Assembly (NCBI GenBank): GCA_030431455.1
Contig: JAUIJE010000002.1
Coordinates: 505,294-569,293 of the forward strand
Source of the DNA: a bacterium
GTDB taxonomy: Bacteria; Myxococcota; UBA727; JAUIJE01
Direction of reading: 5' to 3'
Length of the DNA: 64,000 bases
Every line of letters begins with the position of its first letter. The stretch's first letter is position 1. Below are positions 1 through 64,000 of the stretch, in pieces. The position numbers and the translations under genes are program-made. The notes beneath the pieces were generated by a model that ran no database searches, had not been told where the DNA came from, and worked only from the letters and a program-made list of their open reading frames with translations.

Positions 1-1380
1 CTCGAGGCCCTGCGCTACCCCGGCGGGTGCGCGTCCACGTTCGTGCGCGGGGGCGTACGCTACGAAAGCGGGGCCACGCTCTTTTCCGGCCTCGGGCCCG
101 GCCAGCTGTTCACGTCGTGGATCGAACGCCACCGCCTCGATGTGCGCACCACATTGCTCGACCCGCTCATCGAGCTGCGCGGCGATTTTGCCCCCGTGGT
201 CATCGGGCAGGACAAGGCCCGGCTGGTGGCTGACCTCGCCGCGGGGGCGGGCCCCGGGGCCGACGGGGTGCGCGGCTTTTTCGCCACCCAAGGGCGGGCG
301 GCGGACACCCTGTGGGCCCTCTTCGACGACCCCGCGCTGTTGCCGCCCCTCGGGGGCGCGGCCCTCGGCCGGCACCTGCTGCGAAGCCCCGGCTATGCCC
401 GGTTGCTCCCCTGGATGGGCCAGCCCCTGGGCAAGCTCATCGCCCGCACCGGCCTTGTCGACCGCCGCACCCGCGCCTTTTTGAACGCCACCTGCCAAAT
501 CACCGTGCAATGCCCCGCCGACGAAGCCGAGGCGCCGTTCGCGATGGCCGCGCTCGACTACCCGTTTCGCGGCACCGGCCACGTCGAGGGCGGCATCGGG
601 CAGCTCGCCGAAGCCGTGCTCGGGGCGATCGAGGCCACCGGCGGCGAGGTGCGCCGCGCCCGGCGGGTCACGCGCATCGAGGGGGACGGGCCCGGCTATT
701 CTCTGTTGACCAGCAAAGGCGAGACGGTGCGGGCCCGCGCGGTGGTGGCCAACCTGCTCCCCGCGGCGCTGGCCAAGTGTCTGGCCGAGGAGGCCCCCGG
801 GCTCGCCCCGAAACGAGCCGCGGTCGAGCGCGGGTGGGGCGCGGCCATGCTCTACCGGGTGGCGCGCGCCCCGGCTTCGGCCCCCCAAGCGGCCCACCAC
901 CTCGCGCTCATCGACGACGACCAGGCCCCGCTCGACCACGGCAACCACGTGTTCTTGTCCATCAGCGGGGCGGACGAAGACCGCGGGGTGCCGCCCGGTC
1001 ACCGCACCATCACCGCCTCGACCCACGTCGACGCGGCCGGGTGGGCCGGCCTGCCCCCCGGCGAACAAGCCCGGGTGGTCGACGACGTGCACCGCCGGAT
1101 GCGGGCCACCATCGCGCGCCGGGCCCCGGCCTGGGCCGCGGGCACGGTCTCGGAGCTGACCGCGTCGCCGCGCACCTTCGCGCGGTTTGTGGGCCGGCCG
1201 GGGGGCTTTGTCGGGGGCGTGCCCAAACGCGCGTCGCGGGCGCACTACCGCGGGCTGTTCCCGCGCCCGGTGCGGCCGGGCCTGTACATCGTCGGGGACG
1301 CGGTGTTTCCCGGCCAGAGCACCCTCGCGTGCGCGTTGGGGGGCCTCCGCACCGCGGCCCACCTGGCGCACACGCTGTGA
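1..1380 (+). CDS. FAD-dependent oxidoreductase, phytoene-desaturase (CrtI/CrtD)-like, 5' partial
   Basis: The frame is open from base 1, so the start lies outside the window and the N-terminal Rossmann FAD motif is not seen. The first visible residues, YPGGCASTFVRGGVRYESGA, match the segment that follows the dinucleotide-binding motif in CrtI/CrtD and RetSat-type desaturases. The C-terminal stretch GLYIVGDAVFPGQSTLACALGG is the conserved FAD-closing motif of the same group. Such enzymes desaturate or isomerise isoprenoids and retinoids using FAD. The next genes on this strand and the facing one (a methyltransferase and a PhyH dioxygenase) would fit lipid or isoprenoid tailoring, but no carotenoid gene is visible. 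The substrate cannot be assigned. Confidence 0.85.
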   Translation, partial: LEALRYPGGCASTFVRGGVRYESGATLFSGLGPGQLFTSWIERHRLDVRTTLLDPLIELRGDFAPVVIGQDKARLVADLAAGAGPGADGVRGFFATQGRAADTLWALFDDPALLPPLGGAALGRHLLRSPGYARLLPWMGQPLGKLIARTGLVDRRTRAFLNATCQITVQCPADEAEAPFAMAALDYPFRGTGHVEGGIGQLAEAVLGAIEATGGEVRRARRVTRIEGDGPGYSLLTSKGETVRARAVVANLLPAALAKCLAEEAPGLAPKRAAVERGWGAAMLYRVARAPASAPQAAHHLALIDDDQAPLDHGNHVFLSISGADEDRGVPPGHRTITASTHVDAAGWAGLPPGEQARVVDDVHRRMRATIARRAPAWAAGTVSELTASPRTFARFVGRPGGFVGGVPKRASRAHYRGLFPRPVRPGLYIVGDAVFPGQSTLACALGGLRTAAHLAHTL

Positions 1381-1428
1381 CCGCGGCGCCCGGTTGTGAC
1401 CGGGCCGCGACAGGGGCAGCGTGCGGCC

Positions 1429-2187
1429 ATGACCCACCCCCCCGAAGACGAGCTGGCCGCGACCATGGACTGTGAGCCCACGCTGGTGCCGGTGCTCGAG
1501 CAGCTGTTCACAGATTTGGACGCGCTGTCGTTGCCGGCCGGTGACCTGCTCGCGCTCTATCCCGACGAGGTCCCGGCCCGGGTCTTGGACCTCGGGTGTG
1601 GCAAGGGGGCGCTGGGGCGCGCGCTCGCGGGCCGGGGCGCGGAGGTGCTCGGGGTCGACGGCCACGCGGCGTTTCTGCACGAGGCCGAGGCCCGGGTCAC
1701 GGCCGCGGGCCTGGCCGACCGGTGCCGGTATGTCGCGGGGGACATCCGCACCCCCACCGCCTGGGGCACGGGGTGGCCGGCGGTGTTGTGGCTCGGGCTC
1801 GGCGAACTCATCGGCCCCCTCGACGAGACCCTGGCCGCGCTGCGCCCGGTGTTGGCCGCGGGGGGCGAGGTGGTGCTCGACGACGCCCACCTGCGCGACG
1901 CCGACGAGGGGCTCGCCGACCTCGGGGTCCAGACCGAAGACGAGATGCGCGCCACCATCGACGCGGCCGGCTTCGACCTGGTGACCATGCGGCGGCTGGA
2001 CACCCCCGCCCACTTCGCCTGGTGGACCGCGGCCGGGCAGCAGGTGGCCGAACGTGCAGAGGCATTGTGCGCGGCCCGTCCCGACCTCGCCGGCGCGCTG
2101 CGCGCGTTCGCCGCGCGGCACCGGGAGGAGATGCACGGGGACGACCTGACCGTGACCGGGGTGCTGTTGCGGTTGCGCGCGCGCTGA
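1429..2187 (+). CDS. class I SAM-dependent methyltransferase
   Basis: Protein of 252 residues starting at the ATG at 1429; an in-frame GTG at 1396 is possible but adds nothing recognisable. Motif I is clear at about residues 45-60 (VLDLGCGKGALGRAL), followed by the acidic end of strand 2 (GVDGH) that binds the adenosyl ribose. The middle (WPAVLWLGLGELIGPLDETLAALRPVL) corresponds to motifs II-III. The pattern is that of Methyltransf_25-type enzymes acting on small molecules. It starts 49 bases after the oxidoreductase and probably shares its transcript. It ends two bases before the stop of the convergent PhyH gene. Substrate unknown. Confidence 0.85.
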   Translation: MTHPPEDELAATMDCEPTLVPVLEQLFTDLDALSLPAGDLLALYPDEVPARVLDLGCGKGALGRALAGRGAEVLGVDGHAAFLHEAEARVTAAGLADRCRYVAGDIRTPTAWGTGWPAVLWLGLGELIGPLDETLAALRPVLAAGGEVVLDDAHLRDADEGLADLGVQTEDEMRATIDAAGFDLVTMRRLDTPAHFAWWTAAGQQVAERAEALCAARPDLAGALRAFAARHREEMHGDDLTVTGVLLRLRAR

Positions 2188-2189
2188 GG

Positions 2190-3098
2190 TCAGCGGGACA
2201 AGAGCCGCCCGAGGAAGACGAACGGCCGCAGCCCGGGCTCTCGCGCGCTGTTGCTGCCGTACCATTGCAGCGAGTGCCCCACCGCGCGCAGGCGGGTGGC
2301 AAAATCCGGCCGGTGCCCGATGGCCCACGAGGGCTCACTGCACACCTCGGGGGGCGCTTGGGGGTGGCGCAGCTCGAGGCCCAACGACATGCGGTCGGGG
2401 CCGTGGGTGGCGCGGTGGCGCGCCCCCCAGTGCAGGGTCGACGTCGACCAGGCGAGCACCGAACCCGCGGGCGCGGGCAAGGCCCGGGCGTTGTGCAACA
2501 CCTGCTCCACCGCCTCGAGCGCCAATGTATCTGACCGGCCAAAGTCCCGGACCATATCGGGGGCGACGTCTTCCGGTACAATGTACATGCACCCATTGTC
2601 CAAGGTGACGTCGGTGAGCGACAACCAGAGCGTGATCTGCGCGGGCATCCCGTCGGGGGCGCGCACCGGCGGCCCCTGAATGTCCACGTGGGGCTCCCAC
2701 CCCCGGTCGCCGTGGGTCACGCGCTTGGACCACAACCCGGGCTGAAGCCGCGCCCCGGGGCCGAGCAGGCCATCGATGAGCCCGACCAGGCCGGCGCCCG
2801 CGCACACGTCCCAGACCGCGTCGGACAAAAACGCGAACACCGCGGGAAACCCCGCCGCCTCCACCGCGTCCACCGCGGCCCGGGCCGGGCCCACCGGCAG
2901 CTCGATGGGGGCCACGAAGTGGCCCTGGTGGCGCAAGGTGTCGTGACATTGTTGCACCAACGCCGGGTCCAATGGGACAGCATCGCTGGGGGCGCGCTCG
3001 ATGGGCGCGAACAGCTCATCCCAGGTCGCGGGATCCTGGATGCGCTCCACCAGCGGGCGGCGGTCCTGGGCCTGGAGCACGGTGTCGAAGTTGGCCAT
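2190..3098 (-). CDS. phytanoyl-CoA dioxygenase (PhyH) family protein
   Basis: About 302 residues from the ATG at 3098; a GTG at 3113 would add five residues. The fold is that of Fe(II)/2-oxoglutarate oxygenases of the PhyH family. The HxD iron ligands appear as WEPHVDIQG, a late His lies in the STLHWGARHRA region, and the expected arginine for 2-oxoglutarate follows (GPDRMSLGLELRH). The segment NGCMYIVPEDV is also typical of the family, whose members hydroxylate lipids and small metabolites. It runs convergently to the methyltransferase gene, with two bases between the stops. It is separated by about 24 bases from the ABC exporter gene behind it. Confidence 0.8.
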   Translation of the reverse strand: MANFDTVLQAQDRRPLVERIQDPATWDELFAPIERAPSDAVPLDPALVQQCHDTLRHQGHFVAPIELPVGPARAAVDAVEAAGFPAVFAFLSDAVWDVCAGAGLVGLIDGLLGPGARLQPGLWSKRVTHGDRGWEPHVDIQGPPVRAPDGMPAQITLWLSLTDVTLDNGCMYIVPEDVAPDMVRDFGRSDTLALEAVEQVLHNARALPAPAGSVLAWSTSTLHWGARHRATHGPDRMSLGLELRHPQAPPEVCSEPSWAIGHRPDFATRLRAVGHSLQWYGSNSAREPGLRPFVFLGRLLSR

Positions 3099-3122
3099 GC
3101 CCCATGCTGCCACAAAGCGCGG

Positions 3123-4883
3123 CTAGGCGGCGTCGCGTTCGCCGGTCTGGAGCCGCCACAGGCCGGCGTAGCGACGGTTGAGCGCGAGCAGCTCATCGTG
3201 GGTGCCGCGTTCGCATATCTCGCCGTGCTCGAGCACACAGATGACGTGGGCGTGTCGAATGGTGGACAGGCGGTGGGCCACGATGAGGGTGGTCCGGTCT
3301 TGGGTGACCAAATCCAGCGAACGCTGGATCGCGCGCTCGGTCTCGTTGTCCACCGCGGAGGTGGCCTCGTCGAGGATCAGCACCGGGGGGTCTTTGAGCA
3401 GGGCGCGGGCCAGGGCGATGCGCTGGCGTTGCCCGCCGGACAGGAGCACGCCGCGCTCCCCCACCGGCGCGTCGTAGCCTTGGGGCAGCCGGGTGATGAA
3501 GTCGTGGGCGAAGGCGTCCTGGGCCGCGCGCACGATGTCCTCGCGCGACTTGTCGAACGAGCCGTAGGCGATGTTGTCCGCCACCGTTCCGTCGGTGAGA
3601 AAGACCTCTTGGCTCACATACCCGATGTGGCGTCGCAGGCTCTTGGCCGCGAGGGTGGTGAGGTCTTTGCCGTCGAGGCGGATGGTGCCCCGGGTGGGAT
3701 CGTACAGCCGGAGCAGCAAGCGCAGCAGCGACGACTTGCCCGAGCCGGTGGTGCCCACAAATGCCACCGTCTGGCCCGCGGGCACGGTGAGCGACACGTC
3801 GGACAGCGCGGTGGTGTCGCCGTAGTCGAGCCCGACGTGATCGAACACGATGTCCCCGGTGACCTGGTCCACGGTCTCGCCCCGGGTCTCGCGGTCGTCG
3901 TCCTTGGAGAGGTCGAGCAGGTCGAGGGCCCGGCGCGCCGAGGCCATCGAGCGCTGGTAGAGGTCGGTCATGTCCGCGAGCCGGGTGAAGGGCCAGAGCA
4001 GACGTTGGGTCAAAAACACCAACACCGAATACGCGCCCACCTCGAGGCTGCCGTCGAGGGTGAGGAAGCCGCCGTAGAGCAAGGTGCCGACAAAGCCCGC
4101 GAGCACGCCCATGCGGATGACGGGGGTGATGGCCGAGCTGACTTTGATCGCGCCGGTGTTGGCCTCTTGGTAGGCGAGGCTTTTGGCCTCGAGGCGGCGG
4201 TTTTCGTGTTCTTCGCCGACGAAGGCCCGGATGGTGGTGATGCCGCCGAGGTTGTTGGCGAGCAGCTCGTTGAGCTCGGCCGCGCGGCGCCGCACGGTGG
4301 CGTAATGCGGGGCGAGCCGGCGTTGGAACAAGAACGCGCCGAGGAGAATGATCGGCACCGGGAGGATGGCGACCACCGCGACCTGGGGGGTGAGCACAAA
4401 GAAGATCGCGCTCACCGCCACCGACGAGACCACCACTTGAATGAGGTCATTGGCCCCGCCGTTCAAGAAGCGCTCGAGTTGGTTGATGTCGTCGTTGAGC
4501 ACGGCCAGGGTCTGCCCGGTGCGTTGGTCCTGCAGCACCGAGAAGGGCAGGGTCTGGACGTGGGCATAGGTGTCGCGGCGCAGGCCGTGTTGAATGTCCT
4601 GGGCGATGTTTCGCCAGCGCACTTGGTAGAGGTACTCGAAGGTGCTCTCCATGATCCAGATCGCGGCGGTGATCGCCCCGAGCAAAAGCAATTGCATTTT
4701 GACATCGGTGACGAACTGCGCAAGCCACGAGCTCTCGCGCTTGACCACCGTGTCCACCAGCACCCCGATGATGACCTCGGGCAAGATGTCGAACACCTTG
4801 TTGGCCACCGAAAACACGGTGGCGATGATGATGCTCGCGCGCTTGTGCCGGGCGTAGACCCACAGACGTTGGAGAGGATGCAT
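3123..4883 (-). CDS. ABC exporter, fused membrane and ATPase domains (MsbA/MdlB-like)
   Basis: Protein of 586 residues, normal for a half-transporter that dimerises. Residues 1-310 form the six-helix ABC membrane domain. The ATPase domain carries Walker A GTTGSGKSS (about residue 374), the Q-loop YVSQEVF, signature LSGGQRQRIALARALL (about 479), Walker B VLILDEATSAVD (about 500) and switch histidine IVAHRLST. The family exports lipids, peptides or drugs across the inner membrane; the substrate cannot be read from the sequence. The ATG at 4883 leaves a basic cytoplasmic leader (MHPLQRLWVYARHKRAS). It sits between unrelated genes with no export partner, so it may be autonomous. Confidence 0.92.
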   Translation of the reverse strand: MHPLQRLWVYARHKRASIIIATVFSVANKVFDILPEVIIGVLVDTVVKRESSWLAQFVTDVKMQLLLLGAITAAIWIMESTFEYLYQVRWRNIAQDIQHGLRRDTYAHVQTLPFSVLQDQRTGQTLAVLNDDINQLERFLNGGANDLIQVVVSSVAVSAIFFVLTPQVAVVAILPVPIILLGAFLFQRRLAPHYATVRRRAAELNELLANNLGGITTIRAFVGEEHENRRLEAKSLAYQEANTGAIKVSSAITPVIRMGVLAGFVGTLLYGGFLTLDGSLEVGAYSVLVFLTQRLLWPFTRLADMTDLYQRSMASARRALDLLDLSKDDDRETRGETVDQVTGDIVFDHVGLDYGDTTALSDVSLTVPAGQTVAFVGTTGSGKSSLLRLLLRLYDPTRGTIRLDGKDLTTLAAKSLRRHIGYVSQEVFLTDGTVADNIAYGSFDKSREDIVRAAQDAFAHDFITRLPQGYDAPVGERGVLLSGGQRQRIALARALLKDPPVLILDEATSAVDNETERAIQRSLDLVTQDRTTLIVAHRLSTIRHAHVICVLEHGEICERGTHDELLALNRRYAGLWRLQTGERDAA

Positions 4884-4925
4884 GCCCCCCCGTACACAAC
4901 GTCGCGCCCGAGCGCGAGGGACGTC

Positions 4926-5345
4926 TCAGCCGAGGGGGGGCGAGCCGGCGGGCCACCGGTCGCCGGCCAGGCGCACGCCCTCGGCGAGGAACGCGAGGCC
5001 CTTGTCGACGCTGCTCACGGTGGTGAAGCGGCCGGGCATGGGGGTGAGCAAGAGGATCGAGGACAGGATCAGCCGGGGCAAGGCCTTGGTGATCACCATC
5101 GCGGTGCCGTACGACTCGGCCTCGATCCTGTCCCAATGTTGTTTGATCCACTCCGCTTGCATCTTGCGTTGAGTCGCGGGGGCGGACGCGGCCTGGTCGG
5201 CGTCGAGCACAAACCCGTAGCGCCGGGGCTCGTAGAGGAACACCTCCATCGCGTCGAGATAGGCCCGGAACTCGTCGTCGCTGCACTTGCCCCGCAGATA
5301 AAACACGATCAGCGGGTCCCAGCGGCGCTCGACAGTGAAAAACAT
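4926..5345 (-). CDS. conserved hypothetical, STAS/SpoIIAA-like small protein (copy 2)
   Basis: Protein of 139 residues starting MFFTVERRWDPLIVFYLRG. It is a paralogue of the gene directly upstream. Shared landmarks are a short alternating beta segment (LIVFYLRGKCSDDEFRAYLDAMEVFLYEP), a strand ending in an acid (YGFVLDAD), a long helix (RKMQAEWIKQHWDRIEAES) and a closing block (LILSSILLLTPMPGRFTTVSSV). The order beta-beta-helix-beta-helix recalls SpoIIAA/STAS-like domains of about 120 residues; this is an inference from pattern, not a confirmed match. Its ATG overlaps the upstream stop by one base (TGATG), so translation is probably coupled. Function unknown. Confidence 0.7.
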   Translation of the reverse strand: MFFTVERRWDPLIVFYLRGKCSDDEFRAYLDAMEVFLYEPRRYGFVLDADQAASAPATQRKMQAEWIKQHWDRIEAESYGTAMVITKALPRLILSSILLLTPMPGRFTTVSSVDKGLAFLAEGVRLAGDRWPAGSPPLG

Positions 5346-5749
5346 CAAGGCCGCCCGGGGCCCGGGGCGCCGGCGCGGGCGACCCCGATCTGATCGAGCG
5401 CGTCGGCGACGCTGGGCACGGTGGAAAAGCGCCCGGGCAACATCGTCAGCAACATCACCGAGGACACCAAGAACCGTTGCCATCCCCGGCGGATCACCAG
5501 GTACGAGCCGAGGCAATGGCTCTCGAATCGCCCGCGGTGCTCGTCGAGAAACGTGGCCAGCATCTTGCGGTGGGGGGGCAGCAAGGTCGCGCCGTCGCCG
5601 AGGTCGTTCACGAACGCGAGGGGGGTGGGCTCGTACAAAAAGGCGCAGACCGCGTCCAGATAGCCCTGAAACTGTTCATCCGTGGGTTCGCCCACCAGGG
5701 TGAACACGATGGCCGGGCGGTGCTGTTCGTCTATTTGCAGGAAAGACAT
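5345..5749 (-). CDS. conserved hypothetical, STAS/SpoIIAA-like small protein (copy 1)
   Basis: Protein of 134 residues. The start chosen is MSFLQIDEQHRPAIVF at 5749, because a GAGG ribosome-binding site lies five bases upstream; an ATG at 5770 is an alternative. It shares its layout with copy 2: AIVFTLVGEPTDEQFQGYLDAVCAFLYEP, then PLAFVNDLGD, then HRKMLATFLDEHRGRFES, then FLVSSVMLLTMLPGRFSTVPSV. Two coupled, diverged copies suggest a hetero-oligomer or a recent duplication. The DUF1295 gene upstream ends 83 bases away, so the pair may have its own promoter. Confidence 0.7.
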   Translation of the reverse strand: MSFLQIDEQHRPAIVFTLVGEPTDEQFQGYLDAVCAFLYEPTPLAFVNDLGDGATLLPPHRKMLATFLDEHRGRFESHCLGSYLVIRRGWQRFLVSSVMLLTMLPGRFSTVPSVADALDQIGVARAGAPGPGRP

Positions 5750-5831
5750 GCCAACCTCGTACAAGTTCATTGTGACATGACCTTGCAAAAGTCTGGCCCG
5801 CGTTCCACGTCGAGACAGCGTCAAAAACCGG

Positions 5832-6737
5832 TCAAGTCGCGGGCACGTCCCGGGGCCGGGGAGGCCGCGGCACCAACACCGCGGTGCGGCGCTTGTACGC
5901 TTCGTAGTCGGGCTGGCCGCCCCACTTCTCGTCGGCGCGGGCCTCGAGCAGGGGAATGCCGCTGACCTTGGTCAACAACACCGTCACAAACACCGGCGAC
6001 ACCAGCCCGACGTAGGTCCAGCCCGACATCGCCGTCAGCGCGATGACGCCCACCCCGAGCCAGAGCACAATTTCGCCAAAATAATTCGGGTGCCGCGACC
6101 AGGCCCACAGGCCCACGTCGATGAACTGGCCTTGGTGGCGATCATCTTGTTTGAAGCGCGACTTCTGCGCGTCGGCCACCGCCTCGAAGGCAAAGCCCAC
6201 CCCCCACAGCGCGACCCCGACCGCGTCGAGCCACCCGAGGGCGGCGGGTTGGGCGTCCACCACCACCACCAGGGCCGCGGCCAAGGTGAGAAAAACCCAA
6301 AGCCCTTGCATCGTCCACACGACGACAAATCGCCCTGGGTCGTGCTTGATCTCATCGAAGCGTCCGTCTTTGCCCGCCCGCCGCACCCGGCGGAACAGAA
6401 ACGTGCCCAGGCGCAGGCTCCACACCGTGACCAGCCCGGCCACGAGCAGGGCCCGGGCATCCAGGGCCCCCGCGTGCCACACCGAAAACCAGGTCACCCC
6501 GAGGTAGGTCACGGTGCCCACGAGGTCGTAGAAGTGTTCGGTGCGGCGGAGGTAGGCGGGCACAAATGCCACCCACTGCACAACAAACGCGATCCCGGCG
6601 GCCCCATAGACGGTGGGCCAACCGGTGCGGCCCCCGCTGTCCCCGTGGGCCAAGGCCCAGGCCACGCCGGCGGCCACCGCCACCGCCGCGCCCACCGCCA
6701 CCACCGCACGACCGATCGAGGAGGAGGACTCGCTCAT
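5832..6737 (-). CDS. DUF1295 membrane protein, steroid 5-alpha-reductase-like
   Basis: Protein of 301 residues with about seven hydrophobic segments. The C-terminal signature SRHPNYFGEIVLWLGV, together with FKQDDRHQGQFIDVGLWAWSRHPNYFGE, is typical of DUF1295 (3-oxo-5-alpha-steroid 4-dehydrogenase-like) membrane proteins, a group related to isoprenylcysteine methyltransferases. These act in the inner membrane on lipid-like substrates, with NADPH in the reductase branch. The ATG at 6737 is preceded by GGTGGGG. It follows the hybrid kinase gene by only 12 bases and is likely cotranscribed with it. The true substrate is unknown. Confidence 0.85.
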   Translation of the reverse strand: MSESSSSIGRAVVAVGAAVAVAAGVAWALAHGDSGGRTGWPTVYGAAGIAFVVQWVAFVPAYLRRTEHFYDLVGTVTYLGVTWFSVWHAGALDARALLVAGLVTVWSLRLGTFLFRRVRRAGKDGRFDEIKHDPGRFVVVWTMQGLWVFLTLAAALVVVVDAQPAALGWLDAVGVALWGVGFAFEAVADAQKSRFKQDDRHQGQFIDVGLWAWSRHPNYFGEIVLWLGVGVIALTAMSGWTYVGLVSPVFVTVLLTKVSGIPLLEARADEKWGGQPDYEAYKRRTAVLVPRPPRPRDVPAT

Positions 6738-6749
6738 GGCCCCACCGTA

Positions 6750-8435
6750 TCAATCGGTGGTCGCGGATGCTTCTGGTCCCCGGTCGCGGGCGCGTTCGAC
6801 AATTTCTTGCAGCGCGTCGGGCTTGACCGGCTTGCGCAACACCGGTCGGCCGGTGCTGACGAGATCGTCCTCGCTCAGGCCGGAGTGGGCCCCGCCGGTG
6901 ACGAACACGAACCGGCGCGCCACCGCGGGATCGTCGGCCAGCACCCGGCGGTAGACGTCCAACCCCGACAGCTCGGGCATCATCGCGTCGCACAACACAA
7001 TGTCATAGGACTCGGTGTCGAGCAGGGCGAGCCCCTCGCTCCCGGAAAACGCCGTGTCCACCGCGCAGGTCTTGAGCGCCCGGGCCATGGCCCGGCACAC
7101 CCGCTGGTCGTCGTCGATGATCAGGACCCGGGCCCGGGGGGCGGTGGCGGCGGGGGCCGGACCCTTGAACGCCGGGGCGTCGGGGAAGGCGCGGGGCAGC
7201 TCGACCGCGAAAGCGGCGCCGGGCCCGGTGGACAAAAGCCGGACGCTCCCGCCCCCGCTGGCCGCGAGGTGCCGGCAAATGGACAGACCGAGGCCGGTGC
7301 CCTCGCCGGGCGCCTTGGTGGTGAAAAAGGAGTCGAACACCCGGTCGCCGACCTCGGCCGGGACCCCGGGGCCGTTGTCCCGCACCGTCAAGGTGACCAC
7401 GTCGTTGCTGGCCTCGACCTTGACCTCCAGCCGGGCGGTGCTGGTGTCGACGGTGGCCGCAATGGCATTGGTGAGGAGGTTGAGCAAGATCTGACCCAAC
7501 CGGCCGTTGGCGTCGCGGATGTAGACCGGCCCCGCGCTGACAAACTCGATCTGGCCCCGGTGCCGGATTTGGGGGGTGACGAGATCGATGATCGTCCTGG
7601 CCACGGGGTCGACCTCGATCACCACCGGGTCGCGCTCGGGGCGGGCGAAAAAGCCGAGGTTCTTGACCACCGCGGCGATGCGGTGGGCGCCTTCGGCGGC
7701 GTCGGTGAGGGCGTCGCGGTCCTCGAGGTTGAGGTCGTCGGTGGCGAGCACCGCGGCGAGGTTCATCTGGATGTACGCCAGGGGGTTGTTGATCTCGTGG
7801 CCCAGCCCCGCGGCGATGACGCCGATGGAGGCCATGCGATCGCTGGCCATGAGCTGGGCCTGGGCGCGCTCGGCCTGGCCCCGCGTGCGGTACCGCGCGA
7901 GGGAGAAGGCCCAGGCCACGAACAGCCCGGTGGCCCCGTTGGCGATGAAGTAAGCCGACTGCACGCCCCCCACGTAGTCGAGCAGGAGGGTGGAGACGGT
8001 GAGCGCGACGAGGCCGGGGAGGCCGAGGGCGAGCACGAACCGGTGGGGGTGGGGGTCGGGGTGCAGGCCGAGCACCGCGAAGCACAACCCGGCGAAGGCC
8101 AATGCGCCTTCTTGGGTGCCGGGGGCGAAATGGGGCAAAGCGGCGATGGCGAGCAACGACCCCGCGAACACCCCGCCGAACGCGGTGCGCAACCGGTGGG
8201 TGAACGCGGCGAACGTGGCGAACGCGAAAAGGCCCACCACCGTGGCGTCGATGAGCGGGGTCACCGCGTTCAAGGGGTGTTCGACCATCGCCCACCGCGC
8301 GCCGATGGCCAACGTCGACAGCACGAGGGGGAGCAGCGCCATGGGCTTGATCAGGCGCTGGGCAAATGCATCTTCTGGTGTCCCGACTGAGCGGGGTGGT
8401 CCACGCGCGTCCACGTCACTCCCGTGACCCCCCAC
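6750..8435 (-). CDS. hybrid sensor histidine kinase/response regulator (copy B)
   Basis: Up to 561 residues. Hydrophobic N-terminal sensor (residues about 30-185, roughly six membrane helices), phosphoacceptor helix with LGHEINNPLAY (His near residue 212), ATPase domain with N-box LLNLLTNAIAA, DNGPG and GTGLGLSICRHLA, then a receiver domain with VLIIDDD, phospho-Asp in VLCDAMMP (about 482), T in FVTGG and K in LRKPVKP. The H-box and receiver in one chain suggest an internal relay. The start is unsure: GTG at 8435 or 8417, since the first 25 codons have poor codon use; the paralogue aligns from AQRLIKP. It is a close paralogue of the gene immediately upstream. No DNA-binding output domain is attached. 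Confidence 0.88.
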   Translation of the reverse strand: MGGHGSDVDARGPPRSVGTPEDAFAQRLIKPMALLPLVLSTLAIGARWAMVEHPLNAVTPLIDATVVGLFAFATFAAFTHRLRTAFGGVFAGSLLAIAALPHFAPGTQEGALAFAGLCFAVLGLHPDPHPHRFVLALGLPGLVALTVSTLLLDYVGGVQSAYFIANGATGLFVAWAFSLARYRTRGQAERAQAQLMASDRMASIGVIAAGLGHEINNPLAYIQMNLAAVLATDDLNLEDRDALTDAAEGAHRIAAVVKNLGFFARPERDPVVIEVDPVARTIIDLVTPQIRHRGQIEFVSAGPVYIRDANGRLGQILLNLLTNAIAATVDTSTARLEVKVEASNDVVTLTVRDNGPGVPAEVGDRVFDSFFTTKAPGEGTGLGLSICRHLAASGGGSVRLLSTGPGAAFAVELPRAFPDAPAFKGPAPAATAPRARVLIIDDDQRVCRAMARALKTCAVDTAFSGSEGLALLDTESYDIVLCDAMMPELSGLDVYRRVLADDPAVARRFVFVTGGAHSGLSEDDLVSTGRPVLRKPVKPDALQEIVERARDRGPEASATTD

Positions 8436-8535
8436 GTTGACCTTAGAGGGTTGCGGCGGCGATCACGACCCTTGATTGACGTGTCTCTGTTTGTTGCGGT
8501 CCCGCGCGCCAATGTCGCTGAGAGGGAGGCGAACC

Positions 8536-10233
8536 TCAGTGGGCCACGATCGAACCGGGGCTCAGCAGGGTCTCCACCCCGGGGGCGGCGGGTTGGGGCC
8601 CGGACACGGCCTCGCGCACCAGCTGCCGTAAGGTCTCGGGTTTGGCCGGCTTTTTCAGTACTGGCCGTCCAGTATCATGGAGATCGTGTTCGCTCAGGCC
8701 AGAGTAGGCGCCCCCGGTGACGAACACGAAGCGCTCCACCATCGCGGGGTGTTCAGCCTGGATCACCTGGAACACGTCGAGACCGGACAGCCCGGGCATC
8801 ATCGCGTCGCAAAACACAATGTCGAACGATTGTTCGTCCATCGCCCGCAGGCCTTCGGCCCCGCTGGCCGCGACGTGGGTGTGGGCGTCGCGAAACACCC
8901 GGGCCATGGCGGTGGCCACGCGGGTGTCGTCATCGATGATCAACACCCGCGCGGGGCGCACCTTCTCTTGGCTGTGGCTGCGCCGGAACACCGGGGCGGT
9001 GGGGTAGCGACGCGGCAAAACAATGGTCATGCACGCACCGCCAAGTGTGCTCTCCGACAGGCTCACCGCGCCCCCCGCGGACTGGGCCAGGTGCCGGCAA
9101 ATGGAAAGCCCCAGGCCCGTGCCTTCGCCCACCGCCTTGGTGGTGAAGAAGGAATCGAACACCTGGTTGCCCACCTCCGGGGGAATGCCGGGGCCGTTGT
9201 CGTCGACGTCGATGACCACCGAGTCGCCCTCCGCCCGGGTGCGGATCTGCACCAGGCCGCCGGGTTTTCGGTCGACGGCGAAGATGGCGTTGGTGAGGAG
9301 GTTGAGGGCCATCTGGCCGAGCCGGCCGTTGGCGTCTTCAATGTAGAGGTAAGGCTCGGCCAACAGCTCGATGCGGCCTTGGTGTTTGATCTGCGGGTGC
9401 ACCAGCTCCATGGTGGTGCGCAAGATGGGCTCGACCTCGACGACCAGGGGGTCTTTCTCCGGGCGGGCGAAAAAGCCGAGGTTTTTGACCACGTGCTCGA
9501 TGCGGCGCGCGCCCTCGGCCGCGTCCATGAGGGCGTCGCGGTCCTGGAGGTGGAGCTCGTCGCTGGCGAGCACGTTGGAGAGGTTCATTTGGATGTAGGC
9601 GAGGGGGTTGTTGATCTCGTGGCCCAGGCCGGCGGCGATGACCCCCAGCGAGGCGAGCCGGTCGGAGGCGAGGAGGTGGGCGTTGGCGTCGTCGCTTTGT
9701 TGCCACAGGTGATGGCGGACCAGGGCGATGGCCAAGCCCAGGACCAAGCCCAGCACGTCGTGGAACAGCACGATGTAGACCAGCTCGAGCCCGGTGACCT
9801 GGGGGTGCAGGGCGCTGGCCGCCGCCGCCACCACCAGGGCGGGGATGCCCCACCACAGCGGGAAGCGCCACGGCCGCCGCCCGGGCACCAGCCCCGAGAA
9901 GCTGAGCACGACCCCGGAAAAGGAGAACAGCGTGGTGGGGGGCGCGTTCATCACGAACGGCGCAATGCTGCAGGAAAGGATCGACCAGGAGAGCAGGGAG
10001 ATGAACGCCGCGGTGGTCTTGTGGCGGTGGACGAGCACGAGGCTGCTGATGTGACCGGCGCCGACGAGCACACAGAACGCGAGGTGGTGGCCCCGGCTCG
10101 CGGAGTCCAGCCACAGCCAGGACGCCAACAAGGCGGGGAGCCCGTACAACACCGCGATCCAGGCGAAGGTGCGCACCAGCCGCTGCTCGAGAGAGCTCGC
10201 GGGAAGATCGACAGGGAGTGCGGGGGCGGTCAT
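8536..10233 (-). CDS. hybrid sensor histidine kinase/response regulator (copy A)
   Basis: Protein of 565 residues with the same domain order as its downstream neighbour: about six membrane helices (residues 20-170), H-box GLGHEINNPLAYIQMNLSNVLA (His near 203), ATPase motifs LNLLTNAIFAV, DNGPGIP and GTGLGLSICRHLAQ, and a receiver with VLIIDDD, VFCDAMMPGLSGLDVF (Asp near 476), FVTGGAYSG and LKKPAKP. Even the linker between H-box and ATPase (RIEHVVKNLGFFARPEKDPLVVEV) is shared with copy B, so the two come from a tandem duplication. The membrane parts are much more diverged than the catalytic parts, which suggests different input signals feeding related outputs. Confidence 0.9.
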   Translation of the reverse strand: MTAPALPVDLPASSLEQRLVRTFAWIAVLYGLPALLASWLWLDSASRGHHLAFCVLVGAGHISSLVLVHRHKTTAAFISLLSWSILSCSIAPFVMNAPPTTLFSFSGVVLSFSGLVPGRRPWRFPLWWGIPALVVAAAASALHPQVTGLELVYIVLFHDVLGLVLGLAIALVRHHLWQQSDDANAHLLASDRLASLGVIAAGLGHEINNPLAYIQMNLSNVLASDELHLQDRDALMDAAEGARRIEHVVKNLGFFARPEKDPLVVEVEPILRTTMELVHPQIKHQGRIELLAEPYLYIEDANGRLGQMALNLLTNAIFAVDRKPGGLVQIRTRAEGDSVVIDVDDNGPGIPPEVGNQVFDSFFTTKAVGEGTGLGLSICRHLAQSAGGAVSLSESTLGGACMTIVLPRRYPTAPVFRRSHSQEKVRPARVLIIDDDTRVATAMARVFRDAHTHVAASGAEGLRAMDEQSFDIVFCDAMMPGLSGLDVFQVIQAEHPAMVERFVFVTGGAYSGLSEHDLHDTGRPVLKKPAKPETLRQLVREAVSGPQPAAPGVETLLSPGSIVAH

Positions 10234-10307
10234 GCGCCCTTAGAGGATAGCGAGGACCCGCTCGGCAAATCGACGGCCGCGGACAGGCGCGTCGATTTGG
10301 CACATGA

Positions 10308-11174
10308 CTATGCGCGCCGGGGGGCGGGGGCGGGGGGGCCGAGACACGCCGCGGCCAGCCGGGGCAACACGTCGCCGGCCCGGCCGTCGACGAGGAGGGT
10401 GGCAAAATCGTCCATGCGGGTGGGGCCGAGGTTGACCACCGCGGTGGCCAACCCCCGCTCGGCCGCGCGCAGCACAAAGCGCCGGGCGCTGTAGACCTCG
10501 AGCGAACTGCCGACCACCAACAGCGCGTCGGCGCGGTCCACCGCCTGGTACGCGCCGGCCACCACCGCGGGGTCCGCGTTCTCGCCGAAAAAGACCACGT
10601 CGGGTTTGATCACCCCGCCGCAGGCGGGACAGCCCGGGACCACGAACCGATCCTCGTCGGGGAGGTCCACGTCCCCGTCCGGGGCCGGCGCCAGTGATGC
10701 ATGGGATGTGTGCGGATTGTGCACCTCGAGCCAGCCCTGCACCTCGTCGCGGGAGTGCACGCGGTCGCATGTGAGGCAGCGCACACGGGACAGCGCCCCG
10801 TGCAGCTCGTGCACCCGGTGGGCGCCGGCGCGTTGGTGAAGCCCGTCCACGTTCTGGGTGATCACCGCCGAGACCACCCCGCGCGCCTCGAGGGCGGCGA
10901 GGGCGTGGTGCGCGGGGTTGGGCGTGGCGTCGCGAATGTGGGGCCAGCCGCGCAAAGACCGGGCCCAGTAACGTCGGCGGGCGTCAGAACTCTGGCGGAA
11001 GGTGCGGCCGCGCATGGGTTGGCGGAGCTTTTGGCGGGTCAGGGGACCGCGGTAATCGGGAATGCCAGACTCGGTCGAGATGCCCGCCCCGGTGAGTGCA
11101 ACCACATTGCCCCGGGCGAACAACATCAACAGGAGCGCGATCTGTTCGTCATCGACCAAGGGCGCATCGAGCAT
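10308..11174 (-). CDS. NAD-dependent protein deacylase, SIR2 family (sirtuin)
   Basis: Protein of 288 residues. The NAD-binding signature GAGISTESGIPDYRGP lies near residues 31-46, the catalytic region reads TQNVDGLHQRAGAHRVHELHG, and the zinc site is formed by two Cys pairs (RCLTCDR and PGCPACGG). Sirtuins remove acetyl or other acyl groups from lysines using NAD. The stretch between the two Cys pairs is longer than usual (DEVQGWLEVHNPHTSHASLAPAPDGDVDL...), which resembles lineage-specific sirtuins that still bind zinc. Its start at 11174 lies 30 bases after the uppP stop, so an operon with uppP is likely. Confidence 0.92.
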   Translation of the reverse strand: MLDAPLVDDEQIALLLMLFARGNVVALTGAGISTESGIPDYRGPLTRQKLRQPMRGRTFRQSSDARRRYWARSLRGWPHIRDATPNPAHHALAALEARGVVSAVITQNVDGLHQRAGAHRVHELHGALSRVRCLTCDRVHSRDEVQGWLEVHNPHTSHASLAPAPDGDVDLPDEDRFVVPGCPACGGVIKPDVVFFGENADPAVVAGAYQAVDRADALLVVGSSLEVYSARRFVLRAAERGLATAVVNLGPTRMDDFATLLVDGRAGDVLPRLAAACLGPPAPAPRRA

Positions 11175-11204
11175 GCCCGGTCATAGCATCCGCGCGCCCG
11201 CGGC

Positions 11205-12053
11205 TCAGGTGGTGAGCAGGCCCACCACCCCCACCACCGCGCAGTACGCGGCGAACCACATCAGGCTGCGCGACTTCACGTAGCCGAGGAACCACTTGAT
11301 CGCGGCCAGCCCGGTCACGGTCGAGACCACAAAACCCACCGCGATGATCGGGCCTTCCGCGTCGAGGGCGCCGGGCCGCTCGACGAGGTCTTTGATCGTG
11401 AGCAGGCCCGCGCCCAGCATCACCGGGATCGACATCACAAACGAAAAGCGGGCCGCGCTTTCCCGGTCGAGACCCATCAGCATCGCCGCGGAGATGGTCG
11501 AGCCCGAGCGGCTGACCCCGGGAAACAGGGCCAAGGCCTGGGCAAAGCCGATCACCACCGCGTCGGGCATGGTCATGACCTTGTCGCTGCGCGCGCGCTT
11601 GCCGAACATCTCCGCCGCGAACAGCAGCGCCGCGGTGAGCAACAAAAACCCCATCGCCGCCCGGGGCGACGAGAACGCTTCTTCGAACACGTCTTTGAGC
11701 AGGATGCCGATCACCCCCGCGGGGATGGTCGCCACCACCACGAACCAGCCGAACCGGGCCTCGGGGGTGCCGAAGGGTTTGCGTTCGATCAGGCCGCGCA
11801 CGACGTGGCGGGTGACGTCCACGAGGTCGCGGAAGAAATAAATCAACACCGCGAGCAGGGTGCCGAGCTGCACGAGCACATCGAACGCGAACGAACCTTT
11901 TTGAAACCCCAGCCACAAGGGCACGAGCACGAGGTGTCCGCTCGACGAGACCGGCAGATACTCGGTGGCGCCTTGCACCACCCCGAGCACGACCGCGCGG
12001 AACAGGTCTTCGCCGCTGAGGTCGAGAATGCCTTGGACCAACCCCGGAGCCAT
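11205..12053 (-). CDS. uppP: undecaprenyl-diphosphate phosphatase (UppP/BacA)
   Basis: Protein of 282 residues, the usual size, counted from the ATG at 12053. Both family signatures are present: QGATEYLPVSSSGHL near residue 28, with the Glu and Ser-rich loop that bind the diphosphate, and PGVSRSGSTIS near 175, with the catalytic Arg. The rest is a stack of hydrophobic helices. UppP recycles the lipid carrier undecaprenyl diphosphate to the monophosphate on the outer face of the inner membrane, supplying peptidoglycan and O-antigen synthesis, and gives bacitracin resistance when abundant. The longer open frame upstream of 12053 has no coding character. It runs divergently from the Nudix gene. 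Confidence 0.95.
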   Translation of the reverse strand: MAPGLVQGILDLSGEDLFRAVVLGVVQGATEYLPVSSSGHLVLVPLWLGFQKGSFAFDVLVQLGTLLAVLIYFFRDLVDVTRHVVRGLIERKPFGTPEARFGWFVVVATIPAGVIGILLKDVFEEAFSSPRAAMGFLLLTAALLFAAEMFGKRARSDKVMTMPDAVVIGFAQALALFPGVSRSGSTISAAMLMGLDRESAARFSFVMSIPVMLGAGLLTIKDLVERPGALDAEGPIIAVGFVVSTVTGLAAIKWFLGYVKSRSLMWFAAYCAVVGVVGLLTT

Positions 12054-12158
12054 GCCCCTCCGTACCGCGCCGGATCGCACACGAACAGCAAAAGAACCGC
12101 AAAACCCCCACGCCCCCAGCGTGGCGTCGACCCTGCAGAAACGGCATAGTGGGGCCGG

Positions 12159-12755
12159 ATGATTCCCGATCGGTTCACCCCCGCGGTGCTCGACGACATC
12201 GAGCACAAGCTCGGCGCCCTCGGCGCGCGCCGGCTCAAGGACCTGCGCGCGCGCCGGGCCGCGGTGTTGTTGTCCTTGTGCGAACGCGACGGGGCCGCCG
12301 CGGTGCTGTTTACCAAACGCAGCGACAACGTCGGGACCCACAAAGGCCACGTGAGCTTCCCCGGGGGCATGGAAGACCAAGGGGACCGCGACCTCGTCGG
12401 CACCGCCCTGCGCGAGACCGAGGAGGAGATCGGGGTCGGCCCCGCCGACGTCCGGGTGCTCGGCCGGTTTCACGAAGCCCGGGCCATCACCGGGGTCAAG
12501 GTGCTCCCGGTGGTCGGGTTCGTGGGGGAGGTCGCGGATTTTGCCCGCTTTGCCCCCAACCCCGAGATCGACACCCTGTTCGCCCTCACCCTCGACGAGC
12601 TGGTGGACCCCCAAAAGCGCGACCTCCAACGTCTGGGCGTGCGCAAAGCCCCGGTGTTCGAAGCCGGCCCCCACCCGGTGTGGGGGCTGACCGCGTACAT
12701 CCTCGAGGCCTTTCTCGTCGAGGTGCTGGGCGCCCCCCCGACCACCGCCCGCTGA
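12159..12755 (+). CDS. Nudix hydrolase, CoA-pyrophosphatase (NudL/UPF0035) type
   Basis: Protein of 198 residues. The Nudix box is complete (GGMEDQGDRDLVGTALRETEEEIGV, spanning about residues 68-92). It is preceded by the UPF0035-type motif LFTKRSDNVGTHKGHVSFPGG that distinguishes coenzyme-A pyrophosphatases from other Nudix enzymes. These enzymes cleave CoA to phosphopantetheine and 3',5'-ADP using Mg or Mn bound by the Nudix glutamates. The start is the first ATG after the 105-base divergent region shared with uppP. The exact substrate is inferred from motif only. Confidence 0.88.
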   Translation: MIPDRFTPAVLDDIEHKLGALGARRLKDLRARRAAVLLSLCERDGAAAVLFTKRSDNVGTHKGHVSFPGGMEDQGDRDLVGTALRETEEEIGVGPADVRVLGRFHEARAITGVKVLPVVGFVGEVADFARFAPNPEIDTLFALTLDELVDPQKRDLQRLGVRKAPVFEAGPHPVWGLTAYILEAFLVEVLGAPPTTAR

Positions 12756-12817
12756 CCGCGCCCCCCGCGCGGTCGTCGAATCGCTTTTTGCCCCGGGTTG
12801 TCGCTAGACTCCGAACC

Positions 12818-14425
12818 ATGCGGCGGCTGTTGCTGTGCCTTTTTCTGTGGTCCCTGCCGACCACGGCGGCAGAACCCATCGAGACGGTGCTGGTGCCCTT
12901 CACCTACGCCCACGAAAAAGGCGAATCTTTGTCCACCGCCCTCGAGCTGGAGCTCGAGTTGTCCGAGTCGTTGTTGCTCACCCCCGCCGACGGGGTCATC
13001 GACGCCCTCGACGCCCCGTTGGCCCAGGCCGACGCGGTGTCGCGCATGCGGGCGATGAAGGCGGCCGGGGTCAAGGCCCTCATCCGGGCCCAACCCGTGC
13101 CCCAGACCGACTACATCGCGATCACGTTGGTGCGCGGCCGCGACGGCGAGGTGGTGTTCGGCCTGCAGGTGAACGTCCAGGACGCGCTCAAGGACCCCGA
13201 GACCCTCGCGCTCGAGCTCGGGGCCGCGGTCGAAGAGGTCGAGAAGCTCCCCGCCCTGTCCGACAACGCCCAAAAGGCGTTGTTGATGCCCCCGCAGGCG
13301 ACCGACACCACCGCGGGCCGCCGCTTGCCAAACAACGACGCCGGCGGCGCTCCCACCGCCGCGCCCGACGAAGCCGCGCTCGGCGAAGCCGCGCTCGGCG
13401 AAGCCGCGCTCGGCCCCACGCCGGACAAGGCCGGTCCCGAGACGTCCGCGGCGCCGGATGAAGCCGCCGCCGACGAGGACGCGGCCGACGACGACGACGC
13501 GGCCGGCGACGACGACGACGAGGGTCTGTTCGCCATCAACGCGGCCCGGGACCGCATCGCCCGGGTGACCTTCCACTACGCGCCCACCTTCTCGACCTAC
13601 CGCGCGTGTCAGTCGCCCACCCCCACGCTGTTTTCGTTCTTGTGCCGGCCGTCCTCGGGATTGCCCCAGACCTACGCCCGCTATCCCCTATTTTACGGCG
13701 CGGCCGCCACCGTCGAGCTGTTTCCCTGGATCCCGTTCATCGGGCTGTCCTTCGATGGGTCGCTGGCCGGCAACAACAGCGTGCCCATCGGATTCGAGGC
13801 GTCCGACGGCGGGCCGCTGTACTCGGTCGACGACGGCAGCGGCAACCTCGTGCCCTCTTCGTCGCTGTACGTGCTCCAAGGCCGGCTGCTCAGTTCGTTG
13901 GTGGGGCGCTTTTACCACCAGGTTTCGTTCGTAGGCTTTTCGGTGGGGGCCAAGGTCGGCCTGCTTTCACAGATTCAGCTCGTGCCCAAGCACTACATCG
14001 TCCAGGGCGACCTCGAACGCCGGGTGACCCTCATCCCCGGGGTGACAAGCTACGGCTTGGCGGTGGGGGGCCAGGCCTCGGTGGGCTTTTCCCGGTGGGT
14101 GCGGTTGCTCGTCGAGGCCGACGTCGTGCCCGGGGGCGCGTCGGTGGGCACGGGCCTACACTGCGAAGGCCCGACCTGGGTCTCGAGCGGGCCCTTTGAC
14201 GGCGCCCCGCAATGCGCGCCCTTCGCCGCGGCCCGGGGCAAAGCCCAGGTCGACGTCGACGTGTCCTACGGGGTGTTGTTGAGCGCCCGGGTCGAGGGCA
14301 TGGCCCTGAGCTCGACGTGGGGCGGGCAGGGCAACCGCGAGACGTTGGCCCTCGAGTACTTCAACGGAGGCTCGGTGGAGATGCTCTCGGCCCAGGCCAG
14401 CCTGGGGGTGGGCTATCGCTTCTGA
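12818..14425 (+). CDS. secreted/outer-membrane hypothetical protein with TolB-like N-terminal domain and beta-rich C-terminus
   Basis: Protein of 535 residues from the ATG at 12818, chosen because it opens a clear signal peptide (RRLLLCLFLWSLPTTAA). Residues 20-150 resemble the TolB/FlgO-like fold seen in gene pairs later in the window (ETVLVPFTYAH... LALELGAAVEEVEKLP). Residues 155-245 are a low-complexity linker with three perfect EAALG repeats (15-base DNA repeats at 13368-13412) and Asp/Ala tracts. The C-terminal 280 residues have alternating aromatic beta strands and end in LGVGYRF, a terminal Phe as in outer-membrane barrels. No known function. It ends 58 bases before a sensor kinase ATG, so the two may act together. 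Confidence 0.7.
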   Translation: MRRLLLCLFLWSLPTTAAEPIETVLVPFTYAHEKGESLSTALELELELSESLLLTPADGVIDALDAPLAQADAVSRMRAMKAAGVKALIRAQPVPQTDYIAITLVRGRDGEVVFGLQVNVQDALKDPETLALELGAAVEEVEKLPALSDNAQKALLMPPQATDTTAGRRLPNNDAGGAPTAAPDEAALGEAALGEAALGPTPDKAGPETSAAPDEAAADEDAADDDDAAGDDDDEGLFAINAARDRIARVTFHYAPTFSTYRACQSPTPTLFSFLCRPSSGLPQTYARYPLFYGAAATVELFPWIPFIGLSFDGSLAGNNSVPIGFEASDGGPLYSVDDGSGNLVPSSSLYVLQGRLLSSLVGRFYHQVSFVGFSVGAKVGLLSQIQLVPKHYIVQGDLERRVTLIPGVTSYGLAVGGQASVGFSRWVRLLVEADVVPGGASVGTGLHCEGPTWVSSGPFDGAPQCAPFAAARGKAQVDVDVSYGVLLSARVEGMALSSTWGGQGNRETLALEYFNGGSVEMLSAQASLGVGYRF

Positions 14426-14483
14426 ACGCACGCGCGACTACCGCGACCGTCTGCGCTGGCTGAGCCAGCTCCGGTGGTGGGCG

Positions 14484-15992
14484 ATGGTGGGGGCGATGGT
14501 CGGCGGTGGCGTCGCCACCCTGTTGCATTGGGATTTTGTGTCGTTGCCCGGGTTGGCCGCGGGGGTGGCGATGGGCGTGCTCATCAACGGCATCCTCGTG
14601 TTCCGGTTGCGGTTTGACCGGGAGGTGGGGCCCGACGAGCTCGGCCTGCACGCGATGGTCGACCTCGGGGCGCTCACCTGGCTGTTGGCCTGGGCCGGTG
14701 GGCTCGAAAACCCGCTCAGCGTGGCCTACTCCTTTCACGTCATGCTCGGGGCTTTGCTCATCGGCCGCCAAGGGGGCCTGCGGGCCACGGTGGCCTCGGT
14801 CTTGTGTATGGCGTTGCTGTACGGCCTCGAGCGGTTCGGCTGGTTGCCCACCGATCCGCTCACCCAGCCGCCGCGCCTGCTGTGGGTGGCCAGCTTGGCC
14901 CTGTTGCTCCTCGGGGTCGGCTACTTCGCGTTGGTGCTGGCCTCCCGGTTGCGGGAGCAAGGGGTGATGGCCCGGCAGGAGCGCGAGCAGGCCGAGCGCA
15001 ACCTGCGCCTGCTCACCGACGCGTTGGACGCGCTTCAGGTCGGGCTCGAGGTGCGGGGGCACGACGGCCAAATGCAACTGCGCAATCCCTTTGCGGCGCG
15101 GCTCGCCACCAAGGTCGGGCCCGAGGACTGGGACCGCATCCAGTCCGGCGACGGCCACCTGGTGGTCAAGGGAGACGAGGGCACCGAACGGCTCATCGAT
15201 GTGCTCGCGGTCAAGCCCAGCGACGATGCCCGGGCCCGGTTGTACGTCGACCGCACCGAGGAGCGCATGGTCCAGCAGCGGCACTTCATGCTCGAGCGGC
15301 TGGCCACGTTGGGCCGGGCGTTGCAGGCCATCGCCCACGAGCTGAACACCCCCCTGACCACGATGCAGACCCTGGCCAAGGACATGAAAGCCGCCCTCGC
15401 CGACGCCCCCCTCGACGAGGCGGTGCGCGCGGATGTCGATGAGTCGGTGGACCTGATCATCGACGAGTCCCGCCGCTGCCGCACCTTGACCCAGTCGCTG
15501 CTGCAGACCGCGCACCAGCGGCCGGGCAAGATGACCGACGAGACCTTGCACCAGGTGATCGAAAAAGCGCTGCGCCTGGTGGGGCAAAAGCTCGACCCCG
15601 AGCGCCGGGACGTGGCCTTGGGGGTCGGCCTCGACGTGCGGCTCACGGTGGACGCCGACCGGGTGCTGCAGATCTTGATGAACCTCGTGCAAAACGCGCT
15701 CAAGGCGTGCGAGGACCTCCCCCGGGACCGCGCGCCGTATGTGCAGGTCTCCGCCGAGGCCCGGCCCGGCCGGTTGGTGGTGCGCATCAAGGACAATGGT
15801 CCTGGATTGCCCGACCGGGTGAAGGAGCATCTGTTCGAGCCGTTCGTGACCACCCGCGAAGACGGTGAGGGCACCGGGCTCGGCCTCTACACCAGCCACC
15901 GCATCGCCCATGAGCTGGGCGGGGGCCTGGAGCTGTTCTCGGAGCCGGGCCAAGGCACCGAGGCGGTGCTGAGCTTGCCCGGCCCGGGTTGA
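14484..15992 (+). CDS. membrane sensor histidine kinase
   Basis: At least 502 residues: about six N-terminal membrane helices (residues 1-165), a short PAS-like region, H-box AIAHELNTPLTTMQTLAKDM (His near residue 288), N-box LMNLVQNALKA, DNGPGLP, FVTTREDGEGTGLGLYTSHRIA. It autophosphorylates on His; no receiver or partner regulator is in the window. The start is doubtful. The frame upstream of 14484 remains open and reads RTRDYRDRLRWLSQLRWW, the usual beginning of this kinase type, yet has no ATG, GTG or TTG until it is deep in the preceding gene; CTG (14451, 14460) or ATC (14415) are the only candidates. Confidence 0.88.
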   Translation: MVGAMVGGGVATLLHWDFVSLPGLAAGVAMGVLINGILVFRLRFDREVGPDELGLHAMVDLGALTWLLAWAGGLENPLSVAYSFHVMLGALLIGRQGGLRATVASVLCMALLYGLERFGWLPTDPLTQPPRLLWVASLALLLLGVGYFALVLASRLREQGVMARQEREQAERNLRLLTDALDALQVGLEVRGHDGQMQLRNPFAARLATKVGPEDWDRIQSGDGHLVVKGDEGTERLIDVLAVKPSDDARARLYVDRTEERMVQQRHFMLERLATLGRALQAIAHELNTPLTTMQTLAKDMKAALADAPLDEAVRADVDESVDLIIDESRRCRTLTQSLLQTAHQRPGKMTDETLHQVIEKALRLVGQKLDPERRDVALGVGLDVRLTVDADRVLQILMNLVQNALKACEDLPRDRAPYVQVSAEARPGRLVVRIKDNGPGLPDRVKEHLFEPFVTTREDGEGTGLGLYTSHRIAHELGGGLELFSEPGQGTEAVLSLPGPG

Positions 15993-16124
15993 TCTGGTTC
16001 GTCCGCCCGGGCCCCGGCCCCCGTTCCGCCCCCGAGGCTGACCTGGGTCCGCCCCCCAAAGGGGGTGGACTTTTCCGCAGGGGAGGATATTAATCGATCG
16101 ACCAGTTATTTATGGGGAGAGGTC

Positions 16125-17537
16125 ATGGAACAGAGAATCCTTATTCTTTCTATGGGGTTGGCGCTGGGCGGCGCCTTCGCCGGCTGCTTGAACGTGCTGG
16201 ATGAGCCCGTCGCCCGCCCCGCCCCGGGGCCCGCGTCCAGCGCGGAGAGCGATGCCCCGCTGCCGATCAACCCGGAGCGGCCCGACCGCACGGTGTTGAT
16301 GGACAGCGCCACCTGCAGCGCCGGCTCCGCGGTCAACTGCGTGGGGGCCTGCACCCCCCTGGCCACCAAAAACCAGCAGCTGGGGGACGGCGCCTGCCAA
16401 AGCTGGTGGAACTGTGAGCAGTGGGATTGGGACAGCGGCGACTGTGAACCCCGCGATGGTTGCCCCGGCGGGCTCGAGAGCTGCGTGGGCAGCTGCATGT
16501 CCGCGAGCCAACCGGGCAACGGGGCCTGCAACTACTGGGCGAACTGCGCCGCGCACAACTACGACGGCGGGGACTGTCCGCTGATCGACACCGGCAACTG
16601 TGGCTACAACGAGCTGCAGGGCTGCACCGGCGGATGCGTGGCCCCTTCGTCCAAAGGCAACGGCTGGTGTGATGTCAGCTTGAACTGCCCGGAGAACGAC
16701 TGGGACGGCGGCGATTGTCTGGCCGACGACGACGCCGGCTGCGAAGACGGTTACATCGTCAACTGCAACGGCCAGTGCTCCAGCCCGGGCACCCAGGTGT
16801 GGCGGGGCAACGGCAACTGCCAAGCGATGTGGAACTGCGCGGAATACAACTGGGACGACGGCGACTGCGCGCCGCCGGGGGGTGATGACGACGACGACGA
16901 CGACGACGACGATGGACAGAGCACCTGTCTGTCCAGCCAAGTGTTGAACTGCTTTGGGGGCTGTACGTCTTCGTGGTGGCTCGATGACGGGTACTGCGAC
17001 AGCGCGCTCAACTGCGCGGCGCACAACTTCGACGACGGCGATTGCGGGGCCGGCGCCGATGACGCTGACGACGACGATGACGACGCGGGGTGCAGCGCGG
17101 GCTACATCCCCAACTGTTGGGGCACCTGCACCTTGGCCTCTTGGATCGACGACAACTACTGCGACAGCGCGCTCAACTGCGCGGCCACCGGCTACGACGG
17201 CGGCGACTGCGGCGGCAGCACCGCTGACGACGACGATGACGACGACGGGGTCCAGTGTGCGTCCTACCAAGTCGAAAACTGCCTCGGCGGGTGCACCTAC
17301 GCGTCGTGGGTGGGCGATCACTACTGTGACACCTCGCTGAACTGCGCGGCGCACAACTTCGACGACGGCGATTGCAGCGCGAGCACGCCCCCCGCGTCCC
17401 CGGGCAGCGGCTGCGACGCGGATGAGGTCGTCGACTGCGGCGGCCTGTGCAGTGACGCGGACTGGGTCGGCGACGGCACCTGCGACAGCTGGCTCAACTG
17501 CGCGGCCCACGACCAGGATGGCGGCGACTGCGGCTGA
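16125..17537 (+). CDS. lipoprotein with eight LNR (Lin-12/Notch)-like Cys repeats and poly-Asp spacers
   Basis: Protein of 470 residues. The start at 16125 follows GGAGAGG. A lipobox (AFAG-C, Cys 21) predicts a lipoprotein. From about residue 65 there are eight modules, each with six Cys and ending in a variant of NCAAHNFDDGDC or NCPENDWDGGDC. This is the pattern of Lin-12/Notch repeats, which bind calcium through the Asp/Asn cluster and hold three disulfides. Modules 4-5, 5-6 and 6-7 are separated by Asp runs (ten, six and seven Asp). No enzyme domain is attached, so an adhesive or calcium-dependent structural surface role is inferred. An intrinsic terminator follows. Confidence 0.85.
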   Translation: MEQRILILSMGLALGGAFAGCLNVLDEPVARPAPGPASSAESDAPLPINPERPDRTVLMDSATCSAGSAVNCVGACTPLATKNQQLGDGACQSWWNCEQWDWDSGDCEPRDGCPGGLESCVGSCMSASQPGNGACNYWANCAAHNYDGGDCPLIDTGNCGYNELQGCTGGCVAPSSKGNGWCDVSLNCPENDWDGGDCLADDDAGCEDGYIVNCNGQCSSPGTQVWRGNGNCQAMWNCAEYNWDDGDCAPPGGDDDDDDDDDDGQSTCLSSQVLNCFGGCTSSWWLDDGYCDSALNCAAHNFDDGDCGAGADDADDDDDDAGCSAGYIPNCWGTCTLASWIDDNYCDSALNCAATGYDGGDCGGSTADDDDDDDGVQCASYQVENCLGGCTYASWVGDHYCDTSLNCAAHNFDDGDCSASTPPASPGSGCDADEVVDCGGLCSDADWVGDGTCDSWLNCAAHDQDGGDCG

Positions 17538-17561
17538 CCGGTCCGGTTGCGTACGGTCCAC

Positions 17562-17597
17562 AAAGAGCCCCGCGGCGCGTCTCGCGGGGCTTTTCTT
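17562..17597 (+). terminator. intrinsic terminator after the LNR lipoprotein gene
   Basis: Perfect nine-base stem AGCCCCGCG/CGCGGGGCT with an eight-base loop, followed by TTTTCTT. It begins 25 bases after the stop codon. Confidence 0.85.
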
Positions 17598-17861
17598 GAG
17601 GCTCCGCATGCCACTGTATGGTGTCGGCGCGACGGGCACGGACGCTCCGCGCCACCCTAGCCGCCGGGCTTGGCCCCGGCACCTGAAAGCAGTTCTGAAA
17701 CCGGTCTGACGGGGCCAAAGGTCCCCTACGGCGGCGACGGCCGGGCGGCGGTCGACGACACGGACCCGCGATGCCGGCTCGGTCGGATGGCGGACCGAGG
17801 CGAAAAAAGTGCGTGTTACGACTTCTTTGCTCTTCCCCGCCAACCGGAAAGAGAACGGAAC
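17598..17861. other. intergenic region before the amidase gene
   Basis: About 260 bases between the terminator at 17597 and the amidase start. I see no convincing open frame or strong promoter pair. The last 60 bases are less GC-rich and end in AAAGAGAACGGAAC just before the ATG, the likely ribosome-binding site. Confidence 0.5.
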
Positions 17862-19778
17862 ATGCAGGAACATAGGAAACGGACCGTCGCCCTTTTGGCC
17901 GGCGCCACCACCCTCTGGGTGGGCGGCTGCGCGATGTCACTTCACGAACCGACCCCGGCTGGGGATCGCAACCAGGAGCGGACCGATACCCAGCAGACCA
18001 TCGCCGCGGAGTACGACACCGAGGACGGCTTTCGCATCTCGCCCGAGGTGACCTCCGCATCCGGCGGCACCCGCGTGGGGTTCATGATCGACCTCGACGC
18101 CGGCGCCCCCGGGGACGCGACCCTCGCCCTCGAGGCCCGCGGGGTGGCCGAGGACGGCACCGCCGGGACCTGGGTCCCGGCCGCGGTGACCTTTGCCGAA
18201 CACCCCTACCGGGTGGCGGTGGCCGACCTCCCGGAATGGGCCGCGTCGGTGCAGGTGCGCCTCCCGGACGAAGACCTCGCGGTGGTGGACAGCCTGACCT
18301 TCGAAGCGATCGTGCCCGCGGACGACGGCAACGGGACCCTCGACCTCGACGAGCAGGCCGACGCCGAACAGGGATTGTCCGCCGCCTTGGCCGACCTCGG
18401 GGTCAACGCCCGCGCGGCCTGGGGGGCGCGTCCCTCAAAGTGCACCGGCGGAGACAGCGCCAAGTACCGCATGGCCGTGCACCACACCGTGACCGGCACG
18501 ACCCTCAACGGGAGCTATCCTGCCAGATTGCGCCAAATCCAGGCCTACCACATGGACGCGCGCAACTGGTGCGACGTGGGCTACCACTTCCTGATCACCG
18601 CCGACGGGCGGGCGTGGGAGGCGCGCCCCGTCCACCGGCGGGGGGCCCACGTGGGGCTGCAAAACTCCGGCAACATCGGGGTCAGCTTCGTCGGCTGCTT
18701 TGACGGCTCGTGCGGGGGCAACAGCCAGCCCACCACCGCGATGATCGACCGGGGCGCGTCCCTCATCGCTGGGCTCGGCCAAATCTACGGCATCGGCATG
18801 AACCAGGTGCGCGGGCACCGGGACCACGCCGGGGCCCAGACCGCGTGCCCGGGCAGCAACCTGTACGCACGGCTCGGCGACCTCAAGTCCGGCACCCCGG
18901 CCCCGGGGGGCGGGGGCGGCCTCAACGCGGACATCGTGGTGGTCAAGCGCACCGGGACGGGGAGTGACATGACCGAGGCCCATGTGCTCTCCCGCGCGGA
19001 TGGCTATGCATCATTTTCCACCCAGGTGGGCACCGCGCTGCACAAGACCGGCGGGGCCGCCTGGCAGTTCGGCGCGGGGGACTACGACGGCGATGGCGTA
19101 CGCGACCTGTTCGCCATCAACCGCGCCGGCGGCTCGGGCCAGACCGAGGTCCACGTGCTCGAAGGAGCGGACGGGTTTCAGAGCTTTTTGACCCATTCCG
19201 CCACCGCGTTGCACCCCACCGACAACGACAACTGGACGATGCTGGTCGGAGACCACGACGGCGACGGCCGGGACGACGTCATCGCGGTCAACCGCGCGGG
19301 GGGCACGGACAAGACCGAGGTTCATGTGCTGCGGGCCGCGGACAACTTCCAATCGTTCTCGCTGCACAAAGCCACGCCGCTGCACGTGACCAACACCCCG
19401 AACTGGTCGTTCGTGGCCGGTGACGTCGACGCTGATGGCCGGGCCGACGTGTACGCGATCAACCGCCACGGGGGCTCGGACCAAACCGAGGTCCACGTGC
19501 TCGGGGGCGCCAGCGGATACAACGACTTTGTGATGCACGCCGCGTCCGACCTGCACCCCACCGACGCGGGGGAGGAGCACTACAGCTTCACCGCCGCCGA
19601 CGCCAACGGCGACGGCCGCGACGACGTGGTCCTGATCAAACGCGCCGGGGGCAGTGGCCAGACCGAGGTCCACGTGCTCAACGCCGCGGACAGCTTCGCC
19701 ACGGTTGTGTTGCACGCGGCCACCGCCCTCGGGGCCACCACCGCGAACAATGCCTATACATTCGTGTCCGGGAGTTGA
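17862..19778 (+). CDS. lipoprotein with PGRP/N-acetylmuramoyl-L-alanine amidase domain and FG-GAP repeats
   Basis: Protein of 638 residues with a lipoprotein signal (LLAGATTLWVGG-C). Residues about 30-175 form a beta-rich domain of unknown type. Residues about 180-340 are an amidase_2/PGRP domain: MAVHHTV, a Tyr in GYHFLITADGRAWEARP, NSGNIGVSFVGCF, and HRDHAGAQTACPGSNLY, giving the usual His-Tyr-His-Cys zinc set that cleaves the muramic-acid to L-Ala bond. After a short Gly linker, residues 356-638 contain five FG-GAP/VCBS repeats with DxDGDGxxD calcium loops (DYDGDGVRDLFAINRAGG and similar). PGRP plus FG-GAP suggests a surface hydrolase that binds cell walls, its own or those of prey. Terminator downstream. 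Confidence 0.9.
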   Translation: MQEHRKRTVALLAGATTLWVGGCAMSLHEPTPAGDRNQERTDTQQTIAAEYDTEDGFRISPEVTSASGGTRVGFMIDLDAGAPGDATLALEARGVAEDGTAGTWVPAAVTFAEHPYRVAVADLPEWAASVQVRLPDEDLAVVDSLTFEAIVPADDGNGTLDLDEQADAEQGLSAALADLGVNARAAWGARPSKCTGGDSAKYRMAVHHTVTGTTLNGSYPARLRQIQAYHMDARNWCDVGYHFLITADGRAWEARPVHRRGAHVGLQNSGNIGVSFVGCFDGSCGGNSQPTTAMIDRGASLIAGLGQIYGIGMNQVRGHRDHAGAQTACPGSNLYARLGDLKSGTPAPGGGGGLNADIVVVKRTGTGSDMTEAHVLSRADGYASFSTQVGTALHKTGGAAWQFGAGDYDGDGVRDLFAINRAGGSGQTEVHVLEGADGFQSFLTHSATALHPTDNDNWTMLVGDHDGDGRDDVIAVNRAGGTDKTEVHVLRAADNFQSFSLHKATPLHVTNTPNWSFVAGDVDADGRADVYAINRHGGSDQTEVHVLGGASGYNDFVMHAASDLHPTDAGEEHYSFTAADANGDGRDDVVLIKRAGGSGQTEVHVLNAADSFATVVLHAATALGATTANNAYTFVSGS

Positions 19779-19793
19779 CCCCACCGTCACCGA

Positions 19794-19828
19794 CCAGAGG
19801 GGGCCCCACGGGCCCCTTCTTTTTTGTC
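19794..19828 (+). terminator. intrinsic terminator after the amidase gene
   Basis: GC-rich stem GGGGGCCC/GGGCCCCT with a three-base loop, followed by TCTTTTTT. It starts 16 bases after the stop codon. Confidence 0.8.
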
Positions 19829-19845
19829 CGGGCCGGGGCCGCGGC

Positions 19846-20073
19846 CTACCGCGCGCGGCGACGCGGCGCCGGGGGCGGGACCGCTTCGAGCGCGGTCACC
19901 GCCGGGGCCGGCGGGGTCGACAAGGCGGGGGCGTTGGCCGCGCGGCGGGCGGCCGCGGGCTCGGTGGGGGCGCGCCGGCCCTCCACCGGGAGCTCGATGA
20001 CCGGGGCGTGGGGGGCCACCGGCACGTCGTCGGTGAGCACAAACAGATGAATCGAACCCAACATCGGGATCAT
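19846..20073 (-). CDS. small Pro/Ala/Arg-rich protein coupled to the VanY-like gene
   Basis: Open frame of 75 residues beginning MIPMLGSIHLFVLTDDVPV, then Pro/Ala-rich and ending PRRRAR. Its ATG overlaps the stop of the peptidase gene in the ATGA arrangement, the usual sign of translational coupling. No signal peptide, domain or family is recognised. The composition is biased enough that it could be a chance frame. The overlap and position are the only support. Confidence 0.4.
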   Translation of the reverse strand: MIPMLGSIHLFVLTDDVPVAPHAPVIELPVEGRRAPTEPAAARRAANAPALSTPPAPAVTALEAVPPPAPRRRAR

Positions 20074-21494
20074 GCCCGCTCTCCTCTTTTTCGCCGCCGC
20101 ACCGCCCCCAACAGCAACACGTACAGCCCCGCCAGCGAGGGCGAGACCGCGGCACAGCCGTCGTCATCGTCGCTCACCGTGATCGTGATCGGCCCTTCGC
20201 CGTCTCCGTCTCCGTCTCCATCCCCATCCCCATCCCCACCGCCTGAAGAACCGGAGTCGGCGGCTCCGCCGTCCGACGGTTCTTCCAAGCCGCCGTCAGG
20301 CGGCCAGTCGCCGTCTCCATCTCCGTCGCCGTCTCCATCCCCGTCGCCGTCTCCATCCCCGTCGCCGGTCTCGCCGGTGCACGCGTCGTCGGCGCACCCG
20401 GCGGCGCAGGCGGTGACCTCGAGCTGGCCTTGGCGGCAGCGCGACAGGTGGTCGTCGTCGACACACCCGAACACGACGTTCTCTTGGCCTTCACACTCTT
20501 CGACCACGCAGTGGGGCGTGCCCCCCTCAGCCGAGCAACTCATGTCGAACGCGGCGCAGTTGCCGGTCTCGACCTGGCCCTCGGTGCAGGTGTACATCGT
20601 GTCGCCGTCGCAGCCCGCGGCCCACTCGTCGTCGACGCAGGCAAAATCCACGCAGTGGGCCTCGCCGCCTTGATCGCTGCACACCCCCGGACACGCCGAG
20701 ACATTGACCACGCCGCCGTCACACACCGCGAGGCTGCTTTGGTCGGCACAGTAGCGGGCGAAGGGGTTGTCGAGACAGATCTGGTTCGCGCAGTGCGCCC
20801 CGCCCTCGTCGGAGCAGGTGCCGCCCACCGCGGTGCAGTCGTCGCTGACCAGTTGTCCGTTGGCATCGCAGTGAACGTACGCGTCGCCGCTGCACGACCC
20901 ATAGTTGGGGTCGGCGGCACACTCGGGGGCCTGCCCGCAGGGCCCGCCGCCCGGGCCGCCCCCCCACCATTCCCAGTGCCAGTTTTCGCTTGGCACGGTT
21001 CGTTCAAAGCCGAACTCGTCGCCGTGGTTGTTCAGCCAGTTGAGCACGCCGGCGGACGAGGTGTTGAGGTCGAGGGCGTGGCCGCTTTGGTGGTTGGAGT
21101 ATCCCGGGGTGGCGGCGAGGTTGCAGTTGTTGCAGTTGCAGTTGATGTAGCAGTTGTAGAGGTACTGTTGCTGCGCCTGGGTGCGAAACCCCGACACGAT
21201 CCAGATGTCCACGCCGGCGGCGGCGGCGGCCTCCTTCATGACCCAGTAGGCGTTGGCGGTCTCGACCTCGACGGGTTTGCCATCGGCTTGCACCACGGTG
21301 ATGGTGAAGGGGTTGCCGGAGACGTAGCCGGTGTCGGTGGTCTCGGTGCAGTCGATGATCGCCTCTTCGAGCTCGGGCACCACGAAGTCCCACGGCTCGG
21401 GGCATTCTTGGTCGGCGACGGGGATGAGCTCGTCGCCACAAGCGGACAACAGGCCCAGCGACAGCAAGCCCACGGCGGCGGATGTGCGGTGCAT
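20070..21494 (-). CDS. lipoprotein VanY-like D,D-carboxypeptidase (M15B) with Cys-rich repeats, Gly-Asp linker and MYXO-CTERM-like tail
   Basis: Protein of 474 residues from the ATG at 21494. The signal peptide ends LLSA-C. Residues 45-175 are an M15B peptidase domain with SGFRT, the zinc pair in NHQSGHALDL (near 135) and WHWEWW (near 173). Such enzymes trim D-Ala from peptidoglycan stems. The domain has an unusual Asn/Cys insert (CYINCNCNNCN) before the first zinc ligand. Residues 180-385 hold repeated Cys-rich units of about 45 residues. A Gly-Asp linker follows, and the end reads DDDDGCAAVSP, a hydrophobic stretch and RRRKRGERA, resembling the MYXO-CTERM sorting signal. A protein with both a lipobox and such a tail is odd. 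Confidence 0.85.
   Translation of the reverse strand: MHRTSAAVGLLSLGLLSACGDELIPVADQECPEPWDFVVPELEEAIIDCTETTDTGYVSGNPFTITVVQADGKPVEVETANAYWVMKEAAAAAGVDIWIVSGFRTQAQQQYLYNCYINCNCNNCNLAATPGYSNHQSGHALDLNTSSAGVLNWLNNHGDEFGFERTVPSENWHWEWWGGGPGGGPCGQAPECAADPNYGSCSGDAYVHCDANGQLVSDDCTAVGGTCSDEGGAHCANQICLDNPFARYCADQSSLAVCDGGVVNVSACPGVCSDQGGEAHCVDFACVDDEWAAGCDGDTMYTCTEGQVETGNCAAFDMSCSAEGGTPHCVVEECEGQENVVFGCVDDDHLSRCRQGQLEVTACAAGCADDACTGETGDGDGDGDGDGDGDGDGDGDWPPDGGLEEPSDGGAADSGSSGGGDGDGDGDGDGDGEGPITITVSDDDDGCAAVSPSLAGLYVLLLGAVRRRKRGERA
20190..20376 (-). repeat. Gly-Asp coding repeat blocks in the VanY-like gene
   Basis: Two stretches of the degenerate hexamer GGNGAY (seen here as its complement TCNCCR) encode GDGDGD linkers, one at about 20195-20240 and one at about 20306-20372, separated by a Pro/Glu/Ser region. 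Such hexamer arrays can change length by slippage without frameshift. Confidence 0.85.
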
Positions 21495-21597
21495 GTGACC
21501 TCCTGCAAAGTGCCTCTGCCCGACCCAGCAGACCGTACAAAGCATGCCGCAGCCGAGGGCAAAAACGTCCTGAGGAAACCTGTGAGGTGTCTTTTTC

Positions 21598-21614
21598 AGC
21601 GCTGAATCAGCGCT
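21598..21614. promoter_or_regulatory. 17-base perfect palindrome upstream of the VanY-like gene
   Basis: AGCGCTGA-A-TCAGCGCT is a perfect inverted repeat in the 152-base gap between the peptidase start (21494) and the ydeI-like stop (21647). It is not followed by a T-run on the minus strand, so it is a better operator than terminator candidate. No regulator can be named. Confidence 0.35.
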
Positions 21615-21646
21615 TTACCCCGTCTGGCCCGCGCCGGGGCGGGCGG

Positions 21647-22234
21647 TCAGTCGTCGCGCAGCCCCTTGCCCGCGAGGATGCGGGGCACACACTTGTCGAC
21701 CCGCGACACCCTCGTCTTCGCCTGCTTGGCCCCGCCGATGTACAGGTTGTAGTGGCGCCGTCGCCCGGGGGTGAGGGCGGCGAAGGCTTTGTTCAGCTTG
21801 GCGCTTTTGTCCAGCCGGGTCTGCAGCTCTTCGACCAGCTCGAGGTTTTTGCTCTCGGTGAACGAGACCTTTTTGCCCGCCTTCGCCAATGCCACTGCCT
21901 CGCCCACGTACTCCCGCACCACGGGCTCGAGCGCGGTCACCTCTTTGACGTCGGCGAAGGGGATGCGGCGCGCGGCCTGCGAGTGTTTGCCCGGTGCCTC
22001 CATCACCCCGTGCGGGTCTTTCATCAGCGCCCCGCGGGGAAACATCACCGCGCATTTCGCTTTGAACCCTTGCAAGATCGCGATGTTGGCGTCGCCGAGG
22101 GTGTAGCACGGCTTGTTCCACTTGTAGGCCTCGGTGAGGTCACAATCGAGCAGGATCTTGCGCAGCTTCTTGAACTCCCGGGCCCAGGAGGTGCGGGTCA
22201 GGTACGCATCGACGTCAGGGTTCTTTTTGGGCAT
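21647..22234 (-). CDS. YdeI/OmpD-associated family protein (DUF1801 plus OmdA domain)
   Basis: Protein of 195 residues from the ATG at 22234, beginning MPKKNPDVDAYLTRTSWAREF. The N-terminal half is DUF1801-like (RKILLDCDLTEAYKWNKPCY, then KAKCAVMFPRGALMKDPHGVME). The C-terminal half is the Lys/Arg-rich OmdA region (LNKAFAALTPGRRRHYNLYI, then GAKQAKTRVSRVDKCVPRIL). YdeI-family proteins are linked to resistance to cationic peptides in enterobacteria, but the mechanism is unclear. The start lies five bases after the stop of the zinc-protease gene, so the two are cotranscribed. Confidence 0.85.
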   Translation of the reverse strand: MPKKNPDVDAYLTRTSWAREFKKLRKILLDCDLTEAYKWNKPCYTLGDANIAILQGFKAKCAVMFPRGALMKDPHGVMEAPGKHSQAARRIPFADVKEVTALEPVVREYVGEAVALAKAGKKVSFTESKNLELVEELQTRLDKSAKLNKAFAALTPGRRRHYNLYIGGAKQAKTRVSRVDKCVPRILAGKGLRDD

Positions 22235-22239
22235 AGCCG

Positions 22240-23049
22240 TCAGCCTCCGGAGAACTTTCGCCACGCATCGCCCGCGGCCTTGCCCTTGTCTCCGGCCAAG
22301 GGCTTGTGGGGGAAGTAAAGCTTCCGCGCGAACCGCGTGAACAGGTGATTTTCGTCCCATTGTCGTCGGGTAAAGCCGTACACCCCCGGCGCGCGTTGCT
22401 GCTCTTTGGCGAAGGCTTGGCCGAGCAGCTCGCGCTCGGTGTAGATGGCGAAGACCTCGTCCATGGCCGCGCGCGATCCGAAGGTGGGGCGCAGGACGCG
22501 GTAGATGAGCTCCCGCTCCCGGGCGGTGAAGGCCAGGTAATGCACCGCGTGGCCCATCTCGTGAAACACCAACGCGGGCTCGGTCTCGAGATGGCGCGCG
22601 GACAGGCCGATGCGGGCCCGGTCCCAATCCGGCCGGTCCCAGAACAGCCCCGCGGCCCGGGACGAGATGCGGGGGGGAAAACCAATGGTGGAGAGCTGCG
22701 CGTTGTCGGGCACGACCTCGACGTCCACCGGCTTTTGGCCCATCAGGCGCAACGAGAGCCGGTCGTGGCCGGCGAGCAGGCGCACGATGTCGCGGCGGAT
22801 GCGCTCGACGTGCGCGTCGGTGCCGGCGTGGGCGGTGATGGTCACCTTCTGGGCCACGTAGTCGGCGGCCCGGGCCAGGCCCGGGCCCGAGGGTTTGCCC
22901 CCCGCGTCGAACACATCGCCCCCCGCGAGCACGGTGAACGCGGGGAGGGGGATCTCCTGCTCCACCCGCTGGGGCAGCACCGTGGCGTCGGGCCGGGACC
23001 CGTCCGCGGTCTCGAAGCGATCGCGCAGATCAAACATCCCGCCGAGCAT
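22240..23049 (-). CDS. putative zinc metalloprotease, HEMGH type
   Basis: Protein of 269 residues with no signal peptide. The motif VFHEMGHAVHYLAF (near residue 165) is a standard HExxH zinc site. A downstream Glu in MDEVFAIYTERELL could be the third ligand, as in gluzincins. The N-terminal 150 residues (VTITAHAGTDAHVERIRRDIVRLLAG, QKPVDVEVVPDNAQLSTIGFP) are not recognised. The enzyme is probably cytoplasmic. The start at 23049 is the first in a 68-base region divergent from the aldo/keto reductase gene; ATG 23037 is possible. It forms an operon with the YdeI-like gene. Confidence 0.7.
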   Translation of the reverse strand: MLGGMFDLRDRFETADGSRPDATVLPQRVEQEIPLPAFTVLAGGDVFDAGGKPSGPGLARAADYVAQKVTITAHAGTDAHVERIRRDIVRLLAGHDRLSLRLMGQKPVDVEVVPDNAQLSTIGFPPRISSRAAGLFWDRPDWDRARIGLSARHLETEPALVFHEMGHAVHYLAFTARERELIYRVLRPTFGSRAAMDEVFAIYTERELLGQAFAKEQQRAPGVYGFTRRQWDENHLFTRFARKLYFPHKPLAGDKGKAAGDAWRKFSGG

Positions 23050-23117
23050 AGCGCGGGCGTGGGCCCGACTTGGCAGCGACGCCCCGTTCGCCCTACAACG
23101 GGCGTGGGGGGTGAGCC

Positions 23118-23951
23118 ATGGGTGAGGGCCTTTCGTTGACGAGCACCGTGACCCTGTCGGGCGGGGTCGAGATCCCCGCGCTGGGGCTCGGGGTGTTTCG
23201 GTCCGGGCGCGGGCAGGCGACCCGCGACGCGGTGAGCTGGGCCCTGGCCCACGGCTACCGCCACATCGACACCGCCCGGGTGTACGGCAACGAAAAGGAC
23301 GTGGGGGCGGCGCTGCAACAAAGCCCGGTGTCGCGTGACGAGGTGTTCGTCACCACCAAGCTGTGGAACGACGACCACGGGTACGATCAGACCCTGCGCG
23401 CGTTCGATAAGAGTGCAGCGGCATTGGGCATCGACGTGGTCGACCTCTACCTGATGCATTGGCCGGTGGAGGGCAAGCGCCTCGACAGCTGGCGGGCGAT
23501 GGAGAAGCTCCTCGCCGACGGGCGGGTCCGGGCCATCGGGGTGAGCAACTTTGTGGTGCGCCACCTCGAGGAGCTTTTGGCCCACGCCTCGGTCAAGCCC
23601 GCGATCAACCAAATCGAGCTGCACCCTTTTTGCCAGCAGCGCGACACCGTCGCTTGGTGCCGTGACCACGACGTGGCGGTGGAGGCCTACAGCCCGCTCA
23701 CCAAGGGAAAGCGGCTGGACGATGCCCGCCTCGTGGCCCTCGCCACCGTCACGGGCAAGACCCCGGCCCAGGTCTTGATCCGCTGGTCGCTCCAGCGCGG
23801 GTTTGTGTGCATCCCCAAATCCGCTCACCCGGCGCGCATCGAGGCCAACGCCGACGTGTTCGATTTTGTCCTCACCGACGAGCAGATGGCCCAGCTCGAC
23901 GCGCTCGATGAGCAGGCACACCTCGCCTGGGACCCCAACACCGCCGCGTAG
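23118..23951 (+). CDS. aldo/keto reductase
   Basis: Protein of 277 residues, standard for bacterial AKR5-type enzymes. The catalytic tetrad is visible: Asp and Tyr in GYRHIDTARVYGNEKDVG, Lys in VFVTTKLWN, and His in LYLMHWPVEG. The NADPH phosphate site reads IPKSAHPARIEANADVFDF. It is annotated from the ATG at 23118, behind GGGGTGAG. Such enzymes reduce aldehydes such as methylglyoxal and 2,5-diketo-D-gluconate-like substrates in the cytosol. The large lipoprotein gene starts 67 bases later. Confidence 0.93.
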   Translation: MGEGLSLTSTVTLSGGVEIPALGLGVFRSGRGQATRDAVSWALAHGYRHIDTARVYGNEKDVGAALQQSPVSRDEVFVTTKLWNDDHGYDQTLRAFDKSAAALGIDVVDLYLMHWPVEGKRLDSWRAMEKLLADGRVRAIGVSNFVVRHLEELLAHASVKPAINQIELHPFCQQRDTVAWCRDHDVAVEAYSPLTKGKRLDDARLVALATVTGKTPAQVLIRWSLQRGFVCIPKSAHPARIEANADVFDFVLTDEQMAQLDALDEQAHLAWDPNTAA

Positions 23952-24018
23952 CCGGTGCCGGTCGCGCGCGGCGATGCCGCCCCATTGTGCGGTGCCGCGC
24001 CGCCAGCTAGGCAGAGGC

Positions 24019-25866
24019 ATGCGACAACCGTCCTCTGCCTCTGCCTCTGCCTCTGCCTTTTGTCTGTCCGGTGCGCTGCTGTGCACAGTTTTGGCCGCGG
24101 GCTGCCGCGACCAGCGGGTGGTGACCCCGCCCGAGTTGCTCCCGGTGGACGAAGCGGCCGCGGCCGAGCTCGCCCAGCGCCTGCTCACCGAAGAGTTCAC
24201 CCCCGACCAGGCCGCGGACCTCGTCGACGCCGAAGCGATGCTGCAGCTCGGGGGGGCGGGCCTCATGCTCCCCCGCGGCTTTCAAAAAGGGGCGATCGCG
24301 AGCATCCAAGACGCCCAGCGGCACCCGGTCAGCGGCATCCCCGCGCAGTTGCAGGCCACGGGCACGACCCGGTTGCTCGCCAACCGCGTCGTCGACGGCG
24401 AACGCTGGCTGAGCTTTGGCATCGCCGACCCCGAAGGCGGCTACGAACAGTTCAGCCTGCGGCTGGCCAAGCGCCGGGGGGGCCAGGTCCACGTCGTGGA
24501 CACCATGCTGCTCACCACCTCGGAGCGGGCCACCGCCCAGCTGCGCCGGTACATGTTGTCCCTCGGGGCCAAGACCGCGGTGCGGGCGGTGACGAGTCCG
24601 TTTGCCAAGGCGACCCTCGACTACGAGAGCGAGCTGGCCAAGCACCTCGACGACTACATCGCCTTGCACAACGCGGTGCGGGACGAACAGTGGAGTGAGG
24701 CGTTGGCTGCCTATGCACGGTTGCCCGCGGGCCTGCAGAAGACCAAGTTCGCCCTCTTGCTGCGCATCAACGCCGCGTCCAATCTCGACGACGCCAGCTA
24801 CCTGCGCGCCATCGAGGACCTCCGCACCCACCACGCCGAAGACCCCGCCACCCAGGTGGCGCTCATCGACTACTACACCCTGCACGAGAAGTGGGACGAG
24901 GCCATCGGCGCGGTCGACGCCGTGGCCCGCTTCTCGGTGCCCGACCCCTACTGGTTGGTGCTCAAAGGCCAGCTCCAGTACGCGGCCGACCGGATGGACG
25001 CGGCCCACCAGACCTTCGTGGCGGCGTGGCGGGCGCTTCCCGACATGCCCGATCCGGCGGCCCAGCTCGCCGACATCTATGTCGAGCGGGGCGCGCACGG
25101 GGCCCAGGCGGACGCGTTGATCGAGCTCATCCGCCACCACGGGTTCGCGGTCACCGACCTCGAAGAGTTCGAAGGCTACGAGGCCTTTCTGCGCTCAGCG
25201 GATGCCCGCCGCCTCAAGGCCGTGGTCAACGCCGACGAGGCCCGGCGCCGGCCCCCCGGATCGGTCGAGGTCGTGGCCCGCACCGGGGTCAAGCGGGCCG
25301 ACGGGTGGCTCTACTACATCGACAAGAACGGGGACGTGGCCCGGACCCGCATGAGCAGGAACGCGGGGGCCGAGAACAAAAAGGCGCCGTCGCACCAGGT
25401 GGTCAAGAAGGCGGGCGTGCAGCGCGAGCAGGGGTGGCTCTACTACCTCGACGCCGACGGCCACATCGCGCGCAGTCGCATGGTCCGCGGCGGCGACATC
25501 GCTGACCTGTCCGCGCCCCAACCTGCAGCGACATTCCTGGCCCAGGCGGGGGCAAAGCTGGCCCCGGCGCGTTTTCCCGACGCGGCCGCGGCCCGGGCAT
25601 TCGTCAAGACGTTGCACGACGCGGGCGCGGGGGAGGTCCGGGTCGACGGTGTGCTCGCCGGGGCGCAACCGGCGGTGGCCGATTCGTTGTGGGTCCTGCT
25701 CCCCGACGAGGCCAAAGCGCGGGCCGGGTTGCTCCAGCTGTGCACAAAAGAGCGGCCGGCCGGCCCCCGGTGCAAAGACGAGGGCCAGGACCGGCTCTTT
25801 TTCTGGTGGGCGAACCCCAACGGGGCGCACCCCAACGGGGCGCACCCCGACGGGACGAACCCCTGA
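24019..25866 (+). CDS. large lipoprotein with repeated WLYYID motifs, function unknown
   Basis: Protein of 615 residues from the ATG at 24019, the start that provides a signal peptide with lipobox (LAAG-C). The n-region SASASASA comes from a TCTGCC hexanucleotide repeat. Residues 30-230 include a DUF-like domain (ADLVDAEAMLQLGGAGLMLPRGFQKG...). Residues 230-400 look like TPR-type helices (EQWSEALAAYARLP, EKWDEAIGAVDAVARF, GQLQYAADRMDAAHQTFVAAW). Then two copies of a beta motif follow (RADGWLYYIDKNGDVARTRM and REQGWLYYLDADGHIARSRM). The C-terminus ends in an Asn-Gly-Ala-His-Pro repeat encoded by a minisatellite. Probably a periplasmic scaffold protein. No partner is evident. Confidence 0.75.
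   Translation: MRQPSSASASASAFCLSGALLCTVLAAGCRDQRVVTPPELLPVDEAAAAELAQRLLTEEFTPDQAADLVDAEAMLQLGGAGLMLPRGFQKGAIASIQDAQRHPVSGIPAQLQATGTTRLLANRVVDGERWLSFGIADPEGGYEQFSLRLAKRRGGQVHVVDTMLLTTSERATAQLRRYMLSLGAKTAVRAVTSPFAKATLDYESELAKHLDDYIALHNAVRDEQWSEALAAYARLPAGLQKTKFALLLRINAASNLDDASYLRAIEDLRTHHAEDPATQVALIDYYTLHEKWDEAIGAVDAVARFSVPDPYWLVLKGQLQYAADRMDAAHQTFVAAWRALPDMPDPAAQLADIYVERGAHGAQADALIELIRHHGFAVTDLEEFEGYEAFLRSADARRLKAVVNADEARRRPPGSVEVVARTGVKRADGWLYYIDKNGDVARTRMSRNAGAENKKAPSHQVVKKAGVQREQGWLYYLDADGHIARSRMVRGGDIADLSAPQPAATFLAQAGAKLAPARFPDAAAARAFVKTLHDAGAGEVRVDGVLAGAQPAVADSLWVLLPDEAKARAGLLQLCTKERPAGPRCKDEGQDRLFFWWANPNGAHPNGAHPDGTNP
24034..24060 (+). repeat. TCTGCC hexanucleotide repeat in a signal-peptide region
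   Basis: Four near-perfect copies of TCTGCC encode Ser-Ala pairs before the hydrophobic core of the lipoprotein signal peptide. Copy-number change would lengthen the n-region without a frameshift. Confidence 0.75.
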
Positions 25867-25937
25867 CGGGGTGAACCCCTGACGAGGCGCACCCCGATGG
25901 GACGAACCCCTGACGGGGCGCACCCCGACGCCCCGCT
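25803..25937. repeat. 15-16 base minisatellite crossing the 3' end of the lipoprotein gene
   Basis: About eight imperfect copies of a unit such as GGGGCGCACCCCAAC. The first three keep the frame (NPNGAHPNGAHPDGTNP). The stop codon at 25864-25866 arises within the array, which continues about 70 bases past the end of the gene, up to about 20 bases from the next gene's stop. Confidence 0.8.
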
Positions 25938-25955
25938 CGCGTCGAAACAGGCGTC

Positions 25956-27614
25956 TTAGCCCTCGGCCGACTGGGTGATGCTGTCGAGCACGGGTTTGAC
26001 CTGGGGCTCGATGCCGTACTTCTCGGCCACTTTGGTGAGCAGCTCCACCGCTTGGCGCTTTTGCTCGGGGGTGGCGTTCTTCAGGATCGCCTTGGCCCGG
26101 CCGGTGATCATCGCGGTCACCGCCTTGGCCATCGACCGCCGCATCGCACCGTTGATGGCCTCCATCTTCTCGGGGTAGCTCATCTTGTCGTCGGACCAGA
26201 TGCGCGCCGCTTCTTTGCCGAACTCGGTGGCCGCGGCCTTGCTCGCGTCGACGAGGGCCTCGCCCACCTGCTTGGCCGGCCCCTCGAGGTTCTCGGTGAG
26301 CTTGCCGAGGTATTTGCCGCCCAGCGCCATGCCGGTGTCGATGGCGAGGTTGGCCCACCACTGCCCGTTGGTCATCTCGCCGCGATCGACCTTGGCCGCG
26401 TTGCGCACGCTGTCCATCAAAACGCCGGCGAGCGCGTAGGGCCCCGGCAGCATTTTCACCAACGAGGACAGGGTCTCGAAGTTTTTCCAGTGCGCCGCGT
26501 CCTGTTTGAGGACGTTCTCCGCGGGGTTCGGGCCGTCCAGGGTCCCGGTCAGGTTTTTCTCTTCGACGTCCGCGGCCTTTTGCGACGCCCGGTCGACCTG
26601 GCCGTGGGCGATCATCTCCTCCAGCCCGTCGTCGGGTGAGCCCTGGCTGCCGTTGATTTGTTTGGTGGCTTCGCGGATCTGGGCGTTGAGGATGGAATCA
26701 CCGCCGACGAGCTTTAGGTAGTCCTGCATGTCCTGGAGCTGCTTGAGCTTGGACAAGGTCTGGTGGGCCTTCTCCATCTTTGCGTCCTCGGCGTAGAGCC
26801 GGTCCGCGGGGATGCCGGCGCGCCGGTTGATGAAGGTGCCCTCGTTCTTGGTGAGCACGCCCTGCTTTTGCAGCTGCGCGGTCTGTTGGCTCAGCTCTTG
26901 GCCCGCCTTTTTGAACTCCTCGTCGTCGGCACGGGGGTCTTGGCCGAGCCGTGCCTTTTTCGCCACCGCCTGCAGGTACGTGCCCGGGTCGACGCCGAGG
27001 TTGCGAAGCTCCTGCTCCTGGCGGGCGACGTTCTCGGGGGACGGGTCTTTGGCCACCGAATCGGCGGCCGCGGTCAAAGGCTTGCCGGTGAGGGGATTGC
27101 CCACCGGGGGCGGCGGGGCCGGGCTCTCCGCCGGGGTCGTCGCCACCGGGGTGGTCTCGGGCCACTGGCCTTGGTGGATGCGGCGGTCTTGTTCGGCCTG
27201 GGCTTCTTGGTCGGCCCGGCGCTGTTCATAGATGCTGCCGCCGTTGCTCGGCCCATCCCCCCCTGGGTTGAGGGCATAGCGGACGCCGTCGTCGGGGGGG
27301 AGCGTCTCGGCGCGCCGCCCGTCGGGGGACAGGGCGTTGAGATCCTGCAGGCCGCTGGTGGGGCGAACCCCGAACCCGGTGGGCGCGGGGGCATCGAGCG
27401 CGGCTTTGGCCGAGAGGTCTTGGGCCTGGGCCTTTTCGCGGGAGGAGCGCTGGGCCTCTTTGCTCGCCGGGGTACGGGTTTTGGCCTTGGCGTCCGCCTT
27501 TTTCAATGCTTCTGCAGCGGCGCCGGCGCCGGCCCCGGTGAGGCCCGCGGAGGCGGCCTTTTCGACGGACGGCTTACGCAGCCGACGAGCGGTGGACTTT
27601 GAGATCGCGGTCAT
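25956..27614 (-). CDS. hypothetical protein, 552 residues, disordered N-terminus and helical C-terminus
   Basis: Begins MTAISKSTARRLRKPSVEKA with no signal peptide. Residues 1-190 are Ala/Lys/Pro-rich and probably unfolded. Residues 190-330 are helical and charged (KAGQELSQQTAQLQKQGVLT, KMEKAHQTLSKLKQLQDMQDYLK). Residues 370-470 include a more hydrophobic part (MLPGPYALAGVLMDSVRNAAK, WWANLAIDTGMALGGKYLGKL). The end is again helical (ATPEQKRQAVELLTKVAEKYG). I recognise no family. The architecture (unfolded basic start, amphipathic helical body) resembles secreted effectors, but nothing specific supports that. Its start overlaps the last 41 bases of the alkB-like gene in another frame, so the two are one transcript. 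Confidence 0.65.
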   Translation of the reverse strand: MTAISKSTARRLRKPSVEKAASAGLTGAGAGAAAEALKKADAKAKTRTPASKEAQRSSREKAQAQDLSAKAALDAPAPTGFGVRPTSGLQDLNALSPDGRRAETLPPDDGVRYALNPGGDGPSNGGSIYEQRRADQEAQAEQDRRIHQGQWPETTPVATTPAESPAPPPPVGNPLTGKPLTAAADSVAKDPSPENVARQEQELRNLGVDPGTYLQAVAKKARLGQDPRADDEEFKKAGQELSQQTAQLQKQGVLTKNEGTFINRRAGIPADRLYAEDAKMEKAHQTLSKLKQLQDMQDYLKLVGGDSILNAQIREATKQINGSQGSPDDGLEEMIAHGQVDRASQKAADVEEKNLTGTLDGPNPAENVLKQDAAHWKNFETLSSLVKMLPGPYALAGVLMDSVRNAAKVDRGEMTNGQWWANLAIDTGMALGGKYLGKLTENLEGPAKQVGEALVDASKAAATEFGKEAARIWSDDKMSYPEKMEAINGAMRRSMAKAVTAMITGRAKAILKNATPEQKRQAVELLTKVAEKYGIEPQVKPVLDSITQSAEG

Positions 27615-28689
27615 GGGTGGTCTCCGTTTTCTCTGGGGGGTGTGGTGTGGTGTGGTGGAGGGCGTTTTGGGCGTCGACCCGCGGGTTCATCACCGCGAAC
27701 CACGCGGGGGGCACGAGGGACAGAAGCACCATGGTGCCGTAGCCCGCGGGCATCTGCGGGCTGTCGGGCATGTGCCGCAACAGGGGATAGGGGCGCGAGG
27801 CGCGGAAGTGGTGGTCGGCGTGCCGGGGGAGGTTGAAGAGGTAGCGACCGGTGAGCCGGTGGCCGCTGTTCCACGAATGCCGGGGCAGGACCTTTTCGTA
27901 CTGGCCGCGGGCATCCTGCTGGCGGCGCAGGCCATAGTGCTCGACGTAGTTGATGACCTCGAGGAGCACAAACGCGACCACCGATTGGCCGACAAAGAAG
28001 GCCAGTCCCCACCGGCCAAAGCCGAGCCCCACCGCGACGAGGATGGCCGCCACCGACAGGGGCATGCGCAGCCGCCGATCGCCCCAGGAAAAGGCCCGCA
28101 CCCCTTTGCTGTGGACCCGCCGGGTCTCGAGGGCCCAGGCGCTCTGGAGGCTGCCGAGCAAGGTGCGGGGCAGGAACGCATAGACATTTTGGCCGCGGGC
28201 CGCGCTCCCCGGGTCGCGGGGGGTGGCCACATGTTTGTGGTGGCCGAGCACGTGCTCGATGCAAAAATGGGGATAGCTGGCGCACAACATGAGCACCTCG
28301 CCGAGCGCGCGGTGCACCCGACCGGGCCGGTGCATGAGCTCGTGGGCCACGGTGATGCCCGCGGCCCCGGTGCAAAGCCCCATGGACACGGTCAGGCCCA
28401 CCGCCTCGGCGGGGGACAGGCCGGGGACGACCCGGGCGCAGGCCAGGAGCAGCCCGATCTCCACCGGCACAATCATGAACAGCCAAGCATCGTAGAGCCG
28501 GGTTTTGGCTCGACGGGCCTCTTCGCCCTCGTCGGGGTTGGTGGTGTCGAGGCCGAGCAACGCGTCGAGCACGGGGGTGATCACAAACAGCATCACCGGG
28601 GTCGCGAGCACAAACGGTCCGCCGAGGACCAGGCCGAGCACCACCGTGGCGGGGAGAATGAGGAAGATGCCGTAAGACAGCGCGTTCAT
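27574..28689 (-). CDS. AlkB-type membrane alkane monooxygenase/fatty acid desaturase
   Basis: Protein of 371 residues from the ATG at 28689. It has six hydrophobic segments and the AlkB histidine boxes: HELMH (near residue 113), EHVLGHHKHVATPRDPG (near 148), NYVEHYGL (near 248) and LPRHADHHFRASRPY (near 290). The last two are characteristic of integral di-iron alkane 1-monooxygenases and not of simple desaturases. The enzyme would hydroxylate a medium-chain alkane or similar chain with rubredoxin as donor; no rubredoxin gene is nearby. Its ATG overlaps the TetR stop as ATGA. The last 41 bases overlap the following gene. Confidence 0.9.
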   Translation of the reverse strand: MNALSYGIFLILPATVVLGLVLGGPFVLATPVMLFVITPVLDALLGLDTTNPDEGEEARRAKTRLYDAWLFMIVPVEIGLLLACARVVPGLSPAEAVGLTVSMGLCTGAAGITVAHELMHRPGRVHRALGEVLMLCASYPHFCIEHVLGHHKHVATPRDPGSAARGQNVYAFLPRTLLGSLQSAWALETRRVHSKGVRAFSWGDRRLRMPLSVAAILVAVGLGFGRWGLAFFVGQSVVAFVLLEVINYVEHYGLRRQQDARGQYEKVLPRHSWNSGHRLTGRYLFNLPRHADHHFRASRPYPLLRHMPDSPQMPAGYGTMVLLSLVPPAWFAVMNPRVDAQNALHHTTPHPPEKTETTHDRDLKVHRSSAA

Positions 28690-29285
28690 TTGTATTGCTC
28701 TTGCAGAAACATGGTGTGCACCAGGGTCCAGGCGTGTTCTCCCAGGCCCCACAGCGGGATGCGCAAATCACCCGCCCCCGCCCGCACGAGCACGTCGGCC
28801 ACGAACTGCAGCATCGCCGCGCGCACGGGCAGGCCGGGGCGCAACTGGCCCGCCCCCGCCTCGAGCAGGAACGCCTCGACCCCGGAGATGAGCGGGTCCG
28901 CGTGCTCGAGGAGCAGGGCCCGCCCGGGGCCGTCGTCGCCGAGCACCTCCCGAAGAATCAGCCGCGCGATGTGCGGCCGGGCCTCGGCGAAGGAGACAAA
29001 AGAGCGCACCACTTGCTCGAGCCGGGTGACGAACGCCCCCTCGGCCTGCATCGCGTGGCCGAGAACCGTGCCAAGCTCGGCGAACGCACCGTGCACGCAC
29101 GCCTCGTAGAGCGCCTCTTTGCTGGGGAAGTGATGCAGCAGCGAGGGGCGGGTGATGCCCGCGAGCAACGCGATGTCGGCGAGGCGCGCCCCCACCGGCC
29201 CGTGCAGGGCAAAGACCTGCTCGGCGGCGCGGAGAATTCGCTCGGGGGTGGCGACATCGATGCTGCGTTTTTTGGGACGGGCCAT
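28686..29285 (-). CDS. TetR-family transcriptional regulator of the alkB-like operon
   Basis: Protein of 199 residues. The N-terminal helix-turn-helix is clear: TPERILRAAEQVFALHGPVG, then ARLADIALLAGITRPSLLHHFPSKEALYEACV. The remaining 140 residues form the ligand and dimer domain. It is the first gene of the operon with the AlkB enzyme, coupled by an ATGA overlap. A 24-base imperfect palindrome 22 bases before its ATG is a likely own operator. The sequence before the ATG has no Shine-Dalgarno motif, and a GATACT hexamer lies six bases upstream, so the message could be leaderless. The ligand is presumably an alkyl chain, by analogy. Confidence 0.88.
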   Translation of the reverse strand: MARPKKRSIDVATPERILRAAEQVFALHGPVGARLADIALLAGITRPSLLHHFPSKEALYEACVHGAFAELGTVLGHAMQAEGAFVTRLEQVVRSFVSFAEARPHIARLILREVLGDDGPGRALLLEHADPLISGVEAFLLEAGAGQLRPGLPVRAAMLQFVADVLVRAGAGDLRIPLWGLGEHAWTLVHTMFLQEQYK

Positions 29286-29307
29286 GACCGGAGTATCCGA
29301 CTCGCGG

Positions 29308-29331
29308 GTAGGTTTTCCCAGAAAAATCTAC
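29308..29331. promoter_or_regulatory. palindromic operator upstream of the TetR-alkB operon
   Basis: Arms GTAGGTTTTC and AAAAATCTAC are inverted repeats matching at eight of ten positions around a four-base centre. The size and spacing suit a TetR-family dimer. It lies 22 bases upstream of the regulator start, where bound protein would block its promoter. Confidence 0.6.
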
Positions 29332-29439
29332 TCCAGGGTCGTTTAATTGGCAAAAAGCAAGCGATATCGAATGCTTATGTTCGTGACGACGATCACGAGA
29401 TCCCGGCCCGGCGCTCTCGCCGGGGCGCGGGGGGGACAA

Positions 29440-29475
29440 AAAAACGCGCGGCCCCCAAAAGGCCGCGCGCCACAC
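29440..29475 (-). terminator. intrinsic terminator after the small Arg-rich gene
   Basis: On the minus strand a stem GCGCGCGGCC/GGCCGCGCG with a seven-base loop is followed by TTTTTTT. It lies about 30 bases after the stop at 29504. Confidence 0.8.
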
Positions 29476-29503
29476 ACACACACAGGATGTTCCCACAAAG
29501 AAA

Positions 29504-29764
29504 TCAGTCGCGGCGCCGCCGGGGCACGAGGGCTTCGAGGCCGGTCAGCTCAACGATGCGGTCCGCGGGGGCGGTGCGCACCGAGGCGAGGGGGGCGGGG
29601 CCGGCCGCGCGGCCGGGGGCGGCGACCTCGAGGGCGGTGGGGCGCGGGCGGGGCCCGCGGTGCCACCGGGGGGCGCGCCGGCCCGCGGGCACGGCCTTTG
29701 ACAATGCATCCGCATTGCGGCGGCGCGGGGTCTTCGCAAACGGGGCGAGGGGGTGGCGGGTCAT
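29504..29764 (-). CDS. small Pro/Arg-rich hypothetical protein
   Basis: Frame of 86 residues, MTRHPLAPFAKTPRRRNADA to VPRRRRD, rich in Pro, Arg and Ala. The ATG at 29764 follows a low-GC stretch, and the stop is followed by a strong terminator, which together suggest a real transcribed small gene. No domain, signal or membrane segment is seen. Its end (PRRRRD) resembles that of the small frame at 19846-20073 (PRRRAR); this may be only shared composition. It could be a basic nucleic-acid-binding protein, but that is speculation. Confidence 0.5.
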   Translation of the reverse strand: MTRHPLAPFAKTPRRRNADALSKAVPAGRRAPRWHRGPRPRPTALEVAAPGRAAGPAPLASVRTAPADRIVELTGLEALVPRRRRD

Positions 29765-29895
29765 GCGAACTCGTGTGTTGTGTTGTGTACAGAGACCATC
29801 GGCACTGGGCAGGGAAAGGTGCGTCAATATCGTGCAACGTGGGCACATGTAGGACACGCGCCGCGCGGGGCCGCGCCCCGGGCGGTCTGGGCAGA

Positions 29896-30930
29896 TCAGC
29901 GGCGCCGGCCGCGCCGCTTTTTGCTGCGCGCCTTCCGCTTGGCCTTTTTCCCCCGGGGGGCGGCCTCGGGCTCGCCGGTCGCCACCCAGCGCGCGCCCCC
30001 GGCCCGGGCCGCGGTCACCACCGGGGCGCTGGCGCTTTTCCAGGACAGGTCGCCGGACAGGCGCAGCTCGCCCTCGCCCACCGGCAGGTGTTGGTAGGCC
30101 ATGGGCTGGCCGGGGTCGATGGTCCAGTACACCACCTCCCCGAGCACGGCCGGGTCCACCGTGCATTGACATTCGAGGAGGGCGAGCTTGAGCGCGGCCC
30201 CGAACTCGCTCTCGGCCCCGGGCCGGTCCAAGGCCGCGCGGGTCTCGGCCAACCCCGCGCAGCGGGCATCGAGCGCCTTCCACTGCTGATCGGGAATGCC
30301 CATCCAGGCCGGGTCGGGCACCGCCTCGCCGGTCACCACCGCCGCGCGATTTTGGGCATAGCTGCGCATCTTTTGGCCCGCGGCGGTGTCGGCCCGGGGC
30401 GGCACCCGCGCGGTGCGGGCGAAGCCGAGCACCAGCCGGGCCTTGATGTCCTGGACCTCGTCCACCACACGTTTGACATCGCCAAACCGCACGTCCTCGT
30501 CGACCAAGAGCAGATACTCATGGGGGGTGGCCTTGTCCGGCACCGACTCGTTGAGCTTCTCGAGGGCGACGCGGTTTTGGGTCAGGCGCTGGCGGAACTT
30601 CTTCAGGTCCGGCCGCGGCAACCGCGCGACCTCGTCCCCCGCGAACAACACGCGCTTGTCCTTGCCCCCCTGCAGCTCGATGCGCGGCGCCACCGGGGGG
30701 TGGCCGGTGAGGTCGTCGCGCACCACCCAGCGGGCGGCGCGGGCCGACCGGGGCATGCTCCCTTGTCGATCGGCGAGGGCATCCCCCGCGAGCTGTTCGA
30801 TCTGGGTGGCCACCACCGGACACTCCTCGGGGGGCACCAATGGGCCTGCATCGGGAGCGGCCTTCTCGTCGGGGCACGCGGTGGCGGCGAGCAGGGCGAA
30901 GGGCAAAAACAGGGCACAGCGTCTTCGCAT
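29896..30930 (-). CDS. lipoprotein with ExbD/TolR-like periplasmic domain and basic C-terminal tail
   Basis: Protein of 344 residues with a lipoprotein signal (FALLAATA-C at residue 19). The part HEYLLLVDEDVRFGDVKRVVDEVQDIKARLVLGFAR (near residues 136-172) matches the ExbD/TolR periplasmic fold (a strand of the type LLVDxDVxFGDV, a helix, then a strand), as found in stand-alone copies in Myxococcota. The C-terminus has a Cys pair (LLECQC) and ends in a very basic tail of Lys and Arg (KKAKRKARSKKRRGRRR). ExbD normally has an N-terminal membrane helix; here a lipid anchor replaces it. No ExbB is nearby, so proton-motive coupling is unlikely. The function may be structural. Confidence 0.7.
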   Translation of the reverse strand: MRRRCALFLPFALLAATACPDEKAAPDAGPLVPPEECPVVATQIEQLAGDALADRQGSMPRSARAARWVVRDDLTGHPPVAPRIELQGGKDKRVLFAGDEVARLPRPDLKKFRQRLTQNRVALEKLNESVPDKATPHEYLLLVDEDVRFGDVKRVVDEVQDIKARLVLGFARTARVPPRADTAAGQKMRSYAQNRAAVVTGEAVPDPAWMGIPDQQWKALDARCAGLAETRAALDRPGAESEFGAALKLALLECQCTVDPAVLGEVVYWTIDPGQPMAYQHLPVGEGELRLSGDLSWKSASAPVVTAARAGGARWVATGEPEAAPRGKKAKRKARSKKRRGRRR

Positions 30931-30955
30931 GCGCGGACCCTACACCGGCTCCGCC

Positions 30956-31420
30956 TCAGTGCAATTGCTCGACCGCGGCCTCGAGCTGCACGAGCAGTGT
31001 GTGCAAGCGGTCGAAGGCCCGGGCGCCCATCTCGTTTCGCAGGTCGGCCTCAAGGCTCTCGAACACCGCGAACCCTTGGAGGATGTCCCGGCGCCCCTTC
31101 GCGGTGAACCGCACGAGCCGCGCGCGCCCATCGGCCGGGTCCGGCACGCGCTCCACCAGGCCCATCGACGCGAGCTCGCCGACCAACTGGGCGACGGCCT
31201 GCGGGGTGATGCCCAGCTTGTTCGCGAGCACCGTGGGCCGCGTGCCCTCGAGCGAGATGTGCGCGTAGAGCGCGGCGTGGGCCGCGCGCGGTTGGGGCCC
31301 CGGGTACTGCGCGTGTTTGCGCGCCACCGCCAGCTCCTTGACCAGGCGCGACGCGCGGAGGAGCGACTGCGTGAGGCTCTTGGCCTTGGCGTCGGCGAGT
31401 TTGTCCTCGAATGCCGTCAT
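30956..31420 (-). CDS. MarR-family transcriptional regulator
   Basis: Protein of 154 residues with the winged helix-turn-helix of MarR proteins: HAALYAHISLEGTRPTVLANKLGITPQAVAQLVGELASMGLVERVPDPADGRARLVRFTAKGRRDI, where the DGRARLVR wing is diagnostic. It is divergent from a DUF1772 membrane protein gene, with 71 bases between the starts. That gap holds a 20-base palindrome and a further half site, the expected arrangement for a MarR repressor controlling its neighbour and itself. Confidence 0.92.
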   Translation of the reverse strand: MTAFEDKLADAKAKSLTQSLLRASRLVKELAVARKHAQYPGPQPRAAHAALYAHISLEGTRPTVLANKLGITPQAVAQLVGELASMGLVERVPDPADGRARLVRFTAKGRRDILQGFAVFESLEADLRNEMGARAFDRLHTLLVQLEAAVEQLH

Positions 31421-31442
31421 CCCCCCAGCCTAGTCGATCAAA

Positions 31443-31485
31443 TACCAAAGGCAGCTTGACCATTTACCAAAGCGTGCTTTAGTAT
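31443..31485 (+). promoter_or_regulatory. promoter with MarR-type operator, probably leaderless
   Basis: TTGACC (31456-31461) and TAGTAT (31480-31485), 18 bases apart, form a sigma-70-like promoter. Between and over them lies the near-perfect palindrome TACCAAAGC-GT-GCTTTAGTA (31465-31484). A second TACCAAAGG half site is at 31443. The -10 box ends six bases before the ATG at 31492, so transcription would begin at or next to the start codon; no ribosome-binding site fits in between. Confidence 0.65.
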
Positions 31486-31491
31486 ATCGGT

Positions 31492-31971
31492 ATGACCCCA
31501 GCGACCCCTTTGGTGCGGCCCCCTCTCGCAGAACAGCTCGCGGTGGTCGGCCTCGGCACGTACACCGGCGTGATGATCGCCATCGGGCTTGGGCTCGGCC
31601 GGTATTGGCTCAGCTTGTCCCCGGCGGCGTTCGCGGCGTGGTTCACGCCGAACTTTTGGTTCCTGCTTCCGACCGTGGGGGTGACGCTGCCCGTCGCCCT
31701 GGTCGGCGCGGTGTGGTCCTGGCGCGCGGCCGAGGCGGACGGCAAGAAGCGATGGCGCACGGTGGTGCTCTTGCTGCTCGTCACCGTGCTCGTGACCCTG
31801 GTCTACCATCTGCCCGCCAACATCCGCGTTTGGTCGGGCACCCTCACCGACGACGAGCTCCAAGGCGAGCTCACCGGTTGGCTGGTCGCGCACCTGTTCC
31901 GTGTCGGCCCCGCCCTCGCCGCCACCGTGTTGGCGTTTCAGGCGAACTGGGCGGGCAATCGGGCAACTCGG

Positions 31972-31988
<17 letters not shown>
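31492..31988 (+). CDS. DUF1772/anthrone-oxygenase-like membrane protein, frame lacks its own stop
   Basis: The N-terminal 160 codons encode four hydrophobic segments with DUF1772 landmarks, especially [46 protein letters not shown] at the end. Members of this group are small membrane proteins, some acting as anthrone oxygenases in polyketide pathways. In this frame no stop occurs: the frame continues through the antisense of the DegQ gene and joins the next plus-strand gene, ending at 34293. A shift of one base near 31950 would end it at a TGA at 31986-31988, which is the end given here. It is convergent to degQ, overlapping its last codons. A MarR-controlled promoter precedes it. Confidence 0.65.
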
Positions 31989-33462
<1,474 letters not shown>

Positions 33463-33765
33463 CACGGTCTTTCCTCCTGTGGGTTGGCGGGGGCCAAGCG
33501 ACGCAGGAGGGAGGCGCGGATTGCTCGTCGGGGAGGATGGAATCACGAGGCATGCCTGACGACTCCTGGCACATGGGCCGGCCATGCGGCTGAACGTGTA
33601 GGAGCGTTGTCACCATTCCCGGTCGGTCAAGACCTGCGGGGGAAAACGCACGAGGCGATCTCGATCACGTTTTATTCCCGGCCCGCGCAGATCTCTGTCC
33701 CCGGCCCCAGATCGAAACCGGACCGGGCTCGTTTGTTGTCTCATCACGACCAAGGAGAGCCCGTT

Positions 33766-34293
33766 ATGACCTCGCTGCGCATCGTCGACACCATGGAGAT
33801 CGCTTCGCCCTGTCCCGCGGACTGGAACGAGATGCTTGGCGACCACCGCGCGCGCTTTTGCGGTCAGTGCGAAAAACACGTCTACAACCTGTCGGCGATG
33901 ACCGAGCCCGAGATCGAGGAGTTGATCGAACAGACCGAGGGCCGCTTCTGCGGGCGGCTGTTCCGGCGCACCGACGGCACGATGTTGACCACCGACTGCC
34001 CGGTGGGGCTCGCGGCCAAGATGAAAAAGGCCGCGCGCCGGATGTGGTTGATGGCGGCGACGTTCTTGGCCGGCCTGCTCGGCGGCGGGGCCTACCTGTT
34101 CGGGGCGGCGACCATGGGCGAGGTGGAGCCGGCGATGGGCGCGGTGGTGAGCGAGCCGCCGGTGATGGGCGACATCGACGTGGGGTTTGAGCAAGGCGAG
34201 GTCGCGCTCCCCGAGGACGTGGTCGAGGTCAAAGGGGACATCAAGGTCGCGCCGCGCCCCAAGATGGGCAAGATCAAGATCGACCGCGACTGA
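33766..34293 (+). CDS. membrane-anchored Cys-rich hypothetical protein
   Basis: Protein of 175 residues. The start is fixed by AAGGAG nine bases before the ATG. Residues 10-70 carry a recurrent bacterial pattern: CPADWNEM, RARFCGQCEKHVYNLSAMTE, EGRFCGRLFRRTDGTMLTTDCPVG. The CGQC pair and the following Cys suggest a metal or iron-sulfur site, though no function is known. A single membrane helix (residues 88-112) follows, then about 60 acidic and Met/Pro-rich residues. It lies in the same reading frame as the stopless DUF1772 frame, which is coincidental, since it has its own ribosome-binding site. Confidence 0.75.
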   Translation: MTSLRIVDTMEIASPCPADWNEMLGDHRARFCGQCEKHVYNLSAMTEPEIEELIEQTEGRFCGRLFRRTDGTMLTTDCPVGLAAKMKKAARRMWLMAATFLAGLLGGGAYLFGAATMGEVEPAMGAVVSEPPVMGDIDVGFEQGEVALPEDVVEVKGDIKVAPRPKMGKIKIDRD

Positions 34294-34305
34294 GCCGGCG
34301 CCGGG

Positions 34306-34848
34306 CTAACCGCGGCGCGATTGGGCGCGCCGCAAAAGCTCCTCGGCCAGCCCCGCGAGCACCACCGGCTCGAGCAAGCGGCGGGCGAGGGGGAACAGCA
34401 CCGTCTCTTCCATGCGCAGGTGCTCGTCGAGCAAGGTGTGCAGCGCGGCGATGTCGTCGCGCAGCCGCGCGGGGTCGAAGCGGCGCTGCTTGGCCACTTG
34501 CCACAGTTGGGGCAAGAGCGCCCCGATGCGTTCCTCCATGTGGGCGTGGTCGTGCTGGGCCTGTTGCACCTGGATCACATGCCCGCGCTGCCTCGCCGCG
34601 ACCGCGGCGATGGCCGGCAGCAGGACCGTCTCCTCGTCGAGGTCGTGCAGCGCCAGCGGCCCGGTCAAAAACGCGGCCAGGGCGGTCGCTTCGTCGGCGG
34701 CCCCGGGGCGCTGGGGGTCCGCCGCGAGCTGGTCGAGCCGGGCCAACACCCGCCGGATGTCGCCATGAAACCGCGCGAGCATGCGCAGCGGGTCCCGGAG
34801 CCGGACCACCTCGGTCTGTTCGTCCGAGCGCAATTTCTCCACCGCCAT
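34306..34848 (-). CDS. hemerythrin-like HHE domain protein
   Basis: Protein of 180 residues from the ATG at 34848, which follows GGGAGG. The helical bundle has the HHE ligands: RFHGDIRRVLARL, LALHDLDEETVLLPAI, HDHAHMEERIGAL, and LLDEHLRMEETVLFPLARRLL. A non-haem di-iron site binding oxygen or NO is expected. Bacterial proteins of this size act in oxygen storage, iron-sulfur repair or NO sensing. Divergent from hpf with about 130 bases between. Another hemerythrin-like gene is at 36561. Confidence 0.85.
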   Translation of the reverse strand: MAVEKLRSDEQTEVVRLRDPLRMLARFHGDIRRVLARLDQLAADPQRPGAADEATALAAFLTGPLALHDLDEETVLLPAIAAVAARQRGHVIQVQQAQHDHAHMEERIGALLPQLWQVAKQRRFDPARLRDDIAALHTLLDEHLRMEETVLFPLARRLLEPVVLAGLAEELLRRAQSRRG

Positions 34849-34895
34849 CGTCCACCTCCCGGTCGGGAAGATCGCAAGGATCGCGCCGGTTGACC

Positions 34896-34912
34896 TGGCC
34901 GAGGCCTTGCAC
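34896..34912 (+). promoter_or_regulatory. sigma-54-like promoter element before hpf
   Basis: TGGCCGAGGCCTTGCAC has the GG-N10-GC spacing of -24/-12 promoters (GG 34897-34898, GC 34909-34910). It would start transcription near 34922, about 58 bases upstream of hpf. A TTGACC at 34890 could instead belong to a sigma-70 promoter, though no good -10 follows. Confidence 0.4.
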
Positions 34913-34979
34913 ACATTCAACGTGAGTGAAGGCAAAGGGCGCACGCCGCGCCCGACCAAGGCCCAGAAAGGACAGCACG

Positions 34980-35273
34980 ATGACCCTCGACGTCACATTC
35001 CGCGGCATGGAGGCCACCCCGGCCCTGCAGGAGCACATCGAAGAGCGGTTCGACCACGCCTTGCGCCACCTGGTGGGCGGCTTGCCCAAGACCCGGGTGG
35101 TGGTGGGCCACGAGGACACCGGCTACCTGACCACCGTCGAGCTCAACGCCGGGCGCGTGCACCTCAACGCCAAGGGCCACGCCGCCGACCTGTACGACGC
35201 GATCAACCTCGCCGCCGACCGGCTCGCGCGGCAGCTCGACGACCAGCACGCCAAACGCGCCCACCACCGCTGA
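34980..35273 (+). CDS. hpf: ribosome hibernation promoting factor, short form (HPF/RaiA)
   Basis: Protein of 97 residues from the ATG at 34980, behind AGAAAGGA. MTLDVTFRGMEATPALQEHIEERFDHALRHL and AADLYDAINLAADRLARQLDDQHAKR give the alpha-beta fold and the helix pattern of HPF. It binds the 30S A and P sites and promotes 100S dimers or inactive 70S ribosomes in stationary phase. It lacks the C-terminal dimer domain of long HPF. Convergent neighbours are absent. A terminator-like hairpin follows. Confidence 0.9.
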   Translation: MTLDVTFRGMEATPALQEHIEERFDHALRHLVGGLPKTRVVVGHEDTGYLTTVELNAGRVHLNAKGHAADLYDAINLAADRLARQLDDQHAKRAHHR

Positions 35274-35294
35274 GGCGGAAGACCGGGCCAAAAG

Positions 35295-35345
35295 GCGCAC
35301 CACCCGGGGCGAGATGCCCCAGGTGGCGCCGGGGGGGGGGCGTTT
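35295..35345 (+). terminator. hairpin terminator after hpf
   Basis: GGCGCACCACCCGGGGC and GCCCCAGGTGGCGCC pair with small bulges around a GAGAT loop. A G-run and CGTTTTT follow. Confidence 0.6.
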
Positions 35346-35386
35346 TTGGCGTGCGCGGGCTCGGCGGCTTTGCGTACACTTCGCGC

Positions 35387-35989
35387 ATGAATGCCCTGAC
35401 GATTTTGCGTGTGGCCGGCGTGGTGCTTGTCGCCTCGGGCTTGACCGCGTGTGGCCCCCGCACCGCGGGACCCAACGAAGGCGAGTACGGCCAAATCTTC
35501 TACTGGCAGGTGACCGACTCCGGCCTCGAGGTGGGCGAAGACTGCACCGACGCCGACGACTGGCAGGACACCCTCGAGCCGGTCCCGTTCTCGGAAAACA
35601 CCTACCTCATCTACAAAGTCGCCCCCGATGGGAGCGAAGCGGTGAGCCAATCCTGCGCCACCACCGACGCCACCTCGTGCGCGGACAGCGACAGTGGCAT
35701 TGTGTTTCAAATCGACGGCAGCACCCTGACCTACGACCCCGAGGCCGAGCTGTACGTGGTCGACAACAGCGCCTGTGACCTCGAAGGGGACGCGGTCTGG
35801 ACCATGAGCGACGACGGCGAGACCCTGCACCTCGACGTCGACATCGACTATTCCCTGGTCGGGGACGCCACCGCCTGCGAGGCGCTCGAAGAACAGATCC
35901 AGTTGGATTCGCCCAACGGCAAGGGCATCGACGCCTGCACCGTGACCCTCACCGTCGACGCCACCTTCGATTCCGCCCAGTCGCCCTGA
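35387..35989 (+). CDS. small lipoprotein, function unknown
   Basis: Protein of 200 residues from the ATG at 35387. Signal peptide with lipobox LTA-C (Cys 22). The mature part is acidic, beta-like and has six Cys spread over about 165 residues (EDCTDADDW, SQSCATTDATSCADSD, DNSACDLEG, ATACEALEEQ, GIDACTVTL). No family is recognised. The asparaginase GTG starts two bases after its stop, so the three genes to 37071 form one operon. The coupling with a cytoplasmic amidase is not explained. Confidence 0.65.
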   Translation: MNALTILRVAGVVLVASGLTACGPRTAGPNEGEYGQIFYWQVTDSGLEVGEDCTDADDWQDTLEPVPFSENTYLIYKVAPDGSEAVSQSCATTDATSCADSDSGIVFQIDGSTLTYDPEAELYVVDNSACDLEGDAVWTMSDDGETLHLDVDIDYSLVGDATACEALEEQIQLDSPNGKGIDACTVTLTVDATFDSAQSP

Positions 35990-35991
35990 CC

Positions 35992-36564
35992 GTGGCCGAG
36001 CGCAAACACATCGCCCTCATCTCCACCGGGGGCACGATCGAGAAGACCTACGACGAGCTGAGCGGCACCCTCGGCAACAGCGTCAGCGTGCTCGACGTGA
36101 TGCTCGGCCGCCTCGAGCTGCGCGGGGTGCACATCGAGCGCGTGCCGTTGATGAACAAAGACAGCCTGGACATGACCCCCGGCGACCACGCGATCATCGC
36201 CGGGGCCGCGCACGAATACGCGGCCCGCGCCGACGGGGTGGTGGTGGTGCACGGCACCGATCGGCTGTGTGACTCGGGCGAGGCGATCCTCGAAAAGGGC
36301 GCGCCCCCCGCCCCGGTGGTGCTCACCGGCGCGATGCGCCCGTACTTGTTGCGCAACACCGACGCCCTGCAGAACCTCACCGAGGCGTTGATGGCGGTCC
36401 AGCTCTCCGGTCCGGGGGTGTACGTGGCGATGCACAACCGGCTGCTGGCGTTCCCCGGGGTGGTCAAGGACTACGACCGGATGACGTTCACCTACGACGC
36501 CGGCCACCGGCCGCAGCAGGAGCGCCGCCGGGGGGAGCGCCGCCGCCAAGAGTCGGAGCAGTGA
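35992..36564 (+). CDS. single-domain L-asparaginase-like protein
   Basis: Protein of 190 residues starting at GTG. It matches only the N-terminal domain of bacterial asparaginases: STGGTIEK carries the first catalytic Thr, and VVVVHGTDRLCDSGEAILEK carries the HGTD motif with the second Thr and Asp. VVLTGAMRPY is also conserved. The usual C-terminal domain (about 120 residues), which completes the active site across the dimer, is missing. The protein ends in a basic tail. One-domain members are known in other bacteria, so this is probably not a truncation. Substrate hydrolysis is unproven. Overlaps the next gene by GTGA. Confidence 0.78.
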   Translation: MAERKHIALISTGGTIEKTYDELSGTLGNSVSVLDVMLGRLELRGVHIERVPLMNKDSLDMTPGDHAIIAGAAHEYAARADGVVVVHGTDRLCDSGEAILEKGAPPAPVVLTGAMRPYLLRNTDALQNLTEALMAVQLSGPGVYVAMHNRLLAFPGVVKDYDRMTFTYDAGHRPQQERRRGERRRQESEQ

Positions 36565-37071
36565 CATTGGACGAGACCTTGGTCGCGGCCAACCGCGCGG
36601 CCCACGACGTGCTCGACCAATGCGTGATGACCTTTCTGGATGCGGCCGTACAAGGGCACAGGGACATTGCCCGGGGCGCGCTCGCCGACCTCGCGACCCG
36701 GGTGGAGCGCCACATGCGCGTCGAGGAGGACGAGCTCCTCGCGCGGTACCTCGCGGCGGTGGACGACGGGGGGGACGGTCGGTCCCGAACACCCCATCAA
36801 GGTGGCCAAACAGGTCAGCGGCGATCACACGATCTTGACCCGCACCCTCCGCGCGGCGCAGGGGATCCTCGACGAGGCGACCGGCGATTCCGCCGCGGTG
36901 CGGCGCGCCGTGCTCGAGCGCCTGGAGGTCTTTTCAAGGCTCAAGGGCGTGCTCGAACACCACACCCGCCGCGAGCAGCGCGATTTCTATCCCGTGCTCG
37001 ATGACGCGCTGTCGGCGGAGGAGCGGGCCCGCTGGGCGCGGTTGTTGGCCGAGGCGGTCGCCCCCCGCTGA
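36561..37071 (+). pseudogene. hemerythrin-like gene interrupted by a frameshift in a G7 run
   Basis: Reading from GTG 36561 (overlapping the asparaginase stop) gives AHDVLDQCVMTFLDAAVQGH and RVERHMRVEEDELLARYLAAVDDGG. At the seven-G run 36768-36774 the frame goes wrong. One base less would continue as TVGPEHPIKVAKQVSGDHTI, then LTRTLRAAQGIL and LEHHTRREQRDFYPVLDDAL, to the stop at 37071. Together about 170 residues form an HHE helical bundle with His and Glu ligands in the right order. Either a base is mis-called in the homopolymer, or the gene is broken or phase-variable. Confidence 0.75.
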
Positions 37072-37095
37072 AAGCCCCCGCGCGGTGCGGCCGGG

Positions 37096-39156
37096 CTACG
37101 GCGCGTCCTGCTCCGCGGGGTCCGGCGTCGCCGCGGGCGGGGGCGTGGCCGGGGCCGCGGGCTTGTCCAACCCGGGGGCGGTGGCCGGGGGCGGGGCCGC
37201 CGGACCGGGCGCGGGGGTGGTGCGCTCGAGGACCACCGCCTGGGTGCGCGCCTGTTCGAAGGCGCGGACCGGGCCCGCCAGCTTGGCATAATATTTCTTG
37301 TTGTAGCGGCCGCGCTTGAGGTCGAGGCGCCGGGTGATGTCCACCCCGTCGGTGGTGGGCCGCACCGACAGGGCATAGCGGAAGGCCTCGCCGTCTTGTT
37401 TGACCTCGGGGGGCAGGGATTTGATGCGGTAGCCGGGCGGGACGTGCAGATGCATGGTCTCGGCTTCGGTCTCGGCGAACTGCAGGAAGATGTCGTACTG
37501 GCGCTGGTCGGTGTTGAACACACCGTCGAGGTGGTTGTGCATCACGGTGAGGGGCACGATCAGGTCGTTGCCGCTTTGCACCCCGAGGGTCTCGGCGCGG
37601 GCGGACACCCGTTGGGTACACGACGCGGTGAAGCGATCGCAGGTCAGGGGCTGCGCCACCGTCGTGCCCCGCGCAGACTTGAACCGCGTCTTGGAGAAGG
37701 CCTGGGCCTCGTCCGCGAGCTCTTGCGGGGTGTTCTGGATGGTGTCGCGGATGCGGCCCCGGGCGCTGGGACCGCGCCAGCTCCGCGAGAGATCGATGTC
37801 GGCCTTGCCATCGGCGCCGAGTTTGACGTCGAGAACGGCCCGGCGCGCGCCGCCTTTCATCTTCAGCGAGGGCAATCCGTACAGCTCGGTCTTGGCCGCG
37901 ATCCGGCCGGTGACATTTTGGTAGGGCTCGACCCACATGCCCTTCACGTCGCGCGACCACCACGGCAGCTGACCGGGTTTGCAGTATTCGCAGGACGCGT
38001 CGACCGCGAGCCGCCGGGTGAACCCCGCCTGGGGCTCAACGAACACGATGGTGTGGTTGAACCACAACGACAGCGGCAACGTGAAGTCGTGTCCCCGGGT
38101 GAGGTAGCGATTGACCGCCCCGAGCCGGACCTTGACCCCCATGCTGTCGAGCACGGTGTAGAGCAAGAGGTTGATCTCTTGGTTGGTGGCTTTGCCCTTT
38201 TTGACCACCTTGGGCAGCGCGGTGATCTGCCACCACTCCTCGTCGCCGTAGTAGGTCACGGTCTTGCGCACGTAGTCGAGGCCGAGCTTGACCTTGCACA
38301 ATACATCGCCCCCACACGCGCTGTCGTCGAGGTCGGGATCGAAGTCGTCGACGTACTCGTCGTCGTGGTCGAGCATCAACTCCTCGGCGTAGTTGCGCAT
38401 CGCGGTGTCCCAGTCTTCGTTGACCCAATAGTCGCCCACCCGCTTGGTGCTCATCACCCACCAGGGTTCGGACAGGGTGCCGTCGGGGCCGAACGTCTCT
38501 TTCTTTTGCTTGGGGATGTTCTCGGCGTGAAGGGTGAAGTGGTAGCCCTTGCCGTCGCGTTCGATCTGGGGTTGCTGGTCGGTGTTGTACGACCGCACCT
38601 CGAACACGATGTTCTGCCCCATGGTGAAGTCGAGGTTGTATTCCTGCACGGGAAGATTGGTGGGCAAGAAACGCCGAATGAAGCGCCGGTACCCATCGGT
38701 GTAGTAGAGGTAATAGAACTCGATGACGCTCCCGACCTCGACCTGGGGCACGCGCATCACCGTGCGCCGAAGCGCCTCGCCGTCGATGATGATGTCTTCT
38801 TCGAGGATGCGCTCGGGGTCGACCTCGATGGTGCGGCCGTCTTTTTTGACCACCCGGGCCGAGACCTCTTGGAGCTCGGCGTTCTTGTAGCTGATCAGGC
38901 TCAGGTCCGCGGCCCCGAGTCCCGCTTCGGTGAGCACCTTGATCGAGCTGTGCACCAAATACTCGGTGTAGACCTGGGTCTTGAACGCCTTCATCGAGAA
39001 CGTCTCGTCGTACCGCAGGATGACCGCGCTCGCGTCCTCGGCGAAGGGCCGGATGGCGGGGTCGGCGCGCCACCAATCGGGGGCGTGCAGGTGGGCAAAA
39101 TAGACACAGCTGTTGGTGGACAGCAGCGCGGCGACGATGAGCAGCAGGCGTTTCAT
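37096..39156 (-). CDS. DUF3857/transglutaminase-like lipoprotein lacking the catalytic Cys
   Basis: Protein of 686 residues from the ATG at 39156 (lipobox STNS-C). The N-terminal DUF3857 domain (residues about 30-270) is followed by a transglutaminase-fold domain. Here the position of the catalytic Cys reads KKGKATNQEINLLLYTVLDS, where the upstream paralogue has GDCKDKANLL. The Cys is replaced by Thr, so enzyme activity is unlikely; the His (LWFNHTIVFVE) and Asp (RLAVDASCEYC) regions persist. The C-terminal 250 residues resemble the barrel-like part of DUF3857 proteins, ending Pro/Ala-rich. ATGA overlap with the upstream paralogue shows an operon. Role unknown, probably envelope. Confidence 0.82.
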   Translation of the reverse strand: MKRLLLIVAALLSTNSCVYFAHLHAPDWWRADPAIRPFAEDASAVILRYDETFSMKAFKTQVYTEYLVHSSIKVLTEAGLGAADLSLISYKNAELQEVSARVVKKDGRTIEVDPERILEEDIIIDGEALRRTVMRVPQVEVGSVIEFYYLYYTDGYRRFIRRFLPTNLPVQEYNLDFTMGQNIVFEVRSYNTDQQPQIERDGKGYHFTLHAENIPKQKKETFGPDGTLSEPWWVMSTKRVGDYWVNEDWDTAMRNYAEELMLDHDDEYVDDFDPDLDDSACGGDVLCKVKLGLDYVRKTVTYYGDEEWWQITALPKVVKKGKATNQEINLLLYTVLDSMGVKVRLGAVNRYLTRGHDFTLPLSLWFNHTIVFVEPQAGFTRRLAVDASCEYCKPGQLPWWSRDVKGMWVEPYQNVTGRIAAKTELYGLPSLKMKGGARRAVLDVKLGADGKADIDLSRSWRGPSARGRIRDTIQNTPQELADEAQAFSKTRFKSARGTTVAQPLTCDRFTASCTQRVSARAETLGVQSGNDLIVPLTVMHNHLDGVFNTDQRQYDIFLQFAETEAETMHLHVPPGYRIKSLPPEVKQDGEAFRYALSVRPTTDGVDITRRLDLKRGRYNKKYYAKLAGPVRAFEQARTQAVVLERTTPAPGPAAPPPATAPGLDKPAAPATPPPAATPDPAEQDAP

Positions 39157-41099
39157 GGGGTCGGGGCCAGCACGATGGCCGCGCGCTCCTTTTCGTGTAA
39201 ATCTGTGACGAGCCGAACGTAGTCCGGCACCCGCGCCACCTCGACCCACGGCGACTTGACCAACAGGTCGCGGGCCACCTTCACCGTCTGGCCCTCTTGG
39301 GAAAAGCGCAGCGCCACCACCACGTCGTCGGTCTCCCGGGTGAAGGCCGGGGGCAGCGACTGCACCTGCCAACCCACCGGGGGCACCAGGGTGGTCACCA
39401 CCCGGAGATGGCGGGGGGGGCCGAGCAACACCGGCGCCGTGCGTTGCCGGTTGCGCACGTCGGGGAGACTGGTGGGCACGATCTCACCCAACGTCACCAG
39501 CTGGGCGGGGCCGGCTTTGACCACCCGCGGGGTCTTGTCGTGCAGTTTCACAGTTCCGGACACGGGGCTGATGGTGGCGGGCGGGGCCGCCCCTTGGACC
39601 TCGACCCCTTGCACGTGTTCGCGATCGAGATCGAAGAGCGCGGCCACCGCTTCTTTTTGTTCGGAGGCGGTGTGGATCAAGAAGTTGGCGCGGATGCGGC
39701 GGGCGGTCTCGCCCCAAGCCTCGAACGCGATCTGTTCGGAGATGGTCCCGTCGTCGTGCACGGTGGCGTTCGCGGTGTAGACCCCGCGGTTGTCGAAGGG
39801 CTCGGACAGCGGCGTCCGCACCAGGTCTTCGCCCCCTTTGGTGCCCACCAACAGGTGGGCGCCTTGGTCGCCGAACGGCAGCTGACCAAACGGCACCAGG
39901 CGGGTGGTGGGGTCGGCCACGATCCGGCCTTGTTCGGTCTCGACCACGAGGATGGCGTGGTTGTAGTTGGCCCCGAGCACGGGGAGCACGCTGTCTTTGG
40001 GGTAGCCACGGTGGTTGTGGATGGAGGCCATGTGGCTGTCGATGCCGTCGGCGGCGAGCAGGCTGCGCAGCAGATTGGCCTTGTCTTTACAGTCGCCGTA
40101 GCCGACGTCGAACGTCTCTGACGACTTGTGCGGTTGCCACCCGCCGATGCCCAGGTGGATGGCGCAGTAGGTGATGTGGTCGCGCACCCAGTTGTAGAGC
40201 AAGCGGGCCCGGTCGCTTTTGGTGGGCGGCGCCCCCCGCAACACCTCACGGGCCTTGTCGCGGATGTCGTCGCTGACGATGAGCTGAGGGGCCTCAAGCT
40301 CCGCGTAAAACCGTGACAAGCTGGGAAAATCTGTGAACAGCTGGTGGCGCTCACCGGAACCGTCCACATAGGACGCCAGCCGCACCAAGAAGAGAGGCCG
40401 CAGGCGCCAGGCGGGCGGGGCGTGGGCCCAACGGGGGAGGGCCTCGACGTCTTGGGCGGCGTACACGATGGTTTGGCCGTCTGCGGTGTGGGCGTCGGGC
40501 GCCTCTTCATTGCCCAGGCGGTGGCGGGTCTCGAGCGTCCACCCCGCCGGGGCGCTGACCTCGAACCGGGAGTCCAGCACCGGCACGTCCTCGGCGTGCT
40601 GGTGAGCCAGGGCCCAATAGAGCGCGTCCCGCCGCACGATGGTGTAGCTCGAATCGATGACCGAACCCGTGGGCACGTGTTGGTTGGACACGGTGAGCAC
40701 CCGGGTGTCCGAATAGAGAACAAAACCCGGCGCGCTGGGCACGTCGCTGGCGTCCTCTTGCCGGGTGACCACCACCTCCCCGTCCGGGTGGGTCACCTGG
40801 ACGACGAAGTCGCGCACGTCGGAGAACGCCTTGCTGTAGTGCGCCACCACCCGGGCCTCGTGCCGGCCCGACTCGGCCAGCAGCTTCACCCGCCGGCGCA
40901 CGGTGGAGATCGACACCGGCTCGCCGTCGTCGCCGAGCGCGAACTGCACGGTCTGGTGGTGAAACACCACGATCGCCCCGTGCTCGGGATAGGCGGCCTG
41001 CGCGGGGAGCGTGCCGGGGTCGACTTTGCCGAGCGGGGTGGAGGCGCACGCCGCGCACAGCAGCACGAGCGGCACCCCCCCGCGGAGGGTCCGAATCAT
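39153..41099 (-). CDS. DUF3857/transglutaminase-domain lipoprotein, catalytic residues intact
   Basis: Protein of 648 residues with lipobox (LCAA-C, residue 18). DUF3857 covers about residues 40-280. The transglutaminase-like core has Cys in DVGYGDCKDKANLLRSLL (near 335), His in LGANYNHAILVVET and Asp in GRIVADPTTRLVPFG, the expected triad of papain-like transglutaminase folds. The rest is beta-rich. Members occur often beside each other in Bacteroidetes and Myxococcota and are thought to act on envelope substrates. It is the first gene of a pair with the Cys-less paralogue downstream, which may be a regulatory or scaffold subunit. Confidence 0.88.
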   Translation of the reverse strand: MIRTLRGGVPLVLLCAACASTPLGKVDPGTLPAQAAYPEHGAIVVFHHQTVQFALGDDGEPVSISTVRRRVKLLAESGRHEARVVAHYSKAFSDVRDFVVQVTHPDGEVVVTRQEDASDVPSAPGFVLYSDTRVLTVSNQHVPTGSVIDSSYTIVRRDALYWALAHQHAEDVPVLDSRFEVSAPAGWTLETRHRLGNEEAPDAHTADGQTIVYAAQDVEALPRWAHAPPAWRLRPLFLVRLASYVDGSGERHQLFTDFPSLSRFYAELEAPQLIVSDDIRDKAREVLRGAPPTKSDRARLLYNWVRDHITYCAIHLGIGGWQPHKSSETFDVGYGDCKDKANLLRSLLAADGIDSHMASIHNHRGYPKDSVLPVLGANYNHAILVVETEQGRIVADPTTRLVPFGQLPFGDQGAHLLVGTKGGEDLVRTPLSEPFDNRGVYTANATVHDDGTISEQIAFEAWGETARRIRANFLIHTASEQKEAVAALFDLDREHVQGVEVQGAAPPATISPVSGTVKLHDKTPRVVKAGPAQLVTLGEIVPTSLPDVRNRQRTAPVLLGPPRHLRVVTTLVPPVGWQVQSLPPAFTRETDDVVVALRFSQEGQTVKVARDLLVKSPWVEVARVPDYVRLVTDLHEKERAAIVLAPTP

Positions 41100-41136
41100 G
41101 CCAATGCTTATACCTGAGTGGGGCGCGGAGCGGGGC

Positions 41137-41355
41137 TCAGCGCGGCCGGAAGATGACGCGGCCTTTGGTCAAGTCGTACGGGGACAAGGCCACCCGCACG
41201 TTGTCGCCCAGGACGATGCGGATGCGGTACTTGCGCATCTTGCCCGAGGTGGACGCGATGATCTCGTGGCCGTTGTCCAGCTCCACGCGGTACATCCCAC
41301 CGCGCAGGACCTCCTTGACCACGCCGTCCATTTCAATTTGGTCGTCCCGACTCAT
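41137..41355 (-). CDS. infA: translation initiation factor IF-1
   Basis: Protein of 72 residues, full length. It has the S1/OB fold: [70 protein letters not shown]-1 occupies the ribosomal A site and helps IF-2 and IF-3 during start-codon selection. The ATG follows GGAGGTGG. It is alone here, not next to secY or rpmJ as in many bacteria, and runs head-to-head with the GIY-YIG gene. Confidence 0.97.
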
Positions 41356-41446
41356 TCCACCTCCGGTTCCTCGGGAACCTCATGTTCATGCGCCCTCCGC
41401 GTAGCCGGGTCTCAACAGGGCGTCAACAGTGGTAGTTTGCCGTCCG

Positions 41447-41722
41447 ATGACCGGTTGGCTCGTCTACATGCTCGCCTGCCAAGGGGGCTCGCTCTACGTG
41501 GGGGTGACCAACGACCTGGTCCGGCGCTTCACCGCCCACCAGACCGGTCGCGGCGCCCGCTACACCCGGGCCCACCCGCCCCTGGGGGTGGTGTTTGTCC
41601 AGCACGTGGCCGACAAGGGCGAGGCCCTCGCCCTCGAGTACCGCCTGCGCCGCCTGCCCCCGTCGGACAAGCGCCACATCGCCGCTTTTCACGGAAGCAC
41701 CGGCATCACCCCCGGGCGCTGA
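41447..41722 (+). CDS. GIY-YIG (YhbQ/UPF0213-type) small nuclease-fold protein
   Basis: Protein of 91 residues from the ATG at 41447. GWLVYMLACQGGSLYVGVTNDLVRRFTAHQ is the GIY-YIG start in its UPF0213 form (LVYML...LYVG). It continues GRGARYTRAHPPLGVVFVQH and ALALEYRLRRLPPSDKRHIA, the helix pair of YhbQ/YazA proteins. The fold is shared with UvrC nuclease and homing enzymes; YhbQ-type proteins are small DNA-processing or repair accessories of ill-defined function. Divergent from infA. Confidence 0.88.
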   Translation: MTGWLVYMLACQGGSLYVGVTNDLVRRFTAHQTGRGARYTRAHPPLGVVFVQHVADKGEALALEYRLRRLPPSDKRHIAAFHGSTGITPGR

Positions 41723-41755
41723 GGGGGGCGCCCCCGGCGATTCTGGAGACGCGCT

Positions 41756-42688
41756 CTACAGCAAGACCCCGAGCGCGTTGGGGCCGGGCTGCGCGGGGAG
41801 GTCGGTCTCGCCGAGGCGCTGGCGGAGGTTTTGTTCGACCATGATCGAGATCTGGCCGAGGGGCAGATCGTTGCAGTCGGTGCCGAACGGGTCTTCGAGC
41901 TCTTCGCCGAGGGCGTCGAGACCAAAGAATGCATAGGCAAGGAGCGCGACCATCACCGGCATGAGGTAGTCGAGGGTGGAGATGAGCCCGAGGGGCAAGA
42001 GCCAGAGATAAGCCGCGACCATCCGGTGGGTGAGGGCGGTGTGAGACAGCGGAATCGGGGTGGCTTTGATGCGTTCGCAGCCGCCTTGGATGTCGGTGAG
42101 GGTGGTGAGGGTGCGCTCGATCTCGACGTGGTGAAAGGTGTCGAGCTGGCCCTTTTGGCGGGCGACGCGGGCGTCGTCGGCCATCCACTGGAGGATGGCG
42201 GTGGGGCGGTTGAGCTCGGGCTGGATGGCGGTCATCTCGTCTTCGGAGAAGAACGGCCGAATCTCGTCGTCGACGAAGTCCTTGCGCAGATGATGGCGCA
42301 ATGTGTGTACATAGCCCATCATGCGGTAGACCATGCGGGTCTGGAACGCCTTGGTGTCTTCGTCGTCGGTCTCGGTGAAGGTGAGGACCTGGCGGGTGAG
42401 GCTGCGGCTGGTGTTGATCAGCCGCCCCCACAGCTTGCGGCCTTCCCAGAAACGGTCGTAGGCCGCGTTGTTGCGAAAGCCGAGAAAGATGGAGAGCGCG
42501 AGGCCCACGATGGAAAAGGGCGCGGTGGTGAGGTTGAGGTCTTTGAACCCGTAAATCTCATAGGCCACGGTGATGGCCACCGCGAAGCCCACCACGAGCA
42601 GAAAGCGCAGCCAGATGGCTTCGATGATCGTTCCTCGTCGGACGAGGAACACCAAGCGCAGCCAGGATTTGTCTTCGCGCAGAATCAT
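41756..42688 (-). CDS. bestrophin family (UPF0187/YneE) ion channel
   Basis: Protein of 310 residues from the ATG at 42688. MILREDKSWLRLVFLVRRGTI is followed by two helices and the signature FSIVGLALSIFLGFRNNAAYDRFWEGRKLWGRLINTSRSL, typical of bacterial bestrophin homologues. IPLSHTALTHRMVAAYLWLLPLGL and LEDPFGTDCNDLPL are further landmarks. Bacterial relatives form pentameric channels in the inner membrane, permeable to cations or anions. The neighbours give no hint of its regulation. The convergent gene ends 33 bases away. Confidence 0.9.
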   Translation of the reverse strand: MILREDKSWLRLVFLVRRGTIIEAIWLRFLLVVGFAVAITVAYEIYGFKDLNLTTAPFSIVGLALSIFLGFRNNAAYDRFWEGRKLWGRLINTSRSLTRQVLTFTETDDEDTKAFQTRMVYRMMGYVHTLRHHLRKDFVDDEIRPFFSEDEMTAIQPELNRPTAILQWMADDARVARQKGQLDTFHHVEIERTLTTLTDIQGGCERIKATPIPLSHTALTHRMVAAYLWLLPLGLISTLDYLMPVMVALLAYAFFGLDALGEELEDPFGTDCNDLPLGQISIMVEQNLRQRLGETDLPAQPGPNALGVLL

Positions 42689-43054
42689 GCCCGAAGCTAA
42701 ACCACCCCCGGCCCCCTGTACACCGACCACCCAGGGACCTGGATCGCTTGCCAGTGGGAGGGAAACCTCCATCGCGTGACCGCCGGGGGCGGCCCGCTCC
42801 GCGTTGCCGCCCAAGCCATCCCGTCGGCATGGCCAGCTCCCCTCAAACTTCCGAGCATCCCAAAACCCCAGCGCGCCGTATGCCATTGCATACGGCACGA
42901 ATCCGACGGGCCCGACGGGCCCCTGGAGGATTCGAGGGGGATGGGGGACGGCAACGCTCCGCGTTGCTCAAGCCAAGCTCCGCTTGGCCACCGCAGAATT
43001 CCCGAGCTTGCGAATCGTGAGCGGGGGAAGGGGCCTGCGCCCCTTCCCCAGGAA
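42689..43054. other. intergenic region with an array of stem-loops
   Basis: Between the bestrophin start and the TonB-receptor stop lie 366 bases without a supported gene. The right half contains at least five stem-loops: GCCGTATGC/GCATACGGC (42875-42896), GAATCC/GGATTC around GGGCCC-GAC-GGGCCC (42899-42933), GCAACGC-TCC-GCGTTGC (42951-42967), GCCAAGC-TCC-GCTTGGC (42972-42988), and the 11-base stem GGGGAAGGGGC/GCCCCTTCCCC (43024-43049). The last one sits just after the receptor stop but lacks a T-run. The array could be a structured RNA, a terminator cluster or a REP-like element. Confidence 0.6.
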
Positions 43055-45328
43055 TCAGAAGAAGGCGCGCAGGTTGGCGCTGACCGTACGACCGGGTTTG
43101 GGGCCGTAGACCGGGCCGTACACGTCGAGGATGTTCTCGGCGGCGATGGTGAGCTCGGCGTGCTCGAGCACGCGCTGGGTGACCCCGGCGCGCAACAGGA
43201 AATAGCCGGGCACGAGGATGTCGTTGTCGGTGGTGTCGCGGTCGTAGCGGTTGGAGCTGAGCGTGGCCTGGGAAAAGAGCGTGGTGTCGGTGGGGGCGAA
43301 GCGGTAGCGCACGTTGAAGTTGGCGCTGTGTTCGGGCTGGAGGATGAGGCGCTGGGCGCCGTCGGTCTCGTCGCACAGGTAGGGGTTCTCGTCGGGGCAG
43401 GCGCTGGCGTTGTTGGCGATGGGCAGCCATTGGTAGGTGACGCTGGCCGACGCCCCGTAGGTCTCGGGGATGCTGGCGCGGAGATTCAGGCCGGCGGTGG
43501 CCGCGCGGTCGACGTTGACGTAGGTGTAGAGGGGAAAGCCGCTGTCGTCGACGCCGATGTAATCAAACTGGATGGCGTTGTTGAGCAAGTTGACGAACCC
43601 CTCGGCCCCCACCGAGAGCAGGGCCGAGTCCCACATGATCTCGCCCCGGAAGCCGTGGCTGTACTCGGGCTCGAGGTCGGGGTTGCCGTTGACGGTGTAG
43701 CCGACCTCGCGGTGGTCGAAGAACAAGAACTGCTCGGTGAAGCTCGGCATCCGAAACCCCTGGCCGTACGAGCCGCGCAGGGACAAGCCGAGGGGCAGCT
43801 GGAACCGGGTGGCGAACTTGGGGCCAAGCCCCCAGGCGAGCGCGTTGTCTCCCGCGCCGGGGTGCACGAGGTCGAAGCGGATGCCGGGCAGCATCGACCA
43901 CCACTCGAACGGTTGGTAGAGCACTTCGCCGTAGGTCGCGAGCTGTCGTCGACCGATGTTGCCCGGGAGGGTGTCGTTGCCGTCCCCATCGCGGCGGTCC
44001 CAGCTTTGTTGCACCGCGAGCATGCCGGCGGACAAGCGCAGCCGGTGGACCAACGGGAGGTTGCGGAACAGCTCGCCGGTGTAGCGGGCGTCGATGCGGG
44101 CGTCGTCTTGCAGCGCGGTGCTGGTGACCTGGGGGGGGTTGGGGCAGGCGGGGTCGAACACGCGCCAGGTCAGGGTGTCGGCGTCTTTGTCCTCGCAGAA
44201 GGGCACGACCTTGTTGGCCGAGCCCAGGGGGATGCGGTCGAAGGTGTGGGAGTAGCGATCCAGGCGCACGTCGAGGGTGACGTGGTGGTCCTCGGTGATG
44301 TCGAGTTCCATCATCGAGCCGAACTGGAGCTGGAGGTCGAGGGTGTGGTCGCTCCGGGCGTTGGCCTGCGACATGCGCGTCTCCAGCTCGGACCAGGTGC
44401 CGCGGCCGTAGGTGCGGATGACGAAGGCGTCGATGGGGTAGAAGCTCACTTCGCCCTGTACGGTGGCTTGGCGTTTGTACGGGAGGTCGAGGGCGCCGTC
44501 CGGTCGCCGCACAACCACATTGTTGATGCTGCGGCCCATCCGGTCGACCCCGTCCTGGAGGGTGCCGGTGGCGCTGAGGCGATAATTGAGCCCAGGCAGC
44601 CCGCCGGTCGACGAGAGCTGCAGGCCATGGTTGAGCACCTGGGTGGGCAACAGGCGGGTGAAGTAGCCGACGTCGGCGTGCAGGCCCGACTGGGGGCGTT
44701 TGGTGATGATGTTGACCACGCCGCCCATCGCCTCGGAGCCGTACAGGGCGCTCATCGGTCCGCGCACCACCTCGATGCGTTCGATGTCGGAGGCGACGAT
44801 GGGCAAGCGGCTGATGTCGACCCGGTCGTTGGTCTGGCCGTTGACCCGCCGGCCGTCGATGAGGATGAGCACGTACTTGCTGTCGAGCCCGTCGATGCTG
44901 ACGTTCTGCCCGGTGCCGGTGGGGGTCGAGACCTGCAGGCCGGCGCTGCGCTTGAGCACGTCCCCGAGGTCGCGGGCGCCCATCTCTTGGAGGTCTTCGC
45001 TGGTCACGGTGTCGGTGCGCACCACCGGGTTCTTTTTGGTGTCGACCCGGGACCCGGTGACCTCGGTGTAGAGCTTGTCGTCGACGTCCTCGGTGTCGAA
45101 AGGCACGAGCTTGCCGTCCTCAAACAAGAACAGTTCGCCGTCCTGCTCGACGAGGTCCCCGTCTTGGTAGCCGGGGTCGAGGTTCTCGGGGGCGGCGAGA
45201 TCGACCACCGGCGAACGGTCGTCGTCGACGGCGGCGCCATCGTCGGTGGCCGCGGGGGGCGGGCCTTTTTCGGCCGGCGGGGCCGGGGTCTGGGCAGCGA
45301 GAAGGGTCAGGAGCGGCAGGGCAAACAC
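43055..45328 (-). CDS. TonB-dependent outer-membrane receptor
   Basis: Protein of 757 residues with a short signal peptide (MFALPLLTLLAAQTPA). An Ala/Pro/Asp-rich linker precedes the plug domain at about residues 70-200: TVTSEDLQEMGARDLGDVLKRSAGLQV, VSIDGLDSKYVLILIDGRRV, IERIEVVRGPMSALYGSEAMGGVVNIIT. The rest is a 22-strand-type barrel ending in a terminal Phe (VSANLRAFF). A TonB box is not obvious. It imports a ligand such as a siderophore, cobalamin or metal, energised by TonB-ExbBD; the ligand cannot be told. No uptake partner gene is adjacent. Confidence 0.93.
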   Translation of the reverse strand: MFALPLLTLLAAQTPAPPAEKGPPPAATDDGAAVDDDRSPVVDLAAPENLDPGYQDGDLVEQDGELFLFEDGKLVPFDTEDVDDKLYTEVTGSRVDTKKNPVVRTDTVTSEDLQEMGARDLGDVLKRSAGLQVSTPTGTGQNVSIDGLDSKYVLILIDGRRVNGQTNDRVDISRLPIVASDIERIEVVRGPMSALYGSEAMGGVVNIITKRPQSGLHADVGYFTRLLPTQVLNHGLQLSSTGGLPGLNYRLSATGTLQDGVDRMGRSINNVVVRRPDGALDLPYKRQATVQGEVSFYPIDAFVIRTYGRGTWSELETRMSQANARSDHTLDLQLQFGSMMELDITEDHHVTLDVRLDRYSHTFDRIPLGSANKVVPFCEDKDADTLTWRVFDPACPNPPQVTSTALQDDARIDARYTGELFRNLPLVHRLRLSAGMLAVQQSWDRRDGDGNDTLPGNIGRRQLATYGEVLYQPFEWWSMLPGIRFDLVHPGAGDNALAWGLGPKFATRFQLPLGLSLRGSYGQGFRMPSFTEQFLFFDHREVGYTVNGNPDLEPEYSHGFRGEIMWDSALLSVGAEGFVNLLNNAIQFDYIGVDDSGFPLYTYVNVDRAATAGLNLRASIPETYGASASVTYQWLPIANNASACPDENPYLCDETDGAQRLILQPEHSANFNVRYRFAPTDTTLFSQATLSSNRYDRDTTDNDILVPGYFLLRAGVTQRVLEHAELTIAAENILDVYGPVYGPKPGRTVSANLRAFF

Positions 45329-45406
45329 GCCGAGAACTTACAACCGATCGGGCGCAACATGCGAGCGCGCGACGCGCGGATCATCCCGACCGCACCCGGA
45401 GCCGCG

Positions 45407-47473
45407 TCAGTAGGACAGGTAGAGCAGGACGCCGGTGTTGGTGGGGATGGCAAAATCCGGCACCCCGTCGGCGTTGATGTCCCCGTGCGCCATCGCCCGG
45501 CCCAGGACCGGGGAGGCGCCGAGGAGGGCGGTGGACGTGGGTGAGGGCGACAAATTGCCCGTGTCGTTGGCGTACAGCTTGAGGGATGCGTCGGTGCCCG
45601 CGACGAGCACGTCCGGGTAGCCGTCGCCGGCGACGTCCAGCCACTCGGCGGAGGCGGGGGCGCCGCCGAGGAGCATTTCAGAAATGTTGGAGTCGTCGCT
45701 GCAGGGCGTGCCGCGTTCGAACACCACGACGCCGAGGTTTTCGACGGTGACCGCGGCGTCGGTGCAAGCGTCCGCGTCCCGGTTGAGCTGGTCGAGACGG
45801 AGCACCCGGGCGTCGCTGGCGGTGGTGATCAGGCTGCTCTGCTGCGACGCCAGCAGGGAGTAGCCGGCCCCGTTGGTGCCGAACACCTCGAGCCGCCCGA
45901 TGCCGGCGCCGGTCGCGCCGAGCGTGAGGGCGCCGCGCACCAGATCGGAGTCGATGAACGCTTCCACGAGGGGCTCTTGGTTGAGGCCGAAGGTGTGCCC
46001 GTTGGAGGTGGCTTGGCCGGCGCCGTCGATGGGTATGGCGATGGCCAACCCGCCGGGGGTGCCGATCAGCGCGTGGAAGGTGCCGTCGTCGAGCGGGAGG
46101 ATGGACAACCCGCGCACGCCGGGTTGCGCGTTGGGCCAGCTGTAAAAGCTGCTGCCATCGTTTTCGGGGTCGAGCAGGAGCAGCTTGTCCTCGGCCGCGG
46201 CGGTGTTGGGCAGCGCGTGCACAAGGCGCACCGACGACGAGCCCAGGTCGAGCAGGTCGAGACCCACCACCGCCAGGTCGGGGCGGTTCCCGGCGTCGAG
46301 AACCTCCGTGCCTATGCCCGCCCCGCCAAACCGCGCCCACTGCGACGAGGTGGCACACGACGCATAAAAACTCGGCGCGTTGGGGTCGTACACCACGTAG
46401 GGCGCCCCGGCGTCGCAGACCCCTTGCAGCACCTCCGCGTAGCAGTGCCCCCCGACGTCGACGATGCCCCCGCCATCGCACGGTTGGTCATCGCACACGT
46501 CGCCCGCCCCGTCTTGGTCGATGTCCGATTGGTCGGGATTGTACTGCTTCGGGCAGTTGTCGTCGACGTTGTCGAAGCCGTCGTCGTCCACGTCACGTTG
46601 ACAGACGCCAATGAAGGTGTCGCACAGGGTGGTGAGGGACGCGAACCCCGGACAGTCGGTGTCGGCCGAACACGTGTAGTCCACGTCGATGATCTGGTCG
46701 TGCAGAAAGTCAGCGGTGCAGGCCGGGCCGCCGGGCCCGAAGGGATCGAGGGGGTCGGCGCCGGGCACAAACGCAGCCACGGCGGGGCCGAACAGGCCGT
46801 CGAGGTCGAGGGACGCGGTGAGCTCGTCGAAGGGGGTCAAGGTGATCGAGAAGTTGGGCAGGGAAAAGAAATACTCTTCGCAGTCGTACGAGGAGGGCGC
46901 GCAGGCTGTGCCCACCCAGCCACACTGGCTGTCATCACACGGGTAAGTGGCCGGGTCGGGGACGAAGACGTTGATGTCCTCGAGGGGAACATTGAACTGC
47001 AAATCGAACTCCACCACATCGAACGGCGCGGCGGTGGCGGTGGCCAGCTCCAAATAGGCATAGCCGGAGCTCGGGTCGTACAACAGGCTGCTGCGGGCGA
47101 AGCTCATCACCGCGGGGAAACTGGCGCACGCCTCGCCATCTCCGTCACCGTCCCCGTCCCCGTCGCCATCGCCGTCCCCATCCCCATCGCCATCTCCGTC
47201 TCCGTCGCCGTCCCCATCCCCATCTCCGTCTCCGTCGCCGTCCCCGTCCCCGTCGCCATCGCCGTCGCCGTCGCCATCTCCATCGCCGTCGCCATCTCCA
47301 TCGCCGTCGCCATCCCCATCGCCGCGGTCTTGGCAGATGCCAGACCCGTCACAAAACTCGTCCGCAGGACAGTCCGCGTCGGTGCTGCAATAGGTCTCGG
47401 CGAACAACACCTCGGGGCGGCAGGCGCACAGTCCTGCCAGCAGGCACAGCCAAGCGGCGTGTCGACCGATCAT
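45407..47473 (-). CDS. lipoprotein with Gly-Asp linker, thrombospondin-3-like loops and FG-GAP-like repeats (module copy 1)
   Basis: Protein of 688 residues. Signal peptide with lipobox (LAGLCA-C), then a four-Cys module (TYCSTDADCPADEFCDGSGI). An uninterrupted Gly-Asp linker of about 30 units comes next. A Cys-containing globular domain follows (residues 115-280), then calcium-loop units (DVDDDGFDNVDDNCPKQYNP, DQSDIDQDGAGDVCDD), and a C-terminal part with FG-GAP-like strands (residues 330-688). It reads as a stalked surface protein, with the linker projecting the calcium-stabilised head through the outer layers. It starts three bases after the stop of the TolB-like gene; the same pair is repeated upstream. 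Confidence 0.8.
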   Translation of the reverse strand: MIGRHAAWLCLLAGLCACRPEVLFAETYCSTDADCPADEFCDGSGICQDRGDGDGDGDGDGDGDGDGDGDGDGDGDGDGDGDGDGDGDGDGDGDGDGDGDGDGDGDGDGDGDGEACASFPAVMSFARSSLLYDPSSGYAYLELATATAAPFDVVEFDLQFNVPLEDINVFVPDPATYPCDDSQCGWVGTACAPSSYDCEEYFFSLPNFSITLTPFDELTASLDLDGLFGPAVAAFVPGADPLDPFGPGGPACTADFLHDQIIDVDYTCSADTDCPGFASLTTLCDTFIGVCQRDVDDDGFDNVDDNCPKQYNPDQSDIDQDGAGDVCDDQPCDGGGIVDVGGHCYAEVLQGVCDAGAPYVVYDPNAPSFYASCATSSQWARFGGAGIGTEVLDAGNRPDLAVVGLDLLDLGSSSVRLVHALPNTAAAEDKLLLLDPENDGSSFYSWPNAQPGVRGLSILPLDDGTFHALIGTPGGLAIAIPIDGAGQATSNGHTFGLNQEPLVEAFIDSDLVRGALTLGATGAGIGRLEVFGTNGAGYSLLASQQSSLITTASDARVLRLDQLNRDADACTDAAVTVENLGVVVFERGTPCSDDSNISEMLLGGAPASAEWLDVAGDGYPDVLVAGTDASLKLYANDTGNLSPSPTSTALLGASPVLGRAMAHGDINADGVPDFAIPTNTGVLLYLSY
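47136..47326 (-). repeat. Gly-Asp hexamer array, module copy 1
   Basis: About 31 consecutive degenerate hexamers GGNGAY in the coding strand, encoding an uninterrupted (Gly-Asp)n tract. Third-base variation is scattered, so the array is not a fresh expansion. Confidence 0.9.
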
Positions 47474-47476
47474 CGT

Positions 47477-48316
47477 CTACTCCCAGGCCCAGGAGGCCGC
47501 GGCCAGGGCCGCCCCCGGCAACACCGCGACCGCCCCGATCGCGGCCACCCCCAGCAGCCCAAACCATGCATAGCGGCCGGCGTAGCGCGCGTCGGGCGAC
47601 ACCGATTTCTGTTCGAGCACCAGGTAGTAAAGCGCGGCCGCGCTCCCGCTCGCGGCCACCGCCGCGACCACGCCCGCCGCGGCGATCGCCACCCCGCTGC
47701 CGAGCATGACCGTGGGCAGCGCCCCGCCGCCGTCGCGATCGGGGAGCGCGACCTTCTCCTCTTCGGTGCCCAGCGCGGCGAACGCGGGCCGCAACACATC
47801 CGCCACCGCGTGGGGCAGCTCGTCGACGAGCACGCGCTCGTCCGGGGCCTTCAACACCCGGCGGCCGATCACCTGGGTGGTGCTGGCATCGAGCAGACTC
47901 ATCTGCAGGATGTACTGCCCCCCCACCTGGTTGAGCCGGCCGAAGACCACGAACCGCGCTCCCAATGCCCCTGCAATCTCGGCCAGGCAGGTCGAGCTGT
48001 CTTCGCAGCCCAAGGCCTGTTTTTGGCCCTCGAGGGCCACGAGGTTGCGGATGTCTTCGCCGCTGATGCTCTCAAAGCTCTCGCGCCGGGCCACCTCCGC
48101 GGTGAGCAGGCCCCCCAATGTCTCGGTGAGGGTCCCGGCCACCTCGGGCCCGCCCTTGAGGTCCATGACCAACACCCGCTCGGCGGTCCGGCCCGCGTCC
48201 TCGTCGGAAGGGGCGGCGGCGGCGGCCTCCGGATCGTTTGCGCCCGCCCAAGCCCGGGGGGCACACACGACGCTCACCACAACCAACCCGCAGGCGACCA
48301 TCCGGACCATCGGCAC
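47477..48316 (-). CDS. TolB/CsgG-like membrane protein (module copy 1)
   Basis: Protein of 279 residues: signal peptide (ACGLVVVSVVCAPRAWA), then a domain at residues 45-190 of the TolB-N/CsgG/FlgO-like type ([70 protein letters not shown]), including a CxxxxxC pair (GCEDSSTCL). Two C-terminal hydrophobic segments follow (near 205-230 and 250-275), so the domain faces the periplasm. Such folds assemble oligomeric structures or sense envelope ligands. It is cotranscribed with the surface lipoprotein downstream. It is a clear paralogue of the gene at 50565. Confidence 0.75.
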   Translation of the reverse strand: MPMVRMVACGLVVVSVVCAPRAWAGANDPEAAAAAPSDEDAGRTAERVLVMDLKGGPEVAGTLTETLGGLLTAEVARRESFESISGEDIRNLVALEGQKQALGCEDSSTCLAEIAGALGARFVVFGRLNQVGGQYILQMSLLDASTTQVIGRRVLKAPDERVLVDELPHAVADVLRPAFAALGTEEEKVALPDRDGGGALPTVMLGSGVAIAAAGVVAAVAASGSAAALYYLVLEQKSVSPDARYAGRYAWFGLLGVAAIGAVAVLPGAALAAASWAWE

Positions 48317-48381
48317 AGCCTACCCGGCGCGACGGGGGGAGGACAATCTCCCCGGGGTGTGCGCGTCACCGCCGGCCGGGC

Positions 48382-50562
48382 TCAGGGTGTCGTCGACAAC
48401 AGCACCACGATGTCGAGCGCACCCGGCAAGGCAAAATCGACCACGCCGTCGCCGTTGAGGTCGCCGGTGGCGACTTGGCCGGGCACCACCGCCTGCGACA
48501 GGGTCGCGGACCCGATGAGCGGATCGTTGGTGATGTCGTCCCCGTTGTTGGCGTAGACGCGCACGGTGGTGGGCCCCATCGCGAGCACGTCCGGTCGGCC
48601 ATCGTCGGTCACGTCGCCCACCGCGAGGCCGAAGGCCTGGGAGTCGGGCAGCTCTTTGGTGTTGAGGTCGTCGCAGGGCCCGGCGCCGTCGGTGCGTTGG
48701 TGCACCATCGACGGGCCCCCGTCGGCGCGGCTGCCGAGGAGCACATCTTGGCAGCCGTCGCCGAACAGATCGACGGCCACGATGGAGGAGACATCCGAGG
48801 CGTGCATGCCCGGATCGTGGGTCGCGCCGATGGTCCAGTTGAGGGGGCCTTGGGAATTGAGCACGTACAGGAGGGACGAGTCCGGCGCAGAGATGTCGTA
48901 GGCGACAAAAAACGCCCCTGTCTCGGTGGCGTCGTAGCGCGCGGTCACCGCGGTGGCGTCGAAGCTGCCCGCGAGGATCTTTCCGAAGCCGAGGGCCTCG
49001 TTCACCGAACCGTCCGGCTCCAACAGGTAGTAGAAGACCGAGCCGATGTTGTCGGCGACGAGCAGGTTGGACCCGGCGTTGCCGCGGTCGACAGCGGCGA
49101 CCATGCGCGGGCCGTTGATCTCCTGCCCGGCGGCGGCCGCGGTCGCCACCTCATCGGTGTCGGGGTGGTAGAACACCGCCTGCACGGTCCCGTTGTTGGA
49201 CACCGCGTAGCCGAGCCGGTCGATCTCGTCGGGGACCGGGACCGCGGCCACGCCCCCGGCCGCGCCGTGGGGGAGCGTGAGCGCTTGCGGCGCGCAGGTT
49301 CCGGTCGAACAGGTCACCACCGCGGCCGCGACCCCGTTTTCGCAGGTCGCGTACACCGCCGGCGGCGCCGCCCGGTAGGCGACCCGGCCGGACAACGTGG
49401 TGGGGCAAACGTCGACGCTGGTGGCGGCGAAACAGTGATGGCCGAGCTGCAGCTCGCCGCTGCCGCACCCGCTGGGGTCGCAGGCGGTGCCCAGCCCGTC
49501 ATCGTCGTGGTCCGCCTGCATTGGGTTGGCGACAAGCGCACAGTTGTCGCAGGCATCGCCGAGGAAGTCGCCATCGGTGTCGGCCTGGTCGTCGTTGCCC
49601 AGGTCCGGGCAGTTGTCGTCGACGTTGAGCACCCCGTCGCCGTCGTTGTCATCGGTGCAGGTGTTGTCGATCATGTTGCAGCTGGCGAACGCGGGGCAGT
49701 CATCGGGCCCATCACACGACCAGTCCAGCGTGACCCGGTCGACGGTCAAGTCGAGGCCGGTGGCCGCGGCGCAGGCCGGGTCGGCGGGGTCGCCGAGCCA
49801 GCCCGCGGGGTCATCGCTGAGCGTGGGCACCAGCGTGAGCGCGACATGCACGTCGGCCACGAGCTCGCCGGGCGCGGGGGTGATCTCCACCGTGCTGGTC
49901 CCCCGGCTCACAAAAAACTGTGCACAGCTGCCGACGTCCGTGCATCCCATGCCCACATACGCACAATCGGAACAGGGGAAGGTCTCGTCGCTGAGCGTTT
50001 GGTTCAACGGGGCGTCGGGCACATCGCTGGTCCACACCCGAACCACATCAAACAAGCCGCCGCCGGCGTCGAAGCGAAGCTCCACCACCGACTGCCCCAT
50101 GGTCGTGGCGGTGATGACGTCCACCACGGTCTCGGGGAGCACCTGGGAGCCCACGGAGGGCGTGGGACAGTCCCCATCTCCGTCGCCATCCCCATCCCCA
50201 TCCCCATCTCCGTCTCCGTCGCCGTCGCCGTCTCCATCGCCATCCCCATCTCCATCCCCGTCGCCATCCCCATCACCGTCGCCGTCGCCATCGCCATCCC
50301 CATCACCGTCGCCATCCCCATCACCGTCGCCATCCCCATCTCCATCCCCGTCTCCGTCTCCGTCTCCGTCGCCGTCGCCATCTCCGTCTCCATCCCCATC
50401 GCCGCCGTCGTCGTCGTCCTCGCACACCCCCACGTCATTGCAGAACTCGTTGGCGCCGCACTCGCTGTCGTCTTGGCAGAACGTCTCCGCGGCCAGCAGC
50501 CGGAGATCACAACCCCACAGAAAAAGCGCCACCGACAACAACCACCACCGACGAGCCCGCAT
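48382..50562 (-). CDS. lipoprotein with Gly-Asp linker, thrombospondin-3-like loops and FG-GAP-like repeats (module copy 2)
   Basis: Protein of 726 residues from the ATG at 50562. Lipobox LFLWG-C, then a four-Cys module ([20 protein letters not shown]) like that of copy 1. The Gly-Asp linker is longer (about 38 units). The globular domain, calcium loops ([36 protein letters not shown]) and FG-GAP-like C-terminus follow in the same order. Sequence identity with copy 1 is limited to motifs, so the duplication is old or diversifying. It starts two bases after the TolB-like stop. A stalked, calcium-dependent surface role is inferred. Confidence 0.8.
50170..50402 (-). repeat. Gly-Asp hexamer array, module copy 2
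   Basis: About 38 degenerate GGNGAY units in the coding strand, including several nearly identical 24-30 base higher-order repeats, encode an uninterrupted (Gly-Asp)n tract. Confidence 0.9.
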
Positions 50563-50564
50563 GT

Positions 50565-51434
50565 TCACTCCACCACAAAGGAGGCGCCCGCGACCGCGAG
50601 CCCCGGCACCACCACCACCGCGCCCAGCGCCGAGAGCGCCACCAACCCGTACCACCCGAGCTGGGCATTTTTTCGCAGGCCGGACGGCAAGTCGGTGTTG
50701 GCCAGCGCCCCCCAGTACACCGCGGCCGCGGTGCCCGCGGCCAACACCCCGACCGCGACCCCGGCGATGCCCACCGCGGCCCCGGTCCCGAGCAACGCTG
50801 ACGACAACCCGCCGCCACCGTCCTCGGCGAGAGGCTCTTCCTCGACGTGCACCACCTCTTCGGGGACACCCAGCGCGGCGTAGGCGGGCCGCAGCACGTC
50901 GGCCACCACCCCCGGGAGCCCGCGCAACAAGGCCCCTTCATCCGCGGCTTTGAACACGTCGCGCCCGATGACCTGCGCCGACTGGGCATCGAGCAGGCTC
51001 ATCTGCAGAATGAACTGCCCGGCCACCTGGTTGAGCCGCCCGAACACCACCAGCCGCGCGCCCAATGCCCCTGCAATCTCGGCCAGACAGGCGGAGCTGT
51101 CGTCGCACCCCATGGCCTGCTTCTGGCCCTCGAGCGCGACCATGTTGCGGATGTCCTCGCCGCTGATGGACTCGAACGTCTCGCGCCGCGAGACCTCGGC
51201 GGTGATCAGCCCGCCCACGGTGTCGCGCACCGTCTTGTTGATCTCCTCGCCGGCGTTGAGGTCCATGATCAACAACCGGGGCTTGGGCCCGGGCGCGTTG
51301 GTCGTCGGGGCGGGGGCGGCCGCTTGCTCGCCCGCGGGGGGCGCGTCCGGTTGTTCGTCGGGGGAGGGGGCCGGCTCGGCCGCGACCACGCTTGAGGCCC
51401 AAAACAAGCCCAAGCAAAAAAGAGCGCGCGTCAT
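50565..51434 (-). CDS. TolB/CsgG-like membrane protein (module copy 2)
   Basis: Protein of 289 residues with signal peptide ([16 protein letters not shown]) and a Pro/Ala linker, then the same domain as copy 1: [64 protein letters not shown]. The GCDDSSACL Cys pair and both C-terminal hydrophobic segments are kept. The SISGEDIRN...LEGQKQAxGC block is almost identical in the two copies, which points to strong constraint on the centre of the domain. The SLC13/NhaD-type transporter gene ends upstream, 21 bases from its start. Confidence 0.75.
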
Positions 51435-51455
51435 ACCGAAGCCTACCCCCGCGGC

Positions 51456-52886
51456 TCAGCCCAGCACAAACAGGACATAGCCGAGGGCGATGACCAACTG
51501 CACCGCCGCGAACGGCACCGCGACCTTCACAAAGCCACCGAACGACATCTTCAGGTTGTACTTGTGAATGATCGTGACCGCGACCACGGTCGACGCCGAG
51601 CCGATGGGGGTGATGTTGCCCCCGAGGTTGGCCCCGAACACCACCGACCACCACAGGAGCGAGTCCGACGGGGTCTGCAAGCTTCCGAGGATCTTGGCCA
51701 GCATCGCGGCGAGGGGGATGTTGTCGGTCACCGACGAGAACACCGCGGACGCGATGAGCAACGCGCCCGCGCCGAGCTTGGGCCCGAGCTGGATGATGTA
51801 GGCAAGGCCTTCGCCGATGAGGGCGAGCACCTGCGCGTGTTCCATCACGTTGATGATCGCGAACAGGAAACAGAAAAACCCGATCAGGTCCCAGTCGATG
51901 GCTTTGTAGAAGTTGTCGACCTCGCTCTTGTACCGAATGAGCATCACCACCGCGAAGGCGCCGGCGACGTAGCCCATGCCCAGGTCCTGCACCACGGGAA
52001 TCACGCTGGTGGCGGCGAGGGTGACGATGAACAGCCCGCTCATCACCGCGCCGAACTTGAAGAACGCCCAGCTCTCGATGCCGTCGGTCTCGTCGAAGCC
52101 CGCGACCATGGCTTTGGCCTCGGCCTTTTCCTCTTCGCGGGTGAGCCGGGGGATGCGGAACGCCTTGGCCCCGACGAAAATCGTGGCCGCGGTGGCCACG
52201 AGCACGAAGGGCCCGGCCACGAAGAAAAACTTCATGAACGAGATGCCCGCGGCCTGGCCCACAATGATATTGGGCACCGACGAGATGAGGGTGAGCAGGC
52301 CGCCGATGTTGGTGAGCAGGCCCTCGATGAGCAAAAAGCCGAGCAGCTTCTCTTCGCGGTTGAGCTTCTTGAGCGAGACCCCGGTGAGGGACCCGACGAT
52401 GATCATCGCGGTGACGTTGTTGAGCACCGCGGAGAACACCACCGTCATCGCCCCGTAGGTCCAGAGCAACAAGAAGGGGTCGCCGCGGGAGGCCTTGGTG
52501 AACTTGATCGCGATCCAGGTGAACAGCCCCGACTTGCTGGTCACGTCGACGAACAGGCTCGAGGCGAGGATGATGGCGATGACGCCCCAGTCCACGCCGG
52601 AGACGTAGATCGGCATCGAGAGGGTTTCGTGCCCGATGTGCAGCTCGGCCTCGCCGGGGATGACCCCGGTGGCGTGGCCGAGGAAGATGGTGATCACCGC
52701 GTACACACCGGTGATGAGGGATTTTTTGGCGTGGAGCTTTTCTTCCAGGGCCAGGGTCAAGACCATGGCCACGAGCACAACCGTGAAGAGCGCCACGATG
52801 GCGCCCGGCACCGCGGGCTCGTGAGCGGCGGGGGCCTCGGGGGCCGCGGGCAAGGCAGAGAACAGAAGGGGGAGGGCGCTGGTCAT
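51456..52886 (-). CDS. ion transporter superfamily permease (NhaD/ArsB/SLC13-like)
   Basis: Protein of 476 residues with about 12 membrane helices. The signatures are LLTNIGGLLTLISSVPNIIV and GANLGGNITPIGSASTVVAV, the two inverted substrate loops of the ion-transporter superfamily, and VFSAVLNNVTAMIIVGSLTG and FSSVTDNIPLAAMLAKILGS beside them. The Asn/Asp pairs are as in NhaD-type Na/H antiporters and in the P-protein. Substrate may be Na, arsenite or a dicarboxylate. A universal stress protein gene lies seven bases upstream and shares the transcript, suggesting stress-linked activity. Confidence 0.88.
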   Translation of the reverse strand: MTSALPLLFSALPAAPEAPAAHEPAVPGAIVALFTVVLVAMVLTLALEEKLHAKKSLITGVYAVITIFLGHATGVIPGEAELHIGHETLSMPIYVSGVDWGVIAIILASSLFVDVTSKSGLFTWIAIKFTKASRGDPFLLLWTYGAMTVVFSAVLNNVTAMIIVGSLTGVSLKKLNREEKLLGFLLIEGLLTNIGGLLTLISSVPNIIVGQAAGISFMKFFFVAGPFVLVATAATIFVGAKAFRIPRLTREEEKAEAKAMVAGFDETDGIESWAFFKFGAVMSGLFIVTLAATSVIPVVQDLGMGYVAGAFAVVMLIRYKSEVDNFYKAIDWDLIGFFCFLFAIINVMEHAQVLALIGEGLAYIIQLGPKLGAGALLIASAVFSSVTDNIPLAAMLAKILGSLQTPSDSLLWWSVVFGANLGGNITPIGSASTVVAVTIIHKYNLKMSFGGFVKVAVPFAAVQLVIALGYVLFVLG

Positions 52887-52893
52887 CGGGTCC

Positions 52894-53772
52894 TCAGAGC
52901 ATCAGCAGGGGCACGGACCGGAGCTCGAGGGCCAATGCATAGGCAGCGCCGTCGAGGGCGAGCATCTCGGTGTTGTCCGCGTCGCGGGTGCGAAAGATGA
53001 GCAGGTCGGCCTCGTGGGCCTCGACCAACCTCCGGTAGTCATTGGCTTGGTGGCCCATCTCGACCACCGGCTCGACGGTGATGGGGATGCCGGCGTCTTT
53101 GATCACCTGTTGGCAGGAGGCGATGTAGTCCGCGGGCTCTTTGAGCAGCCGGTCGCGGATCGCGGTCTCGGCTTCGTGGGTGGCGATGCTGGGAATCTTC
53201 GAGATGATGTCGATGTAGTGGTCGAACGCCTCGTCGTCCTCGATGTGGGTGAGGATGAGCTTGCCCTCGGGTTCACAAAAGCGGAGGCCCCAGTTCACCA
53301 GGCGGGCGTCGCCCGCGAGGTGGTCGGTGACGACCATGACCCGGTCGGTGTTGATCTCGGCCCAGGCGTAGCGCGCGTCGAGCTTGGGGTGGGGCAACAC
53401 CAGCACCGGCGGCGACAGCTGCCGGGTGAGCACGTTGAGCATCACCCCGAGGCTGTACGGCCACTGGTAGTCCTGGGTCTTGAGGTTGCGGTAGCTGCAC
53501 ACCAAATCGGGCTTGCGCTCCTGGACCTGGGTGAGCAGCCCGTCCACGTCGTCGTAGTCCGCGTCGCTGAGCACATCCCAGGTGCAGTCTTGCTTGTCCT
53601 TGCCGGTGCCGAGCACGGACAAAAACGCGCGCACCTTCTGCTCGAACTCGTCGGCCTGGGCCGGCGGCAGGTCGGTGACGACCAAAACCCGCCGTACGGA
53701 GACATCCTCGAGGACAAACGCGGGCTTGGCCGCCGCGTTGAACACGCTCTCGAACTGGTCGATGTTGGTCAT
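52894..53772 (-). CDS. universal stress protein, two tandem UspA-like domains
   Basis: Protein of 292 residues. The first half (RVLVVTDLPPAQADEFEQKV to QLSPPVLVLPHPK) and the second (DRVMVVTDHLAGDARLVNWG to LALELRSVPLLML) each have the Usp pattern of a strand ending in Asp, a long helix, and a final hydrophobic strand. The ATP-binding GxGxxG motif is not visible in either half, so it may not bind nucleotide. It precedes the transporter gene and probably modulates it. A hairpin lies just before its ribosome-binding site. Confidence 0.8.
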   Translation of the reverse strand: MTNIDQFESVFNAAAKPAFVLEDVSVRRVLVVTDLPPAQADEFEQKVRAFLSVLGTGKDKQDCTWDVLSDADYDDVDGLLTQVQERKPDLVCSYRNLKTQDYQWPYSLGVMLNVLTRQLSPPVLVLPHPKLDARYAWAEINTDRVMVVTDHLAGDARLVNWGLRFCEPEGKLILTHIEDDEAFDHYIDIISKIPSIATHEAETAIRDRLLKEPADYIASCQQVIKDAGIPITVEPVVEMGHQANDYRRLVEAHEADLLIFRTRDADNTEMLALDGAAYALALELRSVPLLML

Positions 53773-53782
53773 GCCGCCTTAT

Positions 53783-53808
53783 CGCACACATCCTCGCGGA
53801 TGTATGCG
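53783..53808 (-). promoter_or_regulatory. hairpin in the usp-transporter leader
   Basis: On the minus strand CGCATACATCC-GCGA-GGATGTGTGCG forms an 11-base stem with one G-U pair, ending about ten bases before the start codon and right at the AAGGCGG ribosome-binding site. The one imperfect pair would be C-A on the plus strand but G-U in the minus-strand RNA, which favours a role in this mRNA. Confidence 0.4.
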
Positions 53809-53830
53809 ACCGCCCACGGCCCGGCGCCGC

Positions 53831-55636
53831 TCACAGCTCGAGAGACTTGGTCGCCACCCGGTCGTGGATGCGCGCCACCGCGTCGGCCACGCTCATCGCG
53901 CCTTCGTTCTTGCCGCTGCGGAGCCGGAGCGCGATCTGTTCGGCCTCTTGCTCTTTGTCCCCGATGACGAACACGTAGGGCACCTTGTCGAGCTGGGCCG
54001 CGCGCACCTTGGCGTTCATGCGGTTGTCGCTCGCGTCGACGGTGGCGCGGATCTTTTGTTTGCGCAGCTCGGCTTTGACCTTCTCGCCGTACGCCACGTG
54101 GCGGTCGGTGATGGGCACGATGCGCACCTGCTCGGGGGCGATCCACGGAGGGAACGCACCTGCGCAGTGTTCGATCAGAATGCCGATGAAGCGCTCGAGC
54201 GAACCGTAAATCACGCGGTGGATGACGATGGGAGTCTGGAACTCCCCGTTGCTGTCCACATATTTGCACTCGAAGCGCCGCGGGAGCTGGAAGTCGAGCT
54301 GGATGGTGCCCATCTGCCAGTCGCGGCCGAGCACGTCCTCCATCACGATGTCGACCTTGGGCCCGTAGAACGCGCCGTCGCCGTGCTCGATGTGGTAGTT
54401 GCCCGGGCCCGCTTGGTCGTCGAGCACGCGCTTCAAGATCGCTTCGGCTTGGTCCCAGGTCTCGACGTCGCCGATGAACTTCTCGGGGCGGGTGCCGAGG
54501 CGGAACCGGTATTTCATCCCGAAGATGGTGTAGAACTTCTCGACGATGTCGAACACGCGTTTGTATTCGGCCTCGATCATGTCCGGGGCCACGAAGATGT
54601 GCGCGTCGTCTTGCTGGAAGCGCTGCACCCGCAACAACCCATGGAGAGTGCCCGACCGCTCGTTGCGGTGAAGCACATCGCAGTCCGAGAGGCGCAGGGG
54701 CAGGTCTTTGTAGCTGCGGCTCTTGAGGTTGAACACCACCATGGCGTTGGGGCAGTTCATCGGTTTGACCCCGTAGGTCACGTGCTCACTCACCGGGCAG
54801 ATGAACATGTTGTCTTTGTAGTGTCCCCAGTGACCGGAGATCTCCCACAATGCCTTTTCATTGATGAGCGGGGACGAAATCTCGTCGTAGCCGCGCTCCT
54901 CGTGTTCTTCGCGCCAGAAGTCCACCAAGGTGTTGAACAGCTTGAGGCCCTTGGGCAGCCAATAGGGCATACCCGGGGCGGTGGGCTCGAAGTGGAACAG
55001 GTCGAGCTCTTTGCCGAGCCGACGGTGGTCGCGCTTTTTGGCCTCTTCCAGGCGCTGGATGTGCTCGAACAGGTCCTTCTTGGTCGCCCACGCGGTGCCG
55101 TAGATGCGGGTGAGCTGGGGGCGGGTCTCGTCGCCCCGCCAGTACGCGCCGGCGGTGCGCAGGACCTTGATCGCCCGGGGGTCGATTTGGCCGGTGTGCT
55201 CGACGTGGGGGCCGGAGCACAGGTCGTAAAAATCGTCGTGCTGGTAGACGGTGAGCTTGGGGTCTTGGCCCTCGGGCAGGGGGTTGCCGTCGGCGTCGAG
55301 GCCTTCGCTCAAGATCTTCTCGACGAGCTCGAGCTTGTAGGCTTCGTCCTTGAACAGCTCCCGGGCCTCGGACGAGCTGACCTCCCGGACCTCAAAGGGG
55401 TGCTTGCCCTTGATGATTTCCTTCATGCGGTTTTCGATCCAAGCGAGGTCCTCGTCGTCGGGGACCTGGGGCAGATCGAAGTCGTAGTAGAAGCCATCGC
55501 GGATGGCGGGCCCGATGCCGAAGCTCACGGCCTCGACGCCAAAACGGTCCCGCACCGCTTGGGCCATGATGTGGGCCGAGCTGTGGCGGATGCGGTGAAG
55601 CTTGTCAGCGAGTTCGGATGCGTCGGCGTTGCTCAC
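53831..55636 (-). CDS. thrS: threonyl-tRNA synthetase without the TGS domain
   Basis: Protein of 601 residues, starting directly in the N2 editing domain (RHSSAHIMAQAVRDRFG; HxxxH editing motif). The N-terminal TGS domain of about 60 residues is absent. The class II core has motif 2 (HRNERSGTLHGLLRVQRFQQ), the zinc Cys in YGVKPMNCPNAMVVFN, the motif 3 region IYGSLERFIGILIEHCAGAF, and the C-terminal anticodon domain (VRIVPITDRHVAYGEKVKAE). It charges tRNA-Thr in the cytosol. No T-box or leader is recognised. infC, often next to thrS, is not adjacent. Confidence 0.95.
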   Translation of the reverse strand: MSNADASELADKLHRIRHSSAHIMAQAVRDRFGVEAVSFGIGPAIRDGFYYDFDLPQVPDDEDLAWIENRMKEIIKGKHPFEVREVSSSEARELFKDEAYKLELVEKILSEGLDADGNPLPEGQDPKLTVYQHDDFYDLCSGPHVEHTGQIDPRAIKVLRTAGAYWRGDETRPQLTRIYGTAWATKKDLFEHIQRLEEAKKRDHRRLGKELDLFHFEPTAPGMPYWLPKGLKLFNTLVDFWREEHEERGYDEISSPLINEKALWEISGHWGHYKDNMFICPVSEHVTYGVKPMNCPNAMVVFNLKSRSYKDLPLRLSDCDVLHRNERSGTLHGLLRVQRFQQDDAHIFVAPDMIEAEYKRVFDIVEKFYTIFGMKYRFRLGTRPEKFIGDVETWDQAEAILKRVLDDQAGPGNYHIEHGDGAFYGPKVDIVMEDVLGRDWQMGTIQLDFQLPRRFECKYVDSNGEFQTPIVIHRVIYGSLERFIGILIEHCAGAFPPWIAPEQVRIVPITDRHVAYGEKVKAELRKQKIRATVDASDNRMNAKVRAAQLDKVPYVFVIGDKEQEAEQIALRLRSGKNEGAMSVADAVARIHDRVATKSLEL

Positions 55637-55814
55637 GCGGGTACCTCGGGCGCATGGCGCATTTGATCGTCAGGGCACACCTGGCGTGTGCCCCGTCGAG
55701 ATAGCCACGGAAAAAACCGAACGCAACCGCGGGCGGGCCGTGAACGCCTGGCCCGAGGCCGCGCGCCGGCAGGCTGGATCCGTCCAACCCGCCCCTCCGG
55801 GTCGTTTCTCCTCG

Positions 55815-56822
55815 GTGAAGGCAGGTCTGTTCCTGGTGTTGACGACGGTGGGCCTGTCCGCGGGGGCCTCGGCCCAGACCGCGCCCCCGTCGCCCGCCGA
55901 CCCCGGGCCGGCCACGGGCCCGCCGGCGCCGGCCCACGAGCCCTTCGGCCCGGCCCAGCTGTCCGGCCTGCTCGGCAAGCGCGTCGTGGTCCGCGACATC
56001 GTGGGCCAGGACTACACCGGGGTGGCCAAGACCCTGGGCCGCGATCGCCTCGAGCTCACCGGCGACGAAGGCCCGCTCTACATCAAATACAAACACATTG
56101 TGTCGGTGCAGGTCGTGGCCCCCACCCTCACCGAACGCGCCGCCGACGCGGCCCTCGTCGCGGCCGGGGGCGTGGCCGCGGGGGCCGGCGCCGCGGCCAC
56201 GAAGTTTGGCGAGCGGGTGGGCGATGCCCTCGGGGCCCAAACCGAAAAGGCCCTCGACGAGCAGAACATCATCGAGCGCGGCATCGACCTCGGCTTTGAC
56301 GCCCTCGAGCAGCGCCTGCTCGGCCAGGATGAGCGCGACCTCGACGAGGAGCCGGCGCCCGCGCCCCCCGGCCCCCTCGGGGACTGGGACGGCCCGGCGC
56401 CCGAGACCCGCCGGGAGGCGTTCGAACAGGCCCGCCAGGACCGGCACTTCGAAGGGCTGGCCCCGCCCGAGGAGCTCGCCCCCGAAGACGCCCGCTACGC
56501 CCTCGGGCTCGAGGCCGGCGAGGCCGCGGCCGCGGCGCGGCATTTCCCGGTGTGGTTTTTGGGTGGGCTGTTCGCGGGGGTGATGCCGGTGAGCTGTTGC
56601 GCGGCCCTCGCCGTCGGAATGTTATTGCCTGCGCGGCCGCCGTTTGATTCCGGCAGCCGGTCCAAGGCGTTTCACGAGGGGTTCGAGGACGGATACGCGG
56701 GCGAGGTGCGCTTTTGGCGGGTCGCGTCGGTGGCCGGCGGGGCCACGGTGATGGTCGGGCTCATGACCGCGGGGGTGCTCGCCGCGGGGGGCGCGTACGT
56801 GCTCACCGGTGGTTTTCGGTAG
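55815..56822 (+). CDS. secreted hypothetical protein with two C-terminal membrane helices
   Basis: Protein of 335 residues. The GTG at 55815 is chosen because it opens a signal peptide (KAGLFLVLTTVGLSAGASA). The frame upstream to 55602 overlaps thrS and has no coding character. A Pro-rich spacer leads to a small beta domain (GLLGKRVVVRDIVGQDYTGV, LYIKYKHIVSVQVV), similar to RNA-chaperone-like or SH3-like barrels. A helical region follows, then two hydrophobic segments at about 245-268 and 300-330. No family is recognised. Head-to-head with thrS, which may share its control region. Confidence 0.6.
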   Translation: MKAGLFLVLTTVGLSAGASAQTAPPSPADPGPATGPPAPAHEPFGPAQLSGLLGKRVVVRDIVGQDYTGVAKTLGRDRLELTGDEGPLYIKYKHIVSVQVVAPTLTERAADAALVAAGGVAAGAGAAATKFGERVGDALGAQTEKALDEQNIIERGIDLGFDALEQRLLGQDERDLDEEPAPAPPGPLGDWDGPAPETRREAFEQARQDRHFEGLAPPEELAPEDARYALGLEAGEAAAAARHFPVWFLGGLFAGVMPVSCCAALAVGMLLPARPPFDSGSRSKAFHEGFEDGYAGEVRFWRVASVAGGATVMVGLMTAGVLAAGGAYVLTGGFR

Positions 56823-56874
56823 CCGGGCATTGATTCGCAGGAATGCGCGCCCCCGTGGCGGGGTTTTGGTGCGC

Positions 56875-57468
56875 ATGTCACGTCCCCAGCACGTCCGGTT
56901 TCGTTTGGTTGGCTTTGCCGTCTCGATGGCGTGGATGTGGATCGCTCCCACCGCCCAGGCCGCGCCCCTCTGGGAGGACGTACAGCAACATTTGCAAGGA
57001 CAATGGACGGCCCCGGTCGACGGGGGCCAGCGCACCATCGACGTGGTGTACGAGCCGTTGTCCGGGGGCACCATCATCGCCGAGCGGTTCGGCACCGGGC
57101 CGCGCCAGTCGCTTACCGTCTATCACCCCGACGGGGACAGCGTGCTCGCCACCCACTATTGCCCCCAGGGCAACCAGCCGCGGCTGCGGGCCCGGCGCCG
57201 CAAAGGGGACAAGCTGACGTTTGACTTCGCCGATGTCACCAACCGGAAAAAGGACCAGTCGATGTTGCGGTCCTTGACCTATTCCTTTTCCGAAGGTCCC
57301 CACGTCTTGGTGCGCACGGAGATCTACGTCGGCCCCGACGGCAAAGACGAGGTCACCACGTTGCGGTTTGTGAAGCAGGGGGCGGTGCCGGCGCACAAAA
57401 AGACGGCGCCGCGAAAGGCGGCGCCGGCGCACAAAAAGACGGCGCCGCGAAAGGCGGCGCCGAATTAG
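56875..57468 (+). CDS. secreted hypothetical protein with C-terminal Lys/Ala/Pro repeat
   Basis: Protein of 197 residues from the ATG at 56875. Signal peptide (LVGFAVSMAWMWIAPTAQAA). The mature part is a beta-rich domain of about 130 residues (LWEDVQQHLQGQWTAPVDGG, SGGTIIAERFGTGPRQSLTV, DSVLATHYCPQGNQPRL), the pattern of lipocalin-like or DUF1579-like barrels that bind small lipids. It ends in two copies of AHKKTAPRKAAP. Their DNA, read on the other strand, gives the terminators of the encapsulin operon. A weak hairpin (CCCCG/CGGGG, TTTT) at 56852-56868 separates it from the previous gene. Confidence 0.65.
   Translation: MSRPQHVRFRLVGFAVSMAWMWIAPTAQAAPLWEDVQQHLQGQWTAPVDGGQRTIDVVYEPLSGGTIIAERFGTGPRQSLTVYHPDGDSVLATHYCPQGNQPRLRARRRKGDKLTFDFADVTNRKKDQSMLRSLTYSFSEGPHVLVRTEIYVGPDGKDEVTTLRFVKQGAVPAHKKTAPRKAAPAHKKTAPRKAAPN
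57391..57462 (+). repeat. two tandem 36-base repeats at the gene end
   Basis: Two identical 36-base units encode AHKKTAPRKAAP twice. Each unit contains an A-run and a self-complementary GC-rich stem that act as a terminator on the opposite strand. Confidence 0.9.
57397..57462 (-). terminator. tandem intrinsic terminators of the encapsulin operon
   Basis: On the minus strand CGGCGCCGC-CTTTC-GCGGCGCCG followed by TCTTTTT occurs twice, 36 bases apart (stems 57440-57462 and 57404-57426). The first begins 25 bases after the encapsulin stop. Both stems are perfect nine-base pairs. They lie inside the 3' coding end of the convergent gene. Confidence 0.85.
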
Positions 57469-57486
57469 CGGACCGTCGCGCGTGGC

Positions 57487-58326
57487 CTATTCGATGGTGC
57501 AGATCGCGTCGGGGTGTTTGATCCGCGGGAGCACCGCCTCGACCACCCGGAACGGGTGGTTCATGCGTTCGGCCCCGAGGTAGGCCACCGACATGTCCAT
57601 GGACACCGCGATGTCGAGGTTCTCTTTGCCGGTGGAGACCAGCACCGCCACGTCGCCGCGCAGCAGGTTGGACTGGTAGACGCCGTCTTCGCAGAGCCGG
57701 CGAATGGTCTCGATCTCGAGCACGCCGGTCTTGTCGAACACCCGGTGCAGCTGGGCGTAAAGCTTGGGCGTGGTCACCAATGCATAAGGTGCATAGTGCT
57801 CGCCCCCGTTGAGCTTCTCGGCCGCGGCCACCACGTTCTGGTAGCCGGTGCCGGGCTTGGACCAGTCCCCGAGCTTCGTCTTGTTGCGGCCTTTGGCGTT
57901 GCAGAGGCCTTCGATGCCCAAGTTCTTGTCCCCGTAGAAGATGAGCTCATCTTCCATCTTGGCGCACAGGTTGGCCGCGCCCGCGGCCGCGGACACGTCG
58001 AGGGGCATGTTGTGGGAGCGGGCGGCCTCGATGTCGCGCCAGTGGAGCACAAAGTCCTTGTAGATGAGCGGGATGGTCTTGAACGTGCGCTTGTCCGAGA
58101 ACATGCGCGCGGTCTCCGCCTCGCCCACGAGGTTGATGGCGCCCTTTTCGCTCCCGGTGAACTGGTCTTCGGGAACGGTCTGCACCCCCGCGCCCAGAGG
58201 ACCGTAGAGGTCGATGAAGCGGCGACCGATCAGCGCCCGGCGGGCGACCTTGACCACCGTCTCGTTCATGCTGTTCCATTGTTCTTCGCCGAGCGGGTTT
58301 TCGTTGTGGCCAAGATAATCAGTCAT
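57487..58326 (-). CDS. enc: encapsulin shell protein, family 1 (HK97 fold)
   Basis: Protein of 279 residues, close to the usual 265-290. Landmarks of family 1 encapsulins are an N-terminal MTDYLGHNENPLGEEQWNSM (N-arm that binds cargo peptides), VVKVARRALIGRRFIDLYGPLGAG, YKDFVLHWRDIEAARSHNMP (E-loop and spine region) and LDIAVSMDMSVAYLGAERMN. It self-assembles into a T=1 or T=3 shell around cargo. The gene lies 22 bases after the ferritin-like cargo gene, so the two are cotranscribed. The start follows a GGAG-like site (ATGACTGATTAT). Confidence 0.95.
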   Translation of the reverse strand: MTDYLGHNENPLGEEQWNSMNETVVKVARRALIGRRFIDLYGPLGAGVQTVPEDQFTGSEKGAINLVGEAETARMFSDKRTFKTIPLIYKDFVLHWRDIEAARSHNMPLDVSAAAGAANLCAKMEDELIFYGDKNLGIEGLCNAKGRNKTKLGDWSKPGTGYQNVVAAAEKLNGGEHYAPYALVTTPKLYAQLHRVFDKTGVLEIETIRRLCEDGVYQSNLLRGDVAVLVSTGKENLDIAVSMDMSVAYLGAERMNHPFRVVEAVLPRIKHPDAICTIE

Positions 58327-58348
58327 CGGGAGAGTCCCTTCTGCGCGG

Positions 58349-58756
58349 TCAGCGCCGCGTTTTCAAACTGCCAACGGTGAGTTGTCGATAGCCGGTCATC
58401 GTCGAGAACGACGAAAGGCGGGGAGGGGGATCGGCGGGGGCTGGCCCGGCTTGGGCGGGTGCGGGTGCGGGTGCGGGTGCGGGGGGGGCGTCCTGCTTGG
58501 GCGCGCCCGCGAAATGGTCGGGCCGCACATCCACCGTCTGGAGCTGCTTTTTCTGGGCGGTGTCGCGCTCCTCGATCAGCTTGAGCGCCTCCGCCACGTG
58601 CTCTTTTTCTTCGTCCGCGAGGTGCTGAAAAAACGCCTGCAGGCGCTCATCGTGGGCCGCGGCCGCGTAGCCCTCGTATTCGCTGATGGTGTCGAGCTCC
58701 CGGGCCATCACCCGGCGGAGCAGCATCAGGTCTTGGCGGTCATCGGGCGAAATCAC
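58349..58756 (-). CDS. encapsulated ferritin-like cargo protein (EncFtn) with targeting peptide
   Basis: Protein of 135 residues from GTG 58756, preceded by GGAGG; TTG 58774 is an alternative. Residues 1-70 form a two-helix ferritin-like unit with metal ligands in ELDTISEYEGYAA and the LADEEKEHVAEAL Glu-x-x-His motif, as in EncFtn ferroxidases that assemble into rings inside encapsulins and mineralise iron. A flexible Pro/Ala linker (residues 88-110) leads to the last residues GYRQLTVGSLKTRR. LTVGSLK is a typical encapsulin targeting peptide. The partner shell gene follows directly. A Fur-like box lies upstream. Confidence 0.93.
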   Translation of the reverse strand: MISPDDRQDLMLLRRVMARELDTISEYEGYAAAAHDERLQAFFQHLADEEKEHVAEALKLIEERDTAQKKQLQTVDVRPDHFAGAPKQDAPPAPAPAPAPAQAGPAPADPPPRLSSFSTMTGYRQLTVGSLKTRR

Positions 58757-58798
58757 ACACCTCCAGGCCCGCAACGTAGTGAACGACCTGGGCCGACG

Positions 58799-58824
58799 TC
58801 AAGCAACCTTTTGAAATTGCTTGA
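58799..58824. promoter_or_regulatory. perfect inverted repeat before the encapsulin operon
   Basis: TCAAGCAA and TTGCTTGA are perfect eight-base arms with a ten-base centre, located 43 bases upstream of the cargo start. It sits beside the Fur-like site and may bind a second regulator. On the plus strand, TTGACT (58821-58826) could be the -35 of the peptidase gene. Confidence 0.45.
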
Positions 58825-58830
58825 CTTTCG

Positions 58831-58853
58831 GAATGAGACTCATTTTCATTCTC
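58831..58853. promoter_or_regulatory. Fur-box-like sequence
   Basis: GAATGAGACTCATTTTCATTC contains the perfect palindrome AATGAG-A-CTCATT and a further CATT half site, resembling the GATAATGATAATCATTATC Fur consensus as three hexamer-type repeats. It lies in the 126-base divergent region between the encapsulin cargo gene and the M1 peptidase gene and could control either or both with iron. Confidence 0.6.
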
Positions 58854-58882
58854 GTTCTTCCCTTGGCGCCCGGGAGCCTTCT

Positions 58883-60340
58883 ATGCCCCTTCGTTGCCCC
58901 CCCGGGGCCCTGTTTGTGCTCACCGCCCTGACCCTGTCTTGCGCCAGCGACCCGGCCCCGGCGCCGCCGTCCCGGCCCCCGCCCACCCGGGCCCGGCCCG
59001 TGGACGTGGATCGGCGGGACCGCGCCCCCGCCCCACCCCCCGTGCCCCACCTCCGGCTGCGGGCCGACATCGATCCCGGCGCCCACACCGTGCGCGCCAC
59101 CGCGACCTGGACCGCCCCGGCCGGCGTGCCGTGGCCGACGCTGTACATTCACCGTGCCGCCCGCATCACCGACGCGCGCATCGACGATGCCCCCGGTCAG
59201 GCCCACCTGGCCGTCGACGGCGCGCCACCTCCCTACGTCGACGTCGCGCGGCCGCTGCGACTCTCGGCCCCGCCCGGCCGTACATTGACATTGTCATACA
59301 CCCTCGCCCTCGGCGAAGACCCCGTCGCCGACGTCAACCAGATCGCCCCGGACCTCGTGGAGCTGGCGATCTACGCGGGCTGGTACCCGTTCTCCCCGGC
59401 TTGGCGCGCGTTGACCTATGACCTCGAGGTCACCATGCCCGGTGACGCCACCGTGCTCACCAACGCCACCCCCGTCGCCGCCACCGCCCCCGGCCGCGTC
59501 GCCTTTCGCACCGACGCGCCCGGCAACGACGTGGCCCTCGTGGCCGCGCCCGGCGTGCACTGCCAGACCACCCGGAGCGACACGCTGCAGCTTCGGCTGT
59601 GCGACACCGACCGCAGCGCTCCCCACCGCCGCACCCGCCAAACCCACTTCACCGACGCGCTGCGCACCTTCACCGAGCGCTACTCCCGCGCCGCCCTCGA
59701 CGCCACCGCCACGGTGGTCTACGCGCCCCGCGCCGGCTGGGGCTATTCACGGTTTCCCCTCATCGTGGTCAGCGAGGAGCGGGCCGCCCGCAGCCACCGC
59801 GAACCCTTCGGCGAAGCCCGCGACACCCGCGGCACCGTCCACGAGCTCGCCCACTTCTGGTGGCAGGTGGCGGATACCTCCACCGACGACGACTGGCTCA
59901 ACGAAGCCTTGGCCGAATACAGCGCGCTGCGCTTCACCGTCGACACCTTCGGCGACGGGTACCTGGCGGCGGCGTGGGACGACTTCACTGCGGCCTGCGC
60001 CAAAGCCCAGACCGGTGAGCCGGTGATCGGCACCCCCGCGGACTCCGCCGACCGCTACCTCAACTGGTACCTCAAGCCCGCCTTCGCCCTGCTCGCCGCC
60101 GCCCGCCAAGACCCGAACCAGATGGTGGACTACGCCCTCGGCGCGGTCTTTCGCTTCAGCTACGAGGACCGCGCCGCCGATGCCAAACGGTTGTTCAACC
60201 AACTGAGCCACCACGTCGACGACGCCGTCACCGCCACCCTGTCCCAACGCCTCCACGCCCCCGGCTGGGACGACGCCACGTTGGCCGCGGTGCGGTCCGA
60301 CCTCGGGCTTGCCCCCGGTGACCCTCCGGGGCCACGATAG
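58883..60340 (+). CDS. lipoprotein M1-family metallopeptidase
   Basis: Protein of 485 residues from the ATG at 58883. Lipobox TLS-C (residue 20), then a Pro/Arg-rich linker. The N-terminal part (residues about 60-230) has M1-like beta strands, and the catalytic part carries HELAHFWW (near residue 319) and LNEALAEYSALRF eighteen residues later, the HExxH...E zinc set of M1 aminopeptidases. A GAMEN-like exopeptidase motif is not visible (RFPLIVVSEE occupies that place), so its specificity is uncertain. It is divergent from the encapsulin operon and may be iron-regulated. The methyltransferase gene follows after nine bases. Confidence 0.85.
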   Translation: MPLRCPPGALFVLTALTLSCASDPAPAPPSRPPPTRARPVDVDRRDRAPAPPPVPHLRLRADIDPGAHTVRATATWTAPAGVPWPTLYIHRAARITDARIDDAPGQAHLAVDGAPPPYVDVARPLRLSAPPGRTLTLSYTLALGEDPVADVNQIAPDLVELAIYAGWYPFSPAWRALTYDLEVTMPGDATVLTNATPVAATAPGRVAFRTDAPGNDVALVAAPGVHCQTTRSDTLQLRLCDTDRSAPHRRTRQTHFTDALRTFTERYSRAALDATATVVYAPRAGWGYSRFPLIVVSEERAARSHREPFGEARDTRGTVHELAHFWWQVADTSTDDDWLNEALAEYSALRFTVDTFGDGYLAAAWDDFTAACAKAQTGEPVIGTPADSADRYLNWYLKPAFALLAAARQDPNQMVDYALGAVFRFSYEDRAADAKRLFNQLSHHVDDAVTATLSQRLHAPGWDDATLAAVRSDLGLAPGDPPGPR

Positions 60341-60349
60341 GGAGCCGCC

Positions 60350-60985
60350 ATGACCGCCACCGCCACCTTCTGGGACAACATCGCCCAAAGCTACGCCCAA
60401 CAACCCGTGGCCAACCCCGCGGCGTTTGACCGCAAGATCGCCCTCACCCGCGAACGCATGCGGCCCGACCACGTCGTGCTCGACATCGGCTGCGGCACCG
60501 GCTCCCTCTGCCTCCGGCTCGCGCCCGCGGCCGCCGCGGTGCACGGCCTCGACGTGTCCCCGGCCATGACCCAGATCGCCCGCGACAAGGCCAAGGCCGC
60601 CGGCGCCGATCACGTGCAGTTTCATACCGGTCCGTTCGACGAGACGTTCGACGCGTTCGGCCCGGCCAGCCTCGACGGCGTCTGCGCCTACAGCATTCTT
60701 CACCTCGTCGAGGACCGCCCCGCCGCGCTGGCCCGGGTGTTTTCGTTGCTCAAGCCCGGCGGCTTCTTTGTCTCGTCGACGGTGTGCCTGGGCAACTCCT
60801 GGGCCCCCTACCGGCCGTTGCTCGCGGTCATGACCGCCCTCGGCAAAGCGCCCCCGGTGGTCGCGGTCGTGCGCACCCGCACTTTGCTCGCGGAGATCGC
60901 CGGCGCGGGCTTTGTCGACATCGAGGAGCACGACGTGGGGGCCAAGCCCACCATCGCCTTCGTCACCGCCCGCAAACCGGATTGA
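60350..60985 (+). CDS. class I SAM-dependent methyltransferase
   Basis: Protein of 211 residues. Motif I is VVLDIGCGTGSLCLRLAPAA (near residues 43-60), then GLDVSPAM for the adenosine, and VQFHTGPFDETFDAFGPASL, DGVCAYSILHLVEDRPAALARV as motifs II-III. It resembles small UbiE-like enzymes acting on lipids or quinones. Probably cotranscribed with the upstream peptidase gene. No pathway partner is close, so the substrate is open. Confidence 0.88.
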   Translation: MTATATFWDNIAQSYAQQPVANPAAFDRKIALTRERMRPDHVVLDIGCGTGSLCLRLAPAAAAVHGLDVSPAMTQIARDKAKAAGADHVQFHTGPFDETFDAFGPASLDGVCAYSILHLVEDRPAALARVFSLLKPGGFFVSSTVCLGNSWAPYRPLLAVMTALGKAPPVVAVVRTRTLLAEIAGAGFVDIEEHDVGAKPTIAFVTARKPD

Positions 60986-61333
60986 AACCGTCGCGTTGGC
61001 GCCGCGCCGCGAGCGGAGGCCGCGCCGCAGGAAAGAGATTGTTTTCGGCGACGAACAATCTGCTCCAAAATCGAGCAAACCCCGAGGGCCCCGCCCCCGT
61101 CTCCACCACCATCGCGCCGACATGGCGCAACCCCGTCGTCCCTCCCCCCAAGGAGGGCTGACCCGATGACGAAGACACGAGCCGGGCGCACCGGTCAGCG
61201 CCCGACTCTCCCTCTTCTGAACATCCGGTGGCCGCCCGTCCCAGTTGCGGGACTGCGCCAAAACCAGAACAAAAACAGCCACCTAAACCAGATCTGTCTT
61301 GCCCCCACCGCCCCCGGATGCTCAAACAGGCAG
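60986..61333. other. intergenic region before the truncated haemoglobin gene
   Basis: About 350 bases with weak coding character. It contains an inverted repeat AGATTGTT...AACAATCT (61036-61061) that may be an operator. CCCTCC/GGAGGG (61143-61156) form a hairpin holding a strong AAGGAGG site, with an ATG at 61166 nine to ten bases downstream. That ATG is in frame with the haemoglobin and would add 56 unusual residues. Confidence 0.5.
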
Positions 61334-61729
61334 ATGACCAACGCGCCCACCTCCGTCTACGAGCTCATCGGTGGCGAGACCGGCGTGCGCCAGCTGGTCG
61401 ACGACTTCTACGACGAGATGGACACAAATCCCGACGTGGCCGCGCCCCTCCGCGCCCTGCACGCCAAGGACCTCAAGAGCTCGCGGGACAAGCTGTTCCT
61501 CTTTTTGTCCGGCTGGTTCGGCGGGCCGTCGCTCTACATCGAAAAGTACGGCCACCCGCGCCTGCGCCGCCGGCACTTCCCCTTCGCCATCGACCGCAAG
61601 GGCCGGGACCAATGGATGCAATGCATGCGCATTGCGCTGTCGAAATCCAGTCTTTCGGAAGAGCTCCAACGCCGTCTCGACGAGGCCTTTTACGGTCTCG
61701 CCGATCACATGCGCAACACCGAAGGCTGA
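61334..61729 (+). CDS. truncated haemoglobin, group II-like
   Basis: Protein of 131 residues from the ATG at 61334. YELIGGETGVRQLVDDFYDEM is the typical helix A-B start, and helices E-F (KDKLFLFLSGWFGGPSLYIE) and the proximal region with His (GHPRLRRRHFPFAI) match bacterial two-on-two globins of group II. DQWMQCMRIAL forms helix G. It binds haem and oxygen or NO in the cytosol and may detoxify NO. A start at 61166 with a better ribosome-binding site would add 56 residues that look unlike the family. Confidence 0.9.
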   Translation: MTNAPTSVYELIGGETGVRQLVDDFYDEMDTNPDVAAPLRALHAKDLKSSRDKLFLFLSGWFGGPSLYIEKYGHPRLRRRHFPFAIDRKGRDQWMQCMRIALSKSSLSEELQRRLDEAFYGLADHMRNTEG

Positions 61730-61736
61730 GCCGCGC

Positions 61737-62327
61737 TCACTTGCGGTCGGGGGCGGTCGTCGCCGGGGGCTCTGAGGCAAACGACTTCGGGTCGGGGCGA
61801 CGATCAAGCTCGACCCCGCGCGACGTAAACGCCACCCGGGTCGAACCTCCGCGGCTCATCATGATCGTCTCCGTCAGCAACGGGTGCACGTCAGATGGGG
61901 CCTCCCAGTACACGAGGAAGTTGGCCCCTGACCCTCCGGTGCGGTCGTAGGTATCCACCGCAAAGTCTGCGGTCTCCAGAGGTCGCAACACCTGGGGGGT
62001 GGCGAGGTAGCGTCGGACCCGGTGGCCGGAGGTGTCGAAATAGTCGACCTGGGTGAGCTTGACCTCGGCCCGCGAATCGACGTTGCGCACGCTGAGCAGC
62101 ACCGCCATGAGTTCATCGTCGGCGGCACGGTTGCCGCCCGGTACGTGCGAATACGCGGGCACATATGTGGTCCGCAGCTTCACCTCGCCCGCGGCCGGGG
62201 CCTCGGCGGGAGGGTCGGGGGCGTCGGCCGAAGGCGGCGGGGGAGGGGCGCCGGCGGGGCGGGCGGCGGGCTGGCAAGAGGTGGCCAACACGAGGAGGAG
62301 GGTGAGGCAGGGGGTGCGCAAGGTCAT
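61737..62327 (-). CDS. DUF3124 lipoprotein
   Basis: Protein of 196 residues from the ATG at 62327. Lipobox ATS-C (residue 18), then Pro/Ala-rich linker. The conserved DUF3124 domain includes LSVRNVDSRAEVKLTQVDYFDTSGHRVRRYL, PQVLRPLETADFAVDTYDRT and GGSGANFLVYWEA. The function of this beta-sandwich-like domain is unknown; members are periplasmic or lipid-anchored. Convergent with the haemoglobin gene, seven bases apart. Confidence 0.88.
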   Translation of the reverse strand: MTLRTPCLTLLLVLATSCQPAARPAGAPPPPPSADAPDPPAEAPAAGEVKLRTTYVPAYSHVPGGNRAADDELMAVLLSVRNVDSRAEVKLTQVDYFDTSGHRVRRYLATPQVLRPLETADFAVDTYDRTGGSGANFLVYWEAPSDVHPLLTETIMMSRGGSTRVAFTSRGVELDRRPDPKSFASEPPATTAPDRK

Positions 62328-62418
62328 GGTCGGCTCCGCGGGGCGCGTTTTTGGGGCAAGGTAGCATCGCCGGGCCCAGCCCGGGAGCGAAATCACATCG
62401 CGTGGTTCTCGCACAGTG

Positions 62419-62712
62419 TTATTGGACGACGACCCCTTGGCTGAGGCGCACAAAGAGGTGGCGCAGCACCGCCTGGTCGAGCACCCAGTCCTCGTCGATG
62501 CGCAGGTCGGCCCCCGCGAGGTCGACGACCGCGTCCATCAGCACCTGGGTGTGCTCTTTGGGCTCGAACCGCGCCGCGTGGTTGTCGATGAGCTCGGCAT
62601 ACCCCCGCGCCCACGCCGCGACCTCGGCACGATCAATGTCATTGTGCAAGAGTCGACGGATGACGTCGAGGACCATCTCGGCGGTGAGCGTCTTCAGCTC
62701 AGGAACAGCCAC
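62419..62712 (-). CDS. small conserved hypothetical protein, helical
   Basis: Protein of 97 residues starting at a GTG at 62712 that overlaps the last 19 bases of the FHA gene. It reads VPELKTLTAEMVLDVIRRLL, HNDIDRAEVAAWARGYAELI, FEPKEHTQVLMDAVVDLAGA, DLRIDEDWVLDQAVLRHLFV. It is all helical. The pattern with LLxxxIxRxExxxWA followed by GADLR resembles immunity- or antitoxin-like small proteins in actinomycetes, but this is not a confirmed family. An ATG further in (MVLDV) is also possible. Translational coupling to the FHA gene is likely. Confidence 0.6.
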   Translation of the reverse strand: MAVPELKTLTAEMVLDVIRRLLHNDIDRAEVAAWARGYAELIDNHAARFEPKEHTQVLMDAVVDLAGADLRIDEDWVLDQAVLRHLFVRLSQGVVVQ

Positions 62713-63797
62713 AGCAGCACACCCACCACGCCGAGGCCCACCAGCGACAGCCCGGCGATGAGACCGATTTCCACCGGACCCAGCGACTTTTTCTTGGCCA
62801 CCTTCTTGTCGCCACCGTCGCCGTCCGCCCCGTCGCCCTCGCCGGTGCCTTCCCCCGCTTCGCTGTCTTCCCCGTCGAGCCCCACCAGGCTGGGGTCGGA
62901 CATTCCGCTCAGGCTCGCGTCGGAGAACTCTTCGCCCGGCGGAGGCCCCTGGTCCTCCAGGGACATTTCGGGTGCGTCCGGCACCGGGGCGTCGCCGGGG
63001 CCGTCCTCGTCGAGCGGCTCGTCGGGGGCTTCTTCGCTCTCGTCTTGTTTGGCGAACGCGGGGATGTCGTCGAGCTTGCCCAAGAACTTCGCGCTCGGGT
63101 CGATGAAGGTGATGCGCACCGCCCCGAGCAGGATCTCGTCCGCGTCCCGCAACGACGTGGGCTTGCCGATCTTCTTGTCGTTGACGAGCACGCCGTTCTT
63201 GCTGCCCAGGTCCTCGACGGTGATGTCGGTCCAATCCCGGCGGATGATGGCGTGACGTCGCGAGATGTTGGCGTCGTTGATCTGAAAATCACAGTCGGTG
63301 CCCCGGCCGATCACCACCTCGGACAGATCGGGCCGCAGCTCAAACTTGCGGCCCTCGTCGGGGCCGTTCATCACCCGGACGTAGGGCAGCTCCTCGGTGC
63401 CGATGGAGGCGAGCACCTCTTCGACCATTTTGCGGGCCAGCGCCTCGGTGTGCTCGGCGGAGTAGTCGTCGGACTGCTGCTCGAGGATGTGCACCGTGAT
63501 CGAGAAGTGCACGATCTCGATGCTGTCGCCGTTGCGAAGCAGCTTTTTCGCGCCCGCGGGGATGGGCTTGCCGTTGTGCTTGGAGCCGTGGGTGCTCTTG
63601 AGGTCCTGGATGAACCACTCGTCGCCCTCTTGGTAGATCGCGGCGTGGCTGCGGCTCACGGTGGAGAGCGGAATCTGAATGTCATTGTGCTCATCGCGGC
63701 CGAGGGTCACCCGTTGCTGCGCGAACTCGTACTCGAATTCACGCGGCTCCTTGCCGGGGATCTCCATGACCACGCTGAGGCGAAGCGACAAACACAC
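62694..63797 (-). CDS. two-FHA-domain membrane protein
   Basis: Protein of about 367 residues. The start at GTG 63797 is chosen because the first FHA strand (LRLSVVMEIPGKEPREFEYE) would be lost from the ATG at 63767. FHA1 covers residues 1-100 with VTLGRDEHNDIQIPLSTVSRSHAAI. FHA2 covers about 145-240 with VVIGRGTDCDFQINDANISRRHAII and LGSKNGVLVND. An acidic linker then leads to one membrane helix at the very C-terminus (LGPVEIGLIAGLSLVGLGVV). FHA domains bind phospho-threonine, so this tail-anchored protein would recruit kinase targets in the cytosol. The kinase is not in the window. Confidence 0.88.
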   Translation of the reverse strand: MCLSLRLSVVMEIPGKEPREFEYEFAQQRVTLGRDEHNDIQIPLSTVSRSHAAIYQEGDEWFIQDLKSTHGSKHNGKPIPAGAKKLLRNGDSIEIVHFSITVHILEQQSDDYSAEHTEALARKMVEEVLASIGTEELPYVRVMNGPDEGRKFELRPDLSEVVIGRGTDCDFQINDANISRRHAIIRRDWTDITVEDLGSKNGVLVNDKKIGKPTSLRDADEILLGAVRITFIDPSAKFLGKLDDIPAFAKQDESEEAPDEPLDEDGPGDAPVPDAPEMSLEDQGPPPGEEFSDASLSGMSDPSLVGLDGEDSEAGEGTGEGDGADGDGGDKKVAKKKSLGPVEIGLIAGLSLVGLGVVGVLLWLFLS

Positions 63798-63938
63798 ACT
63801 CCCAAAAAGGGGCACCGGACGGCGCAATGTAGCGAATCCGGGGACCATTTAGGAGTTTTCGAGCCGCTCGCAAAGCCCATTTTGGGGCCATCTGTCACGC
63901 GATGGCGACGAGAGGCGCCCGCATCGGGCACGGACCGG
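63798..63938. other. short intergenic region before the FHA gene
   Basis: The 140 bases between the partial gene at the right edge and the FHA gene hold a CCAAAAT/ATTTTGG-like inverted pair (around 63845-63890) and presumably the promoter; no gene is seen. Confidence 0.3.
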
Positions 63939-64000
63939 CTACTGCACCTCGAGGGCGGTGATGATCTCCTTGCACTGCTCGATTTCCGACGCGAACCGCG
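63939..64000 (-). CDS. 3' end of an unidentified gene (partial)
   Basis: The last 62 bases read on the minus strand as RFASEIEQCKEIITALEVQ and a TAG stop at 63939-63941, an amphipathic helix with good codon use. Only 19 residues are visible, so no function can be assigned. It runs in the same direction as the FHA gene and could share its operon. Confidence 0.55.
   Translation of the reverse strand, partial: RFASEIEQCKEIITALEVQ

Follow-up and report, generated by a model that had tools for sequence, protein, structure and literature searches.

An array of eight cysteine-rich modules related by sequence to Lin-12/Notch repeats on a putative lipoprotein of a Myxococcota bacterium

Lin-12/Notch repeats (LNRs) are usually described as animal modules, as in Notch and pappalysin, and their canonical disulfides are C1-C5, C2-C4, and C3-C6. 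LDL-receptor class A (LDLR-A) modules, treated as a separate family, have the disulfide order I-III, II-V, and IV-VI, and arrays of them bind basic partners multivalently in animals. Apart from pappalysins, LNRs have been stated to be confined to Notch receptors, and a 1-3/2-4 disulfide order was reported for LNR1 and LNR3 of PAPP-A (PMC9579167). In the copepod Oithona nana, secreted LNR-only proteins have arrays of as many as 13 LNR-like domains, two cysteines being lost in many of these, and other LNR-like domains are fused to trypsin; these are animal proteins without a lipid anchor, and the passages that describe them report no cysteine shift (PMC8301441). Notch-like motifs of bacteria are mentioned in general terms (PMC7649014). 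A literature search for a paper on bacterial modules with the shifted cysteine described here found none, and the variant fits no described Pfam or NCBIfam family.

The window (the whole 64,000-nucleotide stretch analysed) carries on its forward strand an ORF at 16125-17537 that starts with ATG and codes for 470 aa. Its G+C content at the three codon positions is 60/56/88% and resembles that of the neighbouring genes, while an antisense ORF at 16110-17873 (587 aa) has 84/57/63% and was ruled out, so the coding on the plus strand is considered real. The upstream neighbour is a histidine kinase gene (14484-15992). Downstream are a gene at 17862-19778, the product of which combines a lipobox, an N-acetylmuramoyl-L-alanine amidase domain (Amidase_2), and C-terminal FG-GAP repeats, and then a gene for a VanY-type protein. 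The array gene looks monocistronic. The hairpin on its 3' side is missing from the list of the consensus terminator scan. No functional tie between the array and the neighbouring genes was found, and no conserved neighbour points to a partner. The features are as follows (module borders according to the Cys pattern, other protein features according to sequence).

16046..16075, +, terminator-like hairpin between the histidine kinase gene and the array gene (z = -2.0)
16114..16122, +, Shine-Dalgarno-like GGGGAGAGG, just 5' of the ATG
16125..17537, +, gene of the 470-aa putative lipoprotein with eight Cys-rich modules (ORF and sequence)
16125..16187, +, putative signal peptide MEQRILILSMGLALGGAFAG, followed by Cys21 (FAGC, Leu at +2) as putative lipid acceptor
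16314..16445, +, module 1 (aa 64-107)
16461..16577, +, module 2 (aa 113-151), Pfam Notch 12.6 bits
16599..16718, +, module 3 (aa 159-198), Pfam Notch 14 bits
16740..16868, +, module 4 (aa 206-248), Pfam Notch 7.1 bits
16869..16925, +, spacer APPGG-D10-GQST
16926..17045, +, module 5 (aa 268-307), AlphaFold2 pLDDT 87
17046..17090, +, acidic spacer GAGADDADDDDDDAG
17091..17210, +, module 6 (aa 323-362), Pfam Notch 15 bits
17211..17255, +, acidic spacer GGSTADDDDDDDGVQ
17256..17375, +, module 7 (aa 378-417), tandem AlphaFold2 model
17412..17531, +, module 8 (aa 430-469), tandem AlphaFold2 model
17563..17599, +, terminator-like hairpin with T-rich tail, 3' of the array gene (z = -3.4)

A sequence-only reading of this DNA had proposed a lipoprotein of eight six-cysteine Notch/LNR-like modules with (D/G)GDC-type ends, runs of up to ten Asp between them, and no enzyme domain. 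The module count is confirmed: the 49 cysteines are Cys21 and eight times six module cysteines, with none left over. The modules have the fixed spacing C0-x6/7-C1-x3-C2-x10..14-C3-x5-C4'-x9-C6, all eight end in D-x-G-D-C, and the six-Cys pattern occurs eight times in the protein and not once in 2000 shuffles of it. The absence of an enzyme domain from the 470-aa protein was borne out as well; scans of the whole protein gave no domain in Pfam and NCBIfam at E<=10 and no match in PHROGs. The lipid anchor remains putative. A putative signal peptide with a lipobox-like Cys21 is present, but FAGC at aa 18-21 has an unusual Phe at -3 compared with the lipobox [LVI][ASTVI][GAS]C and is not textbook; Phe at -3 is found also in the nearest relative, L033 (FVAC). 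Asp runs reach the proposed ten residues, but in the middle of the array only, with ten Asp before module 5, DDADDDDDD before module 6, and seven before module 7. No long Asp run occurs in the linkers of modules 1-4 and 8, and the poly-Asp spacers are thus limited to the positions 4-5, 5-6, and 6-7.

Modules 5, 6, and 7 repeat with a period of exactly 165 nt at about 67-74% DNA identity and therefore represent old tandem duplications. Across the array, DNA identity between modules has fallen to about 60-75%, with the Cys framework and the calcium-site positions kept. The mature chain has 86 D/E and 7 K/R residues and a net charge of about -79. The genome has Asp runs of at least eight residues at nine sites and many Gly-Asp repeat linkers, so it habitually uses acidic low-complexity linkers.

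Six of the eight single modules match Pfam Notch (PF00066, Lin-12/Notch repeat), with 7-15 bits (15.0 at best), all below the curated cut-off of 21.2 bits. The nearest relative, L033, exceeds this cut-off with 24.0 bits and matches the Notch1 NRR with E 4e-4. When a profile of the eight modules was compared with PDB sequences, GNPTAB was first (E 0.011), followed by pappalysins and Notch1/2, and no LDLR-A was among the matches. With an HMM built from 15 bacterial LNRs of related genomes and five animal LNRs, seven modules outscored all 250 shuffles with fixed cysteines, and module 4 was beaten by nine of them. In HHalign, the module profile reached 96.9% with bacterial LNR, 94.8% with animal LNR, and 0.5% with LDLR-A, the last represented by seven human repeats; the LDLR-A and some of the Notch sequences were entered by hand. 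LDLR-A as parent by sequence was rejected on that 0.5% and on scores at shuffle background, and the module-by-module Pfam search gave no Ldl_recept_a match. Matches of single modules to DUF5332 and defensin were rejected too, as they were below the cut-off and concerned one or two modules only. The comparisons support the modules as sequence relatives of LNRs, and the expected LNR match above background holds. By sequence they are LNR-derived modules, not LNRs in the strict sense.

From C3 to C6, which lies 16 residues on, the modules align without gaps with canonical LNRs; the closest known LNRs are those of GNPTAB and pappalysin and the four-Cys bacterial ones. Asn at +5, Asp at +12, Gly at +14, and Asp at +15 from C3 are kept in this register, and the calcium signature DGxCD...DxGDC and the lead-in W-x-G-D-G-x-C are common to both. 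The difference is in the cysteines. In canonical LNRs, cysteines stand at +9 and, where present, at +4 from C3; the present modules have neither and carry one at +6. Compared with LNR, Cys4 is missing, Cys5 stands three residues earlier (C4'), and an extra C0 is added N-terminally. The bond C2-C4 is impossible because there is no Cys4, and the canonical set of LNR disulfides cannot be formed, which the sequence-only reading had itself named as a ground for refutation. The Notch/LNR likeness thus stood in its sequence kinship and calcium signature, but not in the canonical Cys positions.

The relatives suggest how the cysteines pair. Four-Cys modules without both C0 and C2 are present in L033, which has six modules, and in Bacteroidota-type proteins on the contigs L059-L065. 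Both cysteines occur in nine proteins and neither in three lineages, with one exception (L037); the Fisher p is 0.014 by protein, with few independent lineages. The automatic table was checked by eye; in L019, L058, and L048 both cysteines are at longer spacing or had been misassigned, and the upstream Cys of L065 is the end of a preceding DGSC repeat, not C0. Since C0 and C2 are lost together, they would pair with each other, leaving C1-C4' and C3-C6. The co-loss points to C0-C2, and the other two pairs would follow from it. C1-C4' and C3-C6 would have the same 1-3/2-4 order as PAPP-A LNR1 and LNR3, and the three pairs together would give the LDLR-A order.

Structure prediction, proposed along with the LNR assignment, covered one single module and one tandem of two. 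Module 5, with its seven siblings as alignment, was modelled by AlphaFold2 with pLDDT 87 and a short N-terminal hairpin. LDLR-A-type chains were 49 of the best 50 Foldseek matches of this model in PDB, with a lowest E of 0.29 and TM values of about 0.4-0.5, and no LNR was among these 50. The tandem of modules 7 and 8 showed the same hairpins and a linker with pLDDT below 50; its best match was VLDLR repeats (E 0.0037, probability 0.91, low TM), with Notch NRRs and PAPP-A ranking lower. A search of BFVD structures gave no match. The neighbours are thus LDLR-A ahead of LNR, although the matches are weak, and a predicted shape closer to LDLR-A than to LNR is a lead. Likeness to LDLR-A includes the six cysteines, the spacings C4-x5-C5 and C5-x9-C6 (cysteines numbered in order), the proposed pairing order, an acidic, probably calcium-binding loop, the tandem arrays, and, in the models, the N-terminal hairpin and the Foldseek neighbours. 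LDLR-A differs in having no sequence-profile similarity to the modules, a C3-C4 spacing of about 6 (10-14 in the modules), and an SDE motif where the modules have the LNR-type end DGGDC.

All eight modules and nearly all relatives keep the LNR calcium-ligand positions, with [DN] at -3 from C3 and Asp at -4 and -1 from C6, so by their sequence the modules are probably calcium-binding. The preferred reading, with a probability of about 0.55, is that of an envelope protein with a lipid anchor, composed of eight LNR-derived disulfide modules in a row, each stabilised by calcium. Its architecture, the LNR kinship, the loss of the canonical cysteines, and the C0/C2 coupling are directly supported. 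Once exported, the protein would be anchored in the outer membrane through the lipid on Cys21. Each module would bind one Ca2+ through the retained ligand positions and be held by C0-C2, C1-C4', and C3-C6, and flexible acidic linkers would let the modules behave like beads on a thread. Their calcium-loaded and strongly acidic faces would most likely bind a basic partner, a protein or a surface, multivalently, and the Asp runs would add charge and reach. The calcium-cross-linked adhesive or spacer role suggested earlier is possible.

It is less probable, but a serious competitor, that the protein is a plain LNR array that retains the fold and the calcium site of Notch LNRs, with two conserved disulfides in the PAPP-A-like 1-3/2-4 order and a peripheral C0-C2; the LDLR-A likeness would be an artefact that arises when small Cys-rich chains are modelled and matched. 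All sequence statistics favour LNR and none LDLR-A, and LNR structures are present in the Foldseek list of the tandem model. PAPP-A LNRs keep the LNR shape with two disulfides or one, but have short helical turns only (PMC9579167), against the N-terminal beta hairpin predicted here. The LDLR-A share of the best Foldseek matches also disagrees with a plain LNR array, and the displacement of C4' by three residues from LNR C5 requires another disulfide frame.

The net charge, the Asp runs, and the common Gly-Asp linkers would suit a passive acidic stalk or calcium sponge that has no specific partner and only keeps charge, water, or Ca2+ close to the outer membrane. Such a role is improbable, as the Cys framework and calcium positions are conserved despite the divergence of the DNA, and single modules on a trypsin and on a peptidyl-arginine-deiminase-like enzyme suggest a specific accessory role. 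That the modules are held by disulfides only, without calcium and with incidental acidic residues, is very improbable; the low LNR-profile score of module 4 would agree with this, but the [DN]/Asp ligand positions argue against it by their presence throughout the array and in nearly all relatives.

Returning to the string of calcium-stabilised modules, a further and less probable step is that they bridge two animal calcium modules, being LNR by descent and LDLR-A by disulfide order and fold, with one Cys moved by three residues and one disulfide partner swapped. The shifted-Cys family as such indicates that the LNR disulfide frame can be rewired with the calcium site kept, and it makes the relation between LNR and LDLR-A testable with small, refoldable peptides.

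The genome has no second protein like the eight-module array, and the shifted-Cys family in the wider sense has matches in 5 of 195 genomes of the phylum. L033 (JASMKV010000205.1, Myxococcota MAG Arabian9_MAG_24) is a lipoprotein with a C-terminal tandem of shifted-Cys modules and 38% identity, but its modules have four cysteines (no C0 and C2), its N-terminal region is different, and it has no poly-Asp spacers. Most of the relatives are lipoproteins or are secreted. Lipoproteins, a T9SS protein, a trypsin, and a peptidyl-arginine-deiminase-like enzyme are among the carriers, with modules in tandem or, as on the two enzymes, in single copy, and this variety suggests an accessory surface module. 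The array protein had no match in phages, plasmids, or, by protein search, viral contigs. IMG/VR contigs found by DNA pattern encode Bacteroidota-type proteins, and a T9SS Por_Secre_tail is present in one of them; these contigs may be cellular, and a viral origin is therefore not claimed. With shifted-Cys LNRs in Myxococcota and Bacteroidota-type sequences, the LNR module is more widespread than usually described.

Canonical-type LNRs were also observed. In the same genome, the lipoprotein-like L002 (G000:C27:53689-56775) has a four-Cys canonical-type LNR above the Pfam cut-off, adjoining Gly-Asp repeat linkers. A metagenomic contig (L075, complement of 4074-5315) has a six-Cys canonical LNR beside a third Cys variant (CPDGYVRDCVDDDCCPDFWIGDGYEDCEDQIYGCDLTCYDNDGGDC). 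In G043, a Myxococcota genome, 20 Pfam Notch matches are distributed over several proteins (loci L019, L025, L027, L066, and L073), a case of LNR expansion in a bacterium.

A near-identical cassette of about 70 nt, GACTGGCCGCCTGACGGCGGCTTGGAAGAACCGTCGGACGGCGGAGCCGCCGACTCCGGTTCTTCAGGC, coding for DWPPDGGLEEPSDGGAADSGSSG, was found in the window at about 20238-20305 on the minus strand, inside the VanY-type ORF 20070-21545, and also in L002 and L076-L087; its 41-nt core is at 15 places in the genome. The 13 copies read are all in one frame and inside Gly-Asp repeat linkers of ORFs, several of them lipoproteins. The other 194 genomes of the phylum gave weak partial matches only. The cassette is conserved at silent sites, contains a near-perfect palindrome, and looks like an in-frame dispersed palindromic coding element, for which Rickettsia palindromic elements are the comparison case, or a linker homogenised by gene conversion.
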